Assembly (NCBI GenBank): GCA_013388755.1
Contig: JACAEQ010000125.1
Span: 1-60,584 of the forward strand
Direction: 5' to 3'
Origin: Chloroflexota bacterium
Lineage (GTDB): Bacteria; Chloroflexota; Chloroflexia; Chloroflexales; Roseiflexaceae
DNA length: 60,584 nt
Shown: in pieces, positions 1 through 60,584 of the stretch
How positions within the stretch are numbered: the stretch's first letter is position 1
Layout of the letters: the number at the start of each line of letters is the position of its first letter
The notes under the pieces: generated by a model
Told to the model about the DNA's origin: nothing
The model's database searches: none
Seen by the model: the letters and a program-made list of their open reading frames with translations, nothing else
Program-made: the position numbers and the translations under genes

Positions 1-155
1 CCCCCCCCCCCCCAACACCCAAAAACTGGGGTTTGGGGCAACGCCCCAAGGACTTTGCTCAAGCCCTGATGACCGCCCTGTACCCGCCGGCTTGACAAAC
101 TGACTGCTGACCAGTAGAGTGCACCGCGATCAAAATAGACTTATGTCCGTTTTCA
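1..155. other. Left-edge non-coding stretch with C-tract and small hairpin
   Basis: The window opens with a run of C residues and a G/C-rich stretch. Bases 33-39 and 43-49 form a 7-bp stem with a 3-nt loop and are followed by a weak T-containing tail, so this could be the terminator of a gene outside the window. Nothing else is recognisable before the MFS remnant. Confidence 0.3.
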
Positions 156-620
156 GTGGGAGGGCCATTCGTGGCACCGTCACCGATTCGGGCGGCAACG
201 AATCCCGCGGCGCCCCGGCAGACTGGCGTATTCGCAGCACTGCGGGTGCCGAACTTTCGCTGGCTCCTGCTGGGAAGCACCATCGCCAATGGTGCCCAAT
301 GGATTCAGCAGGTCACGTTGAGCTGGATGGTGTATGACCTGACAGCGTCCGGCGCCTTGCTGGGAAGCCTCTCCCTGGTTGGCGCCATCGCAACCCTGGG
401 ACTGACACCGCTGGCCGGTGTAGCGATCGACCGCCTGCCACGAGGGATGCTACTCCTCGCCACCAGTGGCTGGCTCGCCGTCATCAGCACAGTGCTTGGG
501 GTGGCACTGCTCACCGGCCGTTCCGCGCTCTGGCCGCTCTTTGCTCACCCATGGCGGCGCACAAACTCGGCCATGAACCCTGCCAGCGCGTCGCACCCTT
601 CCTGGCCCATGGCATTGTAG
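156..620 (+). pseudogene. 5' remnant of an MFS transporter
   Basis: A GTG-started frame encodes the N-terminal part of a major facilitator superfamily permease. A short cytosolic leader is followed by about three membrane helices, with the loop-2/3 motif around GVAIDRLPRG. MFS similarity stops near residue 130 (about base 545), exactly where the oppositely oriented serC ends. The remaining 25 codons only read through serC antisense to a stop at 618-620. A complete family member has 10-12 more helices' worth of sequence (about 400 residues), so this is a truncated, non-functional fragment. The break is either a real deletion/rearrangement or an assembly join. Confidence 0.75.
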
Positions 621-1630
621 ATCGAGGCGCGCACCCCACCAACCGAGCGGTGCCCCGCCAGGCCAACCATGCCATGCGCCGCTGCTTCGGCGATGAACTG
701 CTGCTCCAGCGCTTCTGTCGGCAGGCGGAAGGTGACGTTCATGAACGAGCGGCTCTCAGGCATCGCATGGCCGCGATAGAAGCCGCCGGCGGCGTCGATC
801 GCCTGGTAGAGTGTCGTTGCCTTGCGCGTGTTACGTTCGGCCATCGCCGGCAGGCCACCCTGCGCCTCAATCCACTCCAGCACCAGATTCAGCATGTAGA
901 CGGCGAACACCGGCGGTGTATTGTAGAGCGAGCGGTTCTTGACATGCGTCGCGTAACGCAACATGGTCGGCGCGCTGCTTGAGGCACTCTTCAGGAACAA
1001 ATCGTGGATCACGACGACCGTCACGCCTGCCGGGCCGAGATTCTTCTGTGCGCCGGCATAGATCAGGGCAAAACGCTGTATCTCGATCGGGCGCGACATG
1101 ATGTCGCTGCTCATGTCGGCAACCAGCGGCCGGTCACCGGCGTCGGGCCACGCCTGCCACTGCGTTCCCTGGATGGTCTCGTTACTCGTAAGATGGACGT
1201 ACGCGGCATCAGGGTCAAGTGTGATCTCAGCCGGAGCCGGCATACGCCGGTAGCCGCCATCGGCGGTCGTGGCGGCGATCCGGGCCCGTCCGATCGCCGC
1301 TGCTTCTTCATACGCCTTCTCGGCCCAGGCGCCGGTGACAAGGTAATCGGCCGAGGCGCCCGGCGGCAGAACATTCAGTGGCAGCATGGCAAACTGGAGG
1401 CTGGCGCCGCCTTGCAGAAACAGAACGTGATAATCGTCGCCAGCGCCAAGCAGGCGTTTTATCCGTTGTTCCGCCTCGTTGTTGATCGCCTCGTACTCCT
1501 TCGAGCGATGGCTCATTTCAAGAATGGACATGCCACGCCCATGGTAATCGCGAAGTTCATGCTGAGCGCGCTCCAGCACCGGCGCCGGAAGGATCGCCGG
1601 TCCGGCATTGAAGTTGTAAATGGTGGTCAT
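545..1630 (-). CDS. serC: Phosphoserine aminotransferase
   Basis: A PLP-dependent class V aminotransferase (361 residues, normal for SerC). It converts 3-phosphohydroxypyruvate plus glutamate to phosphoserine in serine synthesis, and acts on the analogous pyridoxine-pathway substrate in some bacteria. The start MTTIYNFNAGPAILP matches the family N-terminus. It is preceded by an AGGAG ribosome site, so the 32 upstream in-frame codons were dropped. The PLP-lysine context AGAQKNLGPAG is intact, as is the C-terminal GLAGHRSVGGVRASIYNA signature. The gene stands alone, transcribed away from the arginine cluster. Its stop codon coincides with the breakpoint of the neighbouring MFS remnant. Confidence 0.96.
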   Translation of the reverse strand: MTTIYNFNAGPAILPAPVLERAQHELRDYHGRGMSILEMSHRSKEYEAINNEAEQRIKRLLGAGDDYHVLFLQGGASLQFAMLPLNVLPPGASADYLVTGAWAEKAYEEAAAIGRARIAATTADGGYRRMPAPAEITLDPDAAYVHLTSNETIQGTQWQAWPDAGDRPLVADMSSDIMSRPIEIQRFALIYAGAQKNLGPAGVTVVVIHDLFLKSASSSAPTMLRYATHVKNRSLYNTPPVFAVYMLNLVLEWIEAQGGLPAMAERNTRKATTLYQAIDAAGGFYRGHAMPESRSFMNVTFRLPTEALEQQFIAEAAAHGMVGLAGHRSVGGVRASIYNAMGQEGCDALAGFMAEFVRRHG

Positions 1631-1875
1631 GACGAGGTTCTCCTGGTAGAGATATGCGTTATACCCGGCTCCTGCAGGCGTCTCCGGTGCAGTGTACCAC
1701 AGACACGGTTGCTCACCGGAAATCACGGCTGTACGATGTCGTCGGCATGATCCGGCGCTGTGCCGCTGCCATCTCGCTGATACTGGCGATCACGGTTCGG
1801 TGGAGAGCTTGAGCGCCAGCAGACGCGTTACGCCTCGACTTTCTTCACACCCGACAGCAGATGGCAGATTGCCGC

Positions 1876-1904
1876 TTGACAACCCCTTCCAGGGGCATTA
1901 TTAT
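1876..1904 (+). promoter_or_regulatory. Sigma-70-type promoter of the arg/car cluster
   Basis: TTGACA (1876-1881), a 17-bp spacer and TATTAT (1899-1904) form a nearly perfect housekeeping promoter. Transcription would begin near 1911, just ahead of the Arg-rich leader frame and about 190 bases before argC. This leaves a long leader holding the attenuator described separately. Confidence 0.75.
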
Positions 1905-1923
1905 TAGCGGCGCTATGGAACAC

Positions 1924-1995
1924 ATGCCTGCCAACCTGTGCACACTGCGCCGTATCCGTCGTCGTCCGGGCCGTCAGGGTCCGGAGGGCAGCTAG
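1924..1995 (+). CDS. Arginine-rich leader peptide (putative ArgL)
   Basis: A 23-codon frame with ATG at 1924; an in-frame ATG at 1915 is an alternative start. It lies just downstream of the promoter and upstream of argC. It encodes six arginines in nine codons (RRIRRRPGR, codons 9-17), using CGC and CGT. A cluster of codons for the pathway's end product, in a tiny frame between a strong promoter and an intrinsic terminator, is the hallmark of ribosome-mediated attenuation (known for his, trp, leu and thr leaders). Shine-Dalgarno complementarity is weak (GGA). No other function for the peptide is suggested. Start choice and translation are inferred, not shown. Confidence 0.65.
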   Translation: MPANLCTLRRIRRRPGRQGPEGS

Positions 1996-2087
1996 CGTGC
2001 GCGCAAAACAGGATGTGGGTCGCCAATCAAGCGCAAACGTGATGATGAACCCTTCGGATGCCGACAGTGTCCGAAGGGCTTTTCTTT
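1965..2087 (+). promoter_or_regulatory. Leader-peptide attenuator with alternative RNA pairings
   Basis: Three mutually exclusive helices can be drawn. Segment 1 (1965-1969) pairs with segment 2 (1981-1985). Segment 2, extended to 1980-1988, can instead pair with segment 3 (2050-2058) over nine positions including one G-U. Segment 3 otherwise pairs perfectly with segment 4 (2070-2078) to make the terminator. A ribosome stalled on the Arg codons (1948-1974) would cover segment 1, free segment 2 for segment 3 and so prevent termination. With ample Arg-tRNA the terminator would form. This is the classical attenuation geometry, deduced by hand pairing. Confidence 0.6.
2050..2087 (+). terminator. 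Intrinsic terminator in the argC leader
   Basis: A 9-bp perfect stem (2050-2058 with 2070-2078), an 11-nt loop and a T-rich tail CTTTTCTTT (2079-2087). It ends only 10 bases before the argC ATG, so it must be conditional rather than the end of an upstream gene. Confidence 0.75.
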
Positions 2088-2097
2088 GGGGGGCGGC

Positions 2098-3108
2098 ATG
2101 ATCAGGGTTGGTATCTTCGGTGCGACCGGCTATGCCGGGTATGAGTTGTTGCGCTGGCTGCAACGCCACCCGCAGGCGCGCGTCGTCTTCACGACATCCG
2201 AGTCGTCAGCAGGTAAGACGCTGGCCGACGTCATTCCCGGTCCGCTCGATGCGCCGTTGATCGCACCTGACGATGCGCCGCTCGGCGATGTTGATGTGGT
2301 GTTTCTGGCGTTGCCCCACGGTGTCGCCGCGCAGATGGCGCGCCGCGCACGGGGGGCCGGCGTGCGGGTCATTGATTTCTCCGCCGATTTTCGCCTGGCC
2401 ACGCCGGAGGCGTACCGCCGCTGGTATGGGCACGAGCACCCGGCGCCGGAACTGCTGCCCGCACCGTATGGCCTGCCGGAATTATACCGCGCGCTGCTGC
2501 GCGATGCACCGCTGATCGCCAACCCCGGCTGCTATCCCACCGGTGCGCTGCTGGGTGTCGCGCCGCTGCTGATGGCCGGAGCGTTGACCGACCCGCTGAT
2601 CATTATTGACGCAAAGTCGGGGGTGTCGGGCGCGGGGCGCGTGCCGAAGCAGAATACGCACTTTGTCGAGGTGAACGAAAGCCTGGCGCCCTACAGTATC
2701 GGCCAGGTGCACCGCCACGTCGGCGAGATGATGCAGGAGGCGCACCGCATCGCGCGCGGCGTGACTCCCGAGATCGTGTTTACGCCACAGTTGCTGCCGG
2801 TAAGTCGCGGCATTCTGAGTACGATCTATCTGCGTGTTCCCGAAACGTGGAGCGAGACACAGGCGCGCGCGGTCTATACTGCGCAATACGCCGGGGAGCC
2901 GTTCGTGCGGGTGTTGCCTGCCGGTCAACTGGCGACGCTGGCACACACAACGGGGACCAACGTCTGTGCCATCTCGGTGACCCTGGCGCGCCCCGGCCTG
3001 CTGATTGTTATCTCTAGCGAAGACAATATGGTCAAGGGCGCCGCCGGCCAGGCGATCCAGAATATGAATGTGATGTTCGGCCTGGCAGAAACCCTTGGTC
3101 TTCTTTGA
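2098..3108 (+). CDS. argC: N-acetyl-gamma-glutamyl-phosphate reductase
   Basis: It reduces N-acetylglutamyl phosphate to the semialdehyde with NADPH, the third step of arginine synthesis. The protein is 336 residues long, normal for ArgC. The N-terminal dinucleotide fold begins MIRVGIFGATGYAG. The catalytic cysteine lies in NPGCYPTG (Cys145), and the conserved histidine motif HRH is at about 205-207. The ATG at 2098 is chosen over a TTG four codons earlier because the family starts at this point. It is the first structural gene after the leader attenuator and the first gene of the arg/car cluster. Confidence 0.97.
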   Translation: MIRVGIFGATGYAGYELLRWLQRHPQARVVFTTSESSAGKTLADVIPGPLDAPLIAPDDAPLGDVDVVFLALPHGVAAQMARRARGAGVRVIDFSADFRLATPEAYRRWYGHEHPAPELLPAPYGLPELYRALLRDAPLIANPGCYPTGALLGVAPLLMAGALTDPLIIIDAKSGVSGAGRVPKQNTHFVEVNESLAPYSIGQVHRHVGEMMQEAHRIARGVTPEIVFTPQLLPVSRGILSTIYLRVPETWSETQARAVYTAQYAGEPFVRVLPAGQLATLAHTTGTNVCAISVTLARPGLLIVISSEDNMVKGAAGQAIQNMNVMFGLAETLGLL

Positions 3109-3189
3109 GTGGCACGAGTCAGGCGGTGCGTCTCGGCAGGGTGGTCCGGCATGATGCATCTCGGATTTTACAGCATCCAGGCGGAAGCA

Positions 3190-3975
3190 ATGGTACATTC
3201 AACATACAGCACGCAACGCTCAACGCTGGTGCTCAAGATCGGCGGCAACGAGCTGGATGAGCCGGCCTTTGTTGCAGAACTTGCCCGCCAGGTCGCAGGG
3301 ATGCGCCCTGTGCCGGTGCTGGTCCATGGCGGCGGCAAAGAGATCGGTATCGTGCAGGAGGCACTGGGCGGCACGCCGCGTTTCGTTGCCGGCCTGCGCT
3401 ACACCGACGCCACCGCGCTCACCGCGGCGGAGATGGTGCTCTGCGGCAGTGTCAGTACCCGCCTGGTGGCGGCACTCCTGGCCGCCGGCGCCGATGCGAT
3501 CGGGCTCTCCGGCGTTGACCGCGGGCTGATCCGGGTGGTGAAACAGGAACATCCGGCCGGCGATCTGGGGCGGGTGGGCCGGCCCACCACGGTACGCAGC
3601 GATGTGTTGCACGAGTTGCTCGCACGCAACATCATACCGGTCATTGCGCCGATCTCACTTGGGCCGGATGGACCGTACAATGTGAATGCCGATGAGGCCG
3701 CCGGCGCGGTGGCTGCCGCACTTGAGTGCGATGAGGTCGTGTTTGTAACAAACGTGCCCGGCGTCCTGGTCGCCGGCGATGTGGCGCCTGCCCTTACCCG
3801 TGACGACGTCGAGCGCCTGATCGCCGATGGCGTGATTAGCGGCGGAATGATCCCCAAAGTGCGCGCGGCGCTCGTTGCGCTCGACGCTGGCGTGCGCGCG
3901 GCGCGAATTACCAGTATGGCAGGGCTGGCCCATGGTGGAACGACGATCGTAACTGAAAGGACCATGAACGAATGA
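3190..3975 (+). CDS. argB: N-acetylglutamate kinase
   Basis: It phosphorylates N-acetylglutamate, usually the feedback-controlled step of arginine synthesis. The 261 residues show the amino-acid-kinase fold: LVLKIGGNELDE at the N-terminus, VHGGGKEI in the substrate loop, and NVNADEAAGAVA and GGMIPKVRAAL in the C-terminal half. The ATG at 3190, preceded by AGGCGGA, fits the family start. An in-frame GTG directly after the argC stop would add 27 unrelated residues. Its last four bases overlap the next gene (ATGA), which indicates translational coupling. Confidence 0.95.
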   Translation: MVHSTYSTQRSTLVLKIGGNELDEPAFVAELARQVAGMRPVPVLVHGGGKEIGIVQEALGGTPRFVAGLRYTDATALTAAEMVLCGSVSTRLVAALLAAGADAIGLSGVDRGLIRVVKQEHPAGDLGRVGRPTTVRSDVLHELLARNIIPVIAPISLGPDGPYNVNADEAAGAVAAALECDEVVFVTNVPGVLVAGDVAPALTRDDVERLIADGVISGGMIPKVRAALVALDAGVRAARITSMAGLAHGGTTIVTERTMNE

Positions 3976-4487
3976 CCGTGCACGTCCGCGAGTCGCAGGT
4001 GTTTGTCGTGCCGCCGCGAGCGGCGGAGATCATTGTCCGGCGCGCCGAAGAGGAGGACGTTGAGGCGATCGTCGCGATTGTCGCCGAAAACGCACGCCAG
4101 GGGCATCTGTTGCCGCGCAGCGCCGAGAATATACGCGCCACCCTGCCGACCTGGCTGGTCGCCGAAGTGGATGGCGCGCCTGCCGGCATCGGTTCGCTGG
4201 TGCAGATGAACCCGACGCTGGTCGAGTTACGGTCGCTCGCCGTCCTTCCGGCGTATCGCGGCTTGCGCGTCGGCCAGGCGCTGGTGCGCAGTCTGGTGGA
4301 CGAGGCGCATCGCCAGGGATTCAAGAAAATCTTTGCGTTGACTCGCGCTGTTCCGTTCTTCGTAAAACTGGGCTTTCGCATCACATCCAAAGACGATTTC
4401 CCTGATAAAGTATGGCGCGATTGTACAATCTGCCCGCTCCAGCACGCATGCGATGAGACGGCAGTGGTGATTGAGTTTGAGCGTTGA
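3972..4487 (+). CDS. argA: Short ArgA-type N-acetylglutamate synthase (GNAT)
   Basis: A 171-residue GNAT acetyltransferase, start-overlapping argB by four bases. The acetyl-CoA loop is [14 protein letters not shown]. The C-terminal half carries PFFVKLGFR and a Cys-rich tail ([10 protein letters not shown]) like that of short bacterial N-acetylglutamate synthases, which lack the kinase-like domain of E. coli ArgA. Its place between argB and carA makes acetyl-CoA plus glutamate to N-acetylglutamate the likely reaction. Because argJ can recycle the acetyl group, this enzyme may be anaplerotic. A generic GNAT is the alternative. The stop codon is the first TGA of the downstream GAACGTGG-type repeat. 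Confidence 0.8.
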
Positions 4488-4549
4488 ACGTGGAACGTGG
4501 GAACGTGGGAACGTGGAATGTGGGAACGTGGAATGTGGGAAGCTGGGAC
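4485..4549 (+). repeat. GGAACGTG-type low-complexity repeat
   Basis: About seven imperfect 8-10-bp units (GAACGTGG, GAATGTGG) fill the whole argA-carA spacer. They begin in the argA stop codon and end at the carA ATG, so the carA ribosome-binding region is made from repeat sequence. Related tracts lie at 28286, 44534 and 58623. Confidence 0.85.
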
Positions 4550-5692
4550 ATGATGAAGAAGGTGCGCGCACTGCTCGCGCTGGAAGATGGCACGATCTGG
4601 CCCGGGTATGCGCTGGGGGCGATTGGCGAACGCGCCGGCGAAGTGGTGTTCAATACATCCATGACAGGCTACCAGGAGGTGTTGACCGACCCCTCCTACT
4701 ACGGCCAGATCGTGGTGATGACCGCGCCGCATATTGGCAATACCGGCGTCAACATCGAGGATGACGAGAGCCGCCGGGCGTGGGTCTCTGGGTTCGTGGT
4801 GCGCTCCGTCAGCCCGCGTGCGTCAAACTGGCGCGCAACGCAGCCCCTCGCCGAGTACCTAGCCAGCAACGGCATCGTCGCGATCACCGGGGTTGATACG
4901 CGGGCGCTGGTGCGCCACATCCGGTCGCAGGGCGCCATGCGCGCCGTGCTTTCATCGCACGATCCGGAACCGCAGCGCATGATCGCGGCGGCGCGGGCCG
5001 CGCCGTCAATGCAGGGCCTTGACCTGGTGCCGCACGTGACCTGCGCCGAACCATACCACTGGGTCGAGGGGAGCCCTGCCGGCTGGGGGCATGGTGAAAC
5101 GGCTGCACAACAGGGGCAGGCGACGTATCACGTTGTGGCGTACGATTTTGGCATCAAGCGCAACATTTTGCGCCTGCTGGCCGAGCAAGGGTGCCGTATC
5201 ACCGTCGTGCCGGCGACCACTCCCGCCGCTGATGTGCTGGCGCTGCACCCAGACGGCGTCTTTCTCTCGAATGGCCCCGGCGATCCGGCAGCCGTCACCT
5301 ACGGTATCCAGGCAGTGCGCGACCTGCTCGGCAAAACGCCGATCTTCGGCATCTGCCTCGGCCACCAGATTCTCGGGCTTGCGCTGGGCGGAACAACCTA
5401 CAAGCTGCATTTTGGCCATCGCGGGAGCAACCAGCCGGTGCGCTCCAGCGATACCATGCATGTTGAGATTTCGAGCCATAATCATGGGTTTGCGGTTGAT
5501 GCGGCTTCGTTGCCGGAGGGCGTCGAGGTGACGCATAGCAACTTGAATGATGGCTGTGTCGAGGGACTACGGGTGCGCGACCTGCGCGCCTTCGGCGTAC
5601 AATACCATCCCGAGGCGGCCCCGGGGCCACACGATGCCCGCTACCTGTTCCGCCAGTTCGTTGAACTGATGGCCCGGTCACGCCCAGCATAA
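4550..5692 (+). CDS. carA: Carbamoyl-phosphate synthase small subunit
   Basis: The glutamine-hydrolysing subunit (380 residues) delivers ammonia to CarB for carbamoyl phosphate, feeding arginine and pyrimidine synthesis. The N-terminal CPSase domain starts [15 protein letters not shown]. The class I amidotransferase domain has the nucleophile Cys269 in [10 protein letters not shown] and the His353/Glu355 pair in YHPEA. The start at 4550 (or 4553) follows family length. An upstream in-frame ATG would add 22 residues translated from the repeat tract. Only two bases separate its stop from the next gene. Confidence 0.96.
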
Positions 5693-5694
5693 CC

Positions 5695-6180
5695 ATGGAG
5701 AACGCCTTGTCCACCTACGATCGATTGCGGCCACTCTATACGCGCCAGCCGGAAGAACGCGTGCGGCTGATGTGCGCCGAACTGGCGACACCGCTCGCTG
5801 CCGCTCATACAGCCATTGCGCAGTTGCTCCGGTTCGATCGGGCACAGGCGCTGTCGCTGCTGGGCGGGCACTTTGGTGAACTCACCGAGATCCTGCGTGA
5901 CTCGATTGTTCAGCTCGAACAACTGATCGCCGATGGGCCGGCGCTCTGCGAGCGTGCCCGCGCCAACGGCGGCCTGAGCGACCAGGAATTGCACGTCTAC
6001 CGGCACGATATCATGACGCCGCTCGGTAACGTCCGTAGCGTGGCGCGCCTGCTGGGTCGCACCGGCACCGATGGCATACCACCCGACATTGCAGCATCCA
6101 CGCGCAATCTCGACGAGGCCGCGCGCGAACTGCTCGATATTATTGATGCCCTGACGGCCTGGCAGGAACGCGCAGGCTAG
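5695..6180 (+). CDS. Stand-alone HisKA/DHp-like protein between carA and carB
   Basis: A 161-residue, all-helical, soluble protein. Residues about 100-155 (YRHDIMTPLGNVRSVARLL...) resemble the dimerisation/phosphoacceptor helix pair of histidine kinases, including an H-box-like HD..TPL. Residues about 25-60 (ELATPLAAAHTAIAQLL) look like a second, degenerate copy without the His. There is no HATPase domain, sensor or membrane segment. It starts two bases after carA and ends 24 bases before carB, so it must be co-expressed with the synthase subunits. It may be a phosphotransfer module or a scaffold. The function is unknown, and similarity to HisKA is from motif reading only. Confidence 0.7.
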   Translation: MENALSTYDRLRPLYTRQPEERVRLMCAELATPLAAAHTAIAQLLRFDRAQALSLLGGHFGELTEILRDSIVQLEQLIADGPALCERARANGGLSDQELHVYRHDIMTPLGNVRSVARLLGRTGTDGIPPDIAASTRNLDEAARELLDIIDALTAWQERAG

Positions 6181-6204
6181 CAGGCGATAGGAACATGTTG
6201 TCCC

Positions 6205-9200
6205 ATGCCGCGACGAACTGACATTCGCAGCATTCTGGTGATTGGTTCCGGCCCGATTGTCATCGGCCAGGCGTGCGAGTTCGACTATGCCGGTGTTCAG
6301 GCGTGCAAGGTGTTGCGCCGCGAAGGGTTCCGCATCGTGCTGGTCAACTCCAACCCGGCAACGATCATGACCGACCCGCAGATGGCCGACGCAACCTACA
6401 TCGAACCGCTGACACCCGAGATTGTTGAGAAGATTATCGAGCAGGAAAAACCTGACGCGCTCCTGCCGACCGTCGGCGGCCAGACCGGGTTGAACCTGGC
6501 GATGAAACTGGCTGAGAGCGGCATACTCGAGCGACACGGCGTCCGGTTGATCGGCGCCTCGCCGCGCGCAATTGCCCTGGCCGAGGATCGCGAACTCTTC
6601 AAGCAGGCCATGCTCGACGCTGGCCTGGGGGTGCCGCTTGGCGAGACTGTGACGACGGTCGAGCGGGCGCTTGAGGTGGCGGCGCGCATCGGGTACCCGG
6701 TACTGGTGCGCCCCTCGTTTACCCTCGGCGGTAGCGGCGGTGGCGTGGCCCACAACGAAACACAATTGCGCGATGTCGCCGACCGTGGCCTGCGCGCATC
6801 GCCGGTGACCCAGGTGCTGATCGAGCAGTCGGTGATCGGCTGGAAGGAGTACGAACTTGAGGTCATGCGCGATCGCGCCGATAACTTCGTCGTCGTCTGT
6901 TCGATCGAGAACCTTGACCCGATGGGCGTCCATACCGGCGACTCGATCACCGTTGCGCCGGCGATGACGCTCACCGACCGCGAGTTGCAGCGGCTGCGTG
7001 AAATGGCGAAGGTCGTCATTCGCACGATTGGCGTTGAGACCGGCGGATCGAACATTCAGTTTGCCGTCGATCCGCGTACCGGCACGCCGCTGGTGATCGA
7101 GATGAACCCGCGCGTCAGCCGCTCGTCGGCGCTGGCATCCAAGGCCACCGGTTTCCCGATCGCCAAAATCGCGGCCCTGCTGGCTGTGGGGTATACACTC
7201 GACGAGATCCCCAACGATATTACCAGGGTCACGCCGGCTTCGTTCGAACCGAGCCTCGATTATGTGGTGGTGAAGGTTCCGCGCTGGGCGTTCGAGAAGT
7301 TCCCCGGCGTCGATCCAACCCTCGGCCCGCAGATGAAGAGTGTGGGCGAGGTGATGGCAATCGGTACGACATTCAATGAGGCTTTGCAGAAGGCGCTGCG
7401 CGGCCTCGAAATCGGCGCCATCGGGTTTGGTGCCTTCGCCGGCCAGCGCCGTGCGGGGCTCGAACCGATCGAACCCGCCGACGATGACCTGCGCATCCCG
7501 ACAGCACGGCGTATCTTCCATGTCGCTGATGCATTGCGCGCCGGCTGGGACATCGAACGAATCAGCGCCCTCACCGGCTATGATCCCTGGTTCGTGGCAC
7601 AGATGCGCCAGATCATTGATGTTGAAGCCGCACTGGCACAGCATACGCTCGATACGATTCCGCCCGATCTGCTGCGTGAAGCCAAGGAACATGGCTTCTC
7701 CGACGCTCACATCGCAAGCGTGCTGCACACGGCAGGAGACGGCGAAAAGGGAACCGGCAGCGGCGACTCCGCCGTTCACCCTCCATCGCCCGCCCCCCGG
7801 CCACCATCCGACATGGACGTGCGCGCGCGGCGTAAAGCGCTCGGCATTCTACCGGTGTATCACCGCATTGATACCTGCGCCGCCGAGTTCGAGGCGCATA
7901 CGCCCTACCTCTACAGTACCTATGCCTCAGCCGACGAGTCCGACGTGACCGATCGGCCGAAAGCGATCATCCTCGGCGGTGGTCCAAACCGCATCGGCCA
8001 GGGCATCGAGTTTGACTACTGCTGCGTCCATGCCAGCTTCGCCCTGCGCGACCTCGGCTACGAGACGATCATGATCAACTGCAACCCCGAAACCGTCTCG
8101 ACCGATTACGATACCAGCGATCGGCTCTATTTTGAACCCCTTACGCTGGAAGATGTACTGAACATCTGGGAGAACGAGTCTGGCCTGGCAGGACAGGGAG
8201 ACAGGGAGATAAGGAGACACGGAGACACGAATGTCGCTGCCCTCTCCCTTTCTCCCATTCCATTCTTCTCCTCTTCTCCCGTGCCGATGCTGGTGCAATT
8301 CGGCGGCCAGACGCCGCTGAACCTGGCAAAAGGGCTGGTGGCAGCCGGTGTGCCGATCTGGGGAACGTCGCAGGACGCCATTGACCTGGCGGAGGATCGC
8401 GGCCGCTTCAGCGAGTTGTTGCAGCGTCTCGACATCATGCAACCAGAGAGCGGCATGGCTGCCGACCTGCAGGGCGCGCGGCGGGTGGCGCAGCGGATCG
8501 GGTACCCCGTACTGGTGCGGCCAAGTTACGTTCTCGGCGGGCGCGCCATGGCGATTGCCTATGACGATGAAGGCCTGGCGCAATACATTCACGAAGCGGC
8601 GCAGATCAGCGCCGGCCAGCCGGTCTTGATCGACCGCTACCTGGAGGATGCGTTCGAGATTGATGTTGATGCCGTCGGGGATGGCGAGCGGCTGGTGATC
8701 GGCGGCATCATGGAACATGTCGAAGAAGCCGGTGTCCACTCCGGCGACTCGGCGATGGTGATGCCGCCCTACAAGGTCAGCGCCTACCATCTGTCGATCA
8801 TCCGCGATGAAGCCGTGCGCATCGGCCTGGCGCTGGGTGTCAAAGGATTGATGAACATCCAGTTTGCGCTGAAGGACGATGAAGTATATGTCCTGGAAGT
8901 CAACCCGCGTTCGTCACGCACGGTGCCGTTCGTCGCCAAGGCGACCGGTGTGCCGCTGGCGCGGATTGCCGCCCAGGTGGCCGCCGGCAAGAAACTGGCC
9001 GATCTGGGATTCACCCAGGAGCCGCCGCTCGATGGCTTCTTCGTAAAAGAGGCCGTGCTGCCGTTCGACAAGTTTCCCGGCGCGGCGGTGGTGCTCAGCC
9101 CGGAGATGCGATCCACCGGCGAGGTCATGGGCCACGCCTCGACCTTCGGCCATGCGTTCGCCAAGGCTGAACTGGGCGCCAACCAGCGTATTCCGACCGG

Positions 9201-9606
9201 TGGCGGCGCACTCCTGACCGTCAATGACTACGACAAGGGCGCAATCGGGCGGATCGCGCGCGACCTGGCGAAACTTGGCTTCACCCTGTACGCCACACGC
9301 GGCACAGCCGCCTGGCTGCACCAGCTCGGCCTGGCCGCCGAGGTGGTCAACAAAGTCTCCGAAGGGTCGCCGCACACGGTTGACCTGCTGGCTTCGGGCA
9401 AGGTCGGCCTGGTGATCAGTACGCCACTCGGCTCGCGCGCCTACGCCGATGGCCAGGCACTGCGCTCGGCGGCCATCCGCTATGGCGTGGTGCTGGTGAC
9501 GACCCTCACCGGCGCTGCGGCAACCGTCAGCGCCATTCGTGCGCTCCGCCAGAAGGCGCTGCGCGTCCGATCGCTCCAGGAGCATCACCGCAACCGTCAG
9601 CACTGA
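6205..9606 (+). CDS. carB: Carbamoyl-phosphate synthase large subunit
   Basis: It makes carbamoyl phosphate from bicarbonate, ammonia and two ATP. At 1133 residues it is longer than the usual 1070. Two homologous ATP-grasp halves are clear (N-half [18 protein letters not shown]-half [18 protein letters not shown]). They are followed by the C-terminal MGS-like allosteric domain (about 980-1110). Excess length sits in two places. One is a Gly/Ser/Pro-rich linker between the halves at about residues 510-535. The other is a 33-residue insertion at about 660-692, just before [12 protein letters not shown], encoded by a palindromic low-complexity repeat. The insertion preserves the frame, so the gene is probably functional. 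Confidence 0.96.
8182..8280 (+). repeat. Palindromic low-complexity insertion inside carB
   Basis: A purine-rich arm with GGGAGACAGGGAGA (8196-8209) and a pyrimidine-rich arm with TCTCCCTTTCTCCC (8243-8256) are inverted copies matching at 13 of 14 positions. The block is about 99 bp, a multiple of three, and interrupts an otherwise conserved part of carB without a frameshift. Confidence 0.75.
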
Positions 9607-9671
9607 GATCGCAACGGCTATCGAGAACCCGTCCGGGCGGTTCATGCGCCGCCCCACCAGTGAGGAACATC

Positions 9672-10880
9672 ATGAGCGCCAAAGTCAGCAAAGTGGTCCT
9701 GGCCTACTCCGGAGGGCTCGACACATCCATCATCGTTCCCTGGCTGAAACAGAACTACGGCAACCCGGAAGTCATCTGTTACTGCGCCCATATCGGCCAG
9801 GACGATGAGCTCGGCGGGCTCGAGGAGAAAGCGATCGCGACCGGTGCATCGAAGTGCTATGTCGAAGATCTGCGCGAAGAGTTCGTGCGCGACTTCCTCT
9901 TCCCTTTGCTGCAATCCGGCGCCGTGTATGAACGGACCTACCTGCTCGGCACGTCGGTCGCGCGCCCGCTGATTGCGCGCCGCCAGGTTGAAATTGCGGC
10001 GATGGAAGGCGCCGATGCCGTGGCGCATGGCTGCACCGGCAAAGGGAACGACCAGGTGCGCTTCGAGTTGACCTATATGGCGTTCAATCCGCACCTGAAA
10101 GTGATCGCGCCCTGGCGCGAGTGGAACATCCGCAGCCGGGAGGACGCGCTCGACTATGCCGCCGAATACAATGTGCCGGTCAGCGCAACCCTCAAGTCGA
10201 TTTATAGCCGCGACCGCAACATCTGGCACATGTCGCATGAAGGAGGCCTCCTGGAGGATCCCTGGAACGAGCCTGAGGAGCCGATGTACACGCTGACAAC
10301 CTCGCCTGAGGCCGCGCCGGACGAACCAGAATATGTGACGATTGGCTTCGAGCAGGGGGTACCGGTGAGTGTGGACGGCGAGCGCCTCGGCCCGGTGGCA
10401 TTGCTCCTTGCGCTGAACGAGCGCGGCGCAAAACATGGCATTGGCCGTGTTGACCTGGTGGAGAATCGCCTGGTCGGCATGAAGAGCCATGGCGTCTACG
10501 AGACCCCCGGGGGGACGATCCTGCGCGTGGCGCACCAGGGGCTGGAGCAGTTGACACTCGACCGAGACACGCTGCATTACAAAGATGTTGTGGCCCACCG
10601 GTACGCCGAGCTGGTCTACTATGGGCAATGGTACACTCCGCTACGTGAGGCGCTCGACGCGTTTGTGCGCGTCACCCAGCAGAATGTGACCGGCGAGGCG
10701 CGCCTGAAGCTTTACAAAGGAAATGCCACCCTGGTGGGCCGGCGCGCGGCCAGGAGCCTCTATAATCTCGACATTGCCAGCTTCACCATGAGCGCCAGCT
10801 ACGATCAGAAGGACGCCGAGGGTTTCATCAAGATCTTTGGCCTGCCGATGAAGGTTCACGCGCTGGTTGAGGGGAAGTAG
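9672..10880 (+). CDS. argG: Argininosuccinate synthase
   Basis: It joins citrulline and aspartate using ATP, the penultimate step of arginine synthesis. It has 402 residues, the normal length. The PP-loop motif AYSGGLDTS is at residues 10-18. The citrulline/aspartate-binding signatures [14 protein letters not shown] and [16 protein letters not shown] are intact. The ATG at 9672 has a GAGGAA ribosome site; a GTG four codons earlier is less likely. It lies 65 bases after carB and 16 bases before argJ in the same transcription direction. Confidence 0.97.
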
Positions 10881-10896
10881 CCTGCGAGGTAAATCC

Positions 10897-12126
10897 ATGG
10901 ATGCCATCGTGGAGGATTTTGCCCTGGCGGAGGGGTTCGTCGCGACGGCCACGGCCTGCGGGCTGAAGCCGGCCGGAGCGCTCGACATGGCACTCATCGT
11001 CGCCGAAGAGCCTTGCAGCGCGGCAGGCCTCTTCACTACCAACCGGGTCAGGGCGGCGCCGGTGCTCTACGACCAGCAGGTGCTGGCGCGCAACCCCGCC
11101 GCCGTGCGCGCGGTCGTCATCAATGCCGGCAATGCCAACGCCTGTACCGGCCCGCAGGGCGCAGCAAACTGCCACGCCATGGCCGCCATGACCGCGGAAC
11201 GCCTCGGCTGTCGTCCCGACCAGGTGCTGGTGCTCTCCACCGGCGTCATCGGCCGTCAACTCGACATGGCGAAGGTCGCGCGCGGCATTGGCGCATTGAC
11301 GACGCCGGGAGCGGCGCATGGTGCGGGGTTCGCCGCACGCGCCATCATGACCACCGATACGCGCGCGAAAGTCGCCAGGCGCACAATCTCCGCCGGCGAC
11401 ACACCGATCTCGATCGCGGGAATGTGCAAAGGCGCGGGGATGATCCATCCCAACATGGCCACCATGCTCGCCATCGTGACGACCGATGCGCGTGTGGCGC
11501 CCGATCTGCTCGACCGCGCGCTGCGCCACGCCGCCGACCGCAGCTTCAACCGCATCAGTGTTGATGGCGATACGAGTACCAACGATACGCTGCTGCTCCT
11601 GGCCTCCGGCGCATCCGGCATTGACGTGCAACCGGCAGCAGCGGCGCCGCCCCTCGACGCCGCAACCTTTACGGCGGCACTGACCGATGTGTGTATTGAC
11701 CTGGCCCGGCAGGTAGCGCGCGACGGCGAAGGGGCCACGCGCCTGGTCGAAATTACCGTCAGTGGCGCGCGCGATGACGCCCAGGCACACCAGGTGGCCA
11801 ATGCGATCGCCCGCTCACCGCTGGTCAAGACCGCCATCCACGGCGGGGATCCAAACTGGGGACGGGTGCTGTGCGCCGCCGGCTACAGTGGCGCTGAGAT
11901 CGACCCTGATCGCCTGTCGCTGCACTTTGGCGTGGCAGGATCGGCGATCCAGCTCGTTGCCGGCGGGTTGCCGCTCGAGGCCGACCTGGCTGCCGCGTCG
12001 GCGTTGCTGCGTCAGGACCCGGTGTATATCACGCTCGACCTCGGCCTGGGCACTGCCCAGACGACCGTGTGGACGTGTGATTTCAGCAAAGAATATATTG
12101 AGATCAACGCGCATTACACGACATAG
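10897..12126 (+). CDS. argJ: Glutamate N-acetyltransferase (ArgJ)
   Basis: It transfers acetyl from N-acetylornithine to glutamate, so it recycles the acetyl group. Bifunctional members also act as acetylglutamate synthase. It has 409 residues. The self-cleavage signature KGAGMIHPNMATMLA places the nucleophile at Thr189, which becomes the N-terminus of the beta chain. The ISVDGDTSTNDT motif is present. The start ATG at 10897 has GAGG upstream. Having both ArgJ and the short ArgA in one cluster suggests a cyclic pathway with a separate priming enzyme. argD, argF and argH are not in this window. Confidence 0.96.
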   Translation: MDAIVEDFALAEGFVATATACGLKPAGALDMALIVAEEPCSAAGLFTTNRVRAAPVLYDQQVLARNPAAVRAVVINAGNANACTGPQGAANCHAMAAMTAERLGCRPDQVLVLSTGVIGRQLDMAKVARGIGALTTPGAAHGAGFAARAIMTTDTRAKVARRTISAGDTPISIAGMCKGAGMIHPNMATMLAIVTTDARVAPDLLDRALRHAADRSFNRISVDGDTSTNDTLLLLASGASGIDVQPAAAAPPLDAATFTAALTDVCIDLARQVARDGEGATRLVEITVSGARDDAQAHQVANAIARSPLVKTAIHGGDPNWGRVLCAAGYSGAEIDPDRLSLHFGVAGSAIQLVAGGLPLEADLAAASALLRQDPVYITLDLGLGTAQTTVWTCDFSKEYIEINAHYTT

Positions 12127-12154
12127 CGAGGGGTCAGGGAGTAGCATCATCGAA

Positions 12155-14656
12155 ATGACGGCGGCTACCACGGGCCGGGGCCGCGCACCGGCGGCGCTCG
12201 CGCTCACCACGATCACCCTCTGCGCCCTGGTGTTCCTCTGGCGCCCGCTCTTTGCGGGCGAAGTCTTTCTGCCGCTGGATGCGCTGCTGCATCTGCATCC
12301 ATGGCGGTATTCATATGAGCGAGTACCGGTCAACAATCATATTTCAACCGACTCGATTCGCCAGATCTATCCCCGCCGCCTGCTCACCAATGAGATGCTC
12401 CATCAGGGAGCCTGGCCGTTGTGGAACCCGACAATCTTGAGCGGGACGCCACTGTTTGATGACGGCCAGATCGCATTCTTTTACCCGCCCAACCTGTTGT
12501 TCCTGATCGTGCCACCTGACCGGGCACCCGGCGTGTATGCCTGCGTGCAGCTCGTGATCGCCGGGATCGGCGGCTACGCGTTTGGGCGGCGGATCGGCCT
12601 CGGTTATGGTCCCGCGACCCTTGGCGGCATCTGCTACATGTTCACCGGCCACATGCTGACGTACCTGCCGTTCCCGGAGTTGTCAGGTGCCACCGCGATG
12701 CTCCCCTGGTGCTTCTGGGGAATTGAGAGCGCCGTGCGCCGAGGCACATGGGCACGCTACGCCGTCGCAGGCATGATGCTGGCGCTGGTCGTCCTAGCGC
12801 AGATTCAGCTGGCGTTCTATGCCTATGTCGCTGTCGGAGCGTATGCCCTGTTCCGCATGATGACCGGCGAAGCCATTGCAGGACCGCGCCACCGGCTGGT
12901 GAGCCGGCTTCTCTTCGCATACATCGTTGGTCTGGCATTGAGCGTGGTGCAGTTGCTACCGGCGATCGCCCTTTCTGCGCAGGGCCAGCGCGCGGATCTC
13001 GGCTTTGAACTGGCGCCGCCTGAAGAGTACTTCGGTAGCCTGCTGCGACTCATCTTCCCCGCGCTTGGTGGCTTTCAACGGGTCGGCCCACCGCCGGCCT
13101 GGGGGCCACCGACCCTCCAGGTGCCATACCCGTATGTCGGGCTGGCACCGCTGGCACTGGCGTTGATCGGCCTCGCGTGGTCGCACCGCCGCGAGACGGC
13201 CTTCTTCGGCGTGCTGGCAGTCGCGGCATTCGCGCTGGCAGTACGCACACCGCTGCTCCAGTTGTTCATCACGCTCATTCCACCCTACCGGCAGTTTGAG
13301 GACCATACGCGCTGGTACATGGTCTGGGGTTTTGCGGTTGCGATGCTGGCGGCGCTTGCAGCGCAGGCGCTACGGGATCGGTCCGGCGCGGCTCAGGCGG
13401 CGCGCACCGGCTCCTGGCGCGCACGCCTGACCGGTGCGCGGCTCGTGCTCGTGCTCAGCAGTAGTTTCATCGTACTGTGGTCACTGCACCACCTGGCGTT
13501 GTTCACGCCGCAATCACGATCTGGCCAGTACGTGACGATGATTCGCGGCCAGCAGTTGCTCCCGCCGCTTATCTTCGCCGCAACCGGCTGTGCCGGCATC
13601 GCTCTCCTTCGCTGGCGCCGGTTGCCCGCTGCACTCGCCTTCGCACCGCTGCTGACGATTGTCGCACTCGACATGGCGTGGTATGGCGCCGGCTTCAATA
13701 CCTCGGTCAACCCGGCGATCGCCCGGCCAACGACGGACCTGACGCGCGAACTGGCAGCGTATCCGCCCGATCTCCAGCTCTACCGCACGCTTTACCCGCC
13801 AACGCGCCAGATTGCGTTCCTCCAGACACAGCCGGGACCGTTTCGTATCCTCGGCGCCGACTATGATGTTCTGCCTCCCAACCTCGCTACCACCTACGGT
13901 CTCGAAGATGTACGCGGCTACCATTCACTCTATGCCGCGCGTTATAACCGCCTGGCGCGCCTGATCGACGGCAAAGATTACCGTCGCACCAGCGAAGGCA
14001 ATACCAGTCTGCGCGCATTCTTCACCTCTGCCTATAACCACCCGCGCCTGCTTGCCATGTTGAATGTGCGCTATATCATCTTTGCACCCGGTAGCGCAAC
14101 AGTTGAACGTTACTCGAATCTCGAACTGGTGCACGAAAGCGATGAAGGTCGCATCTACCGCAACGCGGCGGCGTTACCGCGCGCATGGCTCGTCTATCGT
14201 GCCGAGGTTATCGCGAATGATGGCGCGCAACTCGATCGCATGGCGCAACCCGATTTTGACCCGGCGACACTGGCGGTAGCGCCGGAGCCATTGCCGCCGC
14301 TCGGCCCGCCACCCGCCGTCGCCGATCCCGCGCCAACCGTCCACTACGCCGCCAATACCGTTACCATTGAAGCGCAGGCCGCAGCGCCGGCGCTCCTGGT
14401 GCTGGCCGATACCTATTACAATGGCTGGGAAGCGTATATTGACGGCGAACCCGCGCGAATCCTGCGGGTCAACTACACCCTGCGCGGCGTCGTGGTGCCC
14501 CCCGGGCGGCACACCATCGCGTTCGTCTATCGTCCCTGGCCCTTCATTGTCGGCGGCATCATCAGCCTGGCAACCCTGGCTGCACTGCTGGTCGCCGGCG
14601 TACGCCACACCGCGCGCCGCTCACCCGCCACCTGGCCGAAATCACCTGGCGCATAG
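12155..14656 (+). CDS. YfhO-family multipass membrane protein
   Basis: 833 residues from the ATG at 12155, 28 bases after argJ. The N-terminus carries one membrane helix followed by a periplasmic loop. Then about ten further hydrophobic helices reach to residue 520, an extracytoplasmic domain follows, and a last helix lies near the C-terminus (about 800-820). The tail domain TYYNGWEAYIDGEPARI...VVVPPGRHTI is typical of YfhO (GT-C-like) proteins, which act in glycosylation of cell-wall polymers in Firmicutes. The longer in-frame extension upstream overlaps argJ in another frame and is not real. Substrate unknown. It may be read through from argJ but is functionally unrelated. Confidence 0.85.
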   Translation: MTAATTGRGRAPAALALTTITLCALVFLWRPLFAGEVFLPLDALLHLHPWRYSYERVPVNNHISTDSIRQIYPRRLLTNEMLHQGAWPLWNPTILSGTPLFDDGQIAFFYPPNLLFLIVPPDRAPGVYACVQLVIAGIGGYAFGRRIGLGYGPATLGGICYMFTGHMLTYLPFPELSGATAMLPWCFWGIESAVRRGTWARYAVAGMMLALVVLAQIQLAFYAYVAVGAYALFRMMTGEAIAGPRHRLVSRLLFAYIVGLALSVVQLLPAIALSAQGQRADLGFELAPPEEYFGSLLRLIFPALGGFQRVGPPPAWGPPTLQVPYPYVGLAPLALALIGLAWSHRRETAFFGVLAVAAFALAVRTPLLQLFITLIPPYRQFEDHTRWYMVWGFAVAMLAALAAQALRDRSGAAQAARTGSWRARLTGARLVLVLSSSFIVLWSLHHLALFTPQSRSGQYVTMIRGQQLLPPLIFAATGCAGIALLRWRRLPAALAFAPLLTIVALDMAWYGAGFNTSVNPAIARPTTDLTRELAAYPPDLQLYRTLYPPTRQIAFLQTQPGPFRILGADYDVLPPNLATTYGLEDVRGYHSLYAARYNRLARLIDGKDYRRTSEGNTSLRAFFTSAYNHPRLLAMLNVRYIIFAPGSATVERYSNLELVHESDEGRIYRNAAALPRAWLVYRAEVIANDGAQLDRMAQPDFDPATLAVAPEPLPPLGPPPAVADPAPTVHYAANTVTIEAQAAAPALLVLADTYYNGWEAYIDGEPARILRVNYTLRGVVVPPGRHTIAFVYRPWPFIVGGIISLATLAALLVAGVRHTARRSPATWPKSPGA

Positions 14657-14793
14657 TATCCTGACGACGCTTCCTCTCGTGCTTTCCGTCTCCCCGCATC
14701 GTACCAGATAGATTCTTGCCACCTTCCCAGAGTGACTTGCATGCTCGATGGCACATTTCATCAGGCCAAAACAAATTATCACCATCCATCCCC

Positions 14794-14837
14794 TTGACTA
14801 TATTCATCACACATGGTAATATTCACCTTGAGAATAT
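14794..14837 (+). promoter_or_regulatory. Promoter with overlapping inverted-repeat operator
   Basis: TTGACT (14794-14799), 17 bp and TAATAT (14817-14822) form a strong promoter for the following three genes. ATATTC (14819-14824) and GAATAT (14832-14837) are an inverted repeat with a 7-nt centre. It covers the -10 box and start point, where a repressor would block transcription. The surrounding 240 bases are notably AT-richer than the window average. Confidence 0.6.
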
Positions 14838-14898
14838 CATTTATCACCAATTCTCTGAAACCAGTTACCGCAGGTCCCATACATAGAGGAAGAGCGCA

Positions 14899-15261
14899 AT
14901 GCATCCTGTTATCACCAGTTGCCCGGTCTGTGGCGAATCGCTCACTGTCACTCGCCTGGAATGTGGTACATGCCACACCGCGATTGAAGGCCATTTCTCA
15001 CTCGGGCGCCTTGGCCGGCTGTCGCGAGAGCAACTCGACTTCGTCGAATTGCTGGTGAAGAACCGCGGCAACATCAACGGCGTGGCGAGCGATCTCAAGG
15101 TTGCCTACAACACGGCCCGCAGCCGCCTCGACGATATCGTCGCCACCCTCGGCTATACGCCGCCTGCAGAAGAGTCGCGGTTCGATCGACGTACGGTGCT
15201 CGACCGCCTGGCGGCGAAGGAGATTTCGGTTGAGGAAGCAATGCGACTGCTGAGGTCGTAG
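14899..15261 (+). CDS. DUF2089-family zinc-ribbon protein
   Basis: 120 residues. The N-terminal four-cysteine ribbon is C8-x2-C11 and C22-x2-C25. It is followed by a helix-turn-helix-like segment (SREQLDFVELLVKNRGNINGVASDL), which is characteristic of DUF2089. The C-terminal motif LAAKEISVEEAMRLL is shared with the N-terminus of the next protein and the C-terminus of the third. It is the first gene of a three-gene operon behind a strong promoter with an operator, so it may be the operon's own DNA-binding regulator. The start is supported by GAGGAAGAG upstream. Confidence 0.8.
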   Translation: MHPVITSCPVCGESLTVTRLECGTCHTAIEGHFSLGRLGRLSREQLDFVELLVKNRGNINGVASDLKVAYNTARSRLDDIVATLGYTPPAEESRFDRRTVLDRLAAKEISVEEAMRLLRS

Positions 15262-15271
15262 GGAGGGTCGA

Positions 15272-15643
15272 ATGGCGCTCATGGAAGACCGCCTGCGAAT
15301 CCTGCGCATGATCGAGAGCGGCCAGATCTCCGCTGAAGAAGGCGCGCGATTGCTCGAGGCGTTTGCCGACGAGGCCGTGCGGGAACGCGCCCGCGCCGAA
15401 GCTCGTTCGCGGTCGCTGCGTGTCGTCGTCACGGAGCTCGGCTCGCGCAGGCAGAAGATCAATGTCACGATTCCAGCCAGTCTGGTGGAAGTTGGCCTGA
15501 AACTTGGCGCACGCTTCTTTCCGCGCAACGCGCAGTTCGGTAGTGACGATGTGCTACGCGCCATCGAGCGCAACGCGCCTGGACGGATCTTCGAGTTCCA
15601 GGATCTCGAGGAAGGCGAGCGTATCGAGATTTTTGTAGAATAG
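15272..15643 (+). CDS. Small YvlB/SHOCT-like protein
   Basis: A 123-residue soluble protein with GGGAGGG just upstream of its ATG. The N-terminus (RLRILRMIESGQISAEEGARLLEAF) is the short helix-turn-helix-like motif found in YvlB/LiaX-type proteins. The rest is a compact alpha/beta segment (LRVVVTELGSRRQKINVTIPASLVEVGLKLG...), resembling the N-terminal part of Gram-positive envelope-stress proteins. It lies between the DUF2089 gene and the large beta-repeat gene with 10- and 12-base gaps, so all three are one transcript. The exact role is not known. Confidence 0.7.
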   Translation: MALMEDRLRILRMIESGQISAEEGARLLEAFADEAVRERARAEARSRSLRVVVTELGSRRQKINVTIPASLVEVGLKLGARFFPRNAQFGSDDVLRAIERNAPGRIFEFQDLEEGERIEIFVE

Positions 15644-15655
15644 GAGCCTACTGTA

Positions 15656-17689
15656 ATGCCAGTCAAGCACATAACCGTCGGTGATGCGCCGCGCATTCGT
15701 TTCAAGCGTTGCGCAGGATCGCTGCGTATTGAGCCGGGCGAAGCAGGCCTGGTCGAAGTCCAGGCCGATGCGGATCAGGAGATTGCCCTGGAACAGCATG
15801 AGGACGGCATCCTTCTGCAGGGCGAGATCGCGGGTGATCTCAGGCTACGCGTGCCGGCGAGCGCGAGTGTCGCCGGCGCACTGAGTGAAGGCGATGTCGT
15901 GGCCGCCGGTATTGCGGCGTTCACACTTGACCGTGCCGAAGGGAGCGTGCACCTCGAGGCGATCGGCGACGTGGTGACGCTCGGCGATGTCGAAGGCGAT
16001 CTTATGGTCGCGCGCGCAGGGTCGCTGCGCGCCAAAGCTGTCGAAGGGAGCGTACAACTGGCGGCTGTTGACGGCGCGGTTCAACTCGACGAGGTCGAGG
16101 GCGATCTCAACATCGCCGGCGCGGGATCAGTTGAGGTGCGGCAGGTCGAAGGCGATCTGCGCATGGTTGATATTCGCGGTGAAGCATTGCTTGAGCACCT
16201 TCAGGGCGATGTCCTGGTTGAACGAAGCGAGAGCCTGCGGGTTGTGGGGTTGATTGAGGGTGATGTCCGCCTCAGCCGTATTGGCGCGGTGACGCTCAAT
16301 GATGTGTCCGGCGACATCAGTGCCACTGACGTCCAGAGCCTGTCGGTTGGCGCGATTGCCGGCGCGTTGCGCGCGGAGGCCATTGGTGAGATCTGCCGGT
16401 TTCGCGAGCTCGAGGGCGATCTGCGGTTCCGCCAGAGCGAGCGCGCCACGGTCGAGGGTGGCAGCATCGGTGGTGATGCCCGTATTGAACAGGCGCGCAC
16501 CGTCACCCTCGGCGCCGTCGGTGGCGACCTGACCGTACACACGATTGCCGGTAGTGTCAGCATCGGCAGCGTCGGCGGCAACGCAAGTTTCATCGATATC
16601 GGCGACACGTTCAATGCCGGCAGTATCGGTGGCGATCTGACGGTGCGTACCGCCAGTGTGGCGACTCATATCGGGCACATTGGTGGTGATCTGACACTGG
16701 CGGTACATTTTGCGCCTGGCAGCGCCATGAAGTTGAGTATCGGCGGCGATGCCCGCGTCGAATTGCCAGACGACGCCAGCGTTACCCTTCGCGCCACGGT
16801 AGGCGGCACGGCGCGCGGCCCTGGGGTTGCTGTGGGCAGCGGTATGTTCACCGCCATCTACGGCGAGGGCGCCGCATCGCTGGAGCTTTTCGTCGGCGGC
16901 GACCTGGCGCTTCGCGGCCCGGCGCCGAAAAGTTCGAGCTCGATGGGTGAGGGTTGGGGCCGCTTCGGCGAGCATGGTGACCATCAGTTCGATGACGAGG
17001 TGGGGCGCTGGGCAGAACAGTTCGCTGAAGAGATGGGACGCTGGGCAGAACAGTTCGCTGTAGAGATGGGGCGCTGGGGTGAGGAGTTCGGCAAAGACAT
17101 GGGCCAGCGTGGCGCAGAGTGGGCATGCCGGTCGCAACGCAAGGCCGAAAAGGTGCGGCGACGGGTCGAGCAACGCATGCGTGAGGCCGCTGAACGCGCC
17201 CATGAAGCCGCACGGCGAGAAGGCCGGCCACGCGATGTGCGCGTGCGAATCAATGACCGTGAATGGCGCTTCGACGAGGAGCGTCTGGAGCGGCTGAAGC
17301 GGGAGGCTGCCGCCGCGGCTCAGTCGGGGATCATCGGTGCGCTCGAAGCGGTGGAACGGGCACTTGCAGGACTCGGTATCTCCAGGCCGCCTGTGCCACC
17401 CGTGCCGCCATCGGCGCCACCACCGCCCGAAGCGCCATCGGCGCCACCACCGCCCGAACCGGCGACCGGCGCTACCATTCGTATCAATATCGAGCATCCG
17501 GAGACGCCACCACTGCCCGAGCCCGTGACCGGCGCCACGACCCGCATCTCGACCGGTGCAATGAGCGCGGGCGAAGCATCAGGCGGTACCATGCCCGAAG
17601 AAGAGCGCATGGCCATCCTGCGTATGGTCGCCGAAGGACGCATCTCGCCCGAAGAAGCCGATCTGCTGCTTGAGGCGCTGAATACGTAG
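15656..17689 (+). CDS. DUF4097-like beta-repeat protein with hendecad and Pro-rich tail
   Basis: 677 residues in four blocks. Residues 1-420 are a beta-solenoid-like array rich in EGDL and GGDL turns, like the DUF4097/YvlB adhesin-type fold. Residues 450-482 are three perfect-phase 11-residue repeats (GRWAEQFAEEM type), which predict a long amphipathic helix. A charged helix follows, then a Pro/Ala linker with PPPPEAPSAPPPPE. The C-terminal motif MAILRMVAEGRISPEEADLLLEAL repeats the motif of the two upstream proteins. There is no signal peptide or membrane helix, so the amphipathic hendecads could attach it to the cytoplasmic membrane face. It is probably an envelope-stress or polymer-forming protein, with the partners encoded upstream. 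Confidence 0.72.
   Translation: MPVKHITVGDAPRIRFKRCAGSLRIEPGEAGLVEVQADADQEIALEQHEDGILLQGEIAGDLRLRVPASASVAGALSEGDVVAAGIAAFTLDRAEGSVHLEAIGDVVTLGDVEGDLMVARAGSLRAKAVEGSVQLAAVDGAVQLDEVEGDLNIAGAGSVEVRQVEGDLRMVDIRGEALLEHLQGDVLVERSESLRVVGLIEGDVRLSRIGAVTLNDVSGDISATDVQSLSVGAIAGALRAEAIGEICRFRELEGDLRFRQSERATVEGGSIGGDARIEQARTVTLGAVGGDLTVHTIAGSVSIGSVGGNASFIDIGDTFNAGSIGGDLTVRTASVATHIGHIGGDLTLAVHFAPGSAMKLSIGGDARVELPDDASVTLRATVGGTARGPGVAVGSGMFTAIYGEGAASLELFVGGDLALRGPAPKSSSSMGEGWGRFGEHGDHQFDDEVGRWAEQFAEEMGRWAEQFAVEMGRWGEEFGKDMGQRGAEWACRSQRKAEKVRRRVEQRMREAAERAHEAARREGRPRDVRVRINDREWRFDEERLERLKREAAAAAQSGIIGALEAVERALAGLGISRPPVPPVPPSAPPPPEAPSAPPPPEPATGATIRINIEHPETPPLPEPVTGATTRISTGAMSAGEASGGTMPEEERMAILRMVAEGRISPEEADLLLEALNT
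17003..17101 (+). repeat. Three tandem 33-bp (11-codon) repeats
   Basis: Units 17003-17035, 17036-17068 and 17069-17101 encode GRWAEQFAEEM, GRWAEQFAVEM and GRWGEEFGKDM. The exact 11-residue period gives a hendecad amphipathic helix within the DUF4097-like protein. Confidence 0.9.
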
Positions 17690-17725
17690 GAGCGGCACTG
17701 GCCGGTGGAACCCGGTACACAGGTG

Positions 17726-17757
17726 GCGGTGGGCTGCGGCCCACCGCTGCTTCTTTT
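17726..17757 (+). terminator. Intrinsic terminator of the DUF2089 operon
   Basis: A 9-bp perfect stem (17726-17734 with 17739-17747), a 4-nt loop and the tail CTGCTTCTTTT. It lies 36 bases after the stop of the third gene. Confidence 0.85.
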
Positions 17758-17880
17758 GCGTCCACATCATCCAGACAGCGACGAACTCGTATATAATGAT
17801 CCAGGAGTGTGCAGGCCCGCATGCGGTGGCGCGTTTCTGGGCTTCGCCATAGCCTGTGGCAGTGAGGAGCATGGAGCGCC

Positions 17881-18369
17881 ATGGATCAGCCCACACCGGA
17901 AGAGATCAGCGCCGAACTTGAGCAACTGGCCGAGGAGCAGATTACCGACCTCGACGCCGATGCGAACGATCGTGCACGCCGCGGCAGGCAGCGCCGCACG
18001 CGCGTGGCGACCATTTATGCGCAGGGACGGCTGGTGACTGCGCGCGACCATTACCATGCGGCGCTCATTATGCTGTATGGCGAAGAACTGGCACACTGGG
18101 AGTTATCGCGCTCGCTCGCGCGCCGCGCCGTCGCCCTGGGGGATACGCGCGCCTGGTCAATCATTGCCGCCTCGTGGGACCGCGCACTCCTGGCGCGTGG
18201 TGAGCCACAACGCTTCGGTACCCAGTTCGTGCGCGAGAACGGGCGCTGGACGGTCGGGCGCGTTGACCCGCGCGTCACCGACGCTGAACGCGCCTTCTAC
18301 GGCGTGCCGCCGCTCTGGGTACAACGCCAGAGCGCCGAACAACTGCAACGCCGCGAGGATGCAGGCTGA
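17881..18369 (+). CDS. DUF6624-like hypothetical protein
   Basis: A 162-residue soluble protein. The centre and C-terminus (ALGDTRAWSIIAASWDRALLARGEPQRFGTQF ... AERAFYGVPPLWV, split here) follow the pattern of DUF6624 proteins: a helical pair, a GTQ motif, then a conserved Arg/Tyr-Gly-x-Pro-Pro-Leu ending. A TATAAT at 17792-17797, after the upstream terminator, could serve as its -10 box, with a weak -35. The ATG at 17881 follows GTGAGGAGC. It is a single-gene unit converging with the anti-sigma-like gene. The biochemical role is unknown. Confidence 0.6.
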   Translation: MDQPTPEEISAELEQLAEEQITDLDADANDRARRGRQRRTRVATIYAQGRLVTARDHYHAALIMLYGEELAHWELSRSLARRAVALGDTRAWSIIAASWDRALLARGEPQRFGTQFVRENGRWTVGRVDPRVTDAERAFYGVPPLWVQRQSAEQLQRREDAG

Positions 18370-18422
18370 GTGCCACCAGCGAGCACCTCAACTCAGTAAA
18401 GCCTGGCAGTTTCAGCGCCCGG

Positions 18423-20468
18423 CTATCCGGCAAAGAGTGCCGCTTGCGCGCGGTACCGCTCCGGCGTCATGCGATCCAGTGATGCAAGGGTCGCCAGCAA
18501 TTCTGCGCGTGTGTACCCCTGTGCCCTCACCTGTGCCACGTATCCAGGCCATTGCTGCGTGAGGTTGACAGACGCCTGATACCGCCACCCGGGGCCTGGA
18601 AGAAGGGTCACCGGGTACGCGCCCGCCATGGCCTGTTCGACATCCGGCCCTCTCAATGGTTCCAGTGGCCGGCGACGGGACCCCTGCTCAATGGTGATAC
18701 TCAACCGGCGACCGGGTCCGTGGTACGTGACAGCATACCCCCCGTTCGATACGGCCGAACTCAGGAGCGCCGCCGTCGTGCCCGGCGGAGGATCCGGCAG
18801 CAGAAACGCGGCGCCCGGGGTGTGCTCCAATGGTATGACCTGGTCGGGCGCTATGAGTGGAAACTCCGGCGCAGCGATCCCTTGACGCTCAACAAACGTT
18901 CCTTCGCCATTCCACGCAAACGCAATGCTGAAGGTCGCAATCTCATCACGGGCATCCACCTCACGACCACCCTCGTACATCCAGACCATGCGGCTCACCT
19001 GCTCGCCATCCACAGGTCCAACCAGTTCGCGTATCTCGCGCAGCGTACCGCTGGTTACATCGATCGCCAGCAAGATCGTTGCGCCGGCATCACCTGCGCC
19101 AGGCGCATCGGGAGGCAGGCCAAGAAGACTCGTGCCGCGAAATCCGATGACCTCCAGTTGTGCGCCATCATCGGACTGCCGCCGCCCCCAGCTCCGAAGT
19201 TCTGCGGATCGCGCCTGCAGAAGATACGCTCGCGGCACTGCCCATGCGCCACTATTCAGACGCGCCTGGAGCAAGCGCGGCTGTATCTCAGGAGCGGCCA
19301 TGATCCATATGCGCAACGGCGCATCACGATCCACTGTTCCGCCAGACGGCGCGCCATAGGCGGGAGTCAGCGCATACCACGCCTGACCGTTCCGGTCAAA
19401 CAACTGGAACTCATATGGTCCGCCACCCTGCTGATGCACCAGTTGCACCCGGTGCTGGCCGCGGTCACGATCGATCCACAGGTCACCGCGGAGATTGGCA
19501 TAGGTCTGGTCGGCAAATGTCCAGCGTATCAGGTAGCTGCCGCGCCAGATCCCCTCACCTGGCGCTGGAACATAGAGACTCTGTTCCGCGCGCGTGACAA
19601 GCTCACTCAATGGAAGCGATGGCACCGGCGCAACCACTTCTCCCGCTTCCGGGTTCCCGCGTGGCCAGACGAGCAACGCGACCAGCACCAGCACTGCCAG
19701 CGGCAGCAATGCGCGCCTGGCCCATGGCCCCGCCAGGAACCGGCGCACTGGCGAACGCGTATCGGGAGTCGCGGCTGCCAGCACGCGCGCCGCCAGTTCA
19801 TCCGAGAGACGAACCGTGCGCAGCGCGTCGCGTACTGTGTACTCCGCGCGCGTTGCGATGTTGCGCCAGTCGCGCGCCACCGCACGACACGACTCGCACA
19901 GCGCCAGGTGGCCACGCACCGCCGGGTCAGCACGGGCGACTGCTTCCCCAAGCACGATTGCCGCGCGTGTCGCGCGGCATGTCTCAGGCGCCTGTTCTGC
20001 GTCAAAGGCATCCAGGTCAGCGTCAGGCGCAAGATCCGGGGCCAGTGCAAGCAACGCATCACGTACAGCGCCGCGCCGCGCCAGGCTGGCAGGATCGCGG
20101 CCCGGGTCGTGTTCCGCCGGCTCAAATGAACGCAACGCCGCCATGCCCAGCGCAAGGCGCTGCGCACGCGGCAGGCGAGCCACGGCTGCGAGTACGGGCG
20201 CAACGTCGGGCCGGTCCACCGGCGAACGCGCCCAGGCCGGGATGGCTTGCCGGCGGAATGGAGTATGCTCCACCGGCAGATGTTCCATGATCACAGCCGC
20301 CACCACGCGCGCATCCACTGATGCTACGTGCTGGAACCGGCGCGCTGTACGGACCAGCGCCTCACCGGCTGTGCCTGGATCTGGTGCAAGCAAGATTGCC
20401 AGCCGGTAGAGATCGTCACCATCACGGCGCAGCACCTGCTCGAAGGACATGGCGGGCGTATCGGCCAA
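18423..20468 (-). CDS. Fused ECF-sigma-like/anti-sigma transmembrane protein
   Basis: 681 residues. Residues about 10-45 (DLYRLAILLAPDPGTAGEALVRTARRF, written in part) resemble sigma region 2. Residues about 95-125 (LAAVARLPRAQRLALGMAAL) resemble region 4. At about 185-195, GHLALCESCR is the zinc-binding motif of ZAS anti-sigma factors. One membrane helix follows at about 248-266, then a large extracytoplasmic domain of LolA/RseB-like type. The TTG start at 20468 is chosen for the AGGAGGAG site nine bases upstream; ATG 20450 is the alternative. The sigma part is degenerate and may not bind promoters. It is the last gene of a four-gene envelope operon and may sense cell-surface conditions. Confidence 0.68.
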   Translation of the reverse strand: MADTPAMSFEQVLRRDGDDLYRLAILLAPDPGTAGEALVRTARRFQHVASVDARVVAAVIMEHLPVEHTPFRRQAIPAWARSPVDRPDVAPVLAAVARLPRAQRLALGMAALRSFEPAEHDPGRDPASLARRGAVRDALLALAPDLAPDADLDAFDAEQAPETCRATRAAIVLGEAVARADPAVRGHLALCESCRAVARDWRNIATRAEYTVRDALRTVRLSDELAARVLAAATPDTRSPVRRFLAGPWARRALLPLAVLVLVALLVWPRGNPEAGEVVAPVPSLPLSELVTRAEQSLYVPAPGEGIWRGSYLIRWTFADQTYANLRGDLWIDRDRGQHRVQLVHQQGGGPYEFQLFDRNGQAWYALTPAYGAPSGGTVDRDAPLRIWIMAAPEIQPRLLQARLNSGAWAVPRAYLLQARSAELRSWGRRQSDDGAQLEVIGFRGTSLLGLPPDAPGAGDAGATILLAIDVTSGTLREIRELVGPVDGEQVSRMVWMYEGGREVDARDEIATFSIAFAWNGEGTFVERQGIAAPEFPLIAPDQVIPLEHTPGAAFLLPDPPPGTTAALLSSAVSNGGYAVTYHGPGRRLSITIEQGSRRRPLEPLRGPDVEQAMAGAYPVTLLPGPGWRYQASVNLTQQWPGYVAQVRAQGYTRAELLATLASLDRMTPERYRAQAALFAG

Positions 20469-20496
20469 ACGATCGTTCTCCTCCTGACCCTCTGCG

Positions 20497-22548
20497 TTAC
20501 TGCACAACGACGCGATGTTCAACGCTTACCCGGTTGCCGGAACGATCGCGCGCCGTGAGCGTGAACCGGTATGTGCCGGGGGCAGGTCCATCCATTATCA
20601 GCGCCTGATCCGTGCCAACCGTCACGCCATCCAGGGTCCAGGTCATATCGGCAACCACGCCATCTTCGCGGTCCGACGCCCGGCCAGTAAGCAGCAGGGG
20701 CGCCCCGGCAGGCAGCGTATCCGGCCCGTCAATCCAAACCTGTGGTGGCGCGTCGTCAGGCGCGGCGGCGATCGAAGCCCCGGCGATCATCGTTGCCGTG
20801 CCGCCGCCGGCGGGAACGATCTCGAACCGGCCGCTGCCGCCGCCGGGTAAGGCCTGCGCATCAATCTCCAGCCGCCCGCCTGTGACATCAACCCCCAGCG
20901 TCGTCCAGCGCGTTCCATCGTGCGTATACCGCACCAGCGCCGGTACCATGGGATTCGGCCAGGAAAGGGTGAATCCTCCTTGATCACGTCCCTGGAGCGC
21001 CGGCGCAGGAACCGCCGCAACCGGCGCTCCGGCAAGCGTCTGTTCGGCCAGTGCAATGCCATTATGGATCAGGCGCAGGCGGGCAACCACGCCGCGCGGC
21101 GCCGGAACTACCGCCGCAATCCGGCGATATGCATGCTCACCTGTATGGTCGTGCAGCGCAGCCTCTGCGCCGTAGTGGTATGGCCCTTCAGCCTCCAGAA
21201 CGGCAACCGGGTAGGCTGCGAGCCTCACACCCGAGGCATCGAGCACCTCAATCATGTACTCGCTCGTCAGGGGCGGATCAAGCGCCGTGTCGGCAAGGGC
21301 GTACACCGGCTCCAACAGCGCAGATCCATTATCCGCCAGAACGGCGCGAACCAGCAATCCCGACCCACTCTGCACCTCAGCGCCGCCGTTCGTACGCTGA
21401 TTATCCAGTAATCCCTGGTACGTGAAATCCGACAGCCATTGTGGCCGGCAGTAACTCATCACATCCTTCGTAGTATCGGGCGCGACCGGGCTCCAGACAC
21501 GGGCACGGCTGATATCCAGGCCGTAAACATCCATTCCTATCGAGGCGGAAGCGTACGGAAATGGCTGGCGCGGGTCACCGCTCACGCCACACGGCGCATG
21601 GTAGCGGCCGAGGTTATGGCCGATCTCATGCGCCGCCAGTTGACCGGCTTCGTCCGTGCCGGCCAGGTCAAGCCCGACCGACGCGCGCTGGCCGACCCAG
21701 CCAATACCGGCAATACCACTACTGAACCAGCGATCCGTGCCGTTGGCAATCGGGACCAGGCCGTAATAGACACGTGATCGAACGGCACCGTCGCTTTGCT
21801 TGACCGTCGTCACCAGGTCGAGCAGGCGCTCCCACTCGGCGCTACTACGTAGATCGCCTGTAAACGCGACAGGCGCGCGGAGTGTGACATTGACCTGGCT
21901 GACCGGGTAGCTGCGCAGGATCCAGTCGCTGATCGTATCGCGGGCCGGCGCCGGATAAACGCGCCCATTCGGCAGGTGCGTATACTGAATGGGAACAACG
22001 GTTATGGCAAGCTGCGGAACGCTCAGGAAGGTAAGGGTTCTCGACGCACGGTTATTGGTTTCGTTCGCCTCGGCAATCACATTATCGGGATCCACGACGA
22101 TACTGAGTTGAACATCGCCGGAGAGCCAGTCGGCGGGCAGGGCGACATTGAAACTGCTGGCATAGTCGCCACGCGAGGAGCTGGTTGTGACCGCGCGTGG
22201 CCCGGAACGGCGCGGCGAGCCGGGCAGAGCCACGCCATTGCGTGTCGCCGATACTTCAACCACGACACCATCGATCTGCGCCACCCCCGTACCGGTTACA
22301 TACACCCGCGCCACCGTGGCGCGCCCGGCGACCATCGGCACACTTCCGGCGCCATTCTGCACCGATTGCGTGACCTCGACGAGATCGAGTCGCAGATCAG
22401 CCGCAGCGCGCGTGATCAGTGGAAGGTAAGCGATCGTGCCTGCGGCGGGCGCATTGTCGCTTGCGCGTATCGCCCCGCCGTTCGGAACGAGCGCCAGCGC
22501 CAGCAGGAGAATGACGATGACGAACGGCGTCTGCCAGTATATCTTCAT
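20497..22548 (-). CDS. Secreted zinc metalloprotease with CARDB and Ig-like domains
   Basis: 683 residues with an N-terminal hydrophobic signal (IVILLLALALVPNGGA). A CARDB-like beta domain occupies about 55-180 (VVVDPDNVIAEANETNN). The catalytic domain has the metzincin zinc motif HEIGHNLGRYH, with a Met-turn-like MSYC downstream. The C-terminal region looks like Ig/PKD domains (GPAPGTYRFTLTARDRSGN). It is likely an exported protease acting on surface or extracellular proteins. The start ATG overlaps the stop of the upstream membrane gene (ATGA), showing translational coupling. The substrate cannot be inferred. Confidence 0.82.
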   Translation of the reverse strand: MKIYWQTPFVIVILLLALALVPNGGAIRASDNAPAAGTIAYLPLITRAAADLRLDLVEVTQSVQNGAGSVPMVAGRATVARVYVTGTGVAQIDGVVVEVSATRNGVALPGSPRRSGPRAVTTSSSRGDYASSFNVALPADWLSGDVQLSIVVDPDNVIAEANETNNRASRTLTFLSVPQLAITVVPIQYTHLPNGRVYPAPARDTISDWILRSYPVSQVNVTLRAPVAFTGDLRSSAEWERLLDLVTTVKQSDGAVRSRVYYGLVPIANGTDRWFSSGIAGIGWVGQRASVGLDLAGTDEAGQLAAHEIGHNLGRYHAPCGVSGDPRQPFPYASASIGMDVYGLDISRARVWSPVAPDTTKDVMSYCRPQWLSDFTYQGLLDNQRTNGGAEVQSGSGLLVRAVLADNGSALLEPVYALADTALDPPLTSEYMIEVLDASGVRLAAYPVAVLEAEGPYHYGAEAALHDHTGEHAYRRIAAVVPAPRGVVARLRLIHNGIALAEQTLAGAPVAAVPAPALQGRDQGGFTLSWPNPMVPALVRYTHDGTRWTTLGVDVTGGRLEIDAQALPGGGSGRFEIVPAGGGTATMIAGASIAAAPDDAPPQVWIDGPDTLPAGAPLLLTGRASDREDGVVADMTWTLDGVTVGTDQALIMDGPAPGTYRFTLTARDRSGNRVSVEHRVVVQ

Positions 22549-24578
22549 AGCGCAACCATCCTGTTGGTACGTCCGGCCTTATGAACTCCCCCGAAAAGGA
22601 GCAGCGCGCCAGCCCCACCCGCAGCAAGCGCCGGCCCGACAATCAGTAACGCGACAAGCAGACGGCGGACCCGGCCAACCTCGCTGCGCAGGAGATAGCC
22701 AGGCCAGAGGTCAGTCGTATGGCGCACCGTCGGAACGAAATACCATCCCCAGCGATACCGCGGGCTGGCCGGTGGAGGCTCGATAGCCGCATCTGAAAGC
22801 GGCAGCCGTACACCACGTGCATCAACCGCGTGAAGCTCCCTGACTTGCACACCAATGAACCGCCGGCGTTCAGTCCCGGATATTGTCTGGGCGAACGTGT
22901 TGGCGCGCAGGGTCAGCGTCGCTCCGGACGGCACCAGAACGCGCACCCGGCTTCCAGTGCCCTGCCGTAGCACGAAGTGTTGTCCCTCCAGTTCGAGTAC
23001 CGGCTGGCCCGGCGGGGCATCCGCCGGCCGATCGTCACGGATGTCGAGACGAATACGCACCAGCCCGGTACCCGCACAGGTCATCGCGCCATAGTGGCCC
23101 GTCATACGTGGCAGGAGTGAGTCGCGCGCTTCGGGGTAATAAAAACCGTCGCCCAGGACGCATTGACCCGAGCCATAGCGCGCGCGAAGGCGGTCGGCAA
23201 GGATCCGCCAGTGCGCCAGCAGCGGCGAGTCTGCCGGGTTGAAGTAGATCTGTCGCAGCGGGATCTCAGTATTGAGATAGACGCCAGGGTTGACAAGCAC
23301 CCCCGCGAGCGCATTGACGACGCCGATCACCAGGAGGGCGCCAGTAGCCACGCTGATCAGCGCCGCGTTGGCGTGCAACGCGACGCGGTCAAACAACGGC
23401 GCAGCCAGTGCCAGGAGCAGCGGCACAATCGGCAGCAACAGGCGTGGCCCCCAGACACCGCCGCCATCCCAGGCATGCCAGCGAGCATACAGGACAACAT
23501 GCACGGCAGCCAGCAACGCCAGCACGGCGGCTTCGGCGCGCCGGCGCCGCCAGAGTAGCAGCAGACCCGGTAGCGCCAGCACGGTCGCCGGAGCATACAG
23601 AAACAGGCTCTTCCCGGGGCTCAACAGCAGGCCGGATAACCCGTTCATCAGCGGTGTCGTGAATGCCTGCGCCTCAGAGCCGTACCCACTCGCAAAGGGG
23701 TTGCCGAAGCGAATCCAGTTATAACCGGCCACCAGCACGCCACCCGGGACCAGCGCCAGCAACCAGAGGCCGGCGCTCAGCAACGACTCACCAGAACGCG
23801 CAGTGCCAGAGGATCCCGGGTATTGACCGGTAGATGGGGGCGATCCGGCGCGGTGCCTCAGGTACACCGTGACCGCTACATACAGCCCGAGGAGCGGAAT
23901 GGCGACACCTGCAGCAATGCGCGTTGCGAGCAATGCGCCGGCTGCGAGACCGGAAGCCAGCAGCGCCTGGCGGCCCACCTTGCTCCGCGCGGCATACGCA
24001 CGTTCGACAGCGATCAACAGCAACAGGCCGGCCAGTGGTTCCGAAAAGAACGTGCGTGCATACGGCCATGCCAGGGTCGCCATACCGAAGGAGAGTGCCG
24101 CAAGCCATCCCGCCCGCCGGCGATAGCCAAGCGACCGGACAAACCCGCCGAGCAGCGCGCCGGTCGCTGCCGTGACAGGGGCATTCATCAGGCTTACGCC
24201 GAAGCGAGTCAGGTACTCGTAGACCTCAACCGGCGCGCCGGCAGCCAGGAGCGCACCCGCACTAAAGAACGGCAGTGCCGCCAGCGATGGGAGCATGCCG
24301 TATGGCGAGAACATCTGCCCATGACGGCCCTCGCGCAGCGGCATAGGCACCAGGTCATCCCCCACGACAGCAACATCCGCCCGGGTAACGATGCTGCGGG
24401 CCACATAGTACATTGCCTCTTCGTCCGGCGAATAGAGATGGCCACTCGCAGTTAGCACGTACACTGCAAGCAAGCAACAAAAAGCAGCGAGCGCGTCACG
24501 CCGGCGTGACGCCTCCCTGCCAGCCGTCAATGCCGGCGGTGCAGGTGTTGACCGATTCGCTCTACGCACAGCGGGCAT
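22545..24578 (-). CDS. GT-C type membrane glycosyltransferase
   Basis: 677 residues with about ten membrane helices in the first 440. After the first helix the extracytoplasmic loop contains HLYSPDEEAMYYVARS, an acidic motif placed as in GT-C enzymes that use polyprenyl-phosphate sugars (PMT/ArnT-like). The C-terminal 200 residues form an extracytoplasmic beta-rich domain, followed by a final helix. It probably transfers sugars to surface proteins or polymers. Coupling to the protease gene by a 4-base overlap, and a gap of only 12 bases from the upstream glycosidase gene, make this one operon. No good ribosome site is seen, so initiation probably relies on coupling. Confidence 0.75.
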   Translation of the reverse strand: MPAVRRANRSTPAPPALTAGREASRRRDALAAFCCLLAVYVLTASGHLYSPDEEAMYYVARSIVTRADVAVVGDDLVPMPLREGRHGQMFSPYGMLPSLAALPFFSAGALLAAGAPVEVYEYLTRFGVSLMNAPVTAATGALLGGFVRSLGYRRRAGWLAALSFGMATLAWPYARTFFSEPLAGLLLLIAVERAYAARSKVGRQALLASGLAAGALLATRIAAGVAIPLLGLYVAVTVYLRHRAGSPPSTGQYPGSSGTARSGESLLSAGLWLLALVPGGVLVAGYNWIRFGNPFASGYGSEAQAFTTPLMNGLSGLLLSPGKSLFLYAPATVLALPGLLLLWRRRRAEAAVLALLAAVHVVLYARWHAWDGGGVWGPRLLLPIVPLLLALAAPLFDRVALHANAALISVATGALLVIGVVNALAGVLVNPGVYLNTEIPLRQIYFNPADSPLLAHWRILADRLRARYGSGQCVLGDGFYYPEARDSLLPRMTGHYGAMTCAGTGLVRIRLDIRDDRPADAPPGQPVLELEGQHFVLRQGTGSRVRVLVPSGATLTLRANTFAQTISGTERRRFIGVQVRELHAVDARGVRLPLSDAAIEPPPASPRYRWGWYFVPTVRHTTDLWPGYLLRSEVGRVRRLLVALLIVGPALAAGGAGALLLFGGVHKAGRTNRMVAL

Positions 24579-24590
24579 TATACCGCGTGT

Positions 24591-25949
24591 TCAGCGCCCT
24601 GCCGCGCGCAGTGCCGCAATATACTGCTGCACTGCCCAGTACGCCGGGCGCGGCGTGTAATCCGTAGTGACAATGCTGAATGATGCCTGTTCATGGAACG
24701 GCTGGCCGCTTTGTGCCCGCAATGGCGCAAAGTTCAGGTTCCAGAGAAACATTGCGTCAACCCACGGGTACCGCTCAGCCGCGAGGCGCATCGCACCAAC
24801 GATGTACTGCGCCTGTTGTTCATACGACACCTGGTGGCCGAACTCAAACCCGGGAGTATCATTGCGCGTTGCCCAGCCAAACTCGGTGATCCAGACTGGA
24901 ACGTCCGCCAGGCGATACTCTTCCATCAGGCGCCGTACACGTTCAACATTGCGGAAATAGAACGTTGGATCGTCCGTCCATCCCTGCGCCTGGCTCGGCT
25001 CGCCGGGCCAGAGGGTCTCGGGCGGGTTCGCCGAACCGCCCGGATGAACACCAAGCGCATCAACATAGTTCCGAATGACACCGTTCTCGTAGGCGAACAT
25101 CGCGCTATAGTAGCGCATGTCGGAGATCGCGACACCCGGACTATCAACCGCTGTCGAAGCCGGTGCGCCGCTCACGACGATAATCGCTGGGTCCACTTCT
25201 TTGATACGGGTATAGGCAACTTTCAGGATCTCGACATAGTGCCGCGCATCGTCGGTGGAGACATAGCCGCCATTCTCGTATGCCAGGTTCTGCTCGTTCC
25301 AGATCTGGATCGCATGGATGCGTCCCCGGTAGCGCTGCGCAAGCGCCGCAACGAAGTTTCCCAGCGCCACGGGATCCTCCGGCAGGCCATCACTGCCGCC
25401 GCGGCCATAGAACGATGGCGACCTGACGATCGAGATCATCAGCTTCAGCCCCCGCGCGTTGACGTCAGAGACCAGCGAATCCAGTTCATCGCCCCAGGCG
25501 TAGAAGCCGGGCGGGCCTTCCTGATCCTTCCAGTGGATCTGCTGGCGAATCCAGCCGAAGCCGGCATCATGTGCCAGACGTAACGGTGTGGCGCGGTCGG
25601 TCCAGAAAAGATGCGCGTGAACGCCAAACTCCAGGCGACCGGTCCGCAGGGGATGCGGCAACCCGCCTGGCCCGACTGGTTGCATCGTTGGCGCGGGTGG
25701 CGCCGGCAATGGTGTCGGAACCGGCTGGAGCGTCGGTGCCGGCGTGACATTGGCGGTTGACACACGCGGCATGGCTACGGGAGCCACCGCTGCAGGCGGC
25801 GCAACCGGCGGCTGCACCACCGCCATCGGTGGCACGCCGCCAGGCGGTGTGACGATCGTGGCCGGTGTGGCGACACACGCGACCAGCAGCGACAGCGCCA
25901 CTGCGACCAGTATCGTCGCAACAATCACCAGCCGGGTAAGAGAAGCCAT
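24591..25949 (-). CDS. Glycoside hydrolase (clan GH-A) lipoprotein
   Basis: 452 residues. The lipoprotein signal ends in LSLLVAC (Cys25). A Pro/Ala/Thr-rich linker extends to about 95, then a TIM-barrel glycosidase domain. IWNEQN (Glu near 218) would be the acid/base and VWITEFGW (Glu near 355) the nucleophile, as in GH5/GH39-like clan-A enzymes. It is the first gene of the four-gene envelope operon, with an AGGAG site before the ATG. It is likely tethered to the outside of the membrane and acts on a polysaccharide or surface glycan. The exact family and substrate are not assignable by eye. Confidence 0.78.
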   Translation of the reverse strand: MASLTRLVIVATILVAVALSLLVACVATPATIVTPPGGVPPMAVVQPPVAPPAAVAPVAMPRVSTANVTPAPTLQPVPTPLPAPPAPTMQPVGPGGLPHPLRTGRLEFGVHAHLFWTDRATPLRLAHDAGFGWIRQQIHWKDQEGPPGFYAWGDELDSLVSDVNARGLKLMISIVRSPSFYGRGGSDGLPEDPVALGNFVAALAQRYRGRIHAIQIWNEQNLAYENGGYVSTDDARHYVEILKVAYTRIKEVDPAIIVVSGAPASTAVDSPGVAISDMRYYSAMFAYENGVIRNYVDALGVHPGGSANPPETLWPGEPSQAQGWTDDPTFYFRNVERVRRLMEEYRLADVPVWITEFGWATRNDTPGFEFGHQVSYEQQAQYIVGAMRLAAERYPWVDAMFLWNLNFAPLRAQSGQPFHEQASFSIVTTDYTPRPAYWAVQQYIAALRAAGR

Positions 25950-26195
25950 GGTCGCACTCCTGCCGGAAGACTACAATACGGAAGATGCGCTGGTTTTACT
26001 GTAGCCTGCCGTAGCCGGCAGAACAATAACGCCAGGTAACGTGCCGGTTACGTATGGCTGGCACCTCCCTGAGAAATGGCTGATTTCCACCGTCACCCGA
26101 CACGATCTCACCTTCCCACCAGCGCCACACGACGACACGCGTGTCATGGTAAGATGATGCCAGGAGTCGGACAGTTGAGCACAGGAAACTATCGT

Positions 26196-27107
26196 ATGGA
26201 AGAACGCGAGCGTATTGGCTTCATTGGTCTCGGCATTATGGGAAGCGGGATGGCGCGCAATATCCTGCAGGCCGGCTTTCCGCTCCGTATCTGGAACCGC
26301 ACTGCCAGTCGCATGGATGAACTTGCGACTGCAGGCGCCGGCCCCGCGAGCAGCCCGGGTGATGTTGCGTTCCACAGCGACATCGTCATTACCTGTGTCA
26401 GTGACACACCCGATGTCGAATCGGTCATCCTCGGCGAGGGAGGCGTGATCCACGGCGCGCGCCCTGGCTCGCTGGTGATCGACATGAGCACGATCAGCCC
26501 GCAGGCGACCCAGCGGATCGCGGCGCGCCTGGCGGAACGCGGCATCCATATGCTCGATGCACCGGTCAGTGGCGGCGCTGAGGGCGCGGCGCGCGGTACG
26601 TTAAGCATCATGGTGGGAGGTGACACCCGGCAGTATGAGCGCGCATTGCCGGTGTTCCGGGCCATGGGCAGGACCATTACCCATATCGGGCCAATCGGGG
26701 CCGGGCAGACGACGAAGCTGGTAAACCAGATTCTTGTTGTCGGCCATGCGCTGGCGATGAGCGAAGCGCTGCTCTTCGCCCAGGCCGGCGGGATCGACCT
26801 GCATAAGGCGCTGGCGGCGGTCGCCGGCGGTGCAGCCGGCAGCTGGATGCTGAGCAATCGTGGGCCGCAGATCCTGGCGCGCGACTGGCGGCCCGGGTTC
26901 ACGATCGATCTCCAGCAGAAGGATGTACGTCTGGCGCTCCAGGAAGCGGATCGGCTCGGCGTGCCGCTGCCGGGAACGGCGCTCATTCACCAGTTGTACC
27001 GCACCCTGCAGGCGCGCGGCCTCGGCCATGAAGGCAACCACGCCCTGGTCAAGGCGCTCGAAAACCTGGCAGGTATCGAAATCGCCGCGTGGGACGACGG
27101 CCAGTGA
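26196..27107 (+). CDS. Beta-hydroxyacid dehydrogenase (3-hydroxyisobutyrate dehydrogenase-like)
   Basis: An NAD(P)-dependent oxidoreductase of 303 residues. The nucleotide motif is GFIGLGIMGSGMARN at the N-terminus. The substrate signature is DAPVSGGAEGA, and the catalytic lysine lies in GAGQTTKLVNQ. The family oxidises 3-hydroxyisobutyrate, tartronate semialdehyde, glyoxylate or related compounds. The choice cannot be made here. The ATG at 26196 has AGGAA eight bases upstream; an extended -10 (TGG-TAAGAT, 26147-26155) lies upstream. It is followed by a structured non-coding stretch rather than by a co-transcribed gene. Confidence 0.85.
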   Translation: MEERERIGFIGLGIMGSGMARNILQAGFPLRIWNRTASRMDELATAGAGPASSPGDVAFHSDIVITCVSDTPDVESVILGEGGVIHGARPGSLVIDMSTISPQATQRIAARLAERGIHMLDAPVSGGAEGAARGTLSIMVGGDTRQYERALPVFRAMGRTITHIGPIGAGQTTKLVNQILVVGHALAMSEALLFAQAGGIDLHKALAAVAGGAAGSWMLSNRGPQILARDWRPGFTIDLQQKDVRLALQEADRLGVPLPGTALIHQLYRTLQARGLGHEGNHALVKALENLAGIEIAAWDDGQ

Positions 27108-27433
27108 TACCCGGTTGCATACAGACCGACACCGATCAGGCGCGACGGCGTGCACCCTTCGCTGTGCCGCTGCACGGCTCCTCAGGGTGCGGTCATCCGG
27201 TCCGATCGCATGCCACCTGGTTTAACGCGTATCAATAATGTGAGAGGAGTGACGCGGTCACGCGCGCAATCGGCCAGCCGGGCGAATGCCAGTCCGACGG
27301 GGGGACGGCGTGCTTTTCCGTGTTACGACCGTCTTCCCGCCGTCGGATGATTGACCCTGGCAGGTGTGCCGCCCGTCAGGTCACCCTGCTGGTACGCCAC
27401 CGCGTACGTCGTGTCATGTGAGGAGCGTCTATT
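27108..27433 (+). ncRNA. Structured 326-base spacer, candidate RNA leader
   Basis: No gene is visible. Two notable hairpins stand out. One has an outer stem 27152-27158/27184-27190 enclosing a 7-bp inner hairpin (27161-27167/27172-27178, with one G-U). The other is a long imperfect hairpin closed by the perfect 8-bp pair 27293-27300/27340-27347. They lie in the leader of the GalU-like gene. Whether they are a riboswitch, another RNA element or DNA palindromes is unknown. No known riboswitch consensus was recognised. Confidence 0.35.
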
Positions 27434-28288
27434 GTGCGTATCTCCAAGGCAGTCATCACTGCTGCAGGGCGTAACCAGCGCACCCTGCCGCTGCAGCGCC
27501 TGGTAGACCGTGACGGCACGCCCAGGACGGTGCTGCGCATTATCGTCGAGGAGGCGTTGAGCGCCGGCATTGACGAGGTATGTGTTGTGATCTGCCCGGG
27601 CGATGAAACAGCATACCGGGAGGCGGCCGGTGACCTGGCAGCGCGCCTCGATTTCATCGAGCAGCCCGACCCGCTCGGCTACGGCCACGCCATCGCCTGC
27701 GCGCGACCCTTCACCGCTGGTGATCCGTTTCTCCACCTGGTCGGCGATCACCTGTGGGTCAGCCGCGTCGCCCGGAGTTGTGCCCAGCAACTCGTGGATC
27801 TGGCTGAATCCGAATCGTGCGCCGTGTCGGCGGTGCAACCCTCGCGCGAAAGCCAGTTGCCGTACTATGGCGTGGTCGGCGGGCGGCTGGTGCGTGGGCA
27901 TCGTGATATCTACCTTGTCGAACGGGTCATCGAGAAACCAACACCGACCGAAGCCGAACAACACCTGATGGTGCCCGGGCTGCGCGTCGGCCACTACCTC
28001 TGCTTCTTCGGCATGCACGTCCTGACACCCCTGGTGATGGAGATTCTCGAAAAGCGCGTGCGCGACAACCAGGGCCGCGGCAACATTCAGCTCTCCGATG
28101 CGCTCAACGAACTCTCGGGCAGTGAACGCTACCTGGCGCTGGCCAACCCTGGCGCACGTTACGATGTCGGCGGCGCCTATGGCCTGCTCAATGCCCAGCT
28201 GGCGCTGGCGCTTGATGGCGCCGATCGCGATGAGGTCCTGGCGATGATGGTGGAATTGCTGGCGTCACGGGCAGGGCGGGGGCGTTGA
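27434..28288 (+). CDS. GalU-like sugar nucleotidyltransferase
   Basis: 284 residues from a GTG with AGGAG upstream. The fold follows UTP-glucose-1-phosphate uridylyltransferase: VITAAG at the start, [18 protein letters not shown] for the uridine/sugar site, LVGDHLW for the metal-binding Asp, VIEKPTP and [12 protein letters not shown]. The signature loop after AAG is [12 protein letters not shown] instead of GlGTRflPatK, so the nucleotide-binding loop is atypical. It is paired with the kinase/pyrophosphorylase fusion 40 bases downstream, suggesting a joint route to an activated sugar. Its TGA stop lies in a GAACG-type repeat unit. Confidence 0.75.
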
Positions 28289-28308
28289 ACGCTGGACGTG
28301 GGAACGTG
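28286..28308 (+). repeat. Short GAACGTG-type repeat at a stop codon
   Basis: A short tract (TGAACGCTGGACGTGGGAAC, then GTG) of the same family as at 4485, 44534 and 58623. The first TGA is the stop codon of the GalU-like gene. Confidence 0.65.
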
Positions 28309-28327
28309 ATATCCATGAGGCAACAAC

Positions 28328-31300
28328 GTGTCTGAACTGGTCACGATCATCACGGCAACCGACCCGGCGATACGCGATCGCTCACTTGATGCCTTCTGTC
28401 GCAGTGCAACGCTTGCAACCCTGCAGGCGGAGATCGAGGCGCTCGAGGCACTGCGGCGCAGGAGCGACAATCTGTACCAGCGAGTCCGGGCGTTGTTCTT
28501 TCTCTACGCCATCTACCGCTTCCACATGCCCGAAAAGCCAGGGGTACGCACCGCTGGTCACGTACCGTTCGACGGTTACAGCCATCTGCTGAACCGGCGT
28601 TTCGAGGAGGCGATCCAGGTGTTTCGCGCGGCGCAGCGCGCCGCCGGGCCATGCGATGCGATCTGCAGCGCACTCGCAGCCGCCTACCACCGGCTTGGCT
28701 TCCAGACACTCGCCGACCAGGTTCGTCGCAGCGTGCGTTCCGTGCGCGGCAATCAGTGGATGTTCCGTGTCGGTCACCCCGCCGACCAGCCGTTGCGGGT
28801 TCGCGCCGAACTGATGCAACGCAACCTGCACGATGACTCGTTTCCTATCCTGCGCGAGGCCACACCGGTACGGATGGACCTCTCACACAGCGCGTGGAGC
28901 GACATCTTCTTTCTGGGTATGGATTTCCCCGAGGGCGCGCGCGTGTTAAATGTTTCAATCGACCTCGGAGTACGCGGGCGTGACGCCATGCCCCGCCCGC
29001 CAGTCGAAGCCTATTTCCGTGTGCTTGATGAGCCTGTGCTGCGCCTTACCTCGGTTGACCTGGGCGCCAGCGCCGAGATAACGGACCTCGCCGAGGTATT
29101 CGACTATGCGCGTGATTACCTCGGATTGCTGAAAGGCGCGATTATTGCCAGCGGCATCGTGCCGCCAGGTATCGAAGGTTCAGGGCAAAGCCTGGCCGAC
29201 CTGCTGGGCCGCCTGACCGCGCCCGGGCACGGGATCGAACTGGTCAGCAATGTCAACGGCATTCCCAAAGGATCACGGCTTGCGGTTTCGACCAGCCTGC
29301 TCGCCTCGCTGATTGCCGTCTGCATGCGTGCCACCAGCCAGGCATATGCTCTGACCGGGCCGCTGGATGAACCGGAACGCCGGCTGGTTGCTGCACGCGC
29401 GATTCTGGGCGAGTGGCTGGCCGGGTCGGGTGGCGGCTGGCAGGACTCCGGCGGCGTCTGGCCAGGGATGAAACTCATCAGCGGTGAACTTGCCGCTGAA
29501 GGCGACCCGGAGTTCGGTATCAGCCGCGGGCGATTACTGCCGGGGCATCGTATTCTCACCGATGACGACTGCGCCCCGGCGACACGCCAGGCACTCCAGC
29601 ACAGCCTGGTGCTGGTGCATGGCGGCATGGCCCAGAATGTCGGGCCCATCCTCGAGATGGTCACCGAAAAATACCTGTTGCGCTCTGAGGCGGAATGGGA
29701 AGCGCGCAAGGAGGCAATACGCGTACTGGATCGCATCCTTGCGATCCTGCGTGAGGGTGACATTCGCGCGCTTGGAGCTGCAACGACACACAACTTCTTC
29801 GAGCCGATCCGTACCATTATTCCCTGGGCCAGCAACCTGTATACCGAAACATTGATCCGCCTGGCACGCGACCACTTCGGCGACGATTTCTGGGGCTTCT
29901 GGATGCTGGGCGGTATGTCGGGGGGCGGTATGGGGTTCATCTTCGCGCCGGGGCGCAAACCCGAGGCGCAGGACCGGTTGCACGGCCTGATGCACGCAAC
30001 GCGCCGCCGGCTGGAACATGCGGTTCCCTTTGCCATGGAGCCGGTCGTCTATGATTTTGCCATCAACGAACATGGCAGCGTGGCGACCTTGCTACGAGAA
30101 CATACTGCCTTAATGCCGCCAGGGTACTACACGCTCCATGCACCCGCCCTGCTGCGCCTCGACCCACGGTCACTGACGCCGACCCGCCGTGCCGAACTCG
30201 ACCGCTTCGCTACGGCCTGTCGCAACCAGCCAGAACTCGCCGGCATGGTGCAGACCCTCTTCGACCGGTTATTGCCGCGTGCCAGTCGCACCGAAGCCGG
30301 CGCGCAGACCCTCCAGGCATTACTCGAAGCCAACGGCTTTGACCGGTTGCAGCACGAGCAGATCCGCGCCGACCTGCGTAGCGGGCGGATCGGCCTGGTG
30401 CAGAACCGGCTGCCCGCCAGTAGCGAAATCCGTGATGTCGAACCAGGTGACGTTGCTGACGCCACTGTCGGCCTCTCGGCGCAGTATCACGAGCTGGGGG
30501 CAGCTGCGCTCGCCAGCGGTGCCGTGGCGGTTGTATCGCTGGCAGGCGGCGCCGGCAGCCGCTGGACGCAGGGCGCCGGCACGGTCAAGGCAATCAACCC
30601 GTTCGCCCGGCTTGGCGGCGCGCACCGCACCTTCATCGAGGTGCACCTGGCGAAGAGCCGGCGCGTCGGCGAAGCCTGCGGCGCATGGTTGCCACACATC
30701 GTCACCACCAGCTACCTGACCCACGACCCGATTGAGGAGTACCTGCGCCACGAAGCGGCACACGACGCTCTCGGCCGCCCCTACGGCTATCCCGGGCCGC
30801 TCCTCCTCTCGCCGGGGCGCGCCGTTGGCCTGCGTCTGGCCCCCATGACGCGCGACCTGCGCTTCATGTGGGAGGAGATGCCACAGCAGTTGCTCGACGA
30901 ACAGGCCCAGAAGGTGCGCGACAGCCTGCATGCGGCATTGATCGCCTGGGCGCAGAGTGTGGGCGAAGGGAGCGATTACACCGACAACGTGCCGCTCCAA
31001 TGCCTCCACCCCGTTGGGCACTGGTTCGAAGTGCCCAACATGCTGCGCAATGGCGTGCTGGAACGATTGCTGGCCGAACGGCCACAACTGAAGTACCTGA
31101 TGGTGCACAACATCGACACGCTCGGCGCCGATGTAGATGCCGGGTTGCTGGGGCTCCACATCGCGCGGGGCGCCGCGCTGACCTTCGAGGTCATCGCACG
31201 GCGCATCGAAGATCGCGGCGGCGGCCTGGCGCGCGTTGACGGCCAGTTGCGCCTGCTCGAAGGGCTGGCGATGCCGCGCGAGGAAGATGAATTCGGCCTG

Positions 31301-31681
31301 TCGTACTACAACACGCTGACTACCTGGGTGGACATTGACCATCTGCTGGCAGCATTCGGACTGACCCGCGACAGTCTAAGCGATGCCGCGCGAGTGGCAG
31401 CGGCGGTCCGGTCGCTGGCAGCGCGTGTGCCGACCTATATCACCCTGAAAGACGTCAAGAAACGCTGGGGGCACGGTCAGGAAGACATTTTCCCGGTGGC
31501 ACAGTTCGAAAAACTGTGGGGTGACATGACGGCGCTGCCGGAGCTGGATTGCGCCTTCGTTGCCGTACCTCGCATGCGTGGCCAGCAACTCAAGGACCCG
31601 GCGCAACTCGATGGCTGGCTACGCGACGGCTCGGCGGCATATGTCGAGCAGTTGTGCGGGTGGTGTGTTCGGCCATCATAA
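28328..31681 (+). CDS. Bifunctional GHMP sugar kinase / UDPGP-type pyrophosphorylase fusion
   Basis: 1117 residues from a GTG with GAGG upstream. A helical N-terminal region (1-175) is followed by a GHMP-kinase module of fucokinase type. That module has [13 protein letters not shown] at about 180-192, the ATP loop [12 protein letters not shown] at 312-323, and [17 protein letters not shown] at about 530-550. A second catalytic module of UDPGP/UAP type starts with LAGGAGSRW (738-746). It continues with [18 protein letters not shown] and FEVIARR. Together these would phosphorylate a free sugar at C1 and then make the nucleotide sugar. The order is the reverse of the known FKP enzyme. The GHMP loop is degenerate (RLAVSTS for GLGTSS). 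The sugar and nucleotide are unknown. Confidence 0.75.
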
Positions 31682-31715
31682 TGTACGTCGCTCAGGTGTA
31701 GCCCCAGGACAGCTC

Positions 31716-31731
31716 AAGGCGCTTTCGCCTT
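31716..31731. terminator. Possible weak terminator between convergent genes
   Basis: AAGGCG and CGCCTT form a 6-bp stem with a 4-nt CTTT loop, 35 bases after the fusion gene and in front of a pyrimidine-rich tail. The small membrane gene converges on it from the other side. Confidence 0.4.
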
Positions 31732-31794
31732 CTCGCCTCGTTTCCGCGATGGCAATCATCTTCCCCCGCTATGGAACGCCAGACGATGTGCCGG

Positions 31795-32169
31795 CTACGG
31801 TCGCGCCATTGCCACTGCCCGCAACACAATGACACAGACAAACAGGCACGCCAGCGCATAGACCAGCCCTTGCGGGCGCGGCGCCCGATGACGTGCCGAT
31901 GCATGTGCGATCGGGACGGTGAGCAGTGCAATGATACCGTAGAGAACATGCATCTCCGGGCGCAGCGGCAGCAATCCACGCAGCAGCATGATTGCGCCAA
32001 GAATGCATTCTGCCAGCACCAGCAGGACGCCAACCGCCATGCCGCCGTGCAACCATTGCCCGGCTGGGCGGCGCAACAACGCATGACCGAGCGCCCATAC
32101 CGTTAACACGCCGAAGACCAGCAGGATCGTGAACAGCAGGTTGGCATGCAGACGAAGGATATGCTCCAT
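31795..32169 (-). CDS. Four-helix small membrane protein
   Basis: A 124-residue protein with four hydrophobic helices: about 10-31, 41-62, 73-90 and 100-121. Histidines lie at or near helix ends (HANLLF, WALGHALL, MHVLYG, PIAHASARH). The arrangement recalls four-helix haem or quinone proteins, but no family is recognised and haem binding is speculation. A TAGAAT on the same strand (complement of 32178-32183) would place the transcript start almost at the ATG, so translation may be leaderless. It is a lone gene, convergent with the large fusion gene. Confidence 0.6.
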   Translation of the reverse strand: MEHILRLHANLLFTILLVFGVLTVWALGHALLRRPAGQWLHGGMAVGVLLVLAECILGAIMLLRGLLPLRPEMHVLYGIIALLTVPIAHASARHRAPRPQGLVYALACLFVCVIVLRAVAMARP

Positions 32170-32238
32170 GGGTGCGTATTCTACACGAGAAGCCAGGCTG
32201 CCTGTGCCACGGTGCAGCTATCCGAAAAACGGTTGGAT

Positions 32239-32345
32239 GCCATTGCGAGTGAAGCGACGCGATCGAGCGGCGCGAGAGGAGCTTGCAGGGCATCCCTCAC
32301 CCATGACGCGTGTGGGGCCCGGGGCCGCACGCTCATCCTGAAAGC
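32239..32345. repeat. Diverged copy of the 100-bp CATTGCG-type palindromic repeat
   Basis: It starts GCCATTGCGAGTGAAGCGAC and ends near CGCACGCTCATC, matching the copies at 51750 and 60311 but decayed at its right end. It belongs to the GTCATTGCGAGCGAAGCGA family of dispersed repeats seen in many bacterial genomes. Confidence 0.7.
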
Positions 32346-32378
32346 TTGAGGGAAGGGTGAACGGTTACGCCTCGCCCT

Positions 32379-32532
32379 GTTCTTGACACAATACCTTTCA
32401 CATACGCCCGTCACCCCCACCTCGGCCCTCCCCCACCGGGGGAGGGAGTCCGATTCCTCCCCCCGGCAGGGGGAGATTGGGTGGGGCTGTGCGGTGCAGA
32501 ACGCCTTATTTGAAAGGTATTGGTTCTTGACA
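32379..32532. mobile_element. MITE-like element with terminal inverted repeats and 10-bp target duplication
   Basis: The element spans 32389-32522 (134 bp). Its ends are perfect 12-bp inverted repeats, CAATACCTTTCA (32389-32400) and TGAAAGGTATTG (32511-32522), with weaker match further in. It is flanked immediately by identical direct repeats GTTCTTGACA (32379-32388 and 32523-32532), a textbook target-site duplication. The interior is a C/G-rich palindrome (CCCTCCCCC..GGGGGAGGG) and has no gene. A 9-13-bp duplication is typical of IS4-type transposases, but the mobilising family is not identified. Confidence 0.85.
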
Positions 32533-32555
32533 GGCACACCATCCTGCGCTAGGAT
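32527..32555 (+). promoter_or_regulatory. ROK-gene promoter whose -35 lies in the MITE target duplication
   Basis: TTGACA (32527-32532), 17 bp and TAGGAT (32550-32555). The -35 box is inside the right-hand target duplication. A second TTGACA (32383-32388) is left on the far side of the element without a -10 partner. Transcription would start near 32562, about 34 bases before the ROK gene. Confidence 0.6.
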
Positions 32556-32595
32556 CAGGCACGACCAGAAATATTCAAAATAATGAAACACGCAA

Positions 32596-33585
32596 TTGCC
32601 TGAGACAATCAACGTCTACCTTGGCATTGACCTGGGAGGCACCAAGATTGCCGCTGCCGCTGTTGATGTGCGTACCGGCGAGCGACAGGTGCAGCTTGTC
32701 GTACCAACCGAGGCACACGAAGGGCCGCCGGCAGTAATCACACGTATCGCGTCCCTGGTTGATCGTGTGTGCGACCAGGCGAATCTGCGGCGCGAGCACG
32801 TGCCAGCGATCGGTGTCGGCGTCCCCGGTGTGATCGATCCATCGAGCGGCACGACGCTGCTCCTGCCGAATCTGCCGTCTGGCTGGCGTGGCGTTCCGCT
32901 TGTGGCAGAGATGCAGCGCCTGACCGGCCGCCCCACGGCGATCATTAACGATGCGCGTGCCTTTACCCTGGCCGAGGCTGTCTTCGGTGCCGGTCGCGGC
33001 ATGCACAGTGTGGTCGGGATGACGCTCGGGACGGGGATCGGCGGCGGCATTGCCATTGATGGACGACTGTACCTTGGCCTCGACGGTACGGCCGGCGAGA
33101 TCGGCCACATGACGATCGATCCGAATGGCGCGCCCTGCGGCTGCGGCAACCGTGGCTGCCTCGAAACCTTCGCCAGCGGGCCTTCGATTACGGCAATGGG
33201 ACTGCGCGCGGTCGCTCAGGGCATGACGACGCAGATCGGCGAACTGGTTGAGTACGATCTCAACAAAATCACGCCCGAGATCATCATGCGAGCGGCTGAC
33301 AACGGCGACGGGGTCGCGCGCGAGATTCTACAACGCGCCGGGAGTTATCTGGGTGTCGGAGTGGCCAACCTGATCACCATTCTCAGCCCGGATCGCGTCG
33401 TAATCGGCGGCGGCGTGTCGCGTCTTGGCGAGTGGATTCTTGGCCCGGTGCACGCTGAGATCCTCAAGCGTTGCCACGTGACGCCGCTCAACCGGGTGCA
33501 GGTGGTGCCGGCGCAACTGGGTGGCGAAGCCGGCGTGATTGGCGCCGCAGTCTGGGCGGCGCAGACTTCTGGAACGTGGCATTGA
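32596..33585 (+). CDS. ROK-family sugar kinase
   Basis: 329 residues. The phosphate-1 motif is [16 protein letters not shown], and the sugar-binding segment is around [12 protein letters not shown]. The zinc motif [15 protein letters not shown] is complete, identifying a ROK kinase (glucokinase/N-acetylmannosamine kinase group) and not a ROK repressor, since there is no N-terminal HTH. The start is a TTG; no better codon fits before the P-loop, and Shine-Dalgarno complementarity is poor. It heads a run of sugar-related genes (Gfo/Idh/MocA, SIS), suggesting use of an imported sugar or amino sugar. Confidence 0.9.
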
Positions 33586-33649
33586 GCATGCAGAATTGAA
33601 CGTGCAGGTGCGTGAGTTCTGCATGATCAATTCATGCCAGGAGGCACCG

Positions 33650-34861
33650 ATGAAAGCGCACAGGATCACGATGCTGGGCACCGGCCTGATCGGCATGTTC
33701 TATACCATGACACTGCACGGTCAGCGTGGTCGTGACCGGGTGACGACCGTCTATTCGCGTACACGCGAACACGCTGATGCTTTTGCTGCGCAGTGGGGCA
33801 TCCCGAAAGCGGTCACCGATCTGAAGCAGGCGATTGAGGACCCCGATACCGATACCGTGGTCATTGGCCTGCCGAACAACCAGCACGTGCAGGCGGTTGA
33901 ACTTGCGGCAGCCGCCGGCAAGGCCATCCTGTGCACCAAACCGCTCGGGCGCACGGCTGCCGAGGCGCGGCAGATGCTCGAGATCGTTGAACGGGCAGGT
34001 GTCTTTGCCGGCTATCTGGAGGATCTCGTCTACACCCCGAAGACGCTCAAGGCGCTTGACTCGGTCAAAGGCGGCGCGCTGGGCGATATCCTGTGGGTAC
34101 GTTCGCGTGAAACGCACCCCGGGCCGCATAGCGCCTGGTTCTGGGACGCTGAGCAGGCCGGCGGCGGCGCAATTATCGATCTCGGCTGCCACTGCGCTGA
34201 AATCATCCGTAATTTTGCCGGCAAGAATAATCGGCCGGTTGAGGTCATGTGCTGGGCCGATACGCTGGTCCACCCGATTGTTGCCGAAGATAACGCCATT
34301 GCATTGATCCGGTTCGAGAACGGCGCCATGGGCCAGTTTGAGGTCAGCTGGACGTTCCGCGGCGGCATGGACCTGCGCGACGAGGTGGCCGGAACGAACG
34401 GGACGATCTGGTTGAATCATTTCCTGCGTACCGGCTTCGAGATGTTCACCGCAGCGGGCGGCGGCTATGTGGCCGAGAAGGCGGAAACCGAGACCGGGTG
34501 GCTCTTCCCGGTGGGCGACGAGGTGCACGAACTGGGGTACAACCATATGTTCACCGATATGTTCGATGCGATGGACAATGGTGGTACGCCGCTCGAAACC
34601 TTCTATGACGGGTATGTCGTCAACGCGATTCTTGACGCTGCGTACCGTTCGGCGAAGTCGCGCCAGTGGGAGCCGGTGGAAATGGAGTGGCGCGCGACCG
34701 AACCGATGAAGCCGTTGCGCCGTGAGGCGCAGGAAGTGGACGGCTACGCAGTGGTGAAAGAGGAGCGCATGCACGGGAACAAACTGAAGCAGATTCTCTC
34801 CGACAAAGCCACCGGGCGCATCATCGAGCGTGTGATTGACATTTCCCGGCATACAGAATGA
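33650..34861 (+). CDS. Gfo/Idh/MocA-family oxidoreductase
   Basis: 403 residues. The N-terminal Rossmann motif is [13 protein letters not shown]. The conserved lysine of the family lies in [11 protein letters not shown] (EKP-like). The C-terminal half is the usual substrate domain with [17 protein letters not shown]. It probably oxidises or epimerises a sugar with NAD(P). The ATG is preceded by a strong AGGAGG site. Its stop overlaps the start of the SIS-domain gene (ATGA), so the two products are made in step. Confidence 0.9.
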
Positions 34862-35655
34862 CCATGGACCTGACCTCTGCCCTTGACTATCTTGACCGTG
34901 CTGAGTCGATCGTGCGCCGGGTACGCGAGACGCAGATTGATGCGATTGCTTCCGCCGCGCGGATGTGCGCCGACTCAATCGCGGCACACGGGCTGGTGCA
35001 TCTCTTCGGCACCGGTCATTCGCGTATTCCGGTGGAGGAGATGTTCCCGCGCCATGGCAGCTTCCCCGGCTTCCACCCGATCGTCGAGTTGTCGCTGACC
35101 TACCATACCGAAGTCGTCGGCGCCAACGGGCAACGCCAGGCGATGTTCCTCGAAAAGATCGAAGGGCTGGGCCAGGTGATTCTGCGCAATTTCATCTTTG
35201 GTGCGCACGACAGTTTCATGATCTTTTCGAACAGCGGCGTCAACCAGGTGGTTATTGATGTGGCACTGGAGGCCAGAGCCAGGGGGATGCCGGTGATAGC
35301 CGTCGTCTCACTGGAGCATTGCCTGGCATCGGCGCCGCGCCATAGTTCCGGCAAACGCCTGATTGATATCGCCGACGTGACGATCGACAATTGCTCGCCG
35401 GCCGGCGATGCGCTGGTGCATGTGGATGGGCTGCAGTATCCCGTCGGTCCGGGCTCGACCGTTGGCTACGCGGTCGTGGTCAATACGCTAAAGTGCCTGG
35501 TCGCCGCTGAGTTGACCCGGCGCGGCCAGCCGCCACTGGTGTTGACCAGTGGCGTCCTGATCGGCAGCCAGGCGTCCGCCGCGTTGTTCGATCGCACGTA
35601 TGACGATTACCGTGATCGCGTGGCGCAGGTCTATGGGCGAGGAATGAAGCATTGA
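34858..35655 (+). CDS. SIS-domain sugar-phosphate binding protein
   Basis: 265 residues with a single SIS fold. [20 protein letters not shown] and [20 protein letters not shown] carry the phosphosugar-binding loops, with Ser/Thr residues at the loop ends. Members isomerise phosphosugars, cleave MurNAc-6-phosphate, or regulate. Coupling by a 4-base overlap to a Gfo/Idh/MocA oxidoreductase and proximity to a ROK kinase point to an amino-sugar or related phosphosugar step. No helix-turn-helix is present, so it is not an RpiR regulator. Confidence 0.82.
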
Positions 35656-35721
35656 TACGCACGCATTGGGGGGCCTGGCTGCATTCACGATGCACGCTGC
35701 TCAATTCGTGAGGAGCGCCGT

Positions 35722-36867
35722 ATGTCAAGTTCCGACTGGCTCACCGCCGTCTCGGATGCGGAAGAGGCTGCTGATCTCACCGCCCGCCTGGTGTCGTTCC
35801 GCAGCTATCCAGGCGAAGAGAGCGAGGTGCAGCGCACCATTGCTGCCTGGCTCGAAGACGCCGGCCTGAAACCGGCGTTCCAGCCGACCGAAGGCGATCG
35901 GCCCAATGTGATCGCCGCGGTTGAGAACGGCGCCGGGCCAACCCTGTTGCTCAACGGCCATGTTGATACGGTGCTCGCCGCTAGCGGCTGGTCGTCCGAT
36001 CCGTGGCAGGCGCACCGTGACGGCGACCGATTGTACGGCCTGGGTGCGTATGACATGAAGGGCGGCGTGGCGGCGGCGATGCTTGCGGCGCGCGCGCTCG
36101 CGCAACGGCCCGGCCTGTGGCGCGGTACGCTGCTGTTCACCACAGTGGTTGATGAAGAGGCGTACTCGATCGGCGCGCGCGCCCTGGTCGAGTCGCGTAT
36201 CAGCGCCGACTACTGCGTGGTGACCGAGCCGGCATGGCGCGCACCGTGGCTTGGCGCGGTCGGCAAGGTGCTGGTGCGCGGTGAAGTGTACGGCAAAGCG
36301 GCACACGGATCGTGGCCGTCGGCCGGGATCAATGCCGCCGTCGAAGCGGCGCGGCTCGTGGCGCGGCTCGACGAACTACGTCCCGCCACGCATCCACGTA
36401 TGACTGCCACACAATGCCTGCTTGCGCTACATGGCGGCAACGAGCAGTATGTCATCACGGTCCCGGAGCGCGCAACCTTCACTATCAACCGGCACATCGT
36501 TCCGGGTGAGACGGGTGAAACGGTGCTGGCTGAGATGCGCGCACTTGCCGAAGGGCTCAACTCGCCGGCACGCTTTGCGTTTACGATCGATCCACCCTAT
36601 TACCCGTCGTGGGAGATTGCGCCGGATCATCCGTTTGTGCAGCGCTTTGCAGCGGCGTATCAGGCCGAGCTCGGGCACGCACCGGAATTCAGCTATGCCG
36701 CAGGCGTCGCCGATAGCAACTATTTTGCTGCCGACCTCGGCATTCCGACAGTTGTCTTCGGGCCGGACGGCGACGGCGCGCACCAGTGCGATGAGTGGGT
36801 CAGTGTGCCGAGCATCGGCGGAACCGTGCGCGTGTTGTTGCGCCTGGCGCTTGATGTGCTGCAGTGA
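35722..36867 (+). CDS. M20-family peptidase/deacylase
   Basis: 381 residues. The zinc ligands and catalytic residues of the ArgE/DapE/CPG2 group are seen: LLLNGHVDTV, GAYDMKGG, VDEEAYSIGA with the general-base Glu, TEPAW, and a C-terminal GAHQCDEWV histidine. A lid/dimerisation domain lies between (about 175-290, AAHGSWPSAGINA). It may remove an acyl group from an amino acid or amino sugar. Context with sugar genes favours an acyl-sugar or peptide substrate over arginine synthesis. GAGGAG precedes the ATG. Confidence 0.87.
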   Translation: MSSSDWLTAVSDAEEAADLTARLVSFRSYPGEESEVQRTIAAWLEDAGLKPAFQPTEGDRPNVIAAVENGAGPTLLLNGHVDTVLAASGWSSDPWQAHRDGDRLYGLGAYDMKGGVAAAMLAARALAQRPGLWRGTLLFTTVVDEEAYSIGARALVESRISADYCVVTEPAWRAPWLGAVGKVLVRGEVYGKAAHGSWPSAGINAAVEAARLVARLDELRPATHPRMTATQCLLALHGGNEQYVITVPERATFTINRHIVPGETGETVLAEMRALAEGLNSPARFAFTIDPPYYPSWEIAPDHPFVQRFAAAYQAELGHAPEFSYAAGVADSNYFAADLGIPTVVFGPDGDGAHQCDEWVSVPSIGGTVRVLLRLALDVLQ

Positions 36868-36936
36868 CACGAGTTCCGTGATCGCCCACCCAGGCGTTGC
36901 GCGCGGCGTGATACGAGCCACACGAGATATGATCCT

Positions 36937-37710
36937 ATGCGCCTGATTGAGAAAACCGCCATCGTGACGGGCGCGGCCAGCGGGATTGGCCGCGCCGTTG
37001 CGTTACGTTTCCTCGCCGAAGGCGCGCGTGTCGCAGGCTTCGATCTCAATGCCGCCGGCCTTGAGGAGACCGGTGCACTTGCCGGCGAATTGCGCACGGC
37101 GTTTGTCGCGCTGCCGTGCGATCTCACCAGTGAGGCGCAGGTGATGCGCGCGGTTGCCGATGCTGTTGCCGCACCGGGACACCTGGACATCGTGTTCAAT
37201 GGCGCAGGCGCCAGCGGTCGCCGCTGGGGAGACGGCCCGGTTGACGCATGTTCCGTCACGGGATGGCAGCGCACACTGGATGCCAACCTGACCAGCATCT
37301 TCCTGGTGTGCAGGGCGGTTGTGCCCCGGTTGACGGCCAGCGGCGGCGGGTCAATCATCAACCTCGGCTCAGTGCTTGGAATGGTCGGTGGTGACGCCGA
37401 CTTTGCCACTCACGCATACGCAGCGGCAAAAGCGGGGATCATCGGCCTCTCGCGCGCCATGGCCGTCTATTATGCGCCGCGCGGCATTCGTGTGAATGTG
37501 ATCGCGCCCGGCCTGATTGCAACGCCGATGAGCCAGCGCGCTCAGGAGAGCGTACATATCCAGCGCCGCCTGGCCGGCCTGCAACCGCTCACCGGCGCCA
37601 TGGGCCGGCCAGAAGACGTTGCCGCCGCCGCGGCGTACCTTGCGTCGGATGAGGCGCGCTTCGTCACCGGCGTCGTACTCCCGGTTGACGGCGGTTGGAC
37701 GGCGCAATAG
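36937..37710 (+). CDS. Short-chain dehydrogenase/reductase
   Basis: 257 residues, classical SDR. The cofactor motif is TGAASGIG, followed by NxGA-type FNGAGASG. The catalytic Ser lies in INLGSVLGMVGG and Tyr/Lys in YAAAKAG. The C-terminal end VTGVVLPVDGGW is intact. An Asp after beta-2 (AGFDLN) suggests NAD preference. It probably oxidises a sugar or hydroxyacid intermediate of the neighbouring pathway. It lies 69 bases after the M20 gene and 16 before the MetE-like gene, all in one direction. Confidence 0.88.
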   Translation: MRLIEKTAIVTGAASGIGRAVALRFLAEGARVAGFDLNAAGLEETGALAGELRTAFVALPCDLTSEAQVMRAVADAVAAPGHLDIVFNGAGASGRRWGDGPVDACSVTGWQRTLDANLTSIFLVCRAVVPRLTASGGGSIINLGSVLGMVGGDADFATHAYAAAKAGIIGLSRAMAVYYAPRGIRVNVIAPGLIATPMSQRAQESVHIQRRLAGLQPLTGAMGRPEDVAAAAAYLASDEARFVTGVVLPVDGGWTAQ

Positions 37711-37726
37711 CTGACAAAGGATATCT

Positions 37727-38749
37727 ATGGCACTACCATTTCTTCCAACCAGCGTCATCGGATCGTATGCCTGGCCGGCCTGGCTGCATGTCGCGCTCGG
37801 CGCGGCGCAGCGTGGTGAGTTCGGGCCGGACGATATGCGGGAAGCACAGGATGACGCGGTTGACATCGCGCTGCGCGATCAGGAGGATGCTGGCGTTGAC
37901 ATCGTCAGCGACGGCGAGATGCGCCGTGTTGGCTTCTTTACTGCCGCCTTCTATGGGTTTCTCAGCGGTCTGCGCGAGTTACCGCCGCAGCGCCGCGTTG
38001 GTGTTGCCGGGCATGATCAGCGCGAGAGCTATGAGGCTGTTGCACCAATCACCGCGCCGCAGGGCCTCGGTCTGCTTGCCGAGTATGAGTATGTTCGAAC
38101 CCGCACCACGCGCCCGATCAAGATGCCGTGTGCCGGGCCATTCACACTTGCCGGGCGCATCAAGCCAGGCAGCGTGTACCGGACGCGCTGGGAGATCGCC
38201 GAGGCACTGGTGCCAATCATCAACACGGAACTCAGAGCGCTGGCTGCCGCGGGATGTCGCTTCATTCAGATTGATGAGCCATCCATTGCGGTGCGCCCCG
38301 ATGCGCCGCGTGCGTTCGTTGACCTGTTCAACGCAACGGTGGCGGGGGTTGATGCCAGGATCGGGTTGCATCTCTGTTTCGGCAACTATGTCGGGCGCCC
38401 GACGGCCCGGCGCACCTACCGCCCGTTGTTCCCGCACATCCTCGACGTGCGCGCCGATCAGTTCGCCCTGGAATTCGCCAACCGCGAGATGGCCGAGATC
38501 GATCTCTGGCGCGAGTTTCCGAACGATAAAGAGCTGGCCGCCGGGCTGGTTGATGTGAAGAATTATTACATCGAAACGGCGGAAGATGTGGCCGAACGTG
38601 TTCGGTTGGCGCTGCGGTACGTGGCAGCCGAGAAACTTTCGATCGTTCCCGACTGTGGTTTCAGCCAGACGGCACGCTGGGCGGCGCGCGCAAAACTGAA
38701 GGCGATGGTGGACGGCGTGCGGATCGTGCGGCACGAACTGGCCGGATGA
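37727..38749 (+). CDS. MetE-like cobalamin-independent methyltransferase (C-terminal type)
   Basis: 340 residues corresponding only to the catalytic barrel of MetE. Zinc ligands are visible as His and Cys in LHLCFGNY and Cys in PDCGFSQTARW; FIQIDEPSI lines the active site. Full-length MetE has about 750 residues, so this is the short archaeal-type form, which uses a corrinoid protein or other methyl donor, or a related thiol methyltransferase. AAAGGA precedes the ATG. It ends the run of sugar genes and converges on a small - strand gene. Substrates are unknown. Confidence 0.8.
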   Translation: MALPFLPTSVIGSYAWPAWLHVALGAAQRGEFGPDDMREAQDDAVDIALRDQEDAGVDIVSDGEMRRVGFFTAAFYGFLSGLRELPPQRRVGVAGHDQRESYEAVAPITAPQGLGLLAEYEYVRTRTTRPIKMPCAGPFTLAGRIKPGSVYRTRWEIAEALVPIINTELRALAAAGCRFIQIDEPSIAVRPDAPRAFVDLFNATVAGVDARIGLHLCFGNYVGRPTARRTYRPLFPHILDVRADQFALEFANREMAEIDLWREFPNDKELAAGLVDVKNYYIETAEDVAERVRLALRYVAAEKLSIVPDCGFSQTARWAARAKLKAMVDGVRIVRHELAG

Positions 38750-38766
38750 CACGCCGACCAGTAAAA

Positions 38767-38796
38767 GACGGCACGCGGCCCATGGCCGCTGCCGTC
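38767..38796 (-). terminator. Intrinsic terminator of the 52-residue gene
   Basis: A 13-bp stem with one bulged C (38767-38773 with 38790-38796; 38775-38780 with 38784-38789) and a 3-nt loop. On the - strand it is followed by TTTTA. It lies about 70 bases after the stop of the small - strand gene and supports that gene being expressed. Confidence 0.8.
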
Positions 38797-38868
38797 TGCC
38801 GCCAGGGTGCGCTGGATTCTGACCCTGCACACCGCCATGCCCGGCTTCCGCAACGATTAACCGGGGTG

Positions 38869-39027
38869 TTATTGTACGGGCGTCTCAATGAGCAAATCGT
38901 CGGAATACCCCGTCTCATATGCTTCCACGCCCAGCAGTTCCGCCGTGATAAACGCCGCCAGCGCTGGCGAGATCCGGCCATTGTCCACGCCTTCCTCAAT
39001 CAGCGCCAGCAGATCGTGTTGCGTCAT
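38869..39027 (-). CDS. Unrecognised 52-residue acidic protein
   Basis: A short frame beginning MTQHDLLALIEEGVDNGRIS, preceded by an excellent AAAGGAGGG ribosome site six bases from the ATG. The product is mostly helical and acidic, with no membrane segment or cysteines. The middle (SPALAAFITAELLGVEAYE) would be a second helix. A -10-like TATAAT lies on the same strand (complement of 39082-39087), and a T-tailed terminator follows, making a complete small transcription unit. No family recognised. Divergent from the lipid-kinase gene. Confidence 0.75.
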   Translation of the reverse strand: MTQHDLLALIEEGVDNGRISPALAAFITAELLGVEAYETGYSDDLLIETPVQ

Positions 39028-39136
39028 TGCACCCTCCTTTCCCGGTATGCTCCAGAGGCGCGACTGCGCCAGCCGTTGCCGATTATACTCGATATCAGGA
39101 AAAAAGGACAGGGGATCTTTTCCCGTGCGCTTGCGG

Positions 39137-39142
39137 TATAAT
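39137..39142 (+). promoter_or_regulatory. Possible -10 box for the lipid-kinase gene
   Basis: TATAAT about 47 bases before the ATG; no convincing -35 is visible. The divergent small gene has its own TATAAT on the other strand 50 bases away. Confidence 0.4.
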
Positions 39143-39188
39143 CGCCGTTACGGCGCACCCCCGCGCCCGCAGTACAACGAGCACATAC

Positions 39189-40103
39189 ATGGACAAAGCT
39201 CTCATCATTCTGAATCCCTGGGCCGGGCGCGGCCACGCCGGCGAGCGCCGCCACGACCTGGACCTGGCGCTCGAACGCGCCGGCATCGAGTACGACATGG
39301 TGATGACCCACACCCGCGGTGGCGCGACCGAGATGGCGTGGCAGGCTGTTGAGCGCGGCTATGCCGCGATCATCGCTGTTGGCGGCGATGGCACCATTAA
39401 CGAAGCGGTCAACGGAATCAAGGGCGCCGAGGCGAGTTGCGGCAGGCGGGTACCACTTGGAATCGTTCCATTAGGAACCGGTTGCGACTTCATCAAGGTA
39501 CTCGATGGCCTCGAACCGTATGATATCTATGGCAGCGTGCTGCGTATTGCGCGCGGTGCGACCCGCACCATTGATCTTGGCCACGTCCGCGTTGACGACG
39601 AACAAGAGCGCTGGTTCATCAATGCGCTCGGCACCGGCTTTGATGCACAGGCTGCCGCCGAGGCGTTGAAGATCACGCGCTTCAAAGGGTTCGCTGTCTA
39701 TTTGCTGGCGATTATTCGTGCGCTGGCGAGTTACAAGGCTCACCCGATGACGGTCGAGTACGACAGTAAGCGTGTTCACCGCCGGCTGTTGTTTGTCAGC
39801 ATCGCCAACGGGCGGTACCAGGCCGGTGGATTCTTGCTTACCCCCGATGCGCAGATTGATGACGGTTTCCTTGACACATGCCTGGTGGATAACCTGCGCC
39901 TTGACGAGATCATCCGTCATCTGCCGAAAGTACTCGAAGGCACGCACACGAAGCTGCGCCAGGTAACGATGGGCCGGGCGCGGCACATCACGATCACCAG
40001 CGCCGCCCCGATTCCGGTCGCCACCGACGGCGAAGTTCTTTCGACCAGCGCCCATACGGTGACTGCCGAACTCGTACCGGCGGCCCTCGAGATTCTGGCA
40101 TAG
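39189..40103 (+). CDS. Diacylglycerol kinase-family lipid kinase (YegS/BmrU-like)
   Basis: 304 residues. The catalytic domain has LIILNPWAGRG at the N-terminus, the nucleotide motif VGGDGTINEAVNGI and PLGTGCDFIK. The C-terminal beta domain includes INALGTGFDAQAA and GFLDTCLVDNLRLDEI. It phosphorylates a lipid such as diacylglycerol at the membrane using ATP. The start at 39189 fits the family; earlier in-frame codons would run through the promoter region. It is convergent with the EamA gene 23 bases away. Confidence 0.9.
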   Translation: MDKALIILNPWAGRGHAGERRHDLDLALERAGIEYDMVMTHTRGGATEMAWQAVERGYAAIIAVGGDGTINEAVNGIKGAEASCGRRVPLGIVPLGTGCDFIKVLDGLEPYDIYGSVLRIARGATRTIDLGHVRVDDEQERWFINALGTGFDAQAAAEALKITRFKGFAVYLLAIIRALASYKAHPMTVEYDSKRVHRRLLFVSIANGRYQAGGFLLTPDAQIDDGFLDTCLVDNLRLDEIIRHLPKVLEGTHTKLRQVTMGRARHITITSAAPIPVATDGEVLSTSAHTVTAELVPAALEILA

Positions 40104-40126
40104 CGGGAACGGCCACGGGCCGGGCT

Positions 40127-41077
40127 TCAACCGCGGTTCTGTTCACCACGCGCCGCCACGGCAATGCCAAGCAGTAACAGGACGAAACCGCCAAACTGGA
40201 GCGGCGCGAACCACTCGCCGAAGAACAGCAGCGCAAGGAATGCCGAGCCGATCGGCTCACCCAGCAGGGCAATGGTCACGAACGTGGCGGAAAGATAGCG
40301 CAACGACCAGTTAAACGCAGTATGCCCCAGAAGTTGCGGGCCAAGCGCCAGACCAAGCAAGAGCAGGTATGCCAGCGGTGGATAACCGCCGAACACCTCC
40401 CCGGGGTTCGCGGTTCCGCCAAGCGCCAGCGCGGTGAGTAGCAACGCGATCGCCGCGCTGGTATACACCAGCCAGATATACGCCAGCACCGACACATGGC
40501 GGCGCAGGCTTCGCCCGACCAGAAAATAGACCGACCCGCCCAGCGCACCCAGTAACGCCAGCCCGTTACCCAGCAGCGCATTGTCGCCACCCGAACCACT
40601 ACCGTCGCTGATCGCAATCAGCAAGCTACCACCGATTGTCAGCGCAACCCCCATCAGCGTCGGGCGCGACAGGCGCTCGCGCAGTAGCAACGCCGACAGG
40701 ATCGCCACCCATAACGGGTTGGTCGAGACCAGCGCCACCGACGAGGCGACCGACGTATAAGCCAGCGATGAGATCCAGGCTGCAAAGTGTAGTGCGAGAA
40801 ACACTCCGGAGCCGATGCCGAGCGCGACATCGCGCCGCGACAACTGGCGCAATTCGCTGCCGGCACGTATCCACGCAATCGGAAGCAGGATAAGCGCCGC
40901 CAGGCCCAGACGCCCGGCAGCGATGGTTGTGGATGGCAGCCCGACATCCTGAGCGAAGCGAATCATAATCGAGGCGGCAGCTGCCACCATCACCCCACAG
41001 AACAGGATGGCATACGGCAGGATACGCGCCAACCGGGATACCGGCTGGACAAACTGGCGATCAGTGGTTGAACTCAT
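40127..41077 (-). CDS. EamA-family (DMT) permease
   Basis: 316 residues with ten hydrophobic helices in two homologous EamA halves (about 20-150 and 165-305). The first half contains FAAWISSLAYTSVASSVALVSTNPLWVAILSALLL, broken here by helix ends, a typical DMT signature; the second has LRYLSATFVTIALLGEPIGSAFLALLFFGEW. It is a probable exporter or importer of amino acids or metabolites. The -10 box TATACT lies on this strand (complement of 41088-41093), only about 11 bases before the ATG, so the mRNA is probably leaderless. Confidence 0.85.
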   Translation of the reverse strand: MSSTTDRQFVQPVSRLARILPYAILFCGVMVAAAASIMIRFAQDVGLPSTTIAAGRLGLAALILLPIAWIRAGSELRQLSRRDVALGIGSGVFLALHFAAWISSLAYTSVASSVALVSTNPLWVAILSALLLRERLSRPTLMGVALTIGGSLLIAISDGSGSGGDNALLGNGLALLGALGGSVYFLVGRSLRRHVSVLAYIWLVYTSAAIALLLTALALGGTANPGEVFGGYPPLAYLLLLGLALGPQLLGHTAFNWSLRYLSATFVTIALLGEPIGSAFLALLFFGEWFAPLQFGGFVLLLLGIAVAARGEQNRG

Positions 41078-41095
41078 AATGTGCTATAGTATAAT
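41068..41095. promoter_or_regulatory. Overlapping divergent promoters giving leaderless transcripts
   Basis: On the + strand, TTGAAC (41068-41073), 16 bp and TATAAT (41090-41095) point to a start near 41102, one base before the VWA ATG. On the - strand, TATACT (complement of 41088-41093) points to a start about four bases before the EamA ATG at 41077. The two -10 boxes share the same bases, and only 25 bases separate the two start codons. Confidence 0.6.
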
Positions 41096-41102
41096 GCATC
41101 CC

Positions 41103-42452
41103 ATGCCAACCCTGAGCCTCTCCATCAGTCCGAGCCCATTGTTGATCGAAGCCCGCCGCGAACCGCAGGTCTGTTATGTGCTGCTCACCATTCGGGCCAC
41201 GGGCGATCCTGGCGCCGCGTTACGCCCGATCAACTGGGCACTGGTGGCTGATGCGAGCCGCTCGATGCGCATCCCGATCGTTGACGAACAGCAGTTTCGC
41301 TCGCTTCTGCGCAATGGCGCGGCGCAGGAGACGCTGGTTGATGGCGTGCCCGTATGGCAACTCAGTGGTCCGGTGCCGCCTGAGGTGCGCGACTCTGCCT
41401 CCAGCGCGCTCGACCATGTGGCGCATGCGCTCCACACCATTGTCGAACGGCTCACGAGCGACGATCGCTTTGCCCTGGTCGCATTTGCCGACGAGCCGCT
41501 GCTCCTGGCGCCGATCGCGCCAGGATCCGAGCGCGTCACCCTGGTACGTGCCATTGAACGCCTTTCGGCGATTGACCTGGGCGATGAAACCGACCTTGCG
41601 GCCGGGATGGCGTTGGCGCTCAGCCAGGTGCGCGCCGGGCGAGATGGGCGCCGCGCCGACCGGATTGTGCTCCTGACCGACGGTTTTACGCGCCGGCCGG
41701 CAGCGTGCCTGGCACTGGCCGATGAGGCTGCCGGCGAACACATCGCCATTACCACGCTTGGCCTGGGCGGCGAGTTTCAGGACGATCTGTTGACGGCACT
41801 GGCCGACCGGAGTGGCGGGCACGCCCTGTTTCTCAAACGTGCGGCCGCCATCCCACGCGCCGTCAGCGCCGAACTCGAGTCAGCGCGCGCCGCTGCAATC
41901 ACCGCGGTCGCGATCTCAATCGCACCGGCGCGTGACGTCCGGCTCCGGCGTGTGACGCGGATGCGGCCGGCACTGGCACTGCTGGCAGAACCGGTAGGCG
42001 CGGCGGCAGCCGATGTCGTTGGGCTGCAACTGGGCGACCTTGCTGTGGGTGCACCCGTGACGCTTTTGCTGGAGTTTCTGGCGCCGGCAGCCGAACCAGG
42101 CCCGTTGTGGCTGGGCGCGATCCTGGCGGCTTCGGCAGGATCGCGGGCAGCGCAGCTCGACCTCCAGGCGACGGTGACACGCGGCGCACCGGAGTTGCCG
42201 GCGGATCTACGCACGGCAGCAGCGCGCGCCATGGCGGCACGGTTGATGCGACGCGCCATCACCGCTGGCGAGCCGGCTGAGGCCGCGCGCCTGATGCGTG
42301 TCGCCGCCGCGCGTTTCGATGACCTTGGTGAACGCGCACTGGCCGCCGCCGCGCGTGAGCAGGCCGATGCCTATGAACGTGATGGGCGCGCCGCCGGCCT
42401 GGCGACGCGCGAACTGACCTACGCCACACGACGCCTCGGTGGTGCGCCATGA
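41103..42452 (+). CDS. Cytoplasmic VWA-domain protein
   Basis: 449 residues with one von Willebrand factor A domain at about 40-260. The metal-ion site is DASRSM, a Thr in DETDLAAG and an Asp in VLLTDG. The C-terminal part is beta-rich followed by an Ala-rich helical tail (about 370-440). There is no signal peptide or membrane segment. It likely acts as a protein-interaction scaffold; no AAA ATPase is next to it. A second VWA protein in the window is BchD, but this one lacks chelatase features. The transcript is probably leaderless. Confidence 0.8.
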   Translation: MPTLSLSISPSPLLIEARREPQVCYVLLTIRATGDPGAALRPINWALVADASRSMRIPIVDEQQFRSLLRNGAAQETLVDGVPVWQLSGPVPPEVRDSASSALDHVAHALHTIVERLTSDDRFALVAFADEPLLLAPIAPGSERVTLVRAIERLSAIDLGDETDLAAGMALALSQVRAGRDGRRADRIVLLTDGFTRRPAACLALADEAAGEHIAITTLGLGGEFQDDLLTALADRSGGHALFLKRAAAIPRAVSAELESARAAAITAVAISIAPARDVRLRRVTRMRPALALLAEPVGAAAADVVGLQLGDLAVGAPVTLLLEFLAPAAEPGPLWLGAILAASAGSRAAQLDLQATVTRGAPELPADLRTAAARAMAARLMRRAITAGEPAEAARLMRVAAARFDDLGERALAAAAREQADAYERDGRAAGLATRELTYATRRLGGAP

Positions 42453-42513
42453 TACGCAACTGTTCACGATTGAGGGTTCGGGGGATGCCCGCGACATGAA
42501 CCATCGGCGGCGG

Positions 42514-42542
42514 GTCGGGACGCAGCGTACCGCGTCCACGAC
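42514..42542 (+). promoter_or_regulatory. Hairpin in the 200-base leader of trpB
   Basis: Stems 42514-42517/42539-42542 and 42518-42523/42532-42537 stack with one bulged A to give 10 bp and an 8-nt loop. No T-tract follows and there is no run of Trp codons, so attenuation is not evident. The rest of 42453-42654 shows nothing recognisable. Confidence 0.3.
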
Positions 42543-42654
42543 GTCAGCGCCATGCTCCATCGAACCGCCGACGCAAAAACGACATGTTAACCCCAGGTGT
42601 GAACACATACCATGATACGGGCAGCACGCAGTGGCACTGACACAAGGAGCTACC

Positions 42655-43857
42655 ATGACGTCCACCCTGGATCAACCAGCAACGATCCCTGGAAGGTTCG
42701 GCCCATACGGCGGCAAGTATATTCCTGAAACGCTGGCCCCGGCTGTGGCGGCGCTGGAAGAGGCTTATGCCGCAGCCCGCCACGATCCGGCGTTCTGGGC
42801 CGAACTCGAGCAGTTGCAGCAGAGTTACACCGGCCGGCCCACACCACTGACATTTGCGCGGCGCCTGACCGAAGCGTGCGGTGGGGCGCAGATCTATCTC
42901 AAACGTGAGGACCTGGCGCACACCGGCGCACACAAGATTAACAATGCGCTGGGCCAGGGATTGCTGGCCAGACGCATGGGCAAAACACGTGTGATTGCCG
43001 AGACCGGCGCCGGCCAGCACGGGGTCGCCACCGCAACGGTGTGCGCCCTCCTCGGTATGCAGTGCGTCGTGTACATGGGTACGGACGACATGGCGCGCCA
43101 GCAACCGAATGTTTTCCGCATGCGCTTGCTTGGCGCCGAGGTGCGGGGCGTTGCCAGCGGTTCACGCACCCTGAAAGACGCGATCAATGAAGCGATGCGC
43201 GACTGGGTGACGAACCCCGATTCGTATTATCTCCTCGGCTCTGCGCTTGGCCCGCATCCCTACCCGACGATGGTGCGCGATTTCCAGAGTGTCATTGGGT
43301 GTGAGGCGCATGAGCAGATCCGCGCGGCCACCGGGCGATTACCGGACGTGGTGATCGCCTGTGTCGGCGGCGGCTCGAATGCAATCGGCATCTTCAGCGC
43401 CTTCGTACCTGAGACAGGTGTGGCGTTGCGCGGCGTCGAAGCCGGCGGGCGCGGGACGACCCTCGGCGACCATGCGGCGCGTTTCTCCGGTGGCCGCCCG
43501 GGAGTTCTGCAGGGAACCTACACCTACATTCTGCAGAATGATGAAGGCCAGATCGGCCTGACGCACAGCATCTCCGCCGGCCTTGACTATGCAGCCGTCG
43601 GCCCGGAGCATGCCCTGCTGCATGACCAGGGGCGCGCAACATATACATCGGTTGACGACGAGGAGGCACTCGATGCCTTTCAGGCGCTGGCGCGCCTCGA
43701 GGGGATCATCCCGGCGCTGGAGAGCGCACACGCGGTCGCCGAAGCAATGAAACTCGCGCCAGCGATGCGCCCGGATCAGCTCATTCTGGTGAATCTGTCT
43801 GGACGCGGCGATAAGGATATTTTCACGGTCGCCGATGTGCTGGGGGTGAAGCTGTAG
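42655..43857 (+). CDS. trpB: Tryptophan synthase beta chain
   Basis: It condenses indole with serine to tryptophan using PLP. 400 residues, the standard length of TrpB1. The PLP-lysine motif is [13 protein letters not shown], the catalytic Glu lies in [13 protein letters not shown], the phosphate loop is VGGGSNAIG, and [12 protein letters not shown] and LSGRGDKD are intact. The ATG is preceded by AAGGAG. An in-frame GTG eight codons earlier is less likely. No trpA is adjacent; nth follows after 21 bases, so the gene is detached from a trp operon. Confidence 0.97.
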
Positions 43858-43878
43858 GTTACCGCAAGGTACTGGACC

Positions 43879-44538
43879 ATGATGGCATCCGCGTTTGACA
43901 TTCACGCCGCGATCGCGATCTTGCGCGCCGAGATGCCGCGTTTCTCGAAGCCGGTCATTGACGCGATGGGCGAGACCCATACGCCGTTCCACATCCTGAT
44001 CGCCACGATCCTCAGCCTGCGCACAAAAGACACGCTGACCGGCGTGGTCGCGCCGCGTCTGTTTGCCGAAGCCGATACGCCGGAGGCCATGCTGGCGCTG
44101 AGTGAAGAGCGGATCAGCGAACTGATCTACCCGGTCGGGTTCTACCGTAACAAGGCGCGGGCGATTCGCGAGATCTGCGAGTTGCTCATCGAACGCCACG
44201 GTGGTCAGGTCCCCGCCGATCTTGATGCGCTGCTGGCGCTGCCAGGGGTGGGGCGCAAGACGGCGAACCTGGTGCTGACCGCCGGTTTTGATCTGCCGGG
44301 GATCTGTGTTGACACCCACGTGCATCGCATCTGCAATCGCTGGGGCTATCTACGCACGAAGACGCCTGATCAGACGGAGATGGCGCTGCGCGAGATCCTT
44401 CCAGCCAGCTACTGGAAAGAGATCAATGGCCTGCTGGTGACGCTCGGCCAGAATATCTGCCACCCGACATCGCCACGCTGCAGCGCATGCCCGGTGGCGG
44501 CGCTGTGCCGGCGCGTGGGGGTTGAGCGAAGCAGGTGA
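43879..44538 (+). CDS. nth: Endonuclease III
   Basis: A DNA glycosylase/AP lyase removing oxidised pyrimidines. 219 residues. The helix-hairpin-helix is LPGVGRKTANLVL, with the catalytic Lys in GRKTAN and the Asp in VDTHVHR. The C-terminal 4Fe-4S cluster motif is C-x6-C-x2-C-x5-C (ICHPTSPRCSACPVAALC). It lies 21 bases after trpB and is probably co-transcribed. The stop codon TGA is the first codon of a GAACGTGG repeat tract. Confidence 0.96.
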   Translation: MMASAFDIHAAIAILRAEMPRFSKPVIDAMGETHTPFHILIATILSLRTKDTLTGVVAPRLFAEADTPEAMLALSEERISELIYPVGFYRNKARAIREICELLIERHGGQVPADLDALLALPGVGRKTANLVLTAGFDLPGICVDTHVHRICNRWGYLRTKTPDQTEMALREILPASYWKEINGLLVTLGQNICHPTSPRCSACPVAALCRRVGVERSR

Positions 44539-44575
44539 ACGTGGCAATGTTGCATGAGGGAACGTGGAACGTGCA
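44534..44575 (+). repeat. GAACGTGG-type repeat after nth
   Basis: GTGAACGTGGCAATG and GGGAACGTGGAACGTG units, starting at the nth stop codon and filling the first half of the spacer. Same family as 4485 and 58623. Confidence 0.75.
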
Positions 44576-44581
44576 TCGGCA

Positions 44582-44590
44582 TGCTATACT
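44582..44590 (+). promoter_or_regulatory. Extended -10 promoter
   Basis: TGC directly before TATACT (44585-44590) makes an extended -10 element about 33 bases ahead of the ATG of the transposase-like gene; no -35 is apparent. Confidence 0.45.
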
Positions 44591-44623
44591 ATGTGCGTCT
44601 CGTAACACAAAACAGGACCACGC

Positions 44624-45046
44624 ATGTACATCCGCTGGATCGTTCGTAAGCACAAAAACGCCGGCACGGCCAATGTAACGTTTCACGACGCCTATCTCGT
44701 CGAGAGTTATCGTGACGAGAAGGACACCCCCCGCCAGCGTACCGTCTGTTACCTGGGAAACATCCGCCAGATCGACGATGAGTTTCCACCACTCGAGCGC
44801 GAAATCTTCTTCCTGCGCGCGGAAAGAATTCTCGCCGGGGTTCCCGATCTTGAAGGTGAAGAGCGTGAGGTTATTCTGACGCTGTTGCGCCAGAAGGTGC
44901 CGGAACTCTCGGAAGAAGAGGCGCTGGTTGCCTTTCGCAACAACCTGCGCTGGTTCGCACGCTGGATGCGCTCGCGCGGCTGGCGCGTCTCGCCCGACGA
45001 ACTGGTGCGTATGATCGATACGACGGCTGACGGTATCGATGTGTAG
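44624..45046 (+). CDS. Stand-alone protein resembling an IS1634-type transposase N-terminus
   Basis: 140 residues. The start MYIRWIVRKHKN and the stretch YLVESYRDEKDTPRQRTVCYLG match the N-terminal DNA-binding part of IS1634-like transposases. The DDE catalytic domain is missing, and the frame instead ends in a helical, Arg-rich tail (NNLRWFARWMRSRGWRV). The gene has its own promoter element and an AGGA ribosome site. It ends cleanly three bases before the bchH stop, with no insertion-sequence ends visible. It may be a domesticated DNA-binding protein rather than debris. The function is unknown. Confidence 0.65.
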   Translation: MYIRWIVRKHKNAGTANVTFHDAYLVESYRDEKDTPRQRTVCYLGNIRQIDDEFPPLEREIFFLRAERILAGVPDLEGEEREVILTLLRQKVPELSEEEALVAFRNNLRWFARWMRSRGWRVSPDELVRMIDTTADGIDV

Positions 45047-45049
45047 CGC

Positions 45050-48000
45050 TCACGCGCCGAATTCTACACCCTCCAGCCGATCCTCCAGGTCGGCATAGAT
45101 CGTCTGCAAACGCTCGATCATCTCCTCATCGGCCTGCCAGAGGCCGCGCCCGTGAGTTTCGAGCAACCGCGCCACAGCATTGCGCGCGGCGCGTGGATTG
45201 GCCCGGGTCAGACGTTCACGCATGGCGTCGTCGAGTACAAAGGTGGATGCCATCTGATCATAGACCCATCCCTCGACGGCGCCGGTGGTGGCGCTCCAGC
45301 CGAGCAGGTAGGTGAACCGGTTGCCGATTTCGGCGGCTCCGGCATAGCCATGCTGCATCAATCCTTCGTACCAGCGTGGATTGAGCAATCTGGCGCGCGC
45401 TTCGAGCCGGATGAGCTGCTCGGCCGACGTCACACGCACGCCGCCGGCCTGGCTTTCAGCATAGCTGAGCGGCACATCCTCACCACGCTCACGCCCCGCC
45501 GCCAGGCGAATGGCGCCGCTATGACCATAGTAGTGTTGCATATCGGTCAGGCCGTATTCAACGCTGTCGATCGCCTGAAAGACGTGGTCAACGGTCCCGA
45601 GCATGCCGCGCAGCGCTTCTGCCGCCTGCTGGCCGCTGCGCCCGCCGCCGTAGGCGAACCCATTACGGTGAAGATACATGTCGGCCAGTTCGCTCCCTTC
45701 GCGCCACTGACCTTCTTCCACCAGTTCATCAACGCCGGTGCCATAGCGCCCGGGCGCCTGGGTAAAGATCCGCGCCGTCGCCTGGTCCCACGGCAGGCCG
45801 CGCACCTGTTGCGCCAGGGCATGCGCCCGCACGTAATTCTGTTCCGGTGCCTCGGCAGCTTCTGCCGCACGGCGAAACAGGTCGTCGAGCAGGTCGAGGC
45901 TGATCTGGAACGTGTCGCGGAAGATTGCGCTGATGTCGAGCAAGACATCAATACGCGGCCGGCCAAGTTCCTCCAGCGGGATGAGCGCGTAGCGCCAGAT
46001 CTTCCCCTGGCCATCACGCTCCGGTCGCGCACCGACGAGCGCCAGCGCGGCGCCGATGCTTTCACCCTCGGTCTTGATCGTATCCAGCGCCCAGAGTGTC
46101 AGGGCGACCGTTTGCGGGTACGCCTGCCTGCCCGCTGACTGGATGTGCCGCGCCAGCAGTTGCTCCGCCATGTGCGCGCCGCGCGCCAGAGCGGTTTCTG
46201 AAGGCAGGCGCCACGGATCAATGCCGTGAATGTTACGCCCGCTCGGCAACGCTGCCGCGCCGGCGCGCACCGGGTCGGCGCCCGGAGCCGGGCGCACATA
46301 GCCACCGTCAAGCGCATGCACCAGCACATCCAGCTCGCCGGGCGCCTGCGCCAGTCCCTGCAGCATGGCGCGCCCCTGTTCGATGTAGGGGTGTGGATCG
46401 AAAGCAGCACTGGCTGGCTGGCCTTCGGTGCCAGGCGACTGGCGCTGGACAATGAAGCGCTGTACGAACCCGGCGCGCGCCTGCGGCACCTGCTCCGCCG
46501 GGATACCCGCGTTGCGCAAGGCTACTGCCAGGCCGGGCCGCCCGTCGCGGGGGACGTCGAGCGCGGCTTCGATCAACGCCACAGCGCGCTCAGGCGCCGG
46601 CGGCATACCAAAGATGTGCAGACCATCCAGAATCAGGCGCTGTTCAATCTCCTCCAGGTGCTGCCTGACACGGTGAATGAACACCTCGGCAGACTCGCCG
46701 GGCATGGGCGCCAGATCGGGAAACTGCGCATCGAGCAACGGCAGACGCTCATAGATCTCCCGGGCGCTTGCCTGCTCCCCCACCGCCTGACACTGTTCGA
46801 TCTCGGCGCGCAACACTGCCAGTTGTTTATACAGCCCCGCCCGCGCATACGGCGGCACCAGATGGCTGATAATGGTCGCATAACCACGCCGGCGCGCAAT
46901 CGCGGCTTCCGCCGGGTTATTCAGCGGATAGAGGTAGACGTGCGGGGCTTCACCAAGTAATAGATCCGGCCAGCACTGGTCAGTCAGGCCAAGCTGCAAC
47001 CCCGGCATCCACTCCGCCGTCCCGTGCATCCCGACGTGAACGATCGCGTCGGCACGCCAGCGTTGTGTCAGCCAGCGATAGAACGCAACATACTGATGAT
47101 GCGGCGTGAACTGTCGATCAAACAGCAGGCGCATCGGGTCACCGGGAACACCCACTGGTGGCTGGACGGCAACCACCACATTGCCAAAGTTGAGTGTATC
47201 CAGCCTGATGGCATCGCGGCCCGCGGGTGCAATATCGCCGGGAGGCGCCCCCCAATAACGCTCGATGCGATCGGCATGCACACCTGGAACGATGGCGCGA
47301 TACTCCGCCAGTGTGACCGCAGTGTGCACTGCGCGTGGCGCGGGAAGCATGGCCTGCTGGTCGGCGCCGCTGTCGAGTTCGGCAAGGCGGCGCGCCAGGT
47401 CCTCCGGCGTCGCGGGAACATTGTCCACGCGATATCCCTCGGCAGCGAGACGGCGCAGGATCGCGTGCAGTGTCGCCGGCACGTCAAGCAACGCTGCTGT
47501 TCCGAGTTTGCCCATGCCGGGTGGGAAGTTGTAGACCACCAGCGCAACCCGTTTCTCAGCATTGGGCATGCGGCGCAGGCGCACCCGGCCGGTAGCCAGC
47601 CGGGCGGCGCGCGCCAGCCGGTCAGGCGTTGCGACGATCCGTTGTTCGTGGATCGCGCCGAGTGCCACGGCGGCGGCGTTGCCGTCCATTTCCGGCAGAT
47701 CGTACATGATCACTGCCTGCATCGGAGCCACGCCATGCTCGCGCCAGTGCTCTATTTCCTGCATCTGCAATGGCTGAACCACCATGTACGGCACGTCGAT
47801 GCCGGCCAGCAGATCAACCGCCGTTTCGCGATAGTGCCCCGGTTTTGTTGAGCCAGCCGGGCCACCGACGATCGGAAAGCCCATCGTGTTGATCAGCAGA
47901 TCCACGTGCTGCCGCGCCACCCATTCGCGAATGGCGACGTGCATTTCGATGCCGGACACAACAATCGGCAGCACGGCGAGCCCTTCGCCTTCAAGCGACG

Positions 48001-48820
48001 CGATCAGGTCGGCCAGGTACCGCTGGCGCTGGATGACATGTTTGCGGAAGGCGATCAGCGCCACAAGCGGAGCGTCCGGCGCCGGGGCGCGGGAACCTGC
48101 GGCCCGGTTCTTTGCACCGCCCCGTTCGCGATTCCTGGTTCCTCGCTTCCTGTACCATTTCAGGTATGCATCGGGGTTGGGGAACAGTTCATCGGATTCG
48201 GGATGAAAGCAACCCATCATCGGGATCATGCGCACCGGCGCGACATCCAGTTTCTGGCCCAGGCAATCGCGCAGGATCAGCCGCACCATCTGGGTCAGGT
48301 TATAGGGATCAGGCTGGTTCCAGTAGATATTGACGCTGAGCCAGGTACGAAAGTCCTTCAGTTTCGGTGGCATCAGCGGCAGCAATTTCGCCGTCAGCTT
48401 GGTCAGTTTTGTGTAGGCGTAGAGTGTATCTTCTTCGCGCCCACGCGTGATAAGCTTCAGAATCGCCTGAACCGGCTTCGGCATCGTGGCGCGCCCACCA
48501 CCCTGCACACGATAGTCGCCGACACGCGTGAGCCCCATCACTTCGGGCATGCTCTCGAATGCAAAGACGGTGGTCGTTCCCGCCCGTTCGAGTTGCTCCG
48601 CGAGCCATTCGGCCTGCTCGCGCATATTGATCAGGGTGATAAATACGACATCGGCACCAGCGATCGCACGGGCCAGCGCCGGGTCGCGCCGCTCGACATG
48701 ACCGTCGTGGAAACGCAGCAGCCGTACATCCACACCCCCCTGGCGCAGATTGCGCTCTACCTCCTCCCAGATATAGGCGTTGAACCGCTCCATGCCCAGA
48801 ATGAAGGTCAGCGTGGTCAT
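45050..48820 (-). CDS. bchH: Magnesium chelatase subunit H (BchH family)
   Basis: The porphyrin-binding catalytic subunit that inserts Mg2+ into protoporphyrin IX, the first committed step to bacteriochlorophyll. 1256 residues. N-terminal FESMPEVM, the YWNQ segment and the HPE-containing loop are BchH-like rather than CobN-like, as is VHVGMHGTAEWMPG in the core. The ATG at 48820 has GAGGGG five bases upstream; 73 upstream in-frame codons were dropped. Residues about 224-250 are a low-complexity Arg/Asn/Gly insertion encoded by a GGAA-rich repeat. Green filamentous phototrophs carry several BchH paralogues (bchH, bchS, bchT), so the exact one is uncertain. Confidence 0.88.
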   Translation of the reverse strand: MTTLTFILGMERFNAYIWEEVERNLRQGGVDVRLLRFHDGHVERRDPALARAIAGADVVFITLINMREQAEWLAEQLERAGTTTVFAFESMPEVMGLTRVGDYRVQGGGRATMPKPVQAILKLITRGREEDTLYAYTKLTKLTAKLLPLMPPKLKDFRTWLSVNIYWNQPDPYNLTQMVRLILRDCLGQKLDVAPVRMIPMMGCFHPESDELFPNPDAYLKWYRKRGTRNRERGGAKNRAAGSRAPAPDAPLVALIAFRKHVIQRQRYLADLIASLEGEGLAVLPIVVSGIEMHVAIREWVARQHVDLLINTMGFPIVGGPAGSTKPGHYRETAVDLLAGIDVPYMVVQPLQMQEIEHWREHGVAPMQAVIMYDLPEMDGNAAAVALGAIHEQRIVATPDRLARAARLATGRVRLRRMPNAEKRVALVVYNFPPGMGKLGTAALLDVPATLHAILRRLAAEGYRVDNVPATPEDLARRLAELDSGADQQAMLPAPRAVHTAVTLAEYRAIVPGVHADRIERYWGAPPGDIAPAGRDAIRLDTLNFGNVVVAVQPPVGVPGDPMRLLFDRQFTPHHQYVAFYRWLTQRWRADAIVHVGMHGTAEWMPGLQLGLTDQCWPDLLLGEAPHVYLYPLNNPAEAAIARRRGYATIISHLVPPYARAGLYKQLAVLRAEIEQCQAVGEQASAREIYERLPLLDAQFPDLAPMPGESAEVFIHRVRQHLEEIEQRLILDGLHIFGMPPAPERAVALIEAALDVPRDGRPGLAVALRNAGIPAEQVPQARAGFVQRFIVQRQSPGTEGQPASAAFDPHPYIEQGRAMLQGLAQAPGELDVLVHALDGGYVRPAPGADPVRAGAAALPSGRNIHGIDPWRLPSETALARGAHMAEQLLARHIQSAGRQAYPQTVALTLWALDTIKTEGESIGAALALVGARPERDGQGKIWRYALIPLEELGRPRIDVLLDISAIFRDTFQISLDLLDDLFRRAAEAAEAPEQNYVRAHALAQQVRGLPWDQATARIFTQAPGRYGTGVDELVEEGQWREGSELADMYLHRNGFAYGGGRSGQQAAEALRGMLGTVDHVFQAIDSVEYGLTDMQHYYGHSGAIRLAAGRERGEDVPLSYAESQAGGVRVTSAEQLIRLEARARLLNPRWYEGLMQHGYAGAAEIGNRFTYLLGWSATTGAVEGWVYDQMASTFVLDDAMRERLTRANPRAARNAVARLLETHGRGLWQADEEMIERLQTIYADLEDRLEGVEFGA

Positions 48821-48879
48821 ATGCCCCTCACGACAAGCTCTCCAGCTGAGGAATCGGTGCCACGGCGTAACTCCTGCCA

Positions 48880-48908
48880 GTATAGAGAGGTTTGTCCATC
48901 GTGCTAAC
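48880..48908 (-). promoter_or_regulatory. Likely bchH promoter
   Basis: On the - strand TTAGCA (complement of 48903-48908), 17 bp and TATACT (complement of 48880-48885). The start would fall near 48873, giving a 5' leader of about 50 bases. It sits in the 265-base gap between bchD and bchH, so bchH can be expressed apart from fha-bchD. Confidence 0.5.
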
Positions 48909-49085
48909 AGTGAACCGGGGAAGAGTACAATATTTATGGTTAAAGACTCACAACGAAGAATCAGGGGCATGGGTGCCGCTGTGCCAGCACGAATAGCAGG
49001 GACGACGGCGCCGTTATACCAGGTAGTCGTCGATCGCACCGGATGACAGCACCCTGAGGAGCCGTGCAGCGGCGTAGCGATCGGT

Positions 49086-50936
49086 TCATGAACGGCTCAC
49101 CTGGTTCACCGCAAGTTCGGCAATCTGCTCACCCCGGGCATTGGGGAGGTAGACGTACTGCCCGGCGAGCCACTCGGCGAGTTTGCGCGCCTCGCCGCGG
49201 CTGAGGTAGCTGCGCTGCGTATCAACGACAATAGCCTGAATACCTGCAGCGGCAACCGCCCGGCCGATGGTCTGCAACTCTTCGGCGACACCCTCGCGCC
49301 CGGCGCGCAACCCGACATTCGCCCGCCCGTCGGTGAGTAAGACCAGCACCGTCTGCATAATGCCACGCGACCGGGCCTGGTGCGCCACGTCAATCGCCGC
49401 CAGCAGCGCGGCTGCCAGCGGCGTACCACCACCGGTTGGCAACAGGTCAAGCGCGCGGCGCGCCAGTTCAACACTCTGCGACGGCGGCAGGAGCAGTTCG
49501 GCGCCCTGGCCGCGAAATGCCAGGAGTGCCACCCGGTCGCGATGGACGTAGGCTTTCTGAAGCAGCGCCTGAACTGCGCCTTTGGCCTGTCGCATGCGAT
49601 GCAGCGCCATACTGCCGCTGGCATCGACAGCAAAGAGGAAGAGCGCACCGGCTTTGCTGCGGTACTGCTTGATCCGCAGGTCATCGCTGCGCAAACGGAC
49701 CCTGGCTGCCTCGCCATGTGCTCCGGCACGCGAACGGTCCTCCTGACGCATCGGCTGGAACGGCGCAGCAGCGCGCAGTGTTGCAGAAACGTCAATCCTG
49801 CCACGGCGCGGGTCACCGGGAATGCTCCGAATATGGCGACCACGCTTACCGGCCACCGTGCCGCGCGAACCAGTTTTACCACGGCGTAACGCGCGGAACG
49901 GCAACTGCTCAAGCTCAACCGGCAACTCAGCGGCCAGTGCGCTGAGCACCTGCTCAGGGGGGATGCTCAACTCATCGTCTGCCGGCGGATCGGGCGGGGT
50001 ATCTGATGAGTCATCCGACTCGGACGGCGGCGGGGGTGGCTCATCCGGCGGCGGAGCATCCGGCGGCGGCGGCAGACGGGTCGCGCGCGGCAGAATCACC
50101 AGCCGCGCGGCCAGTTCCAGGTCCTCCTGTTCGACCTGGTCGCGAAGGGCAAGAGCGGCCGCGGCGCACGCAGCGTAGACGGCGAACAGATCAGCGCGGT
50201 GCCCTTCGACACCACAGATCGCAGCCATCGCGACCAGTTGCTCCATCTGGGAGTCATCGATCCGCACGTGGAGAAGTTGCTCACGCGCCGCCTGAACCAG
50301 CCCGCGCAGCAGGTCGAGTTCGTCGGCATACTGATCGGCGCGGCCCACGACTTGCGCTGGAGCATGGCGCATATTGCGGCGCACGACCTCAGCGCGCGCC
50401 TGCTCGTCCATCACGCGCGGCAGTACCAGCAGCAAGCCAATGCGATCCAGCAGGTGGCGGCGCGGCAACCCTTCGGCGGGATCGTATGAGCCGATAAATG
50501 TGAAGCGCGCCGCCGCCTGAACGCTGAGACCTTCGCGTTCGAGGCGCACTTCGCCGGTATCAAGTGCAGCAATCAGCGGATTGATAATAGCATCAGGCAG
50601 CAGATTGACCTGATCCGCATACAGAATACCACCATCGGCGCGCGCGAGGGCGCCGGCGCGCGCAACGCGCCGGCCGGCGCGCAGGGTGGCCTCGATATCG
50701 AGGCCGCCGAGCAAGCCGGCCTCATCAACACCGAGAGGTAATTCAACAAATGGTCGTTGCGACGGGCGCTCGCCTGTGGCAAGCAGATCGCGCATGCCGC
50801 GCGCCAGGCTGCTCTTCCCCGCGCCGGCCGGCGCACCGACGGCGATACCGCGTAATCGTGGCTCAACCGCCAGCAACAGGAGTGCCTGTTGCGCAACATC
50901 CAGGCCGACGAGGGCAGGAAGCGGCAGCGCATGCAT
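49086..50936 (-). CDS. bchD: Magnesium chelatase subunit D
   Basis: 616 residues. The AAA+ domain has Walker A GAPAGAGKS at 34-42. The Walker-B-like GGILYADQVN has Gln110 in place of the catalytic Glu, in line with D subunits being poor ATPases. A Pro/Asp-rich linker (about 290-330) separates it from a C-terminal VWA domain with VDASGSM at 436-442, GGGTPLAAAL and LLTDGRAN. It forms the ATP-driven motor of Mg chelatase with BchI and docks on BchH. bchI is not in the window. The start codon shares a base with the stop of the upstream FHA gene (TAATG). Confidence 0.9.
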   Translation of the reverse strand: MHALPLPALVGLDVAQQALLLLAVEPRLRGIAVGAPAGAGKSSLARGMRDLLATGERPSQRPFVELPLGVDEAGLLGGLDIEATLRAGRRVARAGALARADGGILYADQVNLLPDAIINPLIAALDTGEVRLEREGLSVQAAARFTFIGSYDPAEGLPRRHLLDRIGLLLVLPRVMDEQARAEVVRRNMRHAPAQVVGRADQYADELDLLRGLVQAAREQLLHVRIDDSQMEQLVAMAAICGVEGHRADLFAVYAACAAAALALRDQVEQEDLELAARLVILPRATRLPPPPDAPPPDEPPPPPSESDDSSDTPPDPPADDELSIPPEQVLSALAAELPVELEQLPFRALRRGKTGSRGTVAGKRGRHIRSIPGDPRRGRIDVSATLRAAAPFQPMRQEDRSRAGAHGEAARVRLRSDDLRIKQYRSKAGALFLFAVDASGSMALHRMRQAKGAVQALLQKAYVHRDRVALLAFRGQGAELLLPPSQSVELARRALDLLPTGGGTPLAAALLAAIDVAHQARSRGIMQTVLVLLTDGRANVGLRAGREGVAEELQTIGRAVAAAGIQAIVVDTQRSYLSRGEARKLAEWLAGQYVYLPNARGEQIAELAVNQVSRS

Positions 50937-51679
50937 TAGAGTCGTACCGTCTTATTTGGCACAGCCGAGCGGAACGTGACGGCAAACGCACCAAACTTCA
51001 CCGCCGAACCTTCCGGCAGCGCAGTCGGCGTATGCGGCTTGAGCGCCGCATCGTTCACAAACGTCCCGTTGGCGCTACCGAGGTCCGTGATCGTCCACTG
51101 GCCACCGGCAAAGCGTAGCATTGCATGGCGCCGGCTGACGCCGTTGGTGCGGCCATCATACGGCGCAAGATCGACATCGGGAAAGATATTATCTGCTGCA
51201 TCCTGGCAACCAACCAGCGCCTCGGTACGATCCGTCGGCAGCATCAGCGCGCGCCCATCGGCCAGAACGAGGCTAAACGGCGGAATAACGGTCGGGCCGG
51301 TCATGGTCAAGAGTTCGGCATCGAGACGTGCCAGGTCGCCGCGCGCGCGCTCCAGCATGGCATTGATGGTATCGAGATCCTGTTCGAGCTTGCGGATCTC
51401 CTGCTGCTTGCGTTCGATCTCCTCAACCTTCGCCAGGGTGCGCTGGGCATTGGCCAGCGTCTGCTGGGAAATCTGGAGCTCGGCCTCTTTGCGCGCCAGG
51501 TTGGCGCGCGCCTTCGCCAGGCTCTCCTCGGTGATGGCGCGCAACGACGGCGGTTGACCCTGTAACACATGCTCATTGGCACTGATATAGCCGCGTGTCG
51601 CCGTGATCTCGTCATTGAGGGCGCTGATCGCTCGCTGTGCATCAGCGATCTCCTGCGCCAGCGCCTGTCGCGTAGGCAT
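50936..51679 (-). CDS. Coiled-coil FHA-domain protein
   Basis: 247 residues. The first 130 are a long coiled coil (IADAQRAISALNDEI ... KVEEIERKQQEIRKLEQDL). The C-terminal 90 are a forkhead-associated domain with the phosphothreonine-binding signatures VSRRHAMLRF and LGSANGTFVND. It presumably reads Ser/Thr phosphorylation. The stop-start overlap with bchD (TAATG) makes it the first gene of an fha-bchD unit, hinting that it binds or controls the chelatase. It has a strong GGGAGGA ribosome site. Confidence 0.85.
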   Translation of the reverse strand: MPTRQALAQEIADAQRAISALNDEITATRGYISANEHVLQGQPPSLRAITEESLAKARANLARKEAELQISQQTLANAQRTLAKVEEIERKQQEIRKLEQDLDTINAMLERARGDLARLDAELLTMTGPTVIPPFSLVLADGRALMLPTDRTEALVGCQDAADNIFPDVDLAPYDGRTNGVSRRHAMLRFAGGQWTITDLGSANGTFVNDAALKPHTPTALPEGSAVKFGAFAVTFRSAVPNKTVRL

Positions 51680-51749
51680 ACGTTCCTCCCGCCGGCTGTA
51701 CCGGTCATCTGCGGATTATCACGGTGCCTATCCGCATAACGGATTGAAT

Positions 51750-51849
51750 GTCATTGCGCGCGAAGCGACGCAATCGAGCCGCGCGAGCGGAGATTGCTTC
51801 AGCCGCGCTGCGCTCGCTGCAGGGTGTCGCGCACGCTCATCACAATGAC
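51750..51849. repeat. 100-bp palindromic dispersed repeat (complete copy)
   Basis: It begins GTCATTG and ends CAATGAC, which are inverted 7-bp ends, with internal GCGAAGCGACGCAAT and GGAGATTGC. A copy of the same length lies at 60311-60410, and a decayed one at 32239. It occupies most of the otherwise empty 291-base gap between the FHA and STAS genes. Confidence 0.8.
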
Positions 51850-51970
51850 AACAGGCGCATTGTGTTTCGGATCGGCACGTATTGCAGAGACGCCAGGAAC
51901 GGGTGCGATGTTGCGATTATAGCACGATGTGGGGCTTTCAGTTCTGCGGTCGCGTCCGATCCATTGCGTA

Positions 51971-53599
51971 TTAAAGACCTTCCTGGAGCGTGGCTCTGGT
52001 AGTGACACTGTCAAGATTGACGCCGCTGGCGACCAGCATTTGCGCCACTTCCGGATTGATACCCACCAGGATGCAGTGTGCGCCGAGCAACCGTACCGCG
52101 CCCATTGCCTGGAGCAGCCAGGCGCTCACCTGCGCATCCACCATGGGCACTCCAGTTATGTCGAGTATTGCCACGAGTGCACGTTCGGCAACGACCCCTT
52201 GAAGCAGCCGGTGCTGCAGGGTTTCGGCGCGCGCTGCGTCAATCTCCCCGACCAGAGGAACGACGATCACGCCACGACTGAGAGGAATGATTGGCACGCT
52301 CATCTGGCGTACCGTGGCATCAAGGTGTTCGCGGGCAGCGGCCTCGACATGCAGTTGCTCGAGGGTGATTTCAAGCTCACGGGCACGCTCGGTGAGCAAT
52401 TCGTGCTGGTGCTGGACCTCGGCGCGCTCACGGTGAAGCGCCTCCGCCATCTGGTTGAATGACTGAGCCAGAAGGATCAATTCACGCCCACCGCGCGGCT
52501 CGAGCGCGGATATCTCGTCGCCGCGGGCGAGCCTGCCCGTAGCCGCGACGAGGTCATTGAGCGGACGGGTGATTGTTGCTGCCAGAACCAGCCCCAGGAT
52601 CACACCGGCGATGATAATGCCAACGAGCCATCCGCCACCTGTGACCTGAGTCCGGGTCGCATCCTGATCAAGCTCAATTGTCGTGATATTCAGTGCAAGC
52701 AGCGCCGTATCCGTTAGCGCGGACGCTTCTGCGCTGATCAAGATCCCCTGTGGCTTGAGACGCTGCTCAACCAGGCCGGCGGTCTCTTTGTAGAGTGTTG
52801 CAAGCTGCCTGACCCGGAGGGACGATTGTTCGACCGTATCAATGACCTCACCCAGTCGCTCCATGTCGCTCATACGGACAACACCGGTGCTGCCATTCAA
52901 CACAACGTAACTCTTGAGTCGGGCGCGCGCATCTTCAAGCGCCGCAAGCGCATTCTGCGTGGCCAGTTCGTTTTCCTTTTCTTTCAGGCGGCTCATCCAC
53001 ACGAATGCCAGCTGAAGCCGTGAGCCTGCACGCTTCAGATCATCGAGCGACCGGTATTCATACTGGGTGCGCGGCCGCGCATTGGCCAGCGCCGTCTCGA
53101 TCGCCTGATACTGGGCGAAAAATGCCGTATCGAGTTCACGATTGAGCACCTGCTGCTGAGCAATATTGGCGCTGATCTGGTCGAAAACCTCATGGTAGGT
53201 GAGAATCTGTCGGCTAAGACGAGCCATATGATCACGGAGAGCTGGATTGTGCGCCTTCCCCTGGAGCCGGCGAATGGTCTGGTCCAGTGCCTCCAGGCGC
53301 ATCAGTGCGGCGCGATGACTGGCATCGTCTGGTTGCAACAAATACTGGTCAACCGCTCGTTGCGCGTCGGCGACGGTGGCCAGCGCCTGCACGCTATGGC
53401 GCACATCGGTGGCGACATTGCCACTAAGCATGGTCGTCTGATCCCTGACGAGGTTGATGCGATGAAAGAGATAGATGCCCAGGGCAATGCTCATGCAGAC
53501 GATGACGCCATAGGCCAGCAAGAGCCGTGTGCGGAGGGCCATGCTGCGCAATGGCATGCGGTGCGGTGTGGATTCGGCCAGCGAAGATAGTTGACTCAT
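51971..53599 (-). CDS. Membrane-bound RsbR-type STAS sensor with HAMP
   Basis: 542 residues. A membrane helix lies at about 25-47, a helical extracytoplasmic sensor region at 50-310, a second helix at about 325-345 and a HAMP domain to about 395. A short coiled coil leads to a C-terminal STAS domain (about 435-540). The STAS domain closely follows stressosome RsbR: IPLSRGVIVVPLVGEIDAAR, LDITGVPMVDAQV, INPEVAQMLVASGVNL. The Thr equivalent to RsbR Thr171 (DITG) is kept, but Thr205 (AQT) is replaced by Met. No partner kinase is adjacent. ATG 53599 is preferred over GTG 53608. A 19-bp palindrome lies just upstream. Confidence 0.85.
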   Translation of the reverse strand: MSQLSSLAESTPHRMPLRSMALRTRLLLAYGVIVCMSIALGIYLFHRINLVRDQTTMLSGNVATDVRHSVQALATVADAQRAVDQYLLQPDDASHRAALMRLEALDQTIRRLQGKAHNPALRDHMARLSRQILTYHEVFDQISANIAQQQVLNRELDTAFFAQYQAIETALANARPRTQYEYRSLDDLKRAGSRLQLAFVWMSRLKEKENELATQNALAALEDARARLKSYVVLNGSTGVVRMSDMERLGEVIDTVEQSSLRVRQLATLYKETAGLVEQRLKPQGILISAEASALTDTALLALNITTIELDQDATRTQVTGGGWLVGIIIAGVILGLVLAATITRPLNDLVAATGRLARGDEISALEPRGGRELILLAQSFNQMAEALHRERAEVQHQHELLTERARELEITLEQLHVEAAAREHLDATVRQMSVPIIPLSRGVIVVPLVGEIDAARAETLQHRLLQGVVAERALVAILDITGVPMVDAQVSAWLLQAMGAVRLLGAHCILVGINPEVAQMLVASGVNLDSVTTRATLQEGL

Positions 53600-53633
53600 A
53601 GGGGTCACCGTGCTCTGTGGTTGGCCCGTATTG

Positions 53634-53652
53634 CTGTACCATCATGGTACAG
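53634..53652. promoter_or_regulatory. 19-bp perfect palindrome, likely operator
   Basis: CTGTACCATCATGGTACAG is a perfect inverted repeat around a single central C, 35 bases upstream of the RsbR-type gene. No T-tract adjoins it, so a protein-binding site is more likely than a terminator. The rest of the 53600-53931 spacer shows no gene. Confidence 0.55.
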
Positions 53653-53931
53653 AACAGATCATACTCCGCCAGTACACGATAAACGTAGCATTATGATTGC
53701 AGAATGGTATCAACACATGTGAATTACGTATGCGGATCGTGCATGCTGTGAGAGGCCTGTTCTCGTACGGCGAGCGCCAGTCCGGCGATACCTCCGGCGC
53801 GTAAAGCTACCCCGCCTGAGAGCGCCTCCTGACTGGCAGCAGGGGGCCTGTGCAAGCGCTGATTTGCGTCGCCCCGCCGATGGACAACCACCAGGGATAG
53901 TCACCCCGGCGCACGAGATGGTGGAAAGGGC

Positions 53932-53940
53932 TGTTATAAT
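53932..53940 (+). promoter_or_regulatory. Extended -10 promoter of glnA
   Basis: TGT followed by TATAAT (53935-53940), with a poor -35. Transcription would start near 53947, leaving a leader of about 55 bases. Confidence 0.6.
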
Positions 53941-54002
53941 GGAATCCGCGGCGCTCTACACGGATGCGTATCAGTCCGGTCAGATAGCGAAGGGATACAA
54001 TC

Positions 54003-58703
<4,701 letters not shown>

Positions 58704-59984
58704 ATGACCGGCTACATCCGGACCATTCGCGCCTTCGGGCAAGCTGTCGGGCTCTATTTCATTGCGACCGCGCTGGTCGGCTTTGCGTTCGACGGCGGCG
58801 TGTACGCGGTCCTGTTGAATCTGTTTCTGGTACGTCTGGGATATGGCCCGGAGCTGATCGGCCTGATCAACTCCGCCGGCACGTTGACCTTCGCCCTCTC
58901 CAGCCTGCCTGCCGGCGCGCTGGGGGAACGTTTCGGCAGCCGGCGGATTATGATGCTCGGCATCGGTATCATGCTGTGCGGCGGGGTGTTGCAACCACTT
59001 GCCGATACGATTCCGCACGACTGGCGTCTGCCATGGCTGCTGGCCAATGGTATCGCGCTCTACTTCGGCCTGGCGCTCTTTTTCGTTAACACGGCGCCCT
59101 TCGTGATGCAAATGGTCGGCGCTGCGCAGCGGAACCGCGTCTTTTCGCTGCAGACCGCGCTGATCTCGCTGGCGGCGTTCGGCGGTAGCCTGGCCGGGGG
59201 AGTGCTTCCACCGGCGGCGGCGGCAATACTGGGGACAACACTCTCGTCGCCGGCGCCGTACCGCTATGCGCTCCTGGTTGCCGGGCTTGCGTTGATCCCG
59301 GCGCTCTTCGCGATTCGCGCCGCCCGCCCGCCCGCCCTGCCGAAGCCGGCGGCTGCTGACCAGCCAGTTGCGCCTGGTGGGGCCGCAATGGTTGCTGTGT
59401 CCATCACCGGCCTGCTGACCATGATGGCGCTCGTGCGCCTGTTACAGATCGCCGGCCTGGCGGCCACCAATACCTTCTATAATGTCTACCTGGATTCTGT
59501 GCTCCTGCTGCCCACGACACAGATTGGCGCGATTGTCGCCGCCGGACGGCTGCTTGGCGTTCCGGCAGCACTGGCAACCTCGGCGCTGGCGGCGCGTTTC
59601 GGCAATCGTGGCGTCGTGATCGGCACGTCGCTGGCTACCTCGCTCGCCATCCTGCCGATTGCGTTCATTCCGCACTGGAGCGCGGCAGCGTTCACGTTTA
59701 TCGGTGTTACCGGTCTCTCGTGGATCCGCTATGCGGCCTCGATCGTCTACTTTCTCGAAATTGTGCCGCCAGCGCGGCGCGCTACAGTTTCCGGCGTGAC
59801 CGAAATGGCCGCCGGGCTCTGTTTCACCGCCGTAGCCTTCGGTGGGGGATACATGATTGCCGCGCTCGGTTACCAGGCCCTGTTTCTGACCGGCGCGGCG
59901 CTGACGGCCATCAGCGCACTGGCGTTCTGGCTGGCATTTCGCCGCCGTGAGCCCCGGCCCGAACCGTCAATCGCAACCACGTGA
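58704..59984 (+). CDS. MFS transporter
   Basis: 426 residues with twelve hydrophobic helices in two six-helix halves split by a short loop (about 205-245, RPPALPKPAAADQP). Conserved loop-2/3 motif GALGERFGSRR. The first half begins AVGLYFIATALVGFAFDGGVYAVLLNLFL, split here by helix ends. The ATG at 58704 has GTAGGA upstream. It lies directly after lacZ and is probably co-transcribed, so an oligosaccharide or sugar is a plausible substrate, although the sequence resembles general drug/sugar MFS exporters. It is not related to the truncated MFS remnant at the left edge by any clear motif. Confidence 0.87.
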   Translation: MTGYIRTIRAFGQAVGLYFIATALVGFAFDGGVYAVLLNLFLVRLGYGPELIGLINSAGTLTFALSSLPAGALGERFGSRRIMMLGIGIMLCGGVLQPLADTIPHDWRLPWLLANGIALYFGLALFFVNTAPFVMQMVGAAQRNRVFSLQTALISLAAFGGSLAGGVLPPAAAAILGTTLSSPAPYRYALLVAGLALIPALFAIRAARPPALPKPAAADQPVAPGGAAMVAVSITGLLTMMALVRLLQIAGLAATNTFYNVYLDSVLLLPTTQIGAIVAAGRLLGVPAALATSALAARFGNRGVVIGTSLATSLAILPIAFIPHWSAAAFTFIGVTGLSWIRYAASIVYFLEIVPPARRATVSGVTEMAAGLCFTAVAFGGGYMIAALGYQALFLTGAALTAISALAFWLAFRRREPRPEPSIATT

Positions 59985-60160
59985 CGGCTGTTCGACCGGC
60001 AGTGCCAGAAGACAGGCAACAGATAAGCTATCGCAGGCTCTTCAGGCTGCGCACCGGCAAGGATGGCAAGGCACGTTGCACATGATACCGGCAGGCAGGG
60101 CCATCACTGATTCACCATCAAGGAAGTGCCTGGCCGAAGAACCGATGGCTGGCGGTCAGT
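59985..60160. other. Non-coding stretch after the MFS gene
   Basis: About 175 bases with no recognisable gene, terminator or promoter before the tandem array begins. Confidence 0.5.
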
Positions 60161-60316
60161 GCGCGCGCAGCGATGCAAGCTCCCATCTGCCGGGTCATTG
60201 CGCGTGCAGCGATGCACGCTCCCATCTGCCGGGTCATTGCGCGTGCAGCGATGCACGCTCCCATCTGCCGGGTCATTGCGCGCGCAGCGATGCAAGCTCC
60301 CATCTGCCGGGTCATT
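60161..60316. repeat. Four tandem 39-bp repeats
   Basis: Units 60161-60199, 60200-60238, 60239-60277 and 60278-60316 are nearly identical (core CAGCGATGCA and CTCCCATCTGCCGGGTCATT). The array runs directly into a CATTGCG-type repeat, whose first bases resemble the unit. The array therefore looks like amplification of that element's left end. The 13-codon open frame through it is an artefact of the period. Confidence 0.9.
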
Positions 60317-60410
60317 GCGAGCGAAGCGACGCAATCTCCCCGTGCGAGCGGAGATTGCGTCAGCCACGCTGCGCGCGCTGCAGGCGGTCGCTCACGCGCC
60401 GCGCACTGAC
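60311..60410. repeat. 100-bp palindromic dispersed repeat at the array end
   Basis: It starts GTCATTGCGAGCGAAGCGAC, has an internal 9-bp hairpin GCAATCTCC/GGAGATTGC (60331-60339 with 60350-60358) and ends CACTGAC, a one-base variant of the expected CAATGAC. Same length as the copy at 51750. Confidence 0.8.
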
Positions 60411-60484
60411 AGGGGGCGGCGCGTTATTCGGAGAGGGAGGGAGAGCTCGGACGTTTCGCAGAAGAACGTTGCCCCCCACCCCAA

Positions 60485-60580
60485 CCCGCCCCCGCTGGGG
60501 GCGGGAGTCGGGCCGCATTGCCGAGGACGCGCCCGCGGTCATCTATCCAACAACCCAACCCCCCCCCGCTGGGGGCGGGA
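60485..60580. repeat. Two CCCGCCCCC-GCT-GGGGGCGGG palindromes at the window edge
   Basis: A perfect 9-bp palindrome lies at 60485-60505, and a near copy at about 60561-60579 runs to the window end. Similar C/G palindromes form the interior of the MITE at 32389. The bases 60411-60584 hold no gene. Confidence 0.75.
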
Positions 60581-60584
60581 CTCG

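Follow-up and report, generated by a model that had tools for sequence, protein, structure and literature searches.

In textbooks, arginine operons serve as the standard example of genes governed by a repressor protein. How such an operon could be regulated where the repressor is missing is the question raised by a locus of a Chloroflexota bacterium (Roseiflexaceae; GCA_013388755.1, contig JACAEQ010000125.1), which we have analyzed in a window of 60,584 nucleotides, that is, the whole stretch from position 1 to 60,584 of the forward strand. ArgR was not found in this genome with the model PF01316, and the same model was positive in 9 of 14 control genomes. The window carries on one strand a cluster with the order argC-argB-GNAT-carA-x-carB-argG-argJ:

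2098..3108, + strand, argC, the first structural gene (NCBIfam TIGR01850, 372.6 bits)
3190..3975, + strand, argB, acetylglutamate kinase (TIGR00761, above cut-off)
3972..4487, + strand, GNAT N-acetyltransferase (best match NF005840, below its cut-off)
4547..5692, + strand, carA (TIGR01368)
5695..6180, + strand, 161-aa protein between carA and carB (x; no NCBIfam match)
6205..9606, + strand, carB (NF003671)
9672..10880, + strand, argG (NF001770, TIGR00032)
10900..12126, + strand, argJ (NF003802, TIGR00120)

The GNAT protein probably fills the argA role as N-acetylglutamate synthase. The carB product, of 1133 aa, has low-complexity insertions in an otherwise standard carbamoyl-phosphate synthase large subunit.

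A sequence-only reading had proposed that the DNA just before argC holds a ribosome-mediated attenuator of the trp type, and every defining feature of this type that can be looked for in a sequence was found there:

1876..1904, + strand, sigma-70-type promoter TTGACA-N17-TATTAT (same promoter-to-ATG distance in relatives)
1915..1995, + strand, predicted leader peptide gene, MEHMPANLCTLRRIRRRPGRQGPEGS and stop (frame and conserved start spacing in relatives)
1948..1974, + strand, putative regulatory Arg codons CGC CGT ATC CGT CGT CGT CCG GGC CGT (Arg retained in relatives)
1965..1972, + strand, segment 1, forming hairpin 1:2 with 1978-1985 (pairing in the window and in relatives)
1978..1988, + strand, segment 2, of which 1978-1985 pairs with segment 1 and 1980-1988 with 2050-2058 (antiterminator)
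2050..2058, + strand, segment 3, the 5' arm of the terminator (pairing, covariation)
2070..2087, + strand, segment 4 (3' arm, 2070-2078) and T-rich tail (2079-2087) (pairing, covariation)

The promoter, with TTGACA at 1876-1881 and TATTAT at 1899-1904, lies where it had been read and matches the consensus at 11 of 12 positions; shuffles of the promoter region yield 0.2 sites as good. Its spacer contains an inverted repeat, CCCCTTCCAGGGG (1883-1895), a similar one being present in one other leader (L014) and absent from most relatives. The leader frame had been taken as 23 codons starting at the ATG at 1924. The arginine cluster RRIRRRPGR (1948-1974, six Arg in nine codons) stands as described, but the frame most likely has 26 codons, from the ATG at 1915 to the stop at 1993-1995; the ATG at 1915 is the preferred start because relatives conserve the first ATG at a fixed distance from TTGACA. 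The 9-bp terminator described before argC is also there, as CCCTTCGGA-loop-TCCGAAGGG-CTTTTCTTT over 2050-2087, with a stem of 2050-2058 and 2070-2078 and a tail, CTTTTCTTT, that occupies 2079-2087 and ends ten bases 5' of the argC ATG (2098). The antiterminator was likewise borne out, since 1980-1988 and 2050-2058 form nine pairs, one of them G-U, that covary. The sequestering segment, given as five bases (1965-1969), does pair, yet it is longer, an 8-bp hairpin 1:2 between TCCGGGCC (1965-1972) and GGTCCGGA (1978-1985). In the window leader the 1:2, 2:3 and 3:4 pairings are mutually exclusive, and the protector hairpin 1:2 overlaps the end of the regulatory Arg codons, as it does in the relatives.

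A simple explanation would be that the hairpin is an ordinary terminator, serving a small RNA or a transcript from upstream, and that the Arg-rich frame arose by chance in G+C-rich DNA. Arginine richness alone is indeed only mildly unusual, arising by chance at about 0.2-0.4%: six Arg in nine codons were reached by 32 of 20,000 dinucleotide shuffles and by 3 of 722 short ATG frames of the window. A loose Arg-codon pattern was uninformative in the organism's own genome (about 950 matches against about 830 in the control). The case thus rests on conservation.

We have examined this conservation first of all in the order, where argC was detected in 82 of 82 genomes. As had been predicted, relatives keep the Arg-rich frame. 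Promoter, frame and T-tailed hairpin are found in all 23 genomes of the same family (f1) that have an assembled argC 5' end; in the sister family (f3) the same leader precedes argC in 8 of 9 genomes and argG in the ninth. Counted from the first base of TTGACA, the start codon is exactly 39 nt away in all 14 f1 leaders that do not belong to one derived genus. The f3 leaders agree in 6 of 7 cases, the seventh having 38 nt; the f1 genus g9 shows 36 nt, except for two entries where the script chose another start or -35. Arginine is preserved through CGT, CGC, CGG and CGA codons, as expected if the amino acid is what matters. A covariance model built from 26 f1 and f3 leaders was applied to 158 genomes of the class; it gave exactly one strong match (E <= 4e-16) in each of 31 genomes (f1 and f3), all before argC, and no strong match away from argC in the 158 genomes. 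Further matches outside argC, with E values from 0.003 to 0.07, turned out in the inspected cases to be chance or a duplicated gene end. No relative of the leader was found among viral contigs. Besides, most genomes of the order have a second argC-like gene (TIGR01850 above cut-off, e.g., G000:C120:93236-94270), and the copies that were read have no Arg leader.

The alternative pairings are conserved as pairings. In 14 same-family sequences the terminator had 92.7% of cells paired and six pairs changed on both sides, and the antiterminator 91.1% and three pairs; shifting the partner by one column lowered the pairing to 60-70%. A wider alignment agreed, with compensatory changes in terminator and antiterminator. 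Covariation had been anticipated in all three stems, and for hairpin 1:2 it holds only in part: the hairpin covaries across families in the wide alignment, but inside the core family, although it is well paired (90.2% of cells), there is no excess covariation. The cleanest test, exchanging segments between leaders, gave the same picture. Over 14 lineages a leader's own segments 2 and 3 paired on average at -19.1 kcal/mol, against -16.1 when exchanged, and 1 of 20,000 permutations was as good as the own pairs. With 38 leaders from many families the values were -16.4 and -12.9 kcal/mol and no permutation in 20,000 was as good, which was also the result (0 of 20,000) when the comparison was confined to the 18 leaders from outside the two core families.

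Finally, we have searched for the arrangement at argC with two detectors. The strict one (promoter, ATG 5-12 nt downstream, short frame and terminator) found it in 22 of 23 f1, 7 of 7 f3 and 5 of 20 near Anaerolineae-type regions, in 1 of 46 from other Chloroflexota, in none of the f2 (0/29) and f4 (0/4) regions, these being further families of the order, and in 1 of 69 from other phyla. The second, with a looser promoter but demanding four Arg in eight codons, found it in 9 of 20 near Anaerolineae-type regions and in none of 67 from other phyla. A chance frame before an ordinary terminator is contradicted by the exchange of segments and by the covariance-model search, and it also fits poorly with a conserved frame, synonymous changes of the Arg codons, a fixed promoter spacing, covarying alternative pairings and the near absence of the arrangement from other phyla. 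We give this explanation practically no weight.

What these data point to, with a high degree of confidence on our side, is a ribosome-mediated attenuator sensing charged tRNA-Arg and controlling the arginine operon. The anatomy, its conservation and covariation, the operon context and the absence of ArgR are what we have observed; from them we infer that the frame is translated, where transcription starts, that ribosomes stall when arginine is short and that read-through changes as a result. Transcription would start at the leader AUG or a few bases before it, with the ribosome trailing the RNA polymerase. When arginine is plentiful, the ribosome would pass the Arg codons, reach the stop codon and cover segment 2, leaving segment 3 available for the 3:4 terminator, which stops transcription ahead of argC. 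Under a shortage of charged tRNA-Arg, the ribosome would stall at CGT-CGT-CGT (codons 15-17) and cover segment 1; the released segment 2 would then pair with segment 3, blocking the terminator and allowing argC-argB-GNAT-carA-x-carB-argG-argJ to be transcribed.

We have simulated co-transcriptional folding for each leader by folding the RNA from the edge of the ribosome to the end of segment 3. In the window, the predicted pairing probability of segment 3 was 0.90-0.95 with the ribosome stalled on codons 15-17, 0.49 once it had reached the stop codon and 0.42 without a ribosome. In 35 of 38 leaders the stalled state lay above the stop-codon state by over 0.2, while the best stall state exceeded the state without ribosome by that margin in only 21 of 38. 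In several leaders the 5' arm is partly paired without a ribosome, so untranslated read-through may not be low everywhere. The pairing of segment 3 falls just past the Arg cluster, the last stalls that free segment 2 being located at the cluster. Actually, arginine makes up 37% of the nine codons ending at the last segment-2-freeing stall and 15% of the others, a statistic that is partly selected because the leaders were partly collected for their Arg richness.

The same RNA read-out could serve a different signal. An Arg-rich nascent peptide might arrest the ribosome on free arginine or another small molecule, as in the fungal AAP or SpeFL, and what is sensed would then be a metabolite together with the peptide sequence and not tRNA charging. 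In its favour, a short Arg-Arg-Pro motif does not vary among the 21 leaders of the two core families that lie outside one genus, and a leader with regulatory Arg codons is known for speF of Salmonella (PMC6386406). Against this, the families share Arg density and not sequence (RRADRRRVR, RLRRPR, RRYRRRQ, RDRRRNA, SRRSRRL, RFRRRTQ), and arrest on high arginine has the wrong sign, since stalling at this leader would prevent termination. We consider it unlikely. Still less probable is a general sensor of translation stress or antibiotics, of the erm type with an RLR motif, lying by chance before the arginine operon: some leaders do have RLR-like stretches (LRLRRPRT in f3), but the element always heads the arginine operon, being before argG when argG comes first, and has no strong model match elsewhere in the 158 genomes. 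The true arginine control could also be a T-box, another aptamer riboswitch or an ArgR operator. T-boxes are the only RNA control of arginine genes cited in a 2005 survey (PMC1262725); positions 1500-2600 of the window, however, had no Rfam match up to E = 1, and an operator is at odds with a genome without ArgR. This possibility, very unlikely in our estimate, is contradicted by the data except for some further regulator acting additionally at the promoter. We retain the attenuator responding to charged tRNA-Arg as the reading of this locus.

The position of the start codon has a consequence of its own. The leader ATG is located 10 nt past the -10 box in the window and 6-10 nt past it across the leaders compared (7 in one genus), a spacing that offers no room for a Shine-Dalgarno sequence and makes a leaderless peptide gene probable. 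With transcription starting some 7 nt past the box, an ATG at 7-10 nt would leave a 5' UTR no longer than about 4 nt; the leader peptide would thus probably be translated from a leaderless mRNA or from one with such a minimal 5' UTR, the transcription start being deduced from the promoter. The pattern TTGACA-N17-TANNNT-N7-11-ATG occurs at 13 places in the genome, including 1876-1917 of the window (L071-L083), against two for the reversed pattern; promoters a few bases 5' of an ATG are therefore over-represented, which suggests that leaderless mRNAs are common in this organism. Some of the 13 sites run directly into full-length genes (L072, L073, L077). Leaderlessness in itself is not new, given the leaderless leader-peptide attenuators of Sinorhizobium meliloti (trpL; PMC7298713) and Streptomyces lividans (leuL, trpL and ilvL; PMC8079986) and related ones in Actinobacteria (PMC1262725).

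The element is more than a local peculiarity. Outside the order, the best-matching argC relatives, from an Ardenticatena and two other Chloroflexota records (L131-L133), share the arrangement; in one of them (L133) the frame MKHFPTQLFRRYRRRQTIGLGFSVV is accompanied by a hairpin 1:2 CCAGACC-ATT-GGTCTGG and a terminator GCCAGACC...GGTCTGGC. The same arrangement was found in families f35, f47, f64, f77, f82 and f96, drawn from the phylum, so that on sequence criteria it occurs in at least eight Chloroflexota families. The position follows the gene order. Four f4 genomes, in which the operon is argG-argJ-argH-GNAT-argC, have the leader before argG and not before argC, and G042 also has a leader at argG, as do at least ten of the twenty f2 genomes inspected, the start codon being less clear in f2. 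A leader directly before argC was absent in the f2 and f4 regions read, and the f2 genomes that are probably of Chloroflexus type had none at argC or argG.

Some particular cases deserve mention. The leader before argC of G481 (L229) has an in-frame TAG at the codon that reads CAG in its sister L226, although its RNA segments and terminator look intact. In f4, f2 and Ardenticatena leaders (L131, L209, L280-L282, L285, L294-L302) the peptide often finishes with SG-stop or PG-stop, after which comes a shared stretch such as TTAGCCGTGCTTG; at the corresponding position the window carries CTAGCGTGCG. This hints that the element has a single origin throughout the phylum, and perhaps that the linker has an additional function. 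Four genomes of one f2 genus without the Arg leader (L054-L057) have a conserved 28-aa frame, MFTR(L/F)L(K/R)FLRRL(S/G)QIHPAVIAIAPDRTW, in the roughly 170 bases upstream of argC, and 5' of this frame lies a conserved stretch that appears structured and has no Rfam match.

The distribution of ArgR looks complementary. The repressor was found in 0 of 82 genomes of the order, above cut-off in 0 of 158 genomes of the class, and in 97 of 400 genomes drawn phylum-wide. It was not found in any leader-bearing genome tested, including the three of L131-L133; the families with a clear ArgR (f18, f22, f28, f29, f31, f33, f41, f43, f55, f57) do not overlap with the leader families, and no leader was detected in the seven ArgR-bearing genomes whose argC region was read, although these counts are not independent by descent. 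We lean towards the view, with reservations, that in much of Chloroflexota arginine genes were ancestrally, and are still mainly, controlled by the Arg leader attenuator, probably a leaderless one, which stays at the head of the operon while the gene order changes (argC or argG first) and was replaced or excluded by ArgR in other classes.

Comparison with known systems indicates where the novelty would lie. The trp, his, leu, thr and phe attenuators of Proteobacteria (trpL type) also have a leader frame in which end-product codons abound, the 1:2, 2:3 and 3:4 pairings and an intrinsic terminator before the first biosynthetic gene; here the amino acid is arginine, the operon an arg operon, the phylum another one, and there is no space for a Shine-Dalgarno sequence before the AUG. 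The leaders of S. meliloti, Streptomyces and Actinobacteria share the short frame at or next to the transcription start and the terminator downstream, but they serve Trp, Leu, Ilv, Ala, Met, Thr or Cys, and none in the cited papers serves arginine (PMC7298713, PMC8079986, PMC1262725). Closer in codon content is orf34/SpeFL of Salmonella speF (PMC6386406), with consecutive Arg codons at which pausing under low arginine refolds the mRNA. It differs in controlling an ornithine decarboxylase (polyamines) through RNase G sensitivity and Rho, with two regulatory Arg codons, no arginine biosynthesis target and no intrinsic terminator switch. Identity with SpeFL/orf34 was discarded, the genes downstream being arg genes, the intrinsic terminator being present and the peptide having no NCBIfam match. 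In rbfL of Staphylococcus aureus (PMC13009471) the Arg codons of a uORF also sense arginine limitation by pausing; unlike here, it is the translation initiation of a biofilm regulator that is controlled, and pausing represses. ArgR with its ARG-box serves the same pathway with the same end-product logic, but it is a protein repressor, and neither this genome nor its order or class has it above cut-off.

Leader-peptide systems were known to a 2010 survey of premature terminators only from Proteobacteria, Actinobacteria and Firmicutes, the last being new in that survey (PMC2965389). We found no description of a leader-peptide attenuator for arginine biosynthesis in the open-access literature searched, Rfam or NCBIfam, and in that literature no leader-peptide attenuator of any kind for this phylum. 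The suspicion that such an element would be unusual for Chloroflexota and perhaps undescribed agrees with this as far as description goes, but it understated a spread of at least eight families. The mechanism would be the known trp type; what looks new is the sensing of arginine for an arg operon, its occurrence in this phylum and its apparent position as a substitute for ArgR.

If confirmed, the attenuator would explain how bacteria without ArgR could regulate arginine biosynthesis. Its near-absent 5' UTR makes it a good subject for the study of leaderless translation and its coupling to transcription. Moreover, with its spread, its placement at argC or argG and its complementarity with ArgR, it becomes directly testable in this phylum whether a protein repressor took over from an RNA switch or the RNA switch from the repressor.
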